Origin: Bacteroidales bacterium
GTDB lineage: Bacteria > Bacteroidota > Bacteroidia > Bacteroidales > F082
Direction of reading: 5' to 3'
Assembly: GCA_018399335.1 (NCBI GenBank)
Contig: JAGYNM010000004.1
Coordinates: 1-48,853 of the forward strand
DNA length: 48,853 nt
Below are positions 1 to 48,853 of this stretch, piece by piece; within the stretch, counting starts at the first letter, position 1, and every line of letters begins with the position of its first letter. The notes beneath the pieces were generated by a model, which saw only the letters and a program-made list of their open reading frames with translations, searched no databases and had not been told where the DNA came from. Made by a program: the position numbers and the translations under genes.

Positions 1-1982
1 CCTTTTCCTTCAGGGGAAATGATGTGGTGCGTGAAGCTATTCATGCAGTTTTTCTGTATCATGCCATCAAAGCCGGGATGGATATGGGAATCGTAAACCC
101 GGGAATGTTGCAGATTTACGATGAAATTGACCCCGAACTGTTGCGCCTCAGCGAAGATTTGGTTCTCAACCGAAATCCAGATGCCACAGAACAACTGCTG
201 AATTTTGCAGAAAACTACACAAAAACTGTAGAAAAAGGAGAAAAAGTTGACACATGGAGAGACCTTCCGCTCAGCGAACGCATCAAACATGCACTGATTA
301 AAGGAAATGCTGATCATATTGAAGAAGACGTCCTACTTGTAAGAACTGACTTTCCGCGAGCATTGGATGTGATTGAAGGGCCATTAATGGATGGAATGAA
401 TGTGGTGGGTGAACTTTTCGGCGACGGCCGGATGTTTTTGCCGCAGGTCGTAAAAAGTGCCCGTGTAATGAAAAAAGCAGTAGCAGTGTTGCTGCCTTAT
501 ATTGAAGCAGAAAAAACCAGCGTCAGCAGCTCGGCCGGCAAAGTGCTGCTGGCCACTGTGAAAGGCGATGTTCACGATATTGGTAAAAACATTGTGGGCG
601 TGGTTTTGGGCTGCAATAATTATGAAGTGATCGACCTTGGCGTGATGGTTCCGGCGGAAAAAATATTGGAAACAGCCATTCGGGAAAACGTTGATATTAT
701 TGGACTTAGTGGTTTGATAACGCCTTCGCTGGAAGAAATGACACATGTAGCTGCCGAAATGAAACGCCGGAAAATAACAATTCCCTTACTCATTGGAGGA
801 GCCACCACTTCGGAAGTGCATACCGCTGTGAAAATAGCTCCTGCTTATGACGAACCGGTAATTCATGTGAGAGATGCCTCCAAAGTTACACAGGTTATTG
901 GTCAATTACTTGGAAATGAATCCAAAAAACAGGCTTACCAGCTGGAAATCAATGAGCGTTATGAAAGCTTGAGACAGAAATACCAGCAATCAAAAACAGG
1001 AGATTCCTACATAAGTCTTGAAGCTGCCAGAGCCAACTGTTTTAAAGGGGAATTTTCTGAACAAACCATTAAGAAACCATTAAACTTAGGAGTAACGGTA
1101 TTTGAAGATTTAGATTTGAACCTGTTAAAACCCTATATCGACTGGACTTTCTTTTTCCATTCCTGGCGTTTGAATGGCAAATATCCGCAAATTTTTGATG
1201 ATCCTTTAAAGGGTGAAGAAGCCCGAAAGCTTTTCGATGATGCACAACAACTGCTTGATCATATCATTGAAAACAAACTGCTCAAGGCAAAAGGTGTGGC
1301 TGGTATCTTTCCGGCAAATGCAGCGGGAGATGGCATTCGGGTATTTAACCCGGAAAATAAAACAGTAGAATTGACCCGTTTTGAATTTCTGCGCAACCAG
1401 CAACTTAAAGAGAAAGATTATCCCAATCTTTGTCTTTCAGATTTTGTAGCGCCTGAAAACACCAGCCTAACAGACTATATCGGAGGCTTTGTTGTAACTG
1501 CAGGACATGGAACCCAGGAACTTGTAGATCATTTTGAATCGCAAAATGATGATTACAATGCCATTATGGCCAAAATCCTTTCAGATCGCCTTGCCGAAGC
1601 TTTTGCTGAATACCTGCATGTTTTGGTTAGACAGGAAATATGGGCTTATGCTCCGGATGAAAAACTTGGCATCAACGAGCTGCTAAAAGAAAACTATCAA
1701 GGTATAAGGCCAGCTCCTGGATATCCCGCTTGTCCTGAACACTCCGAGAAAAGAAAGCTTTTCGATTTGCTCGAAGCTGAAAAACACACAGGTGTTTCGC
1801 TTACCGAAAATTTTGCTATGCATCCGGCTGCTGCTGTGAGCGGGTTTTATTTCGCATATCCTGATTCACAATATTTTAATGTAGGAAAAATCAGCAAAGA
1901 TCAGATTGAAGACTACAGCAAACGTATTAGTATGTCAATTGCTGAAACTGAAAGACTCTTAAACGCAAACCTCAACTACTAA
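1..1982 (+). CDS. metH: Cobalamin-dependent methionine synthase, 5'-truncated by window edge (cap, B12-binding and activation domains)
   Basis: Frame is open to the window start ([32 protein letters not shown]). B12-binding motif [30 protein letters not shown]. Activation-domain [17 protein letters not shown]. Confidence 0.97.
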
Positions 1983-1985
1983 GCC

Positions 1986-2951
1986 ATGCAAGAACTACCC
2001 AGCGTTACTTCACAAATTGCAAAGTCGGACAAAACTTTGTTTTCATTTGAAATTTTGCCTCCCCTTAAAGGCCAGCATTTCGAGCATATCCAGCAAGCCG
2101 TGGAGCCACTTATGGATTTCAAACCTGCGTTTGTAAATGTTACTTATCATCAGGAAGAATTTGAATACAAACAACTGGCGAACGGATTGCTTGAAAAGAA
2201 AACTGTTCGCAAACGCCCCGGAACCGTTGGCATTGCAGCTGCATTGATGTATCGTTACCATGCCAATGTAGTGCCACATATTATCTGCGGAGGCTTTACC
2301 CGTGAGGAAACTGAAAATGCCTTGATTGATTTACATTTTCTTGGTGTTAAAAACCTATTAGTTGTTAGAGGAGATCCGCAAGCTTCTGTAAAATATTTTC
2401 AGGCAGAACCTGGCGGTCATTCCCATGCACTTGATTTGGTAAAACAAGTTCAGAACCTTAATCAGGGAAAATACCTGGAAGAAGATTTACTAAATTCGAC
2501 ACCAACCAATTTCTGTATAGGCGTTGCCGGTTATCCTGAAAAACATATGGAATCGCCCAATCTGGAAAGCGATCTGCAACATTTGAAAGCCAAAATTGAT
2601 GCTGGTGCCGCCTACATTGTCACACAAATGTTTTTTGACAACCAGAAATATTTCAACTTCGTAGAGCGTTGTCGTGCTGCTGGTATCGATGTGCCAATAA
2701 TTGCAGGAATCAAACCTGTTTCAGTGCTATCGCATCTGCATAAATTGCCCCAAACTTTTCATATCGATCTGCCCGAACCTTTGGTGAAAGAACTAAAACA
2801 CTGTAAAAACAATCAAGCAGTGCGTGAGTTGGGCGTTGAATGGGCGGTTATGCAAGCTAAAGAACTTATTCAGAAAAAAACTCCGGTATTACATTTTTAC
2901 ACTATGGGAAGGTCAGACAATATAAAAAAAATTGCCGAAACAGTTTTCTGA
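1986..2951 (+). CDS. metF: Methylenetetrahydrofolate reductase
   Basis: FSFEILPPLKG, FVNVTYHQ, CGGFTREETENALIDLHFLGVKNLLVVRGDP and YIVTQMFFDNQKYFNFVERCRAAGIDVPIIAGIKP are MTHFR motifs. Directly downstream of metH. Confidence 0.96.
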   Translation: MQELPSVTSQIAKSDKTLFSFEILPPLKGQHFEHIQQAVEPLMDFKPAFVNVTYHQEEFEYKQLANGLLEKKTVRKRPGTVGIAAALMYRYHANVVPHIICGGFTREETENALIDLHFLGVKNLLVVRGDPQASVKYFQAEPGGHSHALDLVKQVQNLNQGKYLEEDLLNSTPTNFCIGVAGYPEKHMESPNLESDLQHLKAKIDAGAAYIVTQMFFDNQKYFNFVERCRAAGIDVPIIAGIKPVSVLSHLHKLPQTFHIDLPEPLVKELKHCKNNQAVRELGVEWAVMQAKELIQKKTPVLHFYTMGRSDNIKKIAETVF

Positions 2952-3071
2952 CAAACAGGTGATTACAAAAGAATCTTCTCATTTCATACACTTTTTGGAT
3001 ATTATTGACAAACGGTATTTGGTGATTTATCTTTACACTGGATTTTAAATTGATCACCAATAACCAAAACC

Positions 3072-4379
3072 ATGAAAACAAAACTATTTGTAATGTTATG
3101 CATTGCAGGTTTAACATTATTGTCTGCAAACCTTAAATCACAAATCTTTTCAGAGCGCTATTTTAACAGTTTCGACAATTCCTCGGATGCAGATGGCTGG
3201 TTTTTTACCAGCACTGCTGCCACTATATCTGTGGCCAACAGTCAACTAATTATTGATTCGCCTCATGAAGACTATTTTCAGATTCTCACACCACTTGGAG
3301 CAATTCAAGGTGATTTTTCCTTTAAACTAAGCGTTGGACAAAATGCTGAAGTACAGCTCGGTTTTATGGGCATCGCAGGCTTCAAATCGATTCTGGGTCT
3401 GATGGGAGATGAAAACGGCATTTCGGTTGTTTATACTTACGACATCGAATCTTACACCGAGCCTGAGCTTACTGAGCTTTTTAGCATTCCTGACCCTGCT
3501 ACGGATATCAACAACATAGCTATTGAAACCATGCAAATTGGAAACGATCTGATGGTATACCTCTTTATTAATGATGAATTGTTCCAAAGTGGAACTATTG
3601 TTTCAGTTGATCCGGACTTGCTTTATGGTCAATTGGTTCTTGGATTTGGCGCTGAAGATGACGACCCGATTTATCTTCCAATTACTGAAGTGGACATTCA
3701 ATATACCCCTTATCGAACGGATAAAGCTTTATTCACTGACACTTTTAACAATACCAATTCGCCCTGGTTCAGGTTTGGTGATTATGACGATTTAGCTGAA
3801 TCACTATTTATCAACAATGGCAAACTCAATTTTCTCTATTCAGGCGATCCTGATTCCCAACTTATGGCACTTTCACCAATTGGCGCAGTGAGGGATTTTA
3901 CCATTGATATTGATGCAGGAGGAACAGATATGAACGGAACTGGAAGCTTCGGAAGAATCTTTGATTCAAAACACTATATCACTGTCTGGTACGAAGATGA
4001 TGAAGTTTATCTAGGTTATGCCAATGGATCGCCGGAACCTCAGATAATAAGTTCTACTGATGTAGATATGGATAATGTGACCAACATTAAATATAGTGTA
4101 TCGCAAATAGGAAATGACCTGTTAATGACAGTAGTCCATAATAATCAATTCGTCATAGACGGAACAATTAGTAACGCACCCGCCAGATTACTTACTGGTC
4201 AAATCACTGTGGGATACGAACTGGCCAGCGAACTCAATGTTTGGTTTGATGAAGTAAGACTTCAATACGAAAAATTGATTGTGAGCACTGAGGAAAATTC
4301 TGAAAACCTTAATAAACCAATTGTTTTCAAAACATGCCAAACCCTTGTTCTGATTATGCTGGCTTCGCCACCAAATTAA
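3072..4379 (+). CDS. Secreted protein with two LamG/concanavalin-like repeats; C-terminal T9SS sorting domain frameshifted, true 3' end probably near 4560
   Basis: Signal peptide MKTKLFVMLCIAGLTLLSANLKSQ. Two related halves (…GAIQGDFSFKLSVG…IGNDLMVYLFIND… and …GAVRDFTIDIDAG…IGNDLLMTVVHNN…). Shifting frame near 4325 gives QNMPNPCSDYAGF, followed by LKNGVYYY/LTSEGF-like fragments typical of a T9SS C-terminal domain. Confidence 0.65.
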   Translation: MKTKLFVMLCIAGLTLLSANLKSQIFSERYFNSFDNSSDADGWFFTSTAATISVANSQLIIDSPHEDYFQILTPLGAIQGDFSFKLSVGQNAEVQLGFMGIAGFKSILGLMGDENGISVVYTYDIESYTEPELTELFSIPDPATDINNIAIETMQIGNDLMVYLFINDELFQSGTIVSVDPDLLYGQLVLGFGAEDDDPIYLPITEVDIQYTPYRTDKALFTDTFNNTNSPWFRFGDYDDLAESLFINNGKLNFLYSGDPDSQLMALSPIGAVRDFTIDIDAGGTDMNGTGSFGRIFDSKHYITVWYEDDEVYLGYANGSPEPQIISSTDVDMDNVTNIKYSVSQIGNDLLMTVVHNNQFVIDGTISNAPARLLTGQITVGYELASELNVWFDEVRLQYEKLIVSTEENSENLNKPIVFKTCQTLVLIMLASPPN

Positions 4380-4725
4380 GGTGCCCGCAATTCAATCATA
4401 AATTAGTTTGTTCTATTCGAATGCCGAAAGGTCAAAGGTTTATACAGAAAAAATCCTTGACCAGAGGCGCACAGCTGATACAATCAGACTAAACGCTCAG
4501 CGACTTAAAAATGGTGTGTGTATTATTATCTCATTCTGACTTCGAAGGTTTTATAGATAATAGTCATAAAGCTTGCATTACATTGTGCATTCAAACAGCA
4601 ACGCTATTCGTGATTTTGCAGAAAGATAAATATTTGGGAGCAAAAAATGTCATCCCCTGATTGATGAGTAATGTATTTTCATTAAGGTTCAAACAACATG
4701 AACTTTTGTAATTAATTCAAAGCTT

Positions 4726-5452
4726 ATGTCTATTTCTAATAACTTAGCTCTTCAAGGAAAAAATTGCCCAATTTGATTGACCTGATAAACCTACTGATAA
4801 CGAGATCATCACGCTTGCTAATAGGCACAAAAGCGGGGAGTTGATTTCTTTTTGTTGGCGGTAGCATCATACTAATGATAACACTGAGATGGTTGTATTA
4901 AGCTTTAAACATACACTGACATTTCCGGTTATTATTTTCGAGCAATTCATTGCAGCTCAGCAAGAAAGCAGATGCCTTTCTGTTTTTGAGCCTGATTTCA
5001 AATCTAAATCTACTAATAAGCCGGCATGTCACATATCGGCGCCTTATCTGAAACTTGCTGGCCTCGAAGTAATTTCAACAAACTATATCTCATCGACAAC
5101 CCAGAAAAACCCACCACAGTTAGTATGGTAACGTGCCCTCAGAAATGCCGTCTGATAAAAATGATGTTACTTTACGGCTATGGCGGGCGAAATGCTAGAG
5201 CATGAAAATGATTTTTATGGATGCCGGTTCTGGAGGCACCTATATTCTCCATTTTCAAAGCAAATGATTGCAGCAGTTAAAGGTAGCATCGATGTGCCGC
5301 TGATTATTGGTGGTGGATTAAAAACCCTGAAATGGCTGCAAAATCTGCCCAAGCGGTGCAAGATATCGCGTAAACCGAGTAAATTCCGCTGGAAAAAACC
5401 AGAACTTCTTGCTTTACCTTTACCGATGCTGTTCATCAGGCTAAATCAGTAA
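4726..5452 (+). pseudogene. Geranylgeranylglyceryl phosphate synthase / PcrB-like family, disrupted by multiple frameshifts (possibly sequencing errors)
   Basis: Concatenating frames gives MSISNNLALQGK(K)L..LIDxDKPTDNEIITLANRHKSG / FVGGSIIL / NDNTEMVVLSFKHTLTFPVIIF / NSLQLSKKADAFLFLSLISN / KPTTVS / AGEML / KMIFMDAGSGGT / MIAAVKGSIDVPLIIGGGLK, the GGGPS motif order. Confidence 0.75.
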
Positions 5453-5530
5453 TTAAGCTGCCCATTCTTTCTTTTCAATGCAAACCTGAATTTCCTTAAT
5501 TTGCAGCCTCATTAATCTTTCATTTTCACT

Positions 5531-7667
5531 ATGAAAAAAAATTACAACTCGTTTTCTTGCTTTTCTTCGCATGGAATACCTTATTTGTTGCTGCCTCAGG
5601 ACAAAAGTACGAAGATCAGATGCTGCCTGGATGAACGGCTTTATTTCCGGAACGCATTCAATAATTGAAATGGTTTTGGCAATACAGATTAATACCAGCA
5701 TTTTGAAAAAGATACTGTGGCTTACTGAAGCCAAAATCAGAAAAAAGAAGAGGTGCTGCTTACGCTTAATGGACTCAACACTGGCTTCCAAAGGCATGAT
5801 TTCAGGCAGTTTGAAACGCTTTCCTGCAATCAATTGGCTGGACGATGGAAGTGGTTGGTTTTTTGATCAGGATAAGCTTTTTCAGCTAACTGCAGATTTC
5901 GGGAAGTTGAATCACATTACAACTTACCCAAAAGAAGCTGAAAATAAGTCAGTTTTTACCCCAGATTTGCATACTGCATACACCATAAATAATAATCTGT
6001 ATTTGGCAGTTGGCGACGAACATATTCAACTAACAAAAGAGCCTGAGGGCATTGTGAGCGGTCAATCGGTCCACCGAAATGAGTTTGGTATCAGTGGTGG
6101 CATTTTCTGGTCGAAAGATGGAAGCAAAATTGCTTTTTATCAAATGGATGAGCGCATGGTAACCAATTATCCGCTTGTAGATATCGAAGAACGCATCGCT
6201 ACGATCAAAAATGAGCCCTATCCGATGGCAGGCATGAAAAGCCACGAGGTGAAATTGCTGATTTACGATTTGAATTCAAAAAACACCATTACCATTCAAA
6301 CAGGTGAACCAGCCGAACAATACCTCACCGCAATTAGCTGGCATCCTTCAGGCGATAAAATTTATATCGGCATCCTGAATCGCGAACAAAACCACCTGAA
6401 GTTCAATGCCTATCAAACCAGTGATGGCAGCATGATAAACACGCTTTTTGAAGAAAAAGATCCGCAATATGTCGAACCACAGTTTCCGGCCTTTTTCCTG
6501 CCAAATAACACTAATCAGTTTATCTGGCTTAGCGAAAGAAATGGTTTCCGACATATGTACCTCTATTCAACCGAAGGTGAGCTTATTAAACAAATGACAA
6601 ATGGTGAATGGATGATCACTTCCGAACCCGTATTTGATCAGTCAGGAAAAAATATTTATTTCAGTTCAACAGCTGAAAGCCCGCTTGAAAGACATTTTTA
6701 CAAACTCAATTTGAAAAATGGCAAAACAACACATCTGACTCCAATGGCCGGTGTGCACAGCGTTTCAGTTTCCAAAAGCGGAAAATACCTTATCGACACA
6801 TACAGTAATCTTGAAATTTCCCGAAAAATAATTCTTGCTGACGGTAACGGAAAAAGCATCAGAACCTTACTCGAATCCAAAGATCCGCTGAAAGATTATC
6901 AATTGGGCAAAACACAAATTCTGGAACTGAAAGCAGAAGACGGAACCACACTTTTTGCCCGTATGATTACACCACCCAATCTTGACAGCACAAAAAAATA
7001 TCCGGTGATTGTTTATGTTTACGGAGGACCTCATGCTCAATTGATTACCAATAGCTGGCTGGGAGGAGCAAATTTCTACCTGAATTATCTGGCTCAGCAA
7101 GGCTATGTGGTTTTTACACTTGATAATCGTGGTTCTGCCAATCGGGGCGCTGAGTTCGAACAAATCATTCATCGCCAACTGGGAAATATTGAACGTCAGG
7201 ATCAAATGACCGGAATTGCGTTTCTTAAAACGCTACCTTTTGTTGATCCTGATCGCATTGGTGTTGACGGATGGAGTTATGGCGGCTTCATGTCAATAGG
7301 CTTGAAACTGCATCATCCAGAAATCTTTAAAGTTGCAGTAGCAGGCGGTCCGGTGACAGATTGGAAATATTATGAAATTATGTACGGCGAGCGCTATATG
7401 GACACTCCCGACGAAAACCCCGAAGGATACGAATCGGCTAATCTGGTTAAGAAAGTTAATCAGCTGGACGGAAAACTGCTGATCATCCACGGAACAAGCG
7501 ATCCGGTGGTTGTTTGGCAACATAGTTTGGCATTTCTCAAAGCATCTGTAGATGAGGGTGTGCTGGTTGATTATTTTGTTTATCCCGGCCACGAACACAA
7601 TGTGAGAGGAAAAGATCGTGCTCATTTGATTAAAATGATTTCAACTTACTTTAATGAAAACTTATAA
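5531..7667 (+). CDS. Dipeptidyl peptidase IV-like serine peptidase (S9B); N-terminal ~90 codons in another frame
   Basis: GWSYGGFMS nucleophile, IHGTSDPVVVWQHS and YPGHEHNVRGKDRAHL catalytic motifs, and DPP-IV propeller GIFWSKDGSKIAFYQMDERMVTNYPLVD. Signal peptide MKKKLQLVFLLFFAWNTLFVAASGQ is recovered by adding one A at the A8 run 5534-5541. Confidence 0.9.
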
Positions 7668-7817
7668 TCATTAGATAGACTTTTTCCGCATTTTGGAATT
7701 TTATCTAATTATGACACAAGCACACCAGAAGTTAATTTATTTAATTCTCTGTATTTCTGTCAATTAGCTTTTTGGCATGTTAACTGTTATATACAGTATA
7801 AGTATATTTATCCAGAA

Positions 7818-8195
7818 ATGGAGGTTAACATGTTAGAAAAAAAACACATACTGGTAGTTGATGATCTTAAAGTAAATTTTTTACTCATCAAAGCCATGCT
7901 TTTACGAAACGGTTTGCAAGTTACATGGGCTGATAATGGCTATAAAGCCATCGACATTGTGAAACAGGAGCATGATATTAGTGCTGTGCTTATGGACTAT
8001 AATATGCCTGGAATAGACGGTTTGGAAACCACTATTGCCATAAAATCGCTCAGACCCGAACTCAAAGTAATCTCTCACAGCACATTTACCGATACCTCAT
8101 CTTTTGACAGAAAAAATGCCCCATTTGATGATTATTTGCCTAAACCCATAAATTGTAACCAGTTAATATTATTGCTCGAAAAACACCTCGCTTAA
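7818..8195 (+). CDS. Single-domain response regulator (CheY-like receiver)
   Basis: ILVVDDLKVNFLLIKAML…VLMDYNMPGIDGLETTIAIKS…DYLPKPI receiver motifs. Confidence 0.9.
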   Translation: MEVNMLEKKHILVVDDLKVNFLLIKAMLLRNGLQVTWADNGYKAIDIVKQEHDISAVLMDYNMPGIDGLETTIAIKSLRPELKVISHSTFTDTSSFDRKNAPFDDYLPKPINCNQLILLLEKHLA

Positions 8196-8286
8196 AAATC
8201 TGAGCTAACAATTTTTTATTCTCAAAAAGCTTTGCTAATTTTGTTGCACTCCAATCCTTGATAAAGCCTGGATTAATTGCACCTGC

Positions 8287-11085
8287 ATGAAAATAAAAAT
8301 TGCCAGATTTTTGCTGTTGTTTATGCTGTTTGCAGTGCAGGAAATCCTTCAGGCACAAGCCGATAGTCATTTACTTGCTGACAGCCTGCGCATGCAACTC
8401 GAAAAAACTGAAGGCAGCGCAAAGCTACAGGTTTACAAGGCCCTAATCAAAAGCTTACGAAATATTGATCCGGCGATTGGAATTGATTATGCCCGCGAAG
8501 CGATACCCCTGGCTGAAACGCTTGGCGCTAAAAAACTAAAAGCTGAAATCAGAAACGAAGAAGCCGTCTGTTACCGCAAACTGCACATCTACGAAAAGGC
8601 ATATTCGCTTCACCTGGAATCCCTGCAAGATTTCAAGCAGATGGAAGACAGTTCGGGCATTGCTTTTACACTGGCCAACATCGGACACGTTTATTTCTTT
8701 TACAAAGATTACGAACAAGCTATTAAATATCACATAGACGCCTTGGTAATTAAGGAGTTTTTAAATGATGAACCCCAAATAGCTTATTCACAGAATGCGC
8801 TGGGAATGGTTTTCCTCGAAATGGAAAATTACGCCCGGGCGCTCGACTTTTTTATTGCTGCGCTCAATATTCAGGAAAAATATGATCTGCCGGCTGAAAC
8901 TGCAAACACTAAAGCAAACTTGGCGAAAGTTATGTTTAAGCTTAAACGCTATGACGATGCCATTAGCTATTTAAAAGAAGTCGAATCCGTTTATATTCAA
9001 GCTAAGGCTAATTATGGCCTCAGTCAGGTTTATAACCAGATGGCTGATTACCTTGTTGAACAAAAAAAGTTTGTTGAGGCTCAAGAATACCTCAACAAAG
9101 CTCAAACCCTGGCCGAGAAAACAGGCGACATAACTGTGTTGCTGTTTAATTATGCTACACGCCAAAAAATTGCCCACGCACAGCAGAATTATCAGGAAGC
9201 CTATAATTATTTAATGATTGCCAACGAGTTAAGAGACTCATTGATGAATGAGCGCAGGCATCACGAAATGTCAGAAATCAGGATTCGATACGAATCCAAG
9301 CGACTTGATGATGAAAATGAAATTTTACGCCTGCAACTCTCGCAACAATCACTCAGAACACGTTACATCATTTTTGCATTGCTTGCCGTCCTGTCGATCC
9401 TGATTATTTTTGTGCTGATAACCATTGTTCGGCGTAATCGGCGCAAAAGCCGCCTGCTCGAAATTACCAATCTTGAACTAGAAAAACGCGTTCAAGAACG
9501 AACACAAGAACTTAAAAAGCAAGTTGATGCGCTGGATCGCACCTTCCGTTCGCTAAAGCAAAGCGAAGAGAAATTCAGGAAAATAAGTGACACTTCTCCA
9601 CTTGGCATTGCTGTGACTAACCCGCAAGGCAACATAGTTTTCATCAACCAAACGCTCCCCGAAATCCTTGGACTTTCGCAGCAAGTGCTCACAGATGGAT
9701 CGTGGTTCAGGCATATTCTGCTCGAAGACCGTAACAAAATGGACATCCTCTGGCAAAATGCTCACCGGGCTAAAGAGGGCGTTTTTGAAGCTGATTTCAG
9801 GCTCCGCCTCGATCAGGAAATTCGCTTCATCCATTTCAAAGCAGCCACCATGTTCCTCGAAGATGAATTTGCAGGTATTGTGAGTGTTTTTGAAAATGTT
9901 ACTCAACGCAAAAGCTTTGAAAACGAACTTGTTGAAGCCAAAAATAAAGCCGAAGACTCCGATCGGCTCAAGTCGGCATTTCTGGCCAATATGAGCCACG
10001 AAATCAGAACTCCAATGAACGCCATTTTAGGCTTTTCCGACCTGCTTTCGACGGATGAATACAGCCCTGAAGAAAAAATGGAATTCATCGAAATGATCAA
10101 ATCAAGCGGAAGATTGCTGCTGAATCTGATCAACGATATCATTGATATTTCAAAGATTGAAGCCGGTGAGCTTAAAATCCAACCTTCCGAATTCAGACTT
10201 CTTGAGCTGATGGAAGAAATGTCGCAGGGCTTCCGGCAGCAAATGGACAGAAATGGTAAATCTCATGTGAAGCTATTGCTCACGCATCAGGAGGAATTAA
10301 AAACTGCTTTAATTACAACCGACCGATTGCGATTACAACAAATTATGACCAATTTGCTGAGTAATGCCATGAAATTTACGCCGGAAGGTGAGATTGAGTT
10401 TGGTGCTTTGGCAATTAATAATTCCTATGAATTTTTTGTAAGAGACACTGGGATTGGCATTCCTGAGCATAAACTTGAGGTTGTTTTTGAGCGCTTCAGG
10501 CAGGCCGACGATTCACACACCCGTCTTTTTGGAGGCACTGGTTTGGGCCTTGCGATTACCAAACACCTTATTGAATTACTCAACGGTAAAATATGGGTTG
10601 AATCGCAGGAGGGAAAAGGAACCGCGTTTTATTTTACACTGCCTTCCGGCTCCGATTCACACTCCAAAATTGTTCCTTCAAAAAACGTAAATTCATCCCT
10701 TCCCGATTTTGAGGGCAAAACGATACTTGTTGCAGAAGATGTTGATACGAATTTCTTCCTGATCAAGACGATGCTCAATAAATTGAATTTAAATGTTTTA
10801 CACGCATCCAATGGTTTGATTGCACTCGATATGGCGGTGGAACATCAACCCGATCTGATCATTATGGATATTCAAATGCCGGAGATGGACGGAAGTGAAG
10901 CTTTTGAGCAAATCAGGCATCAACATTTAAAAATGCCCATCATCGCAATCACTGCTTTTGCCATGCTTGGCGAAGAAAAACAATACCTTGATTTGGGCTT
11001 TGACGCTTACTTAAGCAAACCTCTTAGCCTGGATAAACTAGTAGATTTGCTGGTTGTTTTTCTGCAACCTAAAAATCCTGAATAA
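8287..11085 (+). CDS. Hybrid sensor histidine kinase (TPR, TM, PAS, HisKA, HATPase_c, receiver)
   Basis: Tandem TPRs; TM RYIIFALLAVLSILIIFVLITIV; PAS; H-box SAFLANMSHEIRTPMNAILGFSDLL; N/G boxes NLLSNAMKFTPEG, DTGIGIPE, GGTGLGLAIT; receiver TILVAEDVDTNFFLIKTML…DIQMPEMDG…LSKPL. Confidence 0.96.
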   Translation: MKIKIARFLLLFMLFAVQEILQAQADSHLLADSLRMQLEKTEGSAKLQVYKALIKSLRNIDPAIGIDYAREAIPLAETLGAKKLKAEIRNEEAVCYRKLHIYEKAYSLHLESLQDFKQMEDSSGIAFTLANIGHVYFFYKDYEQAIKYHIDALVIKEFLNDEPQIAYSQNALGMVFLEMENYARALDFFIAALNIQEKYDLPAETANTKANLAKVMFKLKRYDDAISYLKEVESVYIQAKANYGLSQVYNQMADYLVEQKKFVEAQEYLNKAQTLAEKTGDITVLLFNYATRQKIAHAQQNYQEAYNYLMIANELRDSLMNERRHHEMSEIRIRYESKRLDDENEILRLQLSQQSLRTRYIIFALLAVLSILIIFVLITIVRRNRRKSRLLEITNLELEKRVQERTQELKKQVDALDRTFRSLKQSEEKFRKISDTSPLGIAVTNPQGNIVFINQTLPEILGLSQQVLTDGSWFRHILLEDRNKMDILWQNAHRAKEGVFEADFRLRLDQEIRFIHFKAATMFLEDEFAGIVSVFENVTQRKSFENELVEAKNKAEDSDRLKSAFLANMSHEIRTPMNAILGFSDLLSTDEYSPEEKMEFIEMIKSSGRLLLNLINDIIDISKIEAGELKIQPSEFRLLELMEEMSQGFRQQMDRNGKSHVKLLLTHQEELKTALITTDRLRLQQIMTNLLSNAMKFTPEGEIEFGALAINNSYEFFVRDTGIGIPEHKLEVVFERFRQADDSHTRLFGGTGLGLAITKHLIELLNGKIWVESQEGKGTAFYFTLPSGSDSHSKIVPSKNVNSSLPDFEGKTILVAEDVDTNFFLIKTMLNKLNLNVLHASNGLIALDMAVEHQPDLIIMDIQMPEMDGSEAFEQIRHQHLKMPIIAITAFAMLGEEKQYLDLGFDAYLSKPLSLDKLVDLLVVFLQPKNPE

Positions 11086-11142
11086 AATTCAGCTTCCCCA
11101 GCACCGATTTCCTTTGTAATTTAGCCACAAAAACAGGCTTAA

Positions 11143-13248
11143 ATGGAGCGTAACCTGCTCGATAATAAAATTGAATTCCTCAAAGGTGTTGGCCCCAAAA
11201 GGGCTGAATTGCTAAATAAAGAACTCGACATTTATACTTTTGGCGATCTGCTTTTTCATATCCCCTTTCGCTACATCGATAAAAGTCAGGTTCACAAAAT
11301 TAGTGATATCAACAGTGATCAGGTTTATTATCAACTGATCGGACAAGTAACACAAATGCAGTCGCATGGCAAACAGCGTGTTACTCGCATTTCGGCCAAC
11401 TTCACCGACGACAGCGGCAGCATAGAACTGGTTTGGTTTAAAGGCTTAAAATGGATCAAAACCCGCTTTGAACCGGGCAAAAAATATGTGCTTTTTGGCA
11501 AGGCTTCCATCTTTAACAATCAATTCAATTTTGTTCATCCGGATATCGAAGATTATCAGCCGGATATCATTCCGGTAGGAGAAAGTCTCGAAGGCGTTTA
11601 CAGCACCACCGATAAGCTGAAAAACAATGGATTGGGGAGCAAACAGCTTGCCAAACTCATTAAAAACCTCCTGGGCCAGCTCAGCCAAACCATTCCCGAA
11701 AACCTTTCAAAAAGCATTTTGGAAAAACATCGCCTGATGGACAGAAACCAGGCCTTGCATCAGATACATCTTCCGCGTAATCAAAAAGACTTACAGGCAG
11801 CAACCTTGCGACTCAAATTTGAAGAGTACTTCTTTATGCAGCTAAATATGCTGCTTCGCAAACGAAAACGAGAGGCCTTTTCAAAAGGTGTTGTCTTTCA
11901 AAAAGTTGGAACACTCGTAAACCTGTTTTACGAACATTACCTGCCATTTTCATTAACCAACGCCCAAAAAAAGGTAATCCGTGAAATCAGACACGATCTG
12001 GGATCTGGTCATCAAATGAATCGTCTTTTGCAGGGTGATGTTGGCAGCGGAAAAACCATCGTAGCCCTTATGGTTATGCTCATTGCGCTGGATAATGGGT
12101 ATCAGGCTGCCTTGATGGCTCCAACTGAGATTTTAGCCACGCAACATTTTCATTCTCTCAGGGAATTGCTATCAGATATGCCGGTTAAAATTGCATTGTT
12201 AACTGGCTCTACCAAAGCACGTGATCGCAAGCCAATCCATGAAGGCCTCGAAGACGGGAGTCTGCAAATCATTATCGGCACTCACGCACTGATCGAAGAA
12301 AAGGTAAAATTCAGGCAATTGGCTTTAACGATCATTGATGAGCAACATCGTTTTGGTGTTGCACAACGGGCAAGATTTTGGGAGAAAACTACTGATCCTC
12401 CACATATGCTCGTAATGACAGCCACACCGATACCACGCACCCTGGCCATGACGCAATACGGCGATCTGGATATTTCAGTAATTGATGAGCTTCCTCCAGG
12501 ACGAAAACCTGTAAAAACCATCCACCTTTATCAAAGTCAAAGGCTGCGTTTGATCAGTTTTATGAAAAAACAAATCGCTGAAGGCAGACAGATTTACATC
12601 GTTTATCCACTCATTAAAGAATCTGAAAAGCTAGATTTGATTCACCTACAGGAAGGATACGAAAGCCTGCTCCGCGATTTTCCCGAACCTCACTACCGCA
12701 TTTGTGTTGTTCACGGACAAATGAAAGCAGAGGATAAGGAATTTGAAATGCAACGCTTTGTTAAAGGGCAGGCGCATATCATGGTAGCTACCACAGTGAT
12801 AGAAGTTGGTGTGAATATCCCAAATGCCAGCGTGATGGTTATCGAACATGCTGACCGTTTTGGTTTGTCGCAGCTACATCAGCTAAGAGGCAGAGTGGGA
12901 AGAGGAGCAGATCAGTCGTATTGCATTTTGATGACTGATTTTAAACTTTCGGCCGACGGACGCAAACGCATGTCAACTATGGTACGCACAACCGATGGCT
13001 TTGAAATTGCTGCAGTTGATCTGGAATTAAGAGGCCCCGGCGAAACACAGGGCACACGACAATCAGGTCCTGTGGGATTAAAAATTGGTAATCTGATCAG
13101 AGACGAAAAACTCATTAAACACGTTAGAGCTGTGGTAAGCCAAATTTTGGATGATGACCCGCGTTTGATGAAACCGGAAAACCATAACACAAAAGCATTT
13201 TTTATCTCTCAATTCAGGCAAAGCTTCGATTGGGGTCAGATTGGTTGA
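11143..13248 (+). CDS. recG: ATP-dependent DNA helicase RecG
   Basis: GVGPKRAELLNKE, LQGDVGSGKTIVALM, IIDEQHRFGVAQR, MTATPIPRTLAMTQYGDLDISVIDELPPGRKP, QLRGRVGRG. Confidence 0.98.
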   Translation: MERNLLDNKIEFLKGVGPKRAELLNKELDIYTFGDLLFHIPFRYIDKSQVHKISDINSDQVYYQLIGQVTQMQSHGKQRVTRISANFTDDSGSIELVWFKGLKWIKTRFEPGKKYVLFGKASIFNNQFNFVHPDIEDYQPDIIPVGESLEGVYSTTDKLKNNGLGSKQLAKLIKNLLGQLSQTIPENLSKSILEKHRLMDRNQALHQIHLPRNQKDLQAATLRLKFEEYFFMQLNMLLRKRKREAFSKGVVFQKVGTLVNLFYEHYLPFSLTNAQKKVIREIRHDLGSGHQMNRLLQGDVGSGKTIVALMVMLIALDNGYQAALMAPTEILATQHFHSLRELLSDMPVKIALLTGSTKARDRKPIHEGLEDGSLQIIIGTHALIEEKVKFRQLALTIIDEQHRFGVAQRARFWEKTTDPPHMLVMTATPIPRTLAMTQYGDLDISVIDELPPGRKPVKTIHLYQSQRLRLISFMKKQIAEGRQIYIVYPLIKESEKLDLIHLQEGYESLLRDFPEPHYRICVVHGQMKAEDKEFEMQRFVKGQAHIMVATTVIEVGVNIPNASVMVIEHADRFGLSQLHQLRGRVGRGADQSYCILMTDFKLSADGRKRMSTMVRTTDGFEIAAVDLELRGPGETQGTRQSGPVGLKIGNLIRDEKLIKHVRAVVSQILDDDPRLMKPENHNTKAFFISQFRQSFDWGQIG

Positions 13249-13392
13249 GCATCAAAGAAAATCCTGCCTAATGCATTATCATAATACATGACAGATTGAC
13301 ATAAATTCGTACTTTTGTAACCTAAAATAATCTGACAAACCGAAACATGCCAGACAACGAAAACATCTGGTCTTAACAATTAGCTGAAATCC

Positions 13393-15864
13393 ATGAAGAT
13401 ATCCTACAACTGGCTCAAACAGTATATTAATTGCGACCTCCCTGCTGAGGAAGTGGCACATGTATTAACCGCAACAGGATTGGAAGTTGAAGACATCATC
13501 CCCTTCGAATCCATTAAAGGAAGCCTAAAAGGCATCGTTACAGGAGAAGTTTTAAGCTGCACGCAGCATCCCAATGCCGACAGACTCAGCCTAACAACTG
13601 TTAATGTTGGCCATGAAACCCCCTTAGCTATCGTTTGCGGCGCTCCCAATGTTGCTGCCGGTCAAAAAGTACTCATTGCCACCATTGGCACAACACTTTA
13701 CAGTGGCGAAAACGCTTTCGAGATTAAAAAAAGTAAAATTCGCGGTGAGGTTTCTGAAGGAATGATTTGTGCCGAAGATGAGCTTGGCCTGGGAACCTCC
13801 CACGATGGCATTATGGTGCTGCCTGCCGACACACCAATTGGCATTCCTGCTTCCACTATTTATGAAGTTGAAGAAGATGTGGTATTCGAGATCGGCCTCA
13901 CTCCCAATCGATCAGATGCCATGTCGCATATCGGTGTTGCAAGGGATTTAGCCGCAGCGCTCAACCATCGCGAAGGCAAGAAGAAATACAAACTTCAAAT
14001 GCCTCATGTTGATGACTTTTCAACAGATAATCACGATCTTGACATCTCTATTGAAGTTGAAAACCCTGAGGCCTGCCCACGTTATTCCGGAGCCACCCTG
14101 AGTGGTCTCAGTGTTGGCCCTTCACCCGAATGGATGCAAAACAGGTTGAAAGCAATTGGCGTAAGACCGATTAACAACATTGTTGACATTACCAATTATG
14201 TGCTGTTTGAAACCGGCCAACCTCTTCATGCTTTTGATGCACAAGCCGTTACAGCAAACAAAATTATTGTTAAAACCCTTGATGAAGGCACTGCCTTCGT
14301 AACCCTCGATGAGCAGGAACGCAAACTAACTGCCAACGATCTGATGATCTGCAATGCAGTAGCACCTATGTGTATTGGAGGCGTTTTTGGTGGACTTGAT
14401 TCGGGAGTGATTGATAAAACCAAAGCGATTTTCCTCGAAAGTGCTTGTTTCGATTCACGTTATATTCGAAAAACTGCTCGTCAGCATGGCCTGCAAACTG
14501 ATGCATCTTTCCGTTTTGAGCGCGGTGCTGACATCAGCATCACTATTTATGCCCTAAAACGTGCTTTGTTGCTGATGAAAGAAATTGCTGGCGGAAAGAT
14601 TAGTTCTGAAATAAAAGATGCGCTTGCCAAAACTATTGAGCCCGCACAAGTAAAGCTGTCATATGCTTACCTTAATAAGGTGGCCGGACAAGCTATCGCT
14701 CCAGCCGAAGCAAAGGCGATTCTTGAAGATCTCGGAATGAAAATCCTAAATCAATCAACTGAGGAAGTCGAAATGGAAGTGCCTACTTTTAAAGTCGATG
14801 TTTATCGCCCGGCTGATGTGGTAGAAGAAGTGCTTCGCATTTATGGCTACAATAATATTCACATTCCTGAGAAAGTAAATGCGGCAGTACATGCCGGCCA
14901 CAATACCAACACAGATAAGGTGCAGCAACAAATTGCTGATATGCTGGCATTTAATGGCTTTAACGAAGTGATGAACAACTCGCTAACCAAATCAGCATAC
15001 ACAATTAAGCATCCGGCTTTTGATGAAAACCAAAATGTAATAATACTGAATCCGCTCAGTAATGAGTTGGATGTGATGCGCCAAACTTTGGTTTTTGGCC
15101 TGCTCGAAACGATCAGCTATAACCAGAATCGCAGAAATCCGAACTTGAAAATTTTTGAGTTTGGAAGTGTTTATCACTATGATAATCAGAAAAACAGCAC
15201 GACAGAAAAAGCACTCGCTCCTTATCAGGAACACACACGCCTCGATATGGCCATTACTGGTCTTCGTGAGGAAGAAAACTGGAATCATGCAGATCAGCCC
15301 GCTGATTTTTACGATCTTAAGTTTTATGCCGAGGGAGTACTTACAAAATTAGGATTTGACCTTACCTCTTTAAAAGTGCAAACCCTTAATAGTGAGCTTT
15401 ATGATTTTGCATTGAGTTATGAGTTGCATGAAAAAACTTTGTTGCAGTTTGGAAAACTAAGCTCAAAAACGCTCAAGCTGGCTGACATTGACAAACCTGT
15501 ATTTCATGCCAGCATAGACTGGACAGCATTGATGAAAATTCACCAGAAAAAACAAATCAGGCAATATGCAGCAGTTTCTAAGTTTCCTGCCGTACGCCGC
15601 GATTTGGCAATGGTTATCGATCAGTCGGTCAGCTTTCAGGACATCAGAACAGTTGCGCTTCAGGCAGAAAAAAAACTTCTGAAATCCGTTGGCATTTTCG
15701 ATGTGTATGAAGGCGAAAAAATTCCGAAAGGCAAAAAGTCCTATGCTTTAAGTTTTGTGTTGCAGGATAGTGAAAAAACACTGACGGATAAGATCATTGA
15801 AAAGTGTATGAGTCGCGTCCAACAAGCATTGGAACAAAACTTTGATGCTACCTTAAGGGATTAA
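13393..15864 (+). CDS. pheT: Phenylalanyl-tRNA synthetase beta subunit
   Basis: MKISYNWLKQYINCDLPAEEVAHVLTATGLEVE; tRNA-binding domain; NIVDITNYVLFETGQPLHAFDA; C-terminal FDX-ACB FPAVRRDLAMVID. Confidence 0.98.
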   Translation: MKISYNWLKQYINCDLPAEEVAHVLTATGLEVEDIIPFESIKGSLKGIVTGEVLSCTQHPNADRLSLTTVNVGHETPLAIVCGAPNVAAGQKVLIATIGTTLYSGENAFEIKKSKIRGEVSEGMICAEDELGLGTSHDGIMVLPADTPIGIPASTIYEVEEDVVFEIGLTPNRSDAMSHIGVARDLAAALNHREGKKKYKLQMPHVDDFSTDNHDLDISIEVENPEACPRYSGATLSGLSVGPSPEWMQNRLKAIGVRPINNIVDITNYVLFETGQPLHAFDAQAVTANKIIVKTLDEGTAFVTLDEQERKLTANDLMICNAVAPMCIGGVFGGLDSGVIDKTKAIFLESACFDSRYIRKTARQHGLQTDASFRFERGADISITIYALKRALLLMKEIAGGKISSEIKDALAKTIEPAQVKLSYAYLNKVAGQAIAPAEAKAILEDLGMKILNQSTEEVEMEVPTFKVDVYRPADVVEEVLRIYGYNNIHIPEKVNAAVHAGHNTNTDKVQQQIADMLAFNGFNEVMNNSLTKSAYTIKHPAFDENQNVIILNPLSNELDVMRQTLVFGLLETISYNQNRRNPNLKIFEFGSVYHYDNQKNSTTEKALAPYQEHTRLDMAITGLREEENWNHADQPADFYDLKFYAEGVLTKLGFDLTSLKVQTLNSELYDFALSYELHEKTLLQFGKLSSKTLKLADIDKPVFHASIDWTALMKIHQKKQIRQYAAVSKFPAVRRDLAMVIDQSVSFQDIRTVALQAEKKLLKSVGIFDVYEGEKIPKGKKSYALSFVLQDSEKTLTDKIIEKCMSRVQQALEQNFDATLRD

Positions 15865-15914
15865 TAATACTATTTGGCTAAAAAAGCATAATTTTAACAG
15901 GAGTAAAAAATATT

Positions 15915-17144
15915 ATGGAACTTCAATCGATCAAGCAACGTTTTGGAATAATCGGGCACGATCCGTTTCTGGAACGGGCCATACATATTGCCGTTCAGGT
16001 TGCTCCCACCGACCTCACGGTATTGATTACCGGTGAAAGCGGAACCGGTAAAGAAGTTTTTCCAAAAATCATTCATCAGGCCAGTGCGCGCAAGCATGGC
16101 TCTTATATTGCCGTAAACTGTGGCGCCATCCCCGAAGGGACAATCGACTCGGAACTGTTTGGCCACGAAAAAGGCTCATTTACAGGCGCTCACGAAGCTC
16201 GCAAAGGTTATTTTGAAGTGGTTGACGGCGGCACTATTTTTCTGGATGAAGTGGCCGAACTGCCACTCTCGACTCAGGTAAGGCTTTTACGCGTACTCGA
16301 AACGGGCGAGTTTCTAAAAGTCGGTTCCTCCAAAGTGATCAAAACTGATGTGCGTGTAGTAGCCGCCAGCAATGTTAATATCCCCGAAGCCATTGCCAAA
16401 GGCGAATTTCGTCAGGATTTGTTTTACAGGCTTAATACCGTTCCGATCATGATTCCCCCGCTGAGGGAAAGAAAAGAGGACATCCTGATGCTATTTAAAA
16501 AGTTTGCAAACGACTTTGCAGAAAAATATCGAATGCCTCCGCTTAAGCTCACCGATGAAGCCATTCAACTGCTCGAAGCTTATCGTTGGCCTGGAAATAT
16601 CCGACAGCTTAAAAATGTTACGGAGCAAATATCGATCATCGAAAAAGAAAAGCTTGTAGATGCACCAATGCTTAAGTTGTATCTTCCGGCCGAACACACC
16701 AGCTCTCTGCCAGTGCTTTATAAAGGACAGGAAGAAAAAGAGAAGCTCTCGGAACGCGACATTCTTTATAAGGTGCTTTTTGATATGAAAAAAGATATTC
16801 TTGACCTGCGCAAAACAATGTCGGAAATTATCTCGTCCAAAGGTGTGGATGATGATTTTGAACATAGCAATAATCAACTGATAAGGCAATATGCCAACGA
16901 TTTGGATGATTTTGAAAACGAACACCTTCCGGAAATTCAAATTCAAGATGCTGATGATGATAAATCAAGTTTTCAGCCATCGGAAGTGATTAATGAAAAT
17001 CTTTCGCTCGAGAAAACAGAAATCGATATGATCAGAAGAGCCCTCGAAAAACACAAAGGAAAACGTAAAAGCGCTGCACAGGAACTGGGTATAAGTGAAC
17101 GGACGCTTTACAGAAAAATAAAAGAATACAACATTAATCTTTGA
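15915..17144 (+). CDS. Sigma-54-dependent transcriptional activator (AAA+ and Fis HTH, no receiver domain)
   Basis: GESGTGKEVFPKIIHQ Walker A, GSFTGA loop, GGTIFLDEVAELP Walker B, C-terminal Fis-type HTH KRKSAAQELGISERTLYRKIKEY. Confidence 0.93.
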   Translation: MELQSIKQRFGIIGHDPFLERAIHIAVQVAPTDLTVLITGESGTGKEVFPKIIHQASARKHGSYIAVNCGAIPEGTIDSELFGHEKGSFTGAHEARKGYFEVVDGGTIFLDEVAELPLSTQVRLLRVLETGEFLKVGSSKVIKTDVRVVAASNVNIPEAIAKGEFRQDLFYRLNTVPIMIPPLRERKEDILMLFKKFANDFAEKYRMPPLKLTDEAIQLLEAYRWPGNIRQLKNVTEQISIIEKEKLVDAPMLKLYLPAEHTSSLPVLYKGQEEKEKLSERDILYKVLFDMKKDILDLRKTMSEIISSKGVDDDFEHSNNQLIRQYANDLDDFENEHLPEIQIQDADDDKSSFQPSEVINENLSLEKTEIDMIRRALEKHKGKRKSAAQELGISERTLYRKIKEYNINL

Positions 17145-17146
17145 TT

Positions 17147-17671
17147 ATGCGCAAGCTTAACCTCATCATCAAGCTTCAGCTAATCAGCCTCTTACTGATC
17201 AGCTTGCCTTTGCTGAACGGCTGTGGAGTTTATTCCTTCACGGGAGCCTCCATTCCCGCCGAGGCAAAAACTATTTCGGTACAGTATTTTCAGAATAACG
17301 CTTTGCTGGTAGAACCCTTGTTAAGTGGCGAATTTACCAATGGCCTCAGGGATCGTTTTATGAACCAGACACAGCTGAATATGGTTAGCCAAAATGGTGA
17401 TCTTGCCTTCGAAGGAGAAATAACGGACTACCGCACCACACCTGTTGCCATTCAGAGCGACCAAACAGCGGCCCTCAACCGACTTACGATTACTGTAAAT
17501 GTGCGTTTTACAAATAAATTCGAAGAAAGTAATAACTTTGAAACCAAGTTTACACAATACAAAGAGTATCCCAGCGAACAGGATCTTAATACAGTAAAGC
17601 AAACGCTTATAACTGAAATAGTGGAGATGCTTGTTGATGATATTTTCAATAAATCAGTTGTAAACTGGTAA
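17147..17671 (+). CDS. lptE: LptE-family LPS-assembly lipoprotein
   Basis: Lipobox LLNGCGVYSFTGASIPAEAKTISVQYFQN; the Bacteroidota LptE pattern, directly after the sigma-54 regulator. ATG 17147 preferred over the upstream TTG. Confidence 0.85.
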   Translation: MRKLNLIIKLQLISLLLISLPLLNGCGVYSFTGASIPAEAKTISVQYFQNNALLVEPLLSGEFTNGLRDRFMNQTQLNMVSQNGDLAFEGEITDYRTTPVAIQSDQTAALNRLTITVNVRFTNKFEESNNFETKFTQYKEYPSEQDLNTVKQTLITEIVEMLVDDIFNKSVVNW

Positions 17672-17681
17672 ATGAAGCCTT

Positions 17682-18512
17682 ATGGATAAAGCCACTTTCA
17701 TTACATTACTCAGGGAGCCCGAAAAATTGAACAAGGAAAGCGTCAATGACCTGATGGAACTGGCCATGCAGTTTCCGTACAGTGGTATCGTCCAAAGTTT
17801 ACTGGCCATGAATATGTTCATGATAAACCATATTGTTTACGACAGCCAGCTCAAACTGTCGGCAAGCCTTGTGCCCGACCGAAATATACTCCGGCTTCAC
17901 ATCAGTAAGATTGCTCAAGTAAGGGAAATGCCTGATCTTCCTGATGAATTTCGTAAAGCGAAAAAAGCTGAAAAAACTGCTGAAAATCCAGCTGAAGTAG
18001 CAGAAGAGCCAATTATCAAAGAACAGGCAGAAACGAAACAAACTCCAGTTGAAGAAACTATTATTGATAAGGAAAACGACAAACAAAACAAACCTGATCA
18101 GGTAACTGAAAATGCTCCAAAATCGGAAACCGATAACGAGCACAAAAAACAATCGCTGGAAGAACTCAAAAGAATACTTGCAGAGCGAATCAGAGCTATC
18201 GAACAAGAAAAAAGAGGACAGCAAAAAGCGCCAAAACAGGGAATTCCTCCATCAAAAAAAGCACTGATTGACAAATTCATTGCCGAAAATCCTTCCATTT
18301 CGCGCCCCAAGCCAGTATTTTATAATCCGGTCACTTATGCACAAAACAGCGTAGTAGATCAGGAAAATATTGTTAGTGAAACCCTTGCCAAAATATACCT
18401 CAATCAAGGTCATCGCGAAAAAGCTATTTCAATCTTTGAAAAATTAAGTTTGAAATATCCGGAAAAAAGTAGTTATTTTGCAGCCCTGATTGAAGAAGCC
18501 AAGAAACATTAA
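17682..18512 (+). CDS. Hypothetical protein with charged central region and C-terminal TPR-like motif
   Basis: Intact ORF between lptE and secG; C-terminus [34 protein letters not shown]. Confidence 0.75.
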
Positions 18513-18529
18513 ACGTTAAATAAAAGAAA

Positions 18530-18856
18530 ATGTACGTATTTATCTCTATTTTAATCCTGATTATAAGCGTTTTATTGGGTTTAATTGTATTAGTTCAAAA
18601 TTCTAAAGGTGGCGGATTAGCCTCTAATTTTTCCTCCTCAAACCAGTTTATGGGTGTACGTCAAACAGCTGACTTTTTAGAAAAAGCCACCTGGTCGATG
18701 GCAGTTGCCTTATTGGTTTTAAGTTTGGTTGCTACCATGGCAATTCCAAAATTCAATGCTGCTGATGGTCAGTTCGACACCGAATTGCGCGAGCAAATTG
18801 AGCAAACGGCTCCGGTTGATTTCCAGGCACCACCTGCCCAGGATATCGAGGAATAA
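18530..18856 (+). CDS. secG: Preprotein translocase subunit SecG
   Basis: Two TM helices; LIVLVQNSKGGGLASNFSSSNQFMGVRQTADFLEKATW. Confidence 0.95.
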   Translation: MYVFISILILIISVLLGLIVLVQNSKGGGLASNFSSSNQFMGVRQTADFLEKATWSMAVALLVLSLVATMAIPKFNAADGQFDTELREQIEQTAPVDFQAPPAQDIEE

Positions 18857-18878
18857 ATTTTCTTACATAAAAAGACAC

Positions 18879-18917
18879 AAAAATGTCAGAATGTCACAAC
18901 ATTCTGACATTTTTTTT
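18879..18917 (+). terminator. Rho-independent terminator after secG
   Basis: Perfect 12-bp stem ATGTCAGAATGT / ACATTCTGACAT, CACA loop, followed by a T run. Confidence 0.93.
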
Positions 18918-19007
18918 GTGTTTTGGCTTTGGCACAAAATATGACAGCAGCAGTAAGTCCCGTGTCGGGATATAAGATGATTGAATAACTTTAAAAAAAA
19001 TAGATTT

Positions 19008-19286
19008 ATGGGAAAATTAACGCTTAAACCGTTAGCCGATCGCGTGGTAATTGAACCCGCAACCGCTGAACAAAAGACTGCCAGTGGAATTATTATTCCG
19101 GATACAGCCAAAGAAAAACCACAAAAAGGAACTGTTATTGCAGTTGGCCCGGGCACTGCCGATGCACCACTCACCGTTAAAGAAGGCGATCAGGTGCTTT
19201 ATGGCAAATATGCCGGCACTGAATTCACAATCGATGGTAATGATTACCTGATCATGCATGAAACAGACATTATAGCAATCATCTAA
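19008..19286 (+). CDS. groES: Co-chaperonin GroES
   Basis: [49 protein letters not shown]. Start refined from 18981 to 19008. Confidence 0.97.
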
Positions 19287-19311
19287 TTAATCAAACAGCA
19301 ATTAACTTTAA

Positions 19312-20961
<1,650 letters not shown>

Positions 20962-20986
20962 AATTATTCGTCACAATATTTCTTGT

Positions 20987-21022
20987 AAAAACCGGTTCTG
21001 TTTTCAGTGCCGGTTTTTCTTT
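20987..21022 (+). terminator. Rho-independent terminator after groEL
   Basis: AAAAACCGG…CCGGTTTTT stem-loop followed by T-rich sequence, 26 bp after the groEL stop. Confidence 0.85.
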
Positions 21023-21058
21023 TGTCAGGCAACACAAATGCGACAGCTACATTTTTAT

Positions 21059-21066
21059 TACCTTTG
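21059..21066 (+). promoter_or_regulatory. Candidate Bacteroidota sigma-ABfr -7 element (TACCTTTG) upstream of the 21097 CDS
   Basis: Exact match to TAnnTTTG, 30 bp before the preferred ATG. Confidence 0.45.
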
Positions 21067-21096
21067 TCAGGCATGCTATATATCAATCGATTCGCT

Positions 21097-21642
21097 ATGA
21101 AAAATATTCTTTTTACAAGCATTTCGCTATTTCTTATGCTATTTTCTAATGTGGTTTTTGCACAAATCAAGACCATTCCTTTTGATGCAGAGGCAAAAAA
21201 AATCAAGTTTCAGCAGGTTATCGAAGAAGAAGCTGATCAGATGGAACTTTTTAACCGCTGCATCTTTTGGCTCAACGATTATTACAAAGATCCTGTTCGT
21301 GTTACAACTGTTCGCGATGCACCTTCAGGGAAAATTATGGGAAAACACACTATTCGATTGAAATATACGGACGATAAAGGAATAGAACAAACTGGCCCAA
21401 CTGTGATTTATGAATTTACGGTTGAAGTAAAAGACAATCGCTATCGCTATACCATTACCGAGTTGATGTTGAAAACTGCATCCCGTTTCGAAATTGAACG
21501 CTGGCTCGATAAAGAAGACCCTGCTTATGACCCCCGTTGGGAAAATTACCTGGATCAAATTGCTGAATACGTTGATCAATGGAGTGCATTTTTAATTGAA
21601 AAAATGAAACCCGAACCTGTTCCGGTAGAAGACGAGTGGTAA
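21097..21642 (+). CDS. Secreted DUF4468-like hypothetical protein
   Basis: Signal peptide MKNILFTSISLFLMLFSNVVFAQ; single compact domain resembling DUF4468 (TBP-like fold). The family is inferred by eye. Confidence 0.6.
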   Translation: MKNILFTSISLFLMLFSNVVFAQIKTIPFDAEAKKIKFQQVIEEEADQMELFNRCIFWLNDYYKDPVRVTTVRDAPSGKIMGKHTIRLKYTDDKGIEQTGPTVIYEFTVEVKDNRYRYTITELMLKTASRFEIERWLDKEDPAYDPRWENYLDQIAEYVDQWSAFLIEKMKPEPVPVEDEW

Positions 21643-21715
21643 AAAACTATTTGAGTGTTTCTTTGATTATGAAACTTTTATTCCGTTATTTTGTTTCTAG
21701 TTTTGATCAACACTG

Positions 21716-23068
21716 ATGCGTAACCAACAACAGGCATCCATGAAAAGAAAACGCGATATCATTATAAAAGGCTTTTCCAAGCTTCTAAAAGAAGAAAAGC
21801 TGAAGCTTGTTGCGGAATATTTTGAAAATCCGGGTGAGGTTATCAGCCTGCTCAAAAGTTTTTGGCATACAGACGAAAGCCAACAAAAACTTTTTGATGA
21901 ATTCAGCGAAAACACCATTACTAACTTTTATATTCCTTATGGAATTTCGCCCAATGTGATCATCAATGGCCGTAACTATCTCGTTCCCATGGTAATTGAG
22001 GAAAGTTCGGTAGTTGCAGCAGCATCTGCAGCAGCCAAATTCTGGAGCGAGCGAGGTGGTTTTCATGCCGAAATTGTTGATGTAAAAAAGATCGGACAAG
22101 TTCATTTCAGCTGGAGCGGAAAACCCGAAACGCTGTCGCAATTGATGCCGCAGCTAAAAGAATATCTTATCCAGTCGGCAAAACCTATCACCGCAAATAT
22201 GGAAAAACGAGGCGGTGGAGTGCTTGATATTGAGCTGGTGAATATGACTGATAAACTCGAAAACTATTTCCAGTTGCTGGTAACTTTTGATACCCGGGAT
22301 TCTATGGGTGCCAATTTTATCAATTCGGTGCTGGAAGAATTTGGCCAAAGCCTGCGGCACTTCCTCTCTGAACAGATTCAGCTCAGTATAGAGGAAAGAC
22401 AGGTAGAAATCATCATGGCAATTCTTTCAAATTATACTCCTGAATGTGTGGTTAAAACCTGGGTAGAATGCTCCATTGACGAACTGGAAAATGTGGATGA
22501 AAAATTGTCGGGAATAGCATTTGCCCGAAAGTTTGAAAAAGCCGTAAAGATCGCTCAAATAGATACTTACAGAGCTACAACCCACAATAAAGGAATTTAC
22601 AACGGCATTGATGCAGTGGCTATAGCAACCGGAAACGACTTTAGAGCCATCGAAGCTGCCGGACATACCTATGCTTCACGAAACGGACACTATGAGAGCC
22701 TTTCAAGGGTAGAAATTGATCAAAACACTTTCCGTTTTATCCTTGAAGTGCCGCTTGCCTTAGGAACTGTTGGTGGTTTAACCAGCCTGCATCCGCTTGC
22801 CAGACAATCACTCGAATTGCTTGGCAATCCTACAGCCAATGAGCTAATGATGATTGCAGCAGTGATGGGGCTTGCCAATAATTTTTCTGCCGTGAAATCA
22901 CTTACCACAATTGGAATTCAGGCTGGTCACATGAAAATGCATCTTTTCAATATCCTCAACCATTTCAAGGCCAGCGAAGCCGAGAAATCAGCCGCAGTGG
23001 ATCACTTTAAAGATCAAAAAGTTTCATTCTCCAGCGTTGGTAAATACATTGCTTCACTTCGCAGCTAA
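21716..23068 (+). CDS. Hydroxymethylglutaryl-CoA reductase (class II-like)
   Basis: VPMVIEESSVVAAASAAAKFW, GIYNGIDAVAIATGNDFRAIEAAGHTYASR, LPLALGTVGGLTSLHPLA-like motif, GIQAGHMKMHL. Confidence 0.95.
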   Translation: MRNQQQASMKRKRDIIIKGFSKLLKEEKLKLVAEYFENPGEVISLLKSFWHTDESQQKLFDEFSENTITNFYIPYGISPNVIINGRNYLVPMVIEESSVVAAASAAAKFWSERGGFHAEIVDVKKIGQVHFSWSGKPETLSQLMPQLKEYLIQSAKPITANMEKRGGGVLDIELVNMTDKLENYFQLLVTFDTRDSMGANFINSVLEEFGQSLRHFLSEQIQLSIEERQVEIIMAILSNYTPECVVKTWVECSIDELENVDEKLSGIAFARKFEKAVKIAQIDTYRATTHNKGIYNGIDAVAIATGNDFRAIEAAGHTYASRNGHYESLSRVEIDQNTFRFILEVPLALGTVGGLTSLHPLARQSLELLGNPTANELMMIAAVMGLANNFSAVKSLTTIGIQAGHMKMHLFNILNHFKASEAEKSAAVDHFKDQKVSFSSVGKYIASLRS

Positions 23069-24010
23069 GTGGATAATATACAAACATTTAAAGCAAACGG
23101 AAAACTCCTGCTAACGGGGGAGTATCTTGTGCTTTATGGCGCCAATGCACTTGCTATGCCTGTCAATAAAGGACAGCAAATGGAGATAAGCACAACTGTA
23201 AATACCGGAAGCCCAAAAATTATCTGGGAAGCTTACAAAGCTGACGGACTATGGTTCAGCGTAACATTTAAACTTTCGGACTTCAGCATAGTGGAAACAT
23301 CAGATGCAATGCGGGCTAATAAGTTACAACTGATCTTAATTACTTTGCAGCAACTCAATCCTACAATTTTTGCCAAACAACAAAACTATCATTTTCGCAC
23401 CCGGATGGATTTTGCCCCAGAATGGGGTTTTGGCAGCAGTTCAACGCTCATAGTAATGCTTTCGCGCTGGGCCAAAGTGAATCCCTATACTTTGTTGAAT
23501 TTCTCTATTGGCGGCTCGGGATACGATATCGCTTGCGGTATGGTTTCAGAACCAATTATCTATCAATTAAAAGGATTACAACCACAACACCGACCCGTAA
23601 ACTTCGATCCGCCTTTTAAATCACATCTGTATTTTGTTTATCAGGGCAAAAAACAAGACAGCGCAAAAGCTATTCGCAAGTTTCAGGAAGAAACCCCACT
23701 CGAAAAGATCAAACAAGCTGTTGAAATCCTGAATAAGATTACTGATGAAGTTATCCAATGCAAAAACTTTGATGTTTTTTACGAATTAATGAAACAACAC
23801 GAAACACTGATAGCTGAGCTCACAGGATTAACGCCAATACAATTTTATTACCCTGATTTTAAAGGCGTAATGAAATCGCTGGGTGCCTGGGGGGGCGACT
23901 TTTTGCTGGCTGCTTCCCCTCAGGATGAACAGGAAATGATGCACTATTTTCAACAAAACAACTTGAGCCCTGTTTTTAGATTCGATGATTTAACCATTAA
24001 AGCCCTTTAA
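23069..24010 (+). CDS. GHMP kinase, putative phosphomevalonate kinase
   Basis: GKLLLTGEYLVLYGANALAMPVNKGQ, PEWGFGSSSTLIVMLS, GGSGYDIACGMV. GTG start directly abuts the HMG-CoA reductase stop. Confidence 0.8.
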   Translation: MDNIQTFKANGKLLLTGEYLVLYGANALAMPVNKGQQMEISTTVNTGSPKIIWEAYKADGLWFSVTFKLSDFSIVETSDAMRANKLQLILITLQQLNPTIFAKQQNYHFRTRMDFAPEWGFGSSSTLIVMLSRWAKVNPYTLLNFSIGGSGYDIACGMVSEPIIYQLKGLQPQHRPVNFDPPFKSHLYFVYQGKKQDSAKAIRKFQEETPLEKIKQAVEILNKITDEVIQCKNFDVFYELMKQHETLIAELTGLTPIQFYYPDFKGVMKSLGAWGGDFLLAASPQDEQEMMHYFQQNNLSPVFRFDDLTIKAL

Positions 24011-24012
24011 TA

Positions 24013-25086
24013 ATGCACTATTTGGAAAAAAAATGGCTTTCGGAAGCCAGGCAAATTACTTCTGAAATTCAAGGCCGCCTTTCCTGGCAAAGTCCATCCA
24101 ATATTGCGCTCGTAAAATATTGGGGAAAACATGGTAATCAACTTCCCAACAATCCATCCATTTCATTCACCTTGAGCGAATCGCGCACAGAAACTACGAT
24201 TCATTATTCACCACGGGAGACTAAGGAATCGATCCGTTTCTTCTTCGAAGGAAAGGAAAATAGCGCTTTTGGCCAGAAAATTGAGAGCTTTCTTACGTCT
24301 ATAAAACCATTTTTTCCTTTTTTGGATCAGCTTCACCTCAAAATTGAGAGCTACAATACCTTCCCCCACTCGTCGGGGATTGCCTCCAGCGCATCAGCGA
24401 TGAGCGCTTTGGTTATGGGAATTCTTGACCTGGAAAAAACAATTAGCGGACAAGCTGTTGATTTAATAAAGGCCTCCTGGTTTTCGCGTTTGGCCTCCGG
24501 AAGCGCCTCACGATCTGTTTATCCCCATGCCGCTTTGTGGGGAAAAACATCAGCTTTGCCAGAAAGTTCCGATCATTATGCAATCGCATTGCAATCGCAT
24601 TTACATCCCATTTTCATGAATTTTCGCGACAGCATTTTAATCACAGATTCTGAGAAAAAAGCTGTTTCAAGTCGTGCAGGTCATGCCCTTATGGATGACA
24701 ATCCTTATGCGAAAGCCAGATACCAAACAGCTAATCAAAATACTATTGAACTGCTTAACGCCTTGCAAAAAGGTGATTTAGAGCACTTTATTCAAATCAC
24801 CGAATCTGAGGCTTTGCAGTTACATGCTTTGATGATGAGCTCCAACCCATCATTCATCTTAATGAAGCCCAACAGCTTAAGCATAATTTCTGCCATTCAG
24901 CATTTTCGTAAAAATACACGAATACCACTTTGTTTTACCTTGGATGCCGGCCCAAATATTCACCTGCTTTATCCCGAGAATTACAAGGAAAAAGTATTGG
25001 ATCTCATTCAAAATGAATTAATCCAATGGTGTCAAAATGAATACTGGATTGACGACAAAACCGGACATGGACCTTCGTCTCTTTAA
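24013..25086 (+). CDS. mvaD: Diphosphomevalonate decarboxylase
   Basis: SPSNIALVKYWGKHGNQLPNNPSISFTLS, FPHSSGIASSASAMSALVMG, RLASGSASRSVYPHAALW, CFTLDAGPNIHLLYPE. Confidence 0.95.
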   Translation: MHYLEKKWLSEARQITSEIQGRLSWQSPSNIALVKYWGKHGNQLPNNPSISFTLSESRTETTIHYSPRETKESIRFFFEGKENSAFGQKIESFLTSIKPFFPFLDQLHLKIESYNTFPHSSGIASSASAMSALVMGILDLEKTISGQAVDLIKASWFSRLASGSASRSVYPHAALWGKTSALPESSDHYAIALQSHLHPIFMNFRDSILITDSEKKAVSSRAGHALMDDNPYAKARYQTANQNTIELLNALQKGDLEHFIQITESEALQLHALMMSSNPSFILMKPNSLSIISAIQHFRKNTRIPLCFTLDAGPNIHLLYPENYKEKVLDLIQNELIQWCQNEYWIDDKTGHGPSSL

Positions 25087-25089
25087 ATA

Positions 25090-26013
25090 ATGAGCACACC
25101 AGAAAAATCATACCCGGGAAAAATCATGCTATTTGGAGAATACAGCATCATTTGTGGCTCCAAGGCCTTGGTTATTCCTTACGATAAAGTGAGTGGCAGG
25201 TGGGAGTTTCAACCGGATGGCATTTCACTATCTGCTTCCATAAGAGATTCTCAAAAAGAACTTAGAAAACTGATTGAGTATTTAAATTCTAAACCAAGCA
25301 TTGCTGATATTATTGATTTGCAGAGTTTTATCAAAGATGTGGAATCTGGTCTCTATTTTAATTCCACCATTCCACAACAATACGGAGTTGGCAGCTCAGG
25401 CGCATTAGTTGCAGCACTATATGATCGTTACAAACGATATAACGAAGGTGATTTGGAGCAATTAAAAACAAACTTAGCGCTTATCGAGTCGGCCTTTCAT
25501 GGCAATAGTTCAGGGATTGACCCACTCTGTTGCTATCTTAACGAAGCTGTTTATATCGACCAAAAAGCCGACCCAAGACCGATAAAGTTATCAAATACTA
25601 ATGAAATATCTGTTTTCCTTATCGACACACATATAAGTTCATCCACAGAGCCTTTAGTATCATATTTCAAAGACAAATTGCTTTATTATTCATTTTTCAA
25701 AAAACTGTTATATTCATATATACCGATAGTTAATAATGCTATTGAAGATTATATCAATCATCGCTATAATGCTCTTTACGAAAAAGTAGAATTCATCGGA
25801 GCAATTCAATTTGAGCTATTTGACAAAATGATTCCTGATGAATTGAAACAGCTATTTAAACCGGATTCTTCCAGACCTTTTCAGCTTAAACTTTGTGGTT
25901 CTGGAGGAGGTGGCTATTTGTTGGGTTTCACCTTAAAACCGGACGAAACTAAATCTTTTTTAGTCGATAAAAATCTCACTTTTCAGTTTCTCAAACCTAC
26001 TAATTTTTGTTAG
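25090..26013 (+). CDS. Mevalonate kinase (GHMP kinase)
   Basis: PGKIMLFGEYSIICGSKALVIPY, QYGVGSSGALVAALYDRY, ESAFHGNSSGIDPLCCYL, LCGSGGGGYLLGFT. Confidence 0.88.
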   Translation: MSTPEKSYPGKIMLFGEYSIICGSKALVIPYDKVSGRWEFQPDGISLSASIRDSQKELRKLIEYLNSKPSIADIIDLQSFIKDVESGLYFNSTIPQQYGVGSSGALVAALYDRYKRYNEGDLEQLKTNLALIESAFHGNSSGIDPLCCYLNEAVYIDQKADPRPIKLSNTNEISVFLIDTHISSSTEPLVSYFKDKLLYYSFFKKLLYSYIPIVNNAIEDYINHRYNALYEKVEFIGAIQFELFDKMIPDELKQLFKPDSSRPFQLKLCGSGGGGYLLGFTLKPDETKSFLVDKNLTFQFLKPTNFC

Positions 26014-26079
26014 CATAATTTTAGCTAATAATTGTCACTTTCTTTTGCAATTAGTCTAAATTATTTGCCTTAATATACC

Positions 26080-26087
26080 TATCTTTG
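26080..26087 (+). promoter_or_regulatory. Candidate Bacteroidota -7 promoter element (TATCTTTG) for the cyanophycinase-like pair
   Basis: Exact match to TAnnTTTG, 38 bp before the ATG at 26125. Confidence 0.45.
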
Positions 26088-26124
26088 TTTAGGCATATAA
26101 GTACAACATATACAGCACGCTACC

Positions 26125-28076
26125 ATGAAAAAGAGTTCTCTTTTATTATTGCAATTGTTATTAGTAGGTTTTGTTGGTTTGAGTCAGACTATTCCCGGAA
26201 AAATAATGCTTGTTGGAGGAGGAAGCGAAACAGCAGGTGGTTGGAGCGATGAGCCCTATACATGGGCAGTAGATGAATCCGCAAATAAACGGGTAGCAAT
26301 TATTGGCGTTAATAATGATGTTAGCGAGTGGTTGCCAAATTATTTCATGGATAACTGCGGAGCTGTTTTTGCAAAGAATTTTATTGTCCCTAACCAATCA
26401 GTTGCTAATCAGCAGAGCGTTTACGATAGTTTGATTACTTATGATGTTGTTTTTTTTCGCGGAGGTGATCAATACGATTATTACAGTCGTTTCAAAAACA
26501 CGCTATTGCAGGAAGCAGTAGCTGAAACTTTTGGAAGTGGCGGGGTTATTGCCGGCACCTCGGCTGGCCTACATATACTTTCCGGTGTAGTTTTCACCGC
26601 CCGCAATGGGACTGTCTATCCTGAAGAAGCAATTGAAAATCCTTACAACCAATACATGACGCTTGCGGATGACTTTTTCAGTTTCATGCCTAATATGGTT
26701 TTTGAAAGTCACACAGCCGAACGTGCCCGATTTGCCAGAGTTATAGGATTCATGGGACGTTGGAAACTTGATGGCAACATTCCTCCACTGGGTATTGCTG
26801 TTGACGACAAATCCGCTTTCTGTATCGGCTCAGATTTGAAGGGCAAAGCTTATGGAACAGGCGCCGTAGGAGTTTATTATGCCGGCGAAGACAATAACTT
26901 CAGGCTTAGCGGACAAAAATTACTGGCAGATAATATTCATGTGAGTCAACTTGTTCATCATACTGAGATTGATCTAAATTCACTTGAAGTATCTGGCTAT
27001 GAAACCCTTATTGAGACTAGTGAATCAGAGGTCTATGGTATTCCACTTTGGTTAAGTGGTTCTGACAATCTCGCACACAATCAGGAATTAATTCAGGAAT
27101 TTTGCAATTTCCAGAATACTTCTGATAGCATCATTCTTATAACGAATCAACAAAATGTTTCGGTTAATAATCTGATCTCACAGCTTAATAACCAGGGTTC
27201 AATCGTATCTGTTGTTGAAGCCAATCCCATGAATGGGAATAATCCAGAAGTTCAACAAAAATTTACATATTGGAAAAAGCTTGTTTTTATCAGAATGATT
27301 ATCTCCAGTTTGATGGATTTTATACAAGGCACACCCAATGGTCAGTTGCTTATGAATCTCATTATCAATGGCTCCAAACAGATTGCAATGATTGGTGGCG
27401 ACCAGGTAGCTTTGCTGGTAAGACAGCGATTTTGAACTATGCCCAGGAATATACAAGCTATGATGGTTGCTGGATATAAGCGATGGTATGGGTTTTCTGC
27501 AAAATATGATCGTAATGCCTAATACTTTTCTCAATCAATCGATAATGAAAATGCCGCAACAAGTGTGCCTTATGCGATGATTTCAGAAATCTTGGTTTTG
27601 GCTTATGGTTATCCGAAGGCAATTATGCACGTTTTCTCCTTCGGATGAAAATTACGAACCTAACTGTCTCAGGTGATTTTCCAGCCATATTGTCCCATAA
27701 ACAACAATACTTTTGGAAAGCTTACGGATCAATCGGCGGTAAGTTCTGGTAACCCAAGTGCCGGATTTAAGCTGTTGACTTACAAATTATTAGACAATAC
27801 AACACCTTTTGTTATTGACCTTACCAACAGCTTAACTGATTTGCGTTCGCAGCAGCTTGTTCCCTATCCTAATCCAGCGACCAACACACTTCAATTAGCA
27901 GAATCTTTTGCCGGAAAATCGTTTTTATCCTTGATTCAGGTGGTAAAACCCAACATTCAGGAATTATTGGCCTGGATGGGAGAGTTGATGTAAGCTTTTT
28001 ATCAGGCGGGAATTACATTATTCAAGTTGTTACAAGTCCTACTAAAATTAACGCATTTAAATTCGGTGTATTATGA
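26125..28076 (+). CDS. Secreted S51-family (cyanophycinase-like) peptidase with C-terminal T9SS sorting domain; frameshifts in the 3' third
   Basis: Signal peptide; GKIMLVGGGSE; FFRGGDQYDYY; GGVIAGTSAGLHILSG nucleophile motif. Frames after ~27300 continue (GKTAILNYAQEYTSYDG, GMGFLQNMIV) and end in LVPYPNPATNTLQL…ILDSGGKTQHSGIIGLDGRVDVSFLSGGNYIIQVVTSPTKINAFKFGVL*. Confidence 0.82.
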
Positions 28077-28857
28077 GAATATTTGGTTGCTTTAAGTCTG
28101 GCTATACTCTTTAGCTTATCAGGGTTTGGTTTTTTGGCCAATCGCAAACTGCTTCTGCGCAGGAGACAAAGGTAAACTATACATTATCAGCGGAGGCAAA
28201 CGTCCGGTATCCATGATACAGGATATTATTGAAGTTTCGGGGATCGATAAACAAAAGACTATGGCATTGTGTTGCCCATGTCGAACAGCGAACCTGATAC
28301 CAGCTTTTATTATGCATGGCTTTCTTTTGCCAACCAGATTTGAAAGGCTTGTTAATTTAAACATACAAGACAAACAGAAATGACCGCTTCGGGCTTGACT
28401 CTGTGTGCGCAATGCGCCGTTGATCTATTTACCGGGAGGGAATCAAAGCAAATTTGGCGCGGAGATCGTTGGCCGCTCACCATTGCATCAGGCCATTCTG
28501 GATGCTTATCAAAACGGAGCAACAATAGCTGGAACAAGCTGGGGCAGCAGTTCAAAGCAAGAAAATGATTACCGGTAATGAACTTAAGTATGAAAAATAC
28601 CGGTGAATACCGCAGTATTGAGGCCAATAATGACGAAATAAGCCGAGGGCTGGGATTGCTGGAGCATGCCATTATTGACCAGCATTTTATCAAGCGGATG
28701 CGCATGAATCATTTGATCGCGGCAGCCATTGAAAACCCGGAGGAATTATTAATCGGGATTGATGAGTCAACAGCAATATTGGTTGATGGAGATGTTGCAC
28801 ATGTGGGCTTATCAGGTAGTTGTTCTTCGGAACAGCAAAAGGGATAAAGGAAAATAA
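28073..28857 (+). CDS. Second cyanophycinase-like (S51) protein, frameshifted
   Basis: ATG overlaps the upstream TGA (ATGA). Frames give GKLYIISGGKRPVSMIQDIIEVSGI, YLPGGNQSKFGAEIVGRSPLHQAILDAYQNGATIAGTS(A)GAAVQSKKMITGNEL, EISRGLGLLEHAIIDQHFIKRMRMNHLIAAAIENPEELLIGIDESTAILVDGD, the characteristic cyanophycinase layout. Confidence 0.82.
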
Positions 28858-28926
28858 AGGATTGTTAGGTGCTGAAGGCATGACGCAGTATTTATCTTCC
28901 AGGTGAACAATTTGACTTAGAGCCAT

Positions 28927-28954
28927 AAAAAGCCCGAAAACTCCGGAGCTTTTT
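28927..28954. terminator. Bidirectional terminator between convergent genes
   Basis: AAAAAGCCCG…CGGAGCTTTTT hairpin flanked by A run and T run, between the cyanophycinase-like gene (+) and the T9SS protein (-). Confidence 0.75.
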
Positions 28955-28970
28955 ATCAGTGCATTCAATT

Positions 28971-29767
28971 TTATTCCTTGAACAACTTACGTGTTTCAAC
29001 TACACGATTAGCCTTTAACACTGTTACAAAGTAAATGCCAGACTCTAAGTTTGCTGTTGCAACTTTTCGCCTGACTGCAATGCCCGATCAATTACAACCT
29101 GACCAAACAGATTCTGAATCCTAATTTGATCAAATTCAGCACCTAAGTTGTTAGCTGATCGTTAAATGGATTGGGATAAACCTTAACTGAAAGAAGCAGA
29201 TTGCTCAATTGTTCCAACACCGTCCCAGAGTTCAAAGCCGCCATTGCTACAAGATTTTGGCCGCCAACTTCAAAGCACATTGTCAAGATAAACGGTTCCA
29301 TTATCAACAAAGCCTTCATCATCATAAAATTTGATCCATGCATAACCAGCCACAGCGCCTTCGGAACAGTACCTGTCCAGCTGATATTCTGCCAAGAAGT
29401 ATCCCCATCTTGCCCAAAAACAGGATCTTCGCCATAGATATCACCACCATCAGCATCATAGAATTCAGCATAAACTTTAATGCTAATCAGCGGGTCATTG
29501 TCAAAAATACCACAGACTGTAAGTGTATTCTTCTCCTGCTGTAACGTCAAATGTAAACGACAGCAGATAAGGCACTTCGGGGCTGTAACAAAGCTAACTT
29601 TACAACTATAATCCCCGTCATACACATTCTCTGTTTCCTGAAAGAGATGCACGTCAGCTCCGGGTTCACTTCATCCGGTAAACCAGTCATTTGGCATCGA
29701 CGCTGTGCCATTGCAGCAGTTCCAACGAACAGTGCAATAATTAATGTAAGTAAAGATAATTTTTCAT
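28971..29767 (-). CDS. Small secreted protein with T9SS C-terminal sorting domain, frameshifted
   Basis: Adding one base at T5 29760-29764 gives MKKLSLLTLIIALFVGTAAMAQRRCQMTGLPDEVNPE. Central ORF 29143-29652; C-terminus VYPNPFNDQLT…FDQIRIQNLFGQVVIDRALQSGEKLQQQTLESGIYFVTVLKANRVVETRKLFKE*. Confidence 0.7.
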
Positions 29768-29802
29768 AAGCATTGATTTTAAAGGTTTATAATTAGGTTG
29801 TA

Positions 29803-30954
29803 TTATCTTAAGATATCAATCGTTATCGCATAAGCATTCACTCCGAGCCAGGGCTCAGGATTTCCGCCATCAAGATCTGATCTGAAAGAATTCCGTTATC
29901 GTACCTATCGGGCACATAGAGTTTTCCTTCATCAGGATCAACAGCAATTCCCCAGCAAAACTTCTCGTTGAAATAGGAATTGATGTTTACAACTTCCCGG
30001 AGCCATCAAGCTTGGCCATAAATACGCCACCAACCCAATCAGCATAATACGGTTTCTGATTGTGGTGAGATCCAACGCGATAGCACCAGCATCAACTCCC
30101 GGAATAATTGCTGAAGTCGGTACCATCAATATTGATGGTATATACGCCTCCGCTAAAATCATATTTATCATTTTACAAAATAGATTTTTTTGTGCAATAC
30201 TGTCATACGCCATTCCCAATGGCAGCTCGGGAGCACCAGTAAAAGTAACAAAGGGCTCTACATTGCTTCCATCAAGATTGCATCGCGAAATCCCCCCTTC
30301 GATGGCCCAGTATAATTTCCCTTCGACTACCACCATTCCATAAGGCGCACCTACCAATGGGTCAGCATCTTCCGAAAGAAAGACCTCCTGATTTTCTCCA
30401 TTTAGATCATATCTGTAAATAAAACCATCCGTATCCGAAACATAAACTTTAGCTCCCTCATAGTCAATGGCAATGCCATAGGGTTTATTGAGACCACCTG
30501 TCGGAAAGTCGAAAACTACGGGTGCATTGCCGTCCAGCCGCACATAATGTACTTTACCCGTTGATCGGGAAGTATAATAGAGTGTGCGAACCTTACCGGC
30601 ATTTGGATCAGCAAGATTCAAAGGAATCTTCTTTTGCAATTCGTTGTAATATAATTCTTCCAACGGTTCAATCGTTAGGCTGATATTGTACAATCCCGGT
30701 TCTTCAATCACAAAAGGTTCCGGGTTTTCTGCTGTTGAGGTGAGACCATTACCAAAATCCCACAAATAGGATTTTGCATTTACGGAAGTATTGGTGAGCG
30801 TAATGGTAGCAGGTGCTAACTGACTGCTTGCCGTAACTTTAAAATCAGCAATGCTGCTTGCCGGAGGAATAGGTTGCTTTTCTTTTTCGCAAGCACTAAA
30901 TAAGACTCCCAAGCTAAGGAGCATCAGACCCAGTATTAAATTTCTTGTTTTCAT
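29803..30954 (-). CDS. PKD-domain lipoprotein with YWTD/NHL-like beta-propeller, C-terminus frameshifted
   Basis: Lipobox LLSLGVLFSACEKEK; PKD motif YLWDFGNGLTSTAENPEP; repeats RTLYYTSRSTGKVHYVRLDG, AKVYVSDTDGFIYRYDLNG, KLYWAIEGGISRCNLDGSNVE. A shifted frame continues to …RSDLDGGNPEPWLGVNAYAITIDILR*. Confidence 0.8.
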
Positions 30955-30971
30955 ATAATCAGGTATTTAGC

Positions 30972-32298
30972 TTAATATCCGGTATTTTGACTCATACCTT
31001 CATGATTATTATTCTGTAATTCTACCAAAGGAATCGGAAACAACAACTGATTAACAGATGTGATATCAGGCAAGATTTCAAGCGCCCTTCCCGTCCTGAT
31101 CAGCTCGAACCAGCGTTTCCCTTCAAAGGCAAATTCTCTTCTTCGCTCTGCCTCAATATCAAGCAGCAATTCCTCATACGTATCACTACTAACCGATGTT
31201 ATTCCAGCGCGAAACCGCAGGATGTTGATATCGTTTCTGATGGCTGCCTTTGACCCTTGAAGCCTGGCTTCGGCTTCGGCCCTAATGAGAAACATTTCTG
31301 CCAATCTGAAAACTGGTACATTATTGGCCATTGTAATCATATCAGGAGTATTTGAGACCATAAGGTGGATTTCCTGCAATAGTAGCATTCAAACGGTTCG
31401 TATCTGACGAATCATAATTGGCTATCAGATCAGCAGATGGTGCTACTTCATATCGGCCACCTTGTGCAGTTGGGAAGAAATATTCTGCCAAACGATTGCC
31501 ATCCTGCTCATTGAAAAGCACTGTAAAAATTGCCTCTGTTCCGGGTTCTCCACTAAAAATATCAGCAAAAACCGGCTCAAGCGCATATTCACCGTCTATT
31601 AGTTCAGTGGCTTTTTCTTTGGCTATTTCGTAATTGCCAAGAGTAAGCGCCACATCAGCTTGTAAAGCCAGTATGCTGCCATTAGTTGCATAGCCGGGAT
31701 TGCTTCCTAAGATTTTTCCCTGAGCAGCCATGAGGTCTGCATTAATAGCTTCATACACTTTGTCAACCGGATCACGTGGCACATTGAGATTATCTCCTAA
31801 ATTGAGTGTTGGCTGAGTTTTTACAGGAACAGGACCAAATAGCCGCACTAAATTATAATGAGTCAGTGCCCTTAAAAAATACAGTTGTGCTGCGGTGCTT
31901 TCCTGCTCTGTCTCATTCATATCACTAATTTCCGGCAGTTTGTAAAGTACATAATTTACCCTGTTGAGTAAGTTGTAATGTGCATTCCAAATAGACTCAA
32001 CGATAATATTGTCAGCGAGCAGGTTATTGTTTTCAAATTGTCCGTATTCCTGCGTTGTGCCTTTCCAGTCGAGGTTATCGGCTGTAAGGTCTGGTATAAT
32101 TACAAGATATCTCCCATACATACCAGTTTGCTGCAAAGCATTGTAACATCCCGTAAGGGCAGTTTCGACACCACGCTTATTCGTGATGGCAAGCTCTCCA
32201 TCAATATAATAGGTAGGTTTTACCTCCAGGATTTTTTCACAACCTGCTATGCCAATGAGAATTAGTAAACTAAGCAAAGTATATATTGTCTTTTTCAT
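30972..32298 (-). CDS. SusD/RagB-family outer-membrane lipoprotein, one frameshift near 31360
   Basis: Lipobox LLILIGIAGCEKILEVKPTYYIDGELAITNKRGVETALTGCYNALQ; AAQLYFLRALTHYNLVRLFGPVPV; in the other ORF VFRLAEMFLIRAEAEARLQGS and RRREFAFEGKRWFELIRTGRA. Confidence 0.92.
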
Positions 32299-32310
32299 GG
32301 TGTAGAGGTT

Positions 32311-35300
32311 TTAAAATCCAACATTTAGGCCAATCATAAATCTGCGCGACTGAGGATAAGTAAAGAAGTCCGTTCCTATTCGCAGATTATCATTACCAGC
32401 ATAATTAATCTCAGGATCCATTCCGCTGTAGTTTGTGAATGTGAGCAGGTTATAGGCAGATACAAAAAGCTTCAGGTTCGAGATCCTTAGCCTTTCAATA
32501 ACAGTTTTAGGAAAAGTATAGCTAACAGCCAGTTCTTTAAGGCGTATATAAGAACCATCTTCAATAAAACGGGACGAATGCCTATTGTTGTTATTGGGAT
32601 CAGCCAGCGTGGCACGAGGTACTTCAGTTTGGTCAGCCAGGCTGCTGCCAGCGATCAATGATAGTAGTTAGCTGGTTATCCTCTCCTTTAAGCGACTCGA
32701 TATATACCCTTGTACCATTGTAAATATCATTTCCGTAACTGAATTGGAAAAACATACGCATATTCCATTGCCTCCAGCGCAGACTATTGTCCAGGCCTCC
32801 ATATAGTTCAGGATTTGGGTCTCCAATTCGTGTGCGGTCTTCGGCCGTGATCACACCATCTTTGTTCACGTCATCAAAAACGATATCACCGGTGGAAGGG
32901 TCAACACCAAGCGAACGAAATCCGTAAAAAATACAGCGGTTCGCCTTCGCCGATATAGTTGCTACCTCGGCCAATGTTATCAATTGGCTGCCCGTTGTAA
33001 AGCTTCAAAACTTTGTTTTTATTCGCTGTGATGGTTAGCGTTGAAGTCCATTCCAATTTGTCATTTCTGATATTTGTTGTTTGCAGGGCAACTTCCAGGC
33101 CGCGGTTTTCCATCTCGCCGATATTTTCCCAAACAGAAGTAAAACCAGATGAAGGAGGAATAGGACGGGCAAGCAACAGGTCGGATGTTAGGCTGTAATA
33201 ATAGTCAACATTTAGGTTTAGCCTTGAATCCCATATCGTTAAATCAAAACCGATATCTAACTGACGCGAAGTTTCCCATTTTAAGTCAGGATTTGGCATT
33301 TGAATCGGATAGATGCCCGGCTGACGATTATAATTTCCCCGTCCATCAAAAAGTGAAAGCGATGCAAAACGTGAGATTTTATCATTACCGGTATAGCCAT
33401 AACTGCCTCTGAATTTTAACTCATCGATAAAAGTCAGCTGATCCATAAAAGATTCTTCTGAGATACGCCAGGCAGCAGCAAAAGCTGGAAAAAAGCCATA
33501 TTTATTATTGGCTCCAAAATTGGAAGATCCGTCATAACGGGCGCTGGCCGTAAAAAGATAACGATTATTGATGTTGTATTTAATTCGTCCGAAATAACTA
33601 TTGGTGCGGTCTTCAACAACACTCGAAGATGCCTCCGTGATATTGGCTGCTGAAGTGAGGTATTGAAAATATTCGTTAGGAAAATCTGTTCCTCTTAAAA
33701 ACGAACGCTTGTCAAAGAAACGCTCATAGCTATAACCCAGCATTCCTTCGAAAGTATGGTTTTCGACCCACGATTTTTCGTAGCGAAGCAGGTTATAGGT
33801 ATTAAAATTGGAAGCTCTGGTATTGGCATCAAAGCCCAAGCCATTATATTTTTTTCCTTGACGTGTAGTAACCGGATCGTAACTATGTTCTTCGAGATTG
33901 AGGTAGTCAATGGCCCATTTTGTTTCAAAGCTCAATCCGTCTGTAATGAAATAATTAGCAAAAACATTAGCAAGTGTCCGGATATTTCTCAGTTCGTTAA
34001 CGGCTTCGTTAGCAATTGCTACAGGATTAGCATAAGGACCATCTTCGTTATAGGTTCCGTCTTCATTATATACCGGATAGATGGCAGGCAACGAAATGGC
34101 ATTCGGCAGAGGTCCGTTAAGCGACTGATCACCTTCTACTCTGTTGTTTAAGCTGGAACTAAGAGAAACTCCGGCACCAATTTTTAAGCGCTCATTCACC
34201 TGATGGTCTATATTCAGTCGTCCGCTTAGTCGGTTGTAATCTGTGCCTATCAAAACACCTTCTTCGTCAAGATAACTTCCCGACAAAAAGAAAGTGGTTT
34301 TTTCGTTTCCCCCGCTGGCAGAAAGCTCATAATTCGACATGATTCCTGTGCGGAACACTTCATCAAGCCAATTGGTATTCACCTTAGGATTGGTGATGTC
34401 TTCATCGGAGAAGATTGGTGGTGCTCCTTCATTCACTTTTTGTTCGTTACGATAAATCATCCATTCAGGGGCATCAAGCATATCAAGTGTCTTTGCCACT
34501 TGTTGAACTCCAGTAGAAGTATTAAACTGAAAACGCGTTTTTTGTTTGTTTCCTCTTTTTGTTGTGATAAGCACCACGCCACGGGAAGCTCTTGCCCCAT
34601 AAAGTGCAGTAGCAGCAGCATCCTTCAATATGGTCATGGATTCGATATCATTGGGATTAATATCTGAAATGGCACTGATCGTTTGTCCGCTGTAACCAAT
34701 CTGGCTGAAATCGCCACTCAGCACCGGAACGCCATCCACCACATAGAGTGGTTGATTATCGGCGCTGATTGAATTATTGCCACGGATTCTAACAGAAACA
34801 CCGCCACCGGGAGTTCCGGAGTTTTGGGTTACCTGAACACCGGTTACCCTTCCTTGCAAAGCCACATCAAGATTAGCAACAGGAACTTCTTCAACGTTTG
34901 ATGGTTTAAAATCCGAAACAGAACCAGTTAAGAGTTTCCTGCTTTCAGTTCCGAAACCAACAACCACTATTTCATCTAATCCCACAAGATCAGAAGCCAG
35001 CTGAACATCAAAAACCCTTTGTTCGCCCACTGGCATCTCCACAGTTTTCATACCTACCAATGAAAACACAATAATACGATCGTTGCTGCTGGTTGATAGT
35101 GTAAATAGGCCATCAATATCTGTGACAGTTCCAATGGTTGTCCCCTTGAAAAAAACATTTACGCCTGGCAAAGGCATCCCGTCTTCGCGAGCGGTTACTT
35201 TACCTGTTAAAACAATTTCTTCTGGTTTTTGAATCAATGGTGAAGCTTGTTCAGGTAAAGATTTTACGACTAAATAATTTTCAACAACGCTGTAGGTCAG

Positions 35301-35617
35301 GCTTGTCCCTTTCAATACAACCTGCATCGCCTCATCCAGATTTACATTGCTCAATTGGGCTGAAACAATTTGCTCTGGTTTAAACAACTCATTATTAAGC
35401 AAGAAAAGCAAATCAGCTTTTTCGGCTACTTGCTGAACAGCCTCGGGCAAAGGCTGTTGCTGTATATTCAGGTCGAATCGCGTTTGCTGCGAATACACAC
35501 CGGCATGCAGTTGGACAACAGCGGCAAAGTCAATAACAGAATGAGCTTCATGGCAATCAGTGTTGATCTTGAACACGTTCGTAAAAACGATCCGGGCCAG
35601 AGTAAATTTTTCTTCAT
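32311..35617 (-). CDS. SusC/RagA-family TonB-dependent receptor with N-terminal STN domain, frameshifts near 32.64, 32.93 and ~35.5 kb
   Basis: STN FDLNIQQQPLPEAVQQVAEKADLLFLLNNELF; carboxypeptidase-regulatory-like domain; plug ESMTILKDAAATALYGARASRGVVLITTKRG; C-terminal beta-barrel. Spread over ORFs 32901-35576, 32633-32983 and 32311-32658. Confidence 0.94.
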
Positions 35618-35678
35618 ATATTTGTCTGTTAGGTTAATATTGCCGGCTTGGCCGGTTATTGTCGATTAACTGATACTG

Positions 35679-35704
35679 GGAGGTGCTGCAACACCTCCTT
35701 TTTT
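35679..35704 (+). terminator. Hairpin with T-tract between fecR and susC, terminator-like only on the + strand
   Basis: GGAGGTG-CTGCAA-CACCTCC followed by TTTTTT. Confidence 0.5.
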
Positions 35705-36892
35705 AATAAATGATTATACGTTCGTTTTCAACTTCATAGCTTATCGAAGTGGTTTCCGCAATCAGCGAGAGCAGAAACTCAACCTTCCGGCTGTTTTCAA
35801 TGGCTCCCGTAAACTTTATGTCTGCTTTATTACTATTTTTAATCTCTATTGGGATAGCATACCAGCGTTCAAGACGCTTAACCAATTCGCGCAGTTCCAT
35901 ATCCTTGAAATATAACACATCATCTTTCCAGGAAGTGTAGAGTCGGGTCTCAACTTCCAGCTTTTCGGCTTGTTGGGTTAGGTTATCAATACGAGCCTGC
36001 TCACCGGGCACAAGTGAAATCATTGCATTTTTTCTGTTTTCACAAGCACTTTACCACTTACCAAGGTGGTTTCAAAATTGGCATCCTCGTGATATGCAGA
36101 TACATTGAAAGATGTTCCTAGTACCCTGATTTCCTGTTTTCCTGCTTCCACAATAAATGGCACAGCAGAACTCATCACTTCAAAATAGGCCTCTCCTTCC
36201 AGCTTCACACGGCGTTCTGCATCCGAAAATGACACAGGGTAAGTGAGCTTGCTGGCTGCATTCATCCACACCTTTGTGCCATCCGCAAGAACAAGCTGAT
36301 ACCTGGCACCGGCCGGGACGATCAATTCATGAAAAACTGCTTGACTGGCTTTCTGCTTAAAGGCCTCATTTTTTGAATATGAAAGCTTTTCGCCGGGCTG
36401 ATTTTGAATTTCAAAGGCTGATTCTTTTAGTTGCATTTGAGCGGTATCGAGGGCAATCAAACTTCCATCTGCAAGCTTGAGGCTGGCTTTTAGCATCCTT
36501 TCAGGAAGCACCTCAACCAAAGGCTCTTCTTCTTGTTTATTGAGATGATCACCTTCATAAAGCAACAAAAAGCCCAAACCGGCCAATAATACAAACAAAG
36601 CAGCCCACCTCAAGGCAAAAACAAGGTTTATTCTTGATTTTCGTTTGGTTTGGATCTGCGCTTCCAACTTCTCCCATGCTTCCGGTAAATCCAATTTGTT
36701 GGCAAGTGCTTGCCAGTGGACCCTATCCAATATTTGCTGAAAATGAGCCATCTCTTCCTTGTTTTCAGGATGCTCATTTAACCATGCATTAAGCTGGTTT
36801 TGGTCTTCAGCCTTAAGCATTTGAGATCTGGATTTTGCTATGAGGTGCAAAATCTCTTCCGGAATCTTATGTTCTGGATTTTGAGTATTCAT
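35703..36892 (-). CDS. FecR-family anti-sigma factor, split by one frameshift at ~36030
   Basis: ORF 36020-36892 (GARYQLVLADGTKVWMNAASKLTYPVSFSDAERRVKLEGEAYFEV…LGTSFNVSAY) plus ORF 35703-36023 (LVPGEQARIDN… C-terminal domain). One extra base in T6 36028-36033 rejoins them as VKTEKNAMISLVPGEQA. Confidence 0.9.
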
Positions 36893-36927
36893 GATTTAAT
36901 GACAATTTGATTAAGAAAAAGGGTGAG

Positions 36928-37491
36928 TCATCTGGATTTTTTTTCCAGGAAATAATTTTGAAGTGCTTTGTTTTCTCGCAAAACTTTGAGTGCCAGCTTA
37001 AGGTTTGATTTCAAGGTATTGATGGTAATCCCAAGTTTTTCAGCGGCTTTTTGGTATGAATAATTCTGAAGATAAACCAATTCAAGCGCAGCTCTGGATT
37101 TTTCAGGAATCTGTAAACAAGCCTGCGCGATAACTTGCTGTTCTTCTTCATCAAGGATAAAATCTAGCGCTTGTTTCACCTTTTCTTCTTTCATCCCTGA
37201 AAGCGGCTTTTGCTGACTCTTGTTCTTTTTAAGCCTATTCAAACACGCATTACGCACTGCGGTATAAAGGAAAGATTTGTAGGAAGTTTGGATGTGAAGA
37301 AAATATTTCTCCTCCCAAAACTTCACAAATACCTGCTGCACGACATCTTCGGCCTCCTGCTCGTCGCGTAGATAAAAAAATGCAGCAAGGTATAGCGCTT
37401 TGTAATAACGCTTAAACAACTCCCTGAAGGCCTTGCTGGCATCGAGGCGAAAAAACGAAGCGATATTTTTATCGTCCTGATTCATCGGCAT
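36928..37491 (-). CDS. ECF-type RNA polymerase sigma-70 factor
   Basis: FRELFKRYYKALYLAAFFYLRDEQEAEDVVQQVFVKFWE; region 4 LELVYLQNYSYQKAAEKLGITINTLKSNLKLALKVLRE. Confidence 0.93.
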   Translation of the reverse strand: MPMNQDDKNIASFFRLDASKAFRELFKRYYKALYLAAFFYLRDEQEAEDVVQQVFVKFWEEKYFLHIQTSYKSFLYTAVRNACLNRLKKNKSQQKPLSGMKEEKVKQALDFILDEEEQQVIAQACLQIPEKSRAALELVYLQNYSYQKAAEKLGITINTLKSNLKLALKVLRENKALQNYFLEKKSR

Positions 37492-37515
37492 TCCAATAAT
37501 GAAAACATCCTGTTC

Positions 37516-38785
37516 TCATTCATAAGTCCCTTTCACCAGCAGTTTGCTTTCATGCATCATCCATTTTCCGTTTGCCATCACGCTGCGAAGGTTTAAGTTA
37601 TTGTCAAGCAATAGTAAATCAGCATCAAATCCACTTTTTATCTGGCCTTTAGTATGCAATTTTAAAATCTTCGCAGGATTCTCGGTAATGGTTTTAAGTG
37701 CCACAGGAATGGTTAAGCCTTCATTATTGATCATATCAGTCCATTCGGAATGAAGCGACTTCAACGAACCCATTTCAAGTTTAACCAGTTTCCCCTGTTC
37801 ATCAAAATGAGGCAGAGAGCCAAATGCATCAGACGTCATGGTAATATGCCCGATTGGAACTCCTGCTTCCAGAAGTGCCTTGACAGCAGCGGAGGGCTTG
37901 ATTTCAATATCAGGAAAATATGGATAGGAACTTGCTGTGAGGTCAATATAAGATAGTTTCCCATATTTTTTGGCATCCTCAAAAATATAGCTATTGCGAT
38001 TGCAGTGTGTTGGAAAAAACTGTTTTAAACTAAGTTCACTGGAATCGGCTACTTCATACAGCAACTTAAACGGGTTTTTAGCATCACCCATGTGAATGTT
38101 GATAATACCTGCTTTACCACCCAACATGCCACCAACGCGGGCATGCGCAGTCAATTTGGTGAGTTCTGCCAGGGTAGGGTGTGATGATCGGTGATCGGAG
38201 AGGGCAATTTCACCTACCCCAATCACTTCCTCTATTAAAGTAATATCGCGTCCCACATCACCTGTTAAGGTTGGCGTAGGAACCTGATAAGCACCTGCAT
38301 ACATCCAGGCCGATACGCCCTCAGCTCTAAGGGCTTTAACTTTCATCAATACAGATTCAAAGCTCCGTGTAAAACCATCTGTTCCCAAACAGCCTACTAC
38401 ACTTGTCACCCCTGCTTCTATCATATGCGAAAGTTGCATCTCAGGCGTTCGTGATGCGGGACCGCCTTCGCCTCCAGCACCGGCAATATGAACATGGGCA
38501 TCAATAAATCCAGGGACTAATTTCAAACCACTGGCATCATATTATTTTAGCCATCGGAACCTGACTGGCCATCTGTGGTCGAATGGCAATTATTTTACCC
38601 CCCGCAACCAAAACATCGTTTTTGCCAATAGCTTCCGGTGTAAAAACATCAGCATTCGTTATTAAAAATAAATTAGATTCCATTTGTGCTGTATTTTTTA
38701 TATTTATCTGTTGGAAAGCATTCCTTTTGGATACCAAAATTAAACATTCAACCGTGATAACACAAAAAACACTGAAGACAATCAT
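37516..38785 (-). CDS. iadA: Isoaspartyl dipeptidase (beta-aspartyl peptidase), one frameshift near 38530; start may be downstream at MESNLFLITN
   Basis: NADVFTPEAIGKNDVLVAGGKIIAI + DASGLKLVPGFIDAHVHIAGAGGEGGPASRTPEMQLSHMIEAGVTSVVGCLGTDG; GAYQVPTPTLTG; SDHRSSHPTLAELTKL; VGGMLGGKAGIINIHMGD; FPTHCNRN; closely matches the recalled E. coli IadA sequence. Confidence 0.94.
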
Positions 38786-38909
38786 TTAATGATTGCTGCG
38801 TTATAAGAGTAGTGTAATACTTAAAATCAGCAAATTATTTTTGTTAATAGTAGTAATGCCTGCATCTTCGTCTTAACTTTACAGTCCAAAACTTAATACC
38901 GTAACCATT

Positions 38910-39788
38910 ATGAAACGTCTTGTTTTTTTGTTAATAGTCTTTACCGGAATGATTTATTTGTCCGGATGTACGGAAAAGTACAAGAAAGAAATCGAACAGC
39001 TAAATGCTACTGCTGACAGCTTGAAAGCTGTTGGCGAATCCAAAGACGCATTTGCAATGGAATATGTGCGCAGCTTTAATGCCATCCAGGCTAATCTCGA
39101 CTCCATCAAACAGATGGAAAAGATTATCTCGGATCAAACGGACGCCAGCAATCCGGAAATGCGCAAACTTAACGAAGACAATATCAACAGAGACATCGAC
39201 GCTATTTATCAATTACTGCTCAAGAACAAACAAATTGTAGATCGTCTGAAAAATCAGCTCAACTCAAGTGGCCAAAAAAACAGCGAGTTGGAGCAAATGA
39301 TTGTAAATCTGAGCGAGCAAATCAGAGCCAAAGATTTGGAGCTTACAGCGCTTAAAGCTGATCTCTCACGTAAAAATTTGCAGATTGAAGATTTGGAAGC
39401 TAACCTTGAAGCTATGGAAGTACTGAACCAACAAAGAGCTGCTGAAATTGAAGCCAAAATAAACGAAATGAACACCGTTTATTATGTTACCGGCACTAAA
39501 AAAATCCTCGAAGAAAAGGGAATTATTATCAGTGAAGGCGGACTGCTTGGGATTGGCAAAACACAAAAACTCGTCAATAATCCCGATTTGAGTCTTTTCA
39601 CTAAAGGTGACTTACGCGAAATATCTGCATTGCCCGTATTTAGCAAAAAAGCGGAATTGATTAGTATTCATCCTGCCGAAAGCTATCAATATCTTCAAGG
39701 CGACGAGAAACAAATCGACAGTCTCAAAATACTCCATCCAGATGATTTTTGGAGTTCTTCCAAATTTTTGGTGTTGATGATTAATTAG
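38910..39788 (+). CDS. Putative coiled-coil lipoprotein, unknown function
   Basis: Lipobox MIYLSGCTEKYKKEIEQLN followed by long heptad-rich coiled-coil. Confidence 0.75.
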   Translation: MKRLVFLLIVFTGMIYLSGCTEKYKKEIEQLNATADSLKAVGESKDAFAMEYVRSFNAIQANLDSIKQMEKIISDQTDASNPEMRKLNEDNINRDIDAIYQLLLKNKQIVDRLKNQLNSSGQKNSELEQMIVNLSEQIRAKDLELTALKADLSRKNLQIEDLEANLEAMEVLNQQRAAEIEAKINEMNTVYYVTGTKKILEEKGIIISEGGLLGIGKTQKLVNNPDLSLFTKGDLREISALPVFSKKAELISIHPAESYQYLQGDEKQIDSLKILHPDDFWSSSKFLVLMIN

Positions 39789-39796
39789 GCTGCTTA

Positions 39797-40576
39797 ATGG
39801 GAGTTTTCTTATTTGATGATATGATATTCGGGCCGGTGAAAAGTCGCCGGCTCGGAGTTTCTTTGGGAATTAATTTACTCCCAAATCACGCTAAATTTTG
39901 CAATTTCAATTGCATTTATTGTGAATGTGGCTGGACCAAAAATAAGCAGGCGCTTCGCATGGAGCTGCCCAAAGCAGAAGATTTGCTTATTGCCCTGGAG
40001 CAAAAACTTAAAGAATCAACTGGTACTGAACTCGAACCTGACAGCATCACCTTTGCAGGAAATGGCGAACCGACCATGCATCCGGAGTTTGACCTCATTA
40101 TTCGCGAAACAATCAAGTTACGCGATGTATATGCGCCCAAAGCACTCGTAAGCGTGCTCTCGAATGGCAGCATGCTTCACAAACCACTTATCATCGAAAG
40201 CCTCAAACTCGCTGATAATAACATTTTAAAACTGGATGGCGGCACAGAAAATACTATCCGCAAAATCAATATGCCGCTAAAGGCTTTCAGGCTTAATGAA
40301 TATGTGACACAGCTAAAACGTTTCAATGGCAAAATCATCATACAAACGCTATTCGTTCGGGGCAAATACGGAAACGAAATCATCGATAATACCACGCAAA
40401 ACGAGATCGATGCCTGGATCAAATTATTACTAACAATTCAACCGCAAAAGGTTATGATTTATGCCATTGAAAGAGATACTCCGGCAGAAAATCTCGAAAA
40501 AATCAGCCTCATGGAACTGGAACGTATTGCAGAAAAAGTAACAGCCATCGGAATAAAATCTGAAGTTTTTGCCTGA
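39797..40576 (+). CDS. Radical SAM protein
   Basis: FGPVKSRRLGVSLGINLLPNHAKFCNFNCIYCECGW carries CxxxCxxC (CNFNCIYC); TFAGNGEPTMHPEF. Confidence 0.92.
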   Translation: MGVFLFDDMIFGPVKSRRLGVSLGINLLPNHAKFCNFNCIYCECGWTKNKQALRMELPKAEDLLIALEQKLKESTGTELEPDSITFAGNGEPTMHPEFDLIIRETIKLRDVYAPKALVSVLSNGSMLHKPLIIESLKLADNNILKLDGGTENTIRKINMPLKAFRLNEYVTQLKRFNGKIIIQTLFVRGKYGNEIIDNTTQNEIDAWIKLLLTIQPQKVMIYAIERDTPAENLEKISLMELERIAEKVTAIGIKSEVFA

Positions 40577-40581
40577 CTGAA

Positions 40582-40983
40582 ATGACGAATTATCCACCTA
40601 AAATACTCCTTGCTTTCTCCGAAACTTTTAACGAGGAAAAAGAACAGTTTTTTCACTGGCTGCTAAACAACGGCTATCCGGAACTTGCCGCGCTAAGCAG
40701 TGCAATCAGAGGCAGCGAAGACGCCTTAAAATGGCTGATGCAACATAAATTCTTCCATTTGGCAGCACTCGATGGAGCTATCGACAAGCAAACTAAAGCA
40801 CGTGATTGGCTTGTAAAATTTAAATTTCCTTTGTTGGTAATGCTCGCCGATGCTGTAAATGAACATCAGGCTGCCGTTAATTATTTTCAAGATAACGACC
40901 TTCAAATCTTTCTGGTGATTGCCAAACGCATACGTGATTTCCGAAACAGACAAACCTTTGATTACCATAAAAAACGTTTCTAA
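40582..40983 (+). CDS. Hypothetical protein
   Basis: Intact 133-aa ORF 5 bp after the radical SAM gene and just before a strong terminator; internal repeated ALKWLMQHKFFHLAALDGAI-like units. Confidence 0.7.
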   Translation: MTNYPPKILLAFSETFNEEKEQFFHWLLNNGYPELAALSSAIRGSEDALKWLMQHKFFHLAALDGAIDKQTKARDWLVKFKFPLLVMLADAVNEHQAAVNYFQDNDLQIFLVIAKRIRDFRNRQTFDYHKKRF

Positions 40984-40985
40984 AA

Positions 40986-41025
40986 AACAAAAGCAGGAGC
41001 CTGATGAACAAGCTCCTGCTTTTTT
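40986..41025. terminator. Bidirectional rho-independent terminator
   Basis: Perfect 12-bp stem AAAAGCAGGAGC…GCTCCTGCTTTT between convergent genes. Confidence 0.93.
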
Positions 41026-41041
41026 ATTTCAAGTATTATAA

Positions 41042-43741
41042 TTAGCTACATTTGGAATATCCACATGAGTTGCAGGTAAGGCAGCCGTCCTGATAGACCA
41101 AACTTTCATTTGAACCACATTCAGGACAGGTACTTCCATCAGCTTTTGTTCCGTCGGGAATATACCTTTTAATACCTCTCACAACGCCGTTTTTCCAGGT
41201 ATTGATACTATCATCATCAAGCGTCAGGTTTTGAACCAGTTCAATTACATATGGCAATGGCATACCATGACGCAAGATACCCGAAATCAATTTGGCATAA
41301 TTCCAGTATTCCTTATCAAAAGACCTGGACAAGGCTTCGATAGTGATTTTTATACCCTTGTTTATCAGTGAATTGAAAAATCGTAGCGCCTTCTCACCCC
41401 TTTACTTTTCGAATTACCACTCCTTCCTCAACCCAAGGCGGCAAGAAAAAGTCGTCTGCTTTTCCTGTAAAATTTCATAGGGTTTTCCGTTGAGTTTACC
41501 AACTACTGCAATCCACTTTCATAATTATTCTGAAAACGTACTACATCAGCTTCAAAGACGTTTTGGGCGTGGAGGCGCTGTTGTTTCCTTAAATTCTTCA
41601 TTATCAGCATCCTTGCTTTTCTTTTCATCAGCACTGATCAAAACACCAGATCGTGAGCCGTCGCGGTAGATTGTCATTCCTTTTACATCCGCTTTCCCGG
41701 CAGTTTTGTAAATATCACTCACCCATTTCTTCATCCACTTCCTGAGGAACATTTACCGTAACACTAATGGAATGATCGACCCATTTCTGTATATCGCCCC
41801 TGCATCTTCACCTTGCTTACCCAATTGATATCATTAGAAGTAGCCTTGTAATAAGGCGACATTTTAATTACTTCTTTGAGTTGTGCGTCGGGGTAGCTTT
41901 TACTTCATCCACATTAAAACCATTTACTGTTAGCGTTTCAAATTTGGGATGAAATACGTTGTATTCTTCCCAGGAATCACCAACCTCATCAACAAACCCA
42001 ACTGTTACATTTCTGTCGTTAGGATTTACTTTCTGCGGCGCTTATAAGAAACCATAAACACCGGCTCAACAATCCCGAAGTAGTTTGTACAGATACTTAC
42101 ACTACCTGTTGGTGCAATTGTAAGCATAGCTATATTACGACGACCAACGCGTTTCATTTTTCGTAAACCTCCGGATCGTTTTCACGAATACGGGTAATGA
42201 ACGGATTATTCGCTTCGCGTTCGGTGTTGTAAACTGAAAGCACCTTCCGCTCTTCGGCCATATCACCGAGGAACGATAAACCTCGAGTGCCAGCATTTTA
42301 TGCACTTCTGTCGAAAAGCTGGATTGCATCAGGTGATCCATAAGTTTCGCCCAAAGCAGCAAGCATATCGCCCTCGGCAGTGATACCAATTCCTGTTCTT
42401 CTTCCCCTGAAGTGCTTTCTTTCGAATATTTTTCCAAAGATTTAACTCAACCTGCTTTACCTCAATACTTTCAGGATCTGATTCGATCTTGGCTAAAATG
42501 GCATCAACTTTTTCTATTTCCAGATCAACTATATCGTCCATGATACGCTGAGCCATCCGCGCATGTTTGGTGAACAATTCAGCATCGAAACTGGCGTCAA
42601 CTGTAAAAGGATTCTTAACATAGCTATATAAATTGATCGCCAGCAAGCGGCAACTATCGTAGGCACACAAAGGGATTTCGCCACAAGGGTTGGTCGAGAG
42701 GGTTTTAAATCCCAAATCGGCATAAGAATCCGGAATGGATTCATTAATGATTGTGTCCCAGAAAAGCACACCCGGCTCGGCAGAAGACCAGGCATTATGA
42801 ATAATTTTATCCCAGAGCTTTCGGGCATCAGTTTCTTTTACAAAAATGGGATCTGGTGAGTCGATGGGATATTGCTGAACGAAAGTCTTATCTTCGATAA
42901 CAGCTTTCATAAATTCATCTGTGATGCGCACTGAAACGTTTGCTCCGGTAACCTTGCCCAACTCCATTTTAGCATCAATAAACTTCTCTGCATCAGGATG
43001 TTTCACACTTATGCTGAGCATCAGAGCGCCTCTGCGGCCATCCTGAGCAACTTCACGGGTTGAATTGGAATAGCGCTCCATAAAAGGCACCACTCCGGTT
43101 GAGGTAAGTGCACTATTCTTTACAGGACTTCCGGTGGGTCTGATGTGCGACAAATCATGACCCACTCCCCCACGACGTTTCATCAGTTGCACCTGCTCCT
43201 GATCGATCTTCATGATGCCACCATAGGAATCAGAATTACCCTGGTTGCCAATTACGAAACAATTGGAGAGTGACGAAACCTGAAAATTATTTCCAATTCC
43301 GGCCATCGGACTTCCTTGCGGAACAATGTATTTGAAATCCTTGAGTACGGCATAAATTTCTTCCTCACTTACCGGATTCGGATACTTTTGTTCTATACGG
43401 GCAATCTCAGCTGCCAGCCTCCTGTGCATATCTTCAGGAGTACGTTCGTAAATATTACCTTGGCTGTCCTTGAGGGCATATTTATTCATCCAAACATTTG
43501 CAGCCAACACATCACCTTTAAAATACTCAGTGGCCCATTTGAGCACATCCTCATGAGCATATTTTGTTGTGGGTGTTTGTAGATGTTTTGGAATGGCTGT
43601 TACGGTATCTTCCACTTGTTCTTTTTGTTCAATTTCCTGCATTTCCGGTCTTGTTCTTTTTTCGAGCATTTTCTCGTAGAAATCACTTTTTAGTTCTTGT
43701 TTTTCAGTAATTTCCAGATTAGCAAACAAGTTGTTTTCCAT
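41042..43741 (-). CDS. nrdJ: Adenosylcobalamin-dependent (class II) ribonucleoside-diphosphate reductase, frame-disrupted between ~41.33 and 42.48 kb
   Basis: SLSNCFVIGN, KRRGGVGHDLSHIRPTGSPVKNSALTSTG, LSTNPCGEIPLCAYDSCRL; shifted frames with GITAEGDMLAALGETYGSPDA and MLTIAPTGSVSICTNYFGIVEPVF; C-terminal zinc ribbon CPECGSNESLVYQDGCLTCNSCGYSKC. Confidence 0.93.
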
Positions 43742-43804
43742 TTTGTTAAAACCTTTGAATTATGCGATCTTATTAGTTAAACCCTTTAGAAACAACAAAG
43801 CATG

Positions 43805-43843
43805 TTGTATCTTTTTCCCTTAAAAAGGGTTTGCAAGATACAA
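43805..43843. promoter_or_regulatory. Inverted-repeat hairpin upstream of nrdJ
   Basis: Perfect TTGTATCTT…AAGATACAA arms enclosing CCCTT…AAGGG, 64-102 bp upstream of the nrdJ start. Confidence 0.4.
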
Positions 43844-43998
43844 TCATATTTTGGTGGATCGCTGATGTATTTTTCAACGAAAGGTTGTTAATAAGTCAGC
43901 TATCCGAACAGCATCAAGCGGTTTTGACACTTATTCACCCATTGTTAATTTTTTTCTTTGGAAAATTAAAGAGTTTGGCACGGGTGCTTCTGATTGTG

Positions 43999-44376
43999 CT
44001 ATTTACTCCATAACATCTTAATTGCTATGGCTATTAATACAATTGCGAATATTTTTCGAAGTATTTCTACCGGAATGGAAACGGCAAACTTAGACCCCAG
44101 GTAACCTCCCACAAAAAATGCTGCAGCAATAATCAAGGCATATTGCAAATTTAGTGCGCCTGCCTTGTAATAGTTATAGGCTGCAAGCAACCCGATTGGT
44201 GGAAGCATAATGGCCAAACTGGTTCCCTGTGCAGTATACTGATCCATATGCAAGATAAAAATAAGGGCCGGGATAATAATCAGAGCCCCGCCAATGCCAA
44301 TTAATCCGCTAAAAACACCGGCCACAAGACCTATCAAGATAAGGATAATAACTGTTGATGCTGCCATAGTATTCAT
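43999..44376 (-). CDS. TauE/SafE-like membrane protein, half-size (125 aa)
   Basis: GLVAGVFSGLIGIGGALIIIPALIFILHMDQYTAQGTSLAIMLPPIGLLAAYNYYKAGALNLQYALIIAAAFFVGGYLGSKFA. Confidence 0.85.
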   Translation of the reverse strand: MNTMAASTVIILILIGLVAGVFSGLIGIGGALIIIPALIFILHMDQYTAQGTSLAIMLPPIGLLAAYNYYKAGALNLQYALIIAAAFFVGGYLGSKFAVSIPVEILRKIFAIVLIAIAIKMLWSK

Positions 44377-47300
44377 TTAAAAATCAAGACTTAATGAGAT
44401 ATAAAACACCGGTTCGCTAATTTCCAGATCCTCAATTCCCCAGGCAACATCGGCACGTATAAAATAACCCAGTAAGCTTGTCCGTGCACCAAATCCCATT
44501 CCGCCAACGATAGGGTCTTTCTGAATTTCGACCGAAATATTCAACGGGCCATTTTCGATATAAGAGGTGTACAGCGAGTTTGACGGGTCATAAGGATTTG
44601 GGCCTGTCCATGCCGTTCCTACATCCCCAAAAGCAACCAGCTGAAAATTCCGGACAAAATCGGAGCTAATGGGATTTTGGAACAGATAGCTAAATACCGG
44701 AAAACGAAATTCTGAGTTAAACACCACAAAACTATTTCCGTTTCTGATGTTTTGATTAAAACCCCTCATATTCGTTGCCAGGGTTTGAAACACATAATTC
44801 TGGGTGTAGTCGATAGGTGTTTCCTGATTAAAACTGGGAATCAGCCAGTTATCAACACCACCCATATAATAAATGAGTTTATCAGTGCCAAATGATGTAC
44901 TTCCCGCAACGCGATTAGCCCAGATAAAATTACGATGCAGGCGCTGATAATGACGCCAGTCGAAACCTAAAACAATAAAATTACTGGCGTTGGCATCGAT
45001 CAGCTGAAAATACTCTCCAAATACTTTCCCGCGCATTCCGGTATGCAAATTCATTCCGATTTGCTTACTGTTATCGTAAACCAATTCTGTACGCAAACCA
45101 CCCCAGTTTTGAAACTCATTCGCTCTGGCGAGATTCACCTGATCTGTTGATAGAAAAACTTTTTGATCGTTACGGTAAATTGCTGTTCCACGGACACTAA
45201 GGACCTCACTAAATGGCCAGCTCAACATATAAAATGCCTCATGCGAGTAGGTTCGACTGATATAAGTATTTTGGAAATCTTCAATACTCTGCCTGTGCAG
45301 TACAATATGCTTATCCATTCTCTTTTTCAGGTTACTAAAGCTGGCCGCATACTCATTATTTATCAAACTGGTGTTCAATCTAACGCCACCACTCAAGCGA
45401 TAATCTTCAAGTAAATCAGTAAGATTCACACCAAGAAACACGTTAAAGCCAGGATTGAGATAAATGGGTGATCCACCACCTGAAAAAGGCTGATAACTGT
45501 AGTTTATATAAGTGAAATCGACTTGCGTAACCAACTCATCGTAAAAATACTCTACATAGTAATTTCGTCTTTTTGGTGTTGGCGGCTCTTCTGCTTCTTC
45601 AGAGCGCAGCATCATACTCACATCACGCAGATCAGTGCGCCTGTTTCCGGCAATTCCAAAAGCACCCTGACGTGCGGGCAATGCCTGTTGCCTGAGCGAA
45701 TCTGCAGGCAAAACCTGCCTATAAAGCATCCTGAAACGTTTAGTGATTACCCTGTTTGTGTCTTCTTTAGTGGCAATTTCCTCTTGCTCCTTTTCAATCC
45801 TGGCACGTGCAAAATTGGTCATAAAATCAGCCTGCGTTTCAGGCTCCAATTCACTATCATGAAGCGTAAAAAACTTCATTTTCTGATCATCAGGCAATTG
45901 CAGGATAGTTGTTCCATTAAGGGAATTGTAGCTGAAATCGAGTATGCTTCTGGTGAAATTTGTTAGCTGATGCTGATGCGTAAAATAGCGATAATGTATT
46001 GTAGTATCTACATAATTGATCGCACTATCAAAACGGGCCTCAAAAAGATTGTACACCCCATTTTTGTCGCTTAAAAAGCGAAAACGTCCGCCGCCAGCGT
46101 CTTGCGGAAGGATTTCATGCGCTAATTGTTGTCCGCTTATCGGTAAAAGCACTTGCTTTTTTTGACTGTAATCGTAAGCGAAAAGCCGGAGCTGACCACC
46201 ATCAACGGGTTCAGGCTTATCCTGGATTTCAAGGGTGTCGGACTGGCGGTCAGAACTAAAAATAATACGTCTGTCACCATCCACAAATACCGGATTCAAA
46301 TCCGTATAATAATCAAAAGTGATCTGATTAAAAGTGTTGGAAGGAATATCGTAAACATAAATATCCGGACGCCCCTGTTGCACGGCAGCCATCACGATTT
46401 TTGTACCACTTTGGGCATAATCGATTGAAGTGATTTTCTGAACAGCAATCATATTACGCGATTCAACCGAACGATCATCCAGGTTGTAGAAATGCAACCA
46501 CAGTTTTCCTTTTGATTCTGTAACAAATGCCAGCAATGTTCCAAGCGGGTGCCAGCTCATTACAGGATAGCTTTCGTCGGGCATTTCATCGGAGCGATAA
46601 CCTGTTTGAAAAAGTTTTCGCTTTTTTCCGCTCTGCTGATCCTGCAACCAAAATCTTATTTTTCCTTCGTCGCGTGTGATATAGCTCAAATACCTGCCAT
46701 CAGGGCTTATTGTTGGCCTTTCGAAGCTCCGGTAGTTGCGGTATTTCAAGGGAACTGTTTTAGCGGGCAGGCGGGTTTCCTGCTCCCCATAATACGTTTC
46801 ATAATGTGCATACCAGTTTTTCACGAGCTGCTTAAACTTCAGGCCTGTAACGTAAAGAAATCCTTGTTGCACATTGCGACTCATCTGCGTCATATGAGCA
46901 ATTTCGGGCAATGAAGCCGACCCATAAGTTTCTGTAAGATAGCGCCATAATGAATTCCCGGCAACGCGAGCATCTTCTCCCGTAAGTCGATTCAGCTTTT
47001 CAAATCGGCCCGAGACAATTCCTTCACGCAACCTGTCATCCATCAGGCTGTTCCAGTCTTCCGAAACAAATGATAAAATGCCTTCCTTGTACCAATCAGG
47101 CAAATTAAAAATCGCAGTGTTACGAATTTGCGCCCCGATACTACCTCCATACATCAGTTGGTTCAGTAACATTTCTGCCACTCCTTTTCGAATCTGCTGT
47201 TCAAAATTTTGGTAATTTCCATCAAAATAAAGGATCACTTTGGTGCCCAAAATCCGGGTTATACCGCCGGTATTATATTCTTGCTCAGATGCCAATCCGA

Positions 47301-47664
47301 TATTACTTTGTTTCAGATCGCTCAGGCTATTGAAAATGATAAACTGAATTTTTTCACTCAGGTTACTTTGCAGTTTTCTTTCGAGCAATGGAATCTGTTG
47401 CCTGGCATATTCTGCTGTATATAAAGCCAATTCATTTCCATTCAGGTAAAAATAAGTATCAAAATCATCATAACGGTAATACGTCCAAATGGTATTATCC
47501 CATTGCACGCGATTCTTCCCAAATGTTAAATTAGAGCCATTGTAAAACTGTGCCTGCACATCAACAACTGCGAAAGCCAGCACCAAAAAAACCACCAACA
47601 CCTTTAAAAAGGAGCGTAGGTTTTGAACGAAAAGGCGTAATGAGTTGTTTACAGCAATAACCAT
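44377..47664 (-). CDS. Large exported protein: degenerate peptidase-like N-terminus, PD40/TolB-like propeller, C-terminal Omp85/BamA-like barrel
   Basis: LPDWYKEGILSFVSEDWNS; PD40 repeats (RPTISPDGRYLSYITRDEGKIRFW; TDLNPVFVDGDRRIIFSSDRQSDTLE); C-terminal barrel strands ending in …VFYISLSLDF with terminal F. Confidence 0.82.
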   Translation of the reverse strand: MVIAVNNSLRLFVQNLRSFLKVLVVFLVLAFAVVDVQAQFYNGSNLTFGKNRVQWDNTIWTYYRYDDFDTYFYLNGNELALYTAEYARQQIPLLERKLQSNLSEKIQFIIFNSLSDLKQSNIGLASEQEYNTGGITRILGTKVILYFDGNYQNFEQQIRKGVAEMLLNQLMYGGSIGAQIRNTAIFNLPDWYKEGILSFVSEDWNSLMDDRLREGIVSGRFEKLNRLTGEDARVAGNSLWRYLTETYGSASLPEIAHMTQMSRNVQQGFLYVTGLKFKQLVKNWYAHYETYYGEQETRLPAKTVPLKYRNYRSFERPTISPDGRYLSYITRDEGKIRFWLQDQQSGKKRKLFQTGYRSDEMPDESYPVMSWHPLGTLLAFVTESKGKLWLHFYNLDDRSVESRNMIAVQKITSIDYAQSGTKIVMAAVQQGRPDIYVYDIPSNTFNQITFDYYTDLNPVFVDGDRRIIFSSDRQSDTLEIQDKPEPVDGGQLRLFAYDYSQKKQVLLPISGQQLAHEILPQDAGGGRFRFLSDKNGVYNLFEARFDSAINYVDTTIHYRYFTHQHQLTNFTRSILDFSYNSLNGTTILQLPDDQKMKFFTLHDSELEPETQADFMTNFARARIEKEQEEIATKEDTNRVITKRFRMLYRQVLPADSLRQQALPARQGAFGIAGNRRTDLRDVSMMLRSEEAEEPPTPKRRNYYVEYFYDELVTQVDFTYINYSYQPFSGGGSPIYLNPGFNVFLGVNLTDLLEDYRLSGGVRLNTSLINNEYAASFSNLKKRMDKHIVLHRQSIEDFQNTYISRTYSHEAFYMLSWPFSEVLSVRGTAIYRNDQKVFLSTDQVNLARANEFQNWGGLRTELVYDNSKQIGMNLHTGMRGKVFGEYFQLIDANASNFIVLGFDWRHYQRLHRNFIWANRVAGSTSFGTDKLIYYMGGVDNWLIPSFNQETPIDYTQNYVFQTLATNMRGFNQNIRNGNSFVVFNSEFRFPVFSYLFQNPISSDFVRNFQLVAFGDVGTAWTGPNPYDPSNSLYTSYIENGPLNISVEIQKDPIVGGMGFGARTSLLGYFIRADVAWGIEDLEISEPVFYISLSLDF

Positions 47665-47776
47665 GGCTTAGCTTCTGTGGCGCTAAAGTACTATTTTTTT
47701 AACTGAATAAACGGCCTTCATTAAAGGTGTAAAACCTATATTTGTTCAAGTTTATAAATCATTTAAGCCGAATTGT

Positions 47777-48421
47777 ATGCTTCAAATAAAAAGATTTGTT
47801 TTTAACCCATTTCAAGTGAATACTTATGTGGTTTACGACGAAACCAAAAAATGTGTTATAATTGATGCTGCCTGCTCAGAACCTTCTGAAGAAGAATTAC
47901 TTAGCACGTTCATAGCTGAAAATCAGCTTACACCAGTTCATATTTTAAATACACACAACCACATTGATCATATCCTGGGCAATGCCTTTGTTTCAGAAAA
48001 ATACAGCCTTCCCATCACGGCCCATGCCGATGGCGGTCGCTACCTGAGTAATGCTTTCGCACATGCACAGTCGTTTGGATTGAACCTGACAAAAATAGCT
48101 GAACCTACTGTAAAAATCGCGGACGGTGATTGGATTTCATTCGGAAACCGCCGGTTAAAGGTATTGTCTGCTCCCGGCCATGCCGATGGTAGTGTTTGTT
48201 TTTATGACGAAACAACACCAATGGTAATAGCCGGAGATGTGCTTTTTTATCAAAGCATTGGCCGCACCGACTTGCCCGGAGGCGATTACGATTTACTAAA
48301 AGAAAGCATCTGGGGAAAATTATTTGTGCTTCCGGAGGAAACCATTGTTTATCCGGGTCATGGTCCGGAAACTACAATCGGAAGCGAAAAAATCAGTAAT
48401 CCTTTTGTGGCAATCGGCTGA
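47777..48421 (+). CDS. MBL-fold metallo-hydrolase (glyoxalase II-like)
   Basis: HILNTHNHIDHILGN (THxHxDH), LSAPGHADGSVCFYDE, VIAGDVLF, VYPGHGPETTIGSEK. Confidence 0.93.
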   Translation: MLQIKRFVFNPFQVNTYVVYDETKKCVIIDAACSEPSEEELLSTFIAENQLTPVHILNTHNHIDHILGNAFVSEKYSLPITAHADGGRYLSNAFAHAQSFGLNLTKIAEPTVKIADGDWISFGNRRLKVLSAPGHADGSVCFYDETTPMVIAGDVLFYQSIGRTDLPGGDYDLLKESIWGKLFVLPEETIVYPGHGPETTIGSEKISNPFVAIG

Positions 48422-48853
48422 TTTCGATAAGGCTTTTAGCGATCAGTTTGTCATCAAGATCCATCATACATTTGAAATGCCCTCTGGGGCAGCGTTCAAA
48501 CCCTATCTTGCTGCATGGTCTGCACGAAAGATTATTGTTTTCGATAATCCTTACACGCTCCGGAAAGGCTGGAATATAAGGATACATACCTAATTGCGGA
48601 ACTGTGTTTCCCCACACCGAAACCACAGGTTTATTAAATGCTGCCGCAATGTGCATCAAACCAGTATCGTTTGTTAGCACAGCATCAGCCCTCCGAATCA
48701 TTTCAGCAGATTGGCTCAGGGTGAGTTTTCCACAAGCATTCCATACCCGATCGACAAACAGGGATTCTAACTCCTCACCACGCTCCTGATCTTCCCTTCC
48801 ACCAAGTAAAATTAAAGGTTTAGACAATTGCGTGATCACTTCAACAAGCTTGG
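48393..48853 (-). CDS. Glycosyltransferase family 9 (heptosyltransferase-like), N-terminus beyond window
   Basis: Frame open to window end (KLVEVITQLSKPLILLGGREDQ); CGKLTLSQSAEMIRRADAVLTNDTGLMHIAAAFNKPVVSVWGNT. Confidence 0.88.
   Translation of the reverse strand, partial: KLVEVITQLSKPLILLGGREDQERGEELESLFVDRVWNACGKLTLSQSAEMIRRADAVLTNDTGLMHIAAAFNKPVVSVWGNTVPQLGMYPYIPAFPERVRIIENNNLSCRPCSKIGFERCPRGHFKCMMDLDDKLIAKSLIEISRLPQKDY

Follow-up and report, generated by a model that had tools for sequence, protein, structure and literature searches.

A T9SS-tailed tandem S51 protein in a putative cyanophycin utilisation locus of a Bacteroidales bacterium

Gene content and frame integrity of the locus

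The window, i.e. the whole stretch of 48,853 nucleotides analysed here from a Bacteroidales assembly (GCA_018399335.1), carries a cyanophycinase, an isoaspartyl dipeptidase and a transporter clustered between positions 26125 and 38716. The features are listed below; residues are numbered as in the cyanophycinase CphB and L numbers denote loci of other genomes.

26125..28076, + strand: gene of the T9SS-tailed, predicted tandem-S51 protein, frame-broken after about 27400 (intact relatives have about 655-660 aa)
26125..26190, + strand: N-terminus resembling a signal peptide, MKKSSLLLLQLLLVGFVGLSQT, as judged by eye from the sequence
26554..26568, + strand: GTSAG nucleophile motif, Ser codon at 26560, aligned with Ser132 of CphB
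26701..26742, + strand: FESHTAERARFARV, with the equivalents of His174, Arg178, Arg180 and Arg183 kept, Asp172 changed to Glu and Gln173 to Ser
26806..26808, + strand: Asp at the Glu201 position of CphB, Asp being also found in 48 of the 58 long clade members
27010..27790 (approximate bounds), + strand: predicted second S51-fold domain without conserved Ser or His, from the AlphaFold model of relatives
27840..28076, + strand: T9SS type A sorting domain (YPNPATNTLQL..., TIGR04183), spread over two frames
28073..28925, + strand: classical DQH cyanophycinase partner, 66% identical over 246 aa to the intact L049 copy, with about nine frame changes
29806..30954, - strand: PKD and propeller-like lipoprotein in the SusE/F position, with PKD matches and 45% identity to the L038 PKD protein
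30972..32298, - strand: SusD-like lipoprotein (SusD-like_3) with one frame change, 46% identical to the L047 SusD
32314..35576, - strand: SusC/RagA TonB-dependent transporter (TIGR04056, 740.9 bits; tblastn pieces), with C-terminal frame changes
35709..36892, - strand: FecR anti-sigma factor (PF04773)
36928..37491, - strand: ECF sigma factor (TIGR02985, 130.9 bits)
37516..38716, - strand: IadA beta-aspartyl (isoaspartyl) dipeptidase (TIGR01975, 437.8 bits, cut-off 331.25)

The stop of the tandem gene and the start of the classical cyanophycinase overlap, and the genes from the PKD lipoprotein to IadA lie on the convergent strand. The intact classical copy of L049 reaches 153.3 bits with the cyanophycinase equivalog TIGR02069 (cut-off 126.6). 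The L049 IadA is 72% identical to that of the window, which has one frame change near its N-terminus. The window SusC is near several SusC homologues and RagA alike, so that similarity does not show whether peptides or glycans are transported. The tandem gene is directly preceded, at positions 21716-26013, by genes of the mevalonate pathway (HMG-CoA reductase, GYDIA GHMP kinase, diphosphomevalonate decarboxylase and a mevalonate kinase-like protein). An open frame of the error-rich zone (29143-29652, - strand) ends near a T9SS-like VKVYPNPF motif; it has no Pfam match and is probably what is left of a further sorted protein.

The open frame 26125-27435 belongs to S51 (PF03575, 26.6 bits for a gathering score of 23.9), a family matched by ten of ten relatives at E <= 0.01. 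It contains both FESHTAERARFARV and the GTSAG motif, which had been reported at the N-terminal side by an earlier, sequence-only reading of this DNA. In a frame-tolerant alignment, the gene follows residues 2-642 of the intact 655-aa L036 protein at 44% identity, with zero in-frame stops and about seven frame changes, nearly all after 27400. It scores 549.7 bits, far beyond chance, with a profile built from intact relatives; when the genome contigs were scanned, a profile search gave a match and a single-protein search none. The same reading had proposed a T9SS-type 3' end, and YPNPATNTLQL is indeed encoded from 27865 in the frame of the gene start, the rest of the sorting domain being in a different frame with a stop at 28074-28076 that coincides with the end it gave to the gene. 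The 'neighbouring canonical copy' that it mentioned is a classical cyanophycinase, but this gene is itself broken.

Such breaks could denote a decaying pseudogene in a locus that is dead in the source organism. The frame changes of the tandem gene and of its neighbour are numerous, and the PKD, SusD, SusC, FecR and IadA genes are also broken. Nevertheless, the breaks of the window are mostly found at about 27.4-30.2 kb, across three unrelated genes, where identity with intact relatives remains high, as in the neighbour with its 66%. Open frames also fail at about 41 kb, beside a ribonucleotide reductase gene, and sprA, on another contig of the same assembly, is broken by five TGA, one TAG and three TAA. 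Because of this high identity, of a path that has no stops besides the frame changes and of the damage at sprA and around 41 kb, local assembly error is likelier than decay. The breaks look like assembly or sequencing errors, and we regard a dead locus as quite improbable.

Domains, active site and export of the tandem protein

A search of 100 related genomes yielded intact homologues of the tandem protein, mostly about 655-660 aa long and 38-48% identical over the searched part. Their sequences and models suggest an active-type S51 domain followed by a second S51-fold domain and, usually, a T9SS tail. In the AlphaFold model of an intact relative (pLDDT 85), the first domain matches 7uqv, 3en0 and 7uqw (E about 1e-15), with a TM of 0.78 against 3en0 (CphB) when normalised by 3en0. 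The model of this relative also matches the T9SS C-terminal domain 8qb1. The second domain was modelled alone (pLDDT 86), and each of its 20 best PDB matches is an S51 enzyme (TM 0.54-0.65, normalised by query). Its invariant residues among relatives include neither Ser nor His. The profile-profile comparison with the first domain is not significant, so that the S51 nature of the second comes from predicted structure. S51-fold matches combined with the lack of invariant Ser and His therefore suggest a tandem S51 protein with an apparently empty second domain. This degenerate domain and the surrounding utilisation locus had both been overlooked in the earlier description of the gene.

The catalytic residues of CphB are Ser132, His174 and Glu201. 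All 58 long relatives share the equivalents of Gln101, Ser132, Asp172, His174, Arg178 and Arg180, and 57 of them that of Arg183. The Gln173 position is occupied by Thr or Ser in all 58 and the Glu201 position by Asp in 48, while both residues are kept in 36 of 36 DQH-type enzymes. Judged from these alignments, the Gln173 change marks the whole clade, designated D[ST]H, and the active site is not lost. Compared to D-Q-H-F-x-x-R-x-R-x-x-R-L, the window protein has D replaced by E, Q by S, F by T and L by V, with the His and the three Arg unchanged. The altered motif noted from the sequence is thus present, but it is less altered than was implied. The window copy adds D172E and F175T to the clade signature, E172 and T175 being rare in the clade. 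The idea that ESHT is unique to the window copy was dropped since the Ignavibacteria relative L113 also has it.

An exported, non-enzymatic protein binding cyanophycin or granules would account for the absence of conserved Ser and His in the second domain and for the unusual E172 and T175 of the window copy. However, the Ser nucleophile and the His of the S51 fold are present in the first domain of the window copy as in every one of the 58 long relatives, and we find a pseudoenzyme hardly credible.

The read-through tail of the window gene matches TIGR04183 (24.3 bits, cut-off 23) and falls just under the cut-off of PF18962 (26.2 bits for 27). A T9SS tail is found by Pfam in only six of ten family members, the remaining tails being degenerate. 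SprA_N, from the T9SS translocon, is matched in ten of ten genomes; sprA is intact in nine relatives and fragmented in the genome of the window. With the TIGR04183 match and sprA in the genome, the proposal of an S51 paralogue with a T9SS tail holds, export itself being predicted. In L074, the gene immediately before that of the tandem S51 protein (7906-8892) codes for a PorV-like T9SS protein.

Clade membership and distribution of the locus genes

The S51 tree was rooted by PepE (dipeptidase E) and computed by a quick search with SH-aLRT supports and no bootstraps. In this tree, the D[ST]H rows are united in a single clade (71 rows, SH-aLRT 100) apart from the DQH enzymes, of which CphB is one. 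The window protein clusters with the L036, L035 and L064 proteins (SH-aLRT 99), and its classical neighbour with the classical S51 protein from a genome of the same genus (SH-aLRT 97). No grouping of the window protein with PepE was found in the tree, and its genome encodes a separate PepE of its own. The protein is thus distinct from dipeptidase E and from the neighbouring cyanophycinase, in line with what the sequence-only reading had supposed. With TIGR02069, the window protein (62.5) and three intact tandem relatives (80.8-117.9) stay under the cut-off of 126.6 that the adjoining classical relatives (153-180) exceed; therefore, activity of the tandem proteins on cyanophycin is a prediction.

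These scores, the deep separation of the clade, the Ser or Thr found throughout it at Gln173 and the frequent Asp at Glu201 would also suit a protein acting on other beta-aspartyl or Asp-rich peptides, e.g. isoaspartyl-damaged protein, both enzymes then feeding IadA. A different substrate had already been suspected from the motif. Nevertheless, the mapped functional positions other than these two are kept clade-wide, among them those equivalent to Gln101, to the Ser and His and to all three Arg. A classical cyanophycinase repeatedly adjoins the gene, and does so for D[ST]H proteins beyond Bacteroidota as well; in the window the classical cyanophycinase, SusCD and IadA around the gene point to the same polymer. 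We consider another substrate unlikely; the tandem enzyme may show a subtle shift in preference (chain end, length, Arg versus Lys).

Around intact tandem copies, SusC, SusD, the classical S51, the PKD protein and IadA recur in varying order. In the Bacteroidota MAG loci L053, L054, L056, L057 and L058, an M28 peptidase, IadA, the tandem S51, the classical S51, SusC, SusD and the PKD protein are encoded in succession, and subsets of these genes are found at other loci with intact tandem copies. Co-occurrence was assessed in 100 near genomes, 12 with the tandem gene and 88 without. IadA is encoded in all 12 of the former and in 7 of the 88 latter (Fisher p = 5e-11, a value that overstates independence because the genomes are related). 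It is single-copy in close relatives and at most about 10 kb from the tandem gene in nine of the 12 genomes. In a phylum sample of 396 genomes, about 19 others encode a long tandem protein and none of those has IadA. The IadA link is thus a feature of the order of the window, and the dipeptidase must differ between lineages. A cyanophycin synthetase scoring over the cut-off was found in none of the 12 tandem-gene genomes, that of the window being 77% complete. One of them, G094, has a partial cyanophycin synthetase match of 667 bits; another CphA-like fragment of this genome adjoins IadA and an S51 gene. Eleven of the 12 are without a convincing cyanophycin synthetase.

Related arrangements were observed elsewhere. 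At L112, L116, L127, L129, L130 and L137, D[ST]H S51 and DQH cyanophycinase genes are adjacent or separated by a few kb; outside Bacteroidota, such pairs occur in Planctomycetota, Bacillus, Microbulbifer and Pseudoalteromonas. In an annotated Pseudoalteromonas record, iadA, yfcC, a TonB-dependent receptor, a cyanophycinase and a D[ST]H-type S51 stand side by side. In 13 of 19 Ignavibacteriota loci (L074, L078-L081, L086, L087, L089, L091, L092, L094, L095 and L103), an M14-type peptidase is encoded just downstream of the tandem S51 gene with no IadA nearby, and it may be a replacement beta-Asp-Arg dipeptidase. That the M14 protein near some loci might be a known cyanophycin dipeptide hydrolase found no support in its sequence, the best PDB matches being carboxypeptidases. 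The cultured isolates Fulvivirga kasyanovii (L067), Pseudochryseolinea flava (L070) and Marivirga sericea (L073) carry the tandem S51, the classical S51, SusC, SusD and two PKD/propeller lipoproteins, and no IadA was found near their tandem S51 genes. Large DUF5018-type proteins, possibly involved in polymer binding, recur beside cyanophycinase genes (L042:5350-7881, L101:3187-5742, L040:13615-16095), with a T9SS tail seen on those of L042 and L101.

Proposed function and relation to known systems

Cyanophycin is a nitrogen-storage polymer of cyanobacteria. The tandem protein is probably a T9SS-exported S51 protein of the D[ST]H clade that performs, within a SusCD-type cyanophycin utilisation locus, the outermost step. 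Its N-terminal S51 domain (Ser/His/acid) would cut extracellular cyanophycin at the cell surface, and the degenerate second domain would help to hold the polymer or take the place that the second subunit has in a cyanophycinase dimer. SusC/SusD and the PKD/propeller lipoprotein would import beta-Asp-Arg products, the adjoining classical cyanophycinase, which also has an export signal, would finish oligomers, and cytosolic IadA would split beta-Asp-Arg into Asp and Arg. The ECF sigma factor and FecR would turn the locus on. We infer the substrate, the order of the steps, the compartments (read by eye from the N-termini and from known families) and the role of the second domain; the mechanism is drawn by analogy with Sus systems. 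The best reading is that labour in the locus is divided by compartment rather than by substrate. Because IadA acts on many beta-aspartyl dipeptides, the locus could also serve other isoaspartyl peptides.

A wider proposal is advanced here only tentatively: the D[ST]H tandem proteins could be a distinct S51 subfamily, a surface cyanophycinase that works jointly with a classical DQH enzyme and whose empty second domain serves to bind the polymer or as a substitute for the dimer partner. The two enzymes might, for example, differ in the chain end, the physical form or the side chain that they attack. With CphB of Synechocystis (PDB 3en0, 7uqw), the clade shares the fold, Ser132, His174, Gln101 and Arg178/180/183. 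Unlike this single-domain enzyme with DQH and Glu201, it has D[ST]H, Asp, tandem domains and a T9SS tail. Dipeptidase E (PDB 1fy2) has the S51 fold in common with the clade but differs by its GWSAG and NPH motifs and branches far outside it.

A cyanophycin utilisation locus was described in Salinivirga cyanobacteriivorans L21-Spi-D4 (Ben Hania 2017, via PMC10206079); SusC/SusD, a PKD lipoprotein, a sigma/anti-sigma pair and a second S51 domain go unnamed in the secondary account of it in PMC10206079. In strain Omega (Cyclonatronum), CYPRO_0608 and CYPRO_2145 form an S51 pair, one with a Por (T9SS) sorting domain, which the authors likened to Salinivirga homologues, a similar pair existing in Salinivirga, with a genomic context unlike that of Salinivirga (PMC6243061). 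This pair resembles the window locus in having two S51 proteins, one of them T9SS-tailed; its description mentions neither a second S51 domain nor the D[ST]H change (PMC6243061). Since they were reported for Salinivirga and Cyclonatronum, the kind of locus and the T9SS-tailed S51 protein are not new. No report of the second S51-fold domain, of the D[ST]H clade or of the SusCD/PKD linkage was found in the openly readable literature.

In mats and blooms of cyanobacteria, cyanophycin is a reserve of fixed nitrogen; to our knowledge, its uptake by scavengers has been little studied. SusC/SusD systems are best known for glycans; if the proposed function is true, such a system would also serve a poly-amino-acid store, and the locus would be a genomic marker for cyanophycin feeding. 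The tandem S51 protein is carried by cultured organisms and would, if the proposal holds, represent a new S51 clade working in pairs with classical cyanophycinases.
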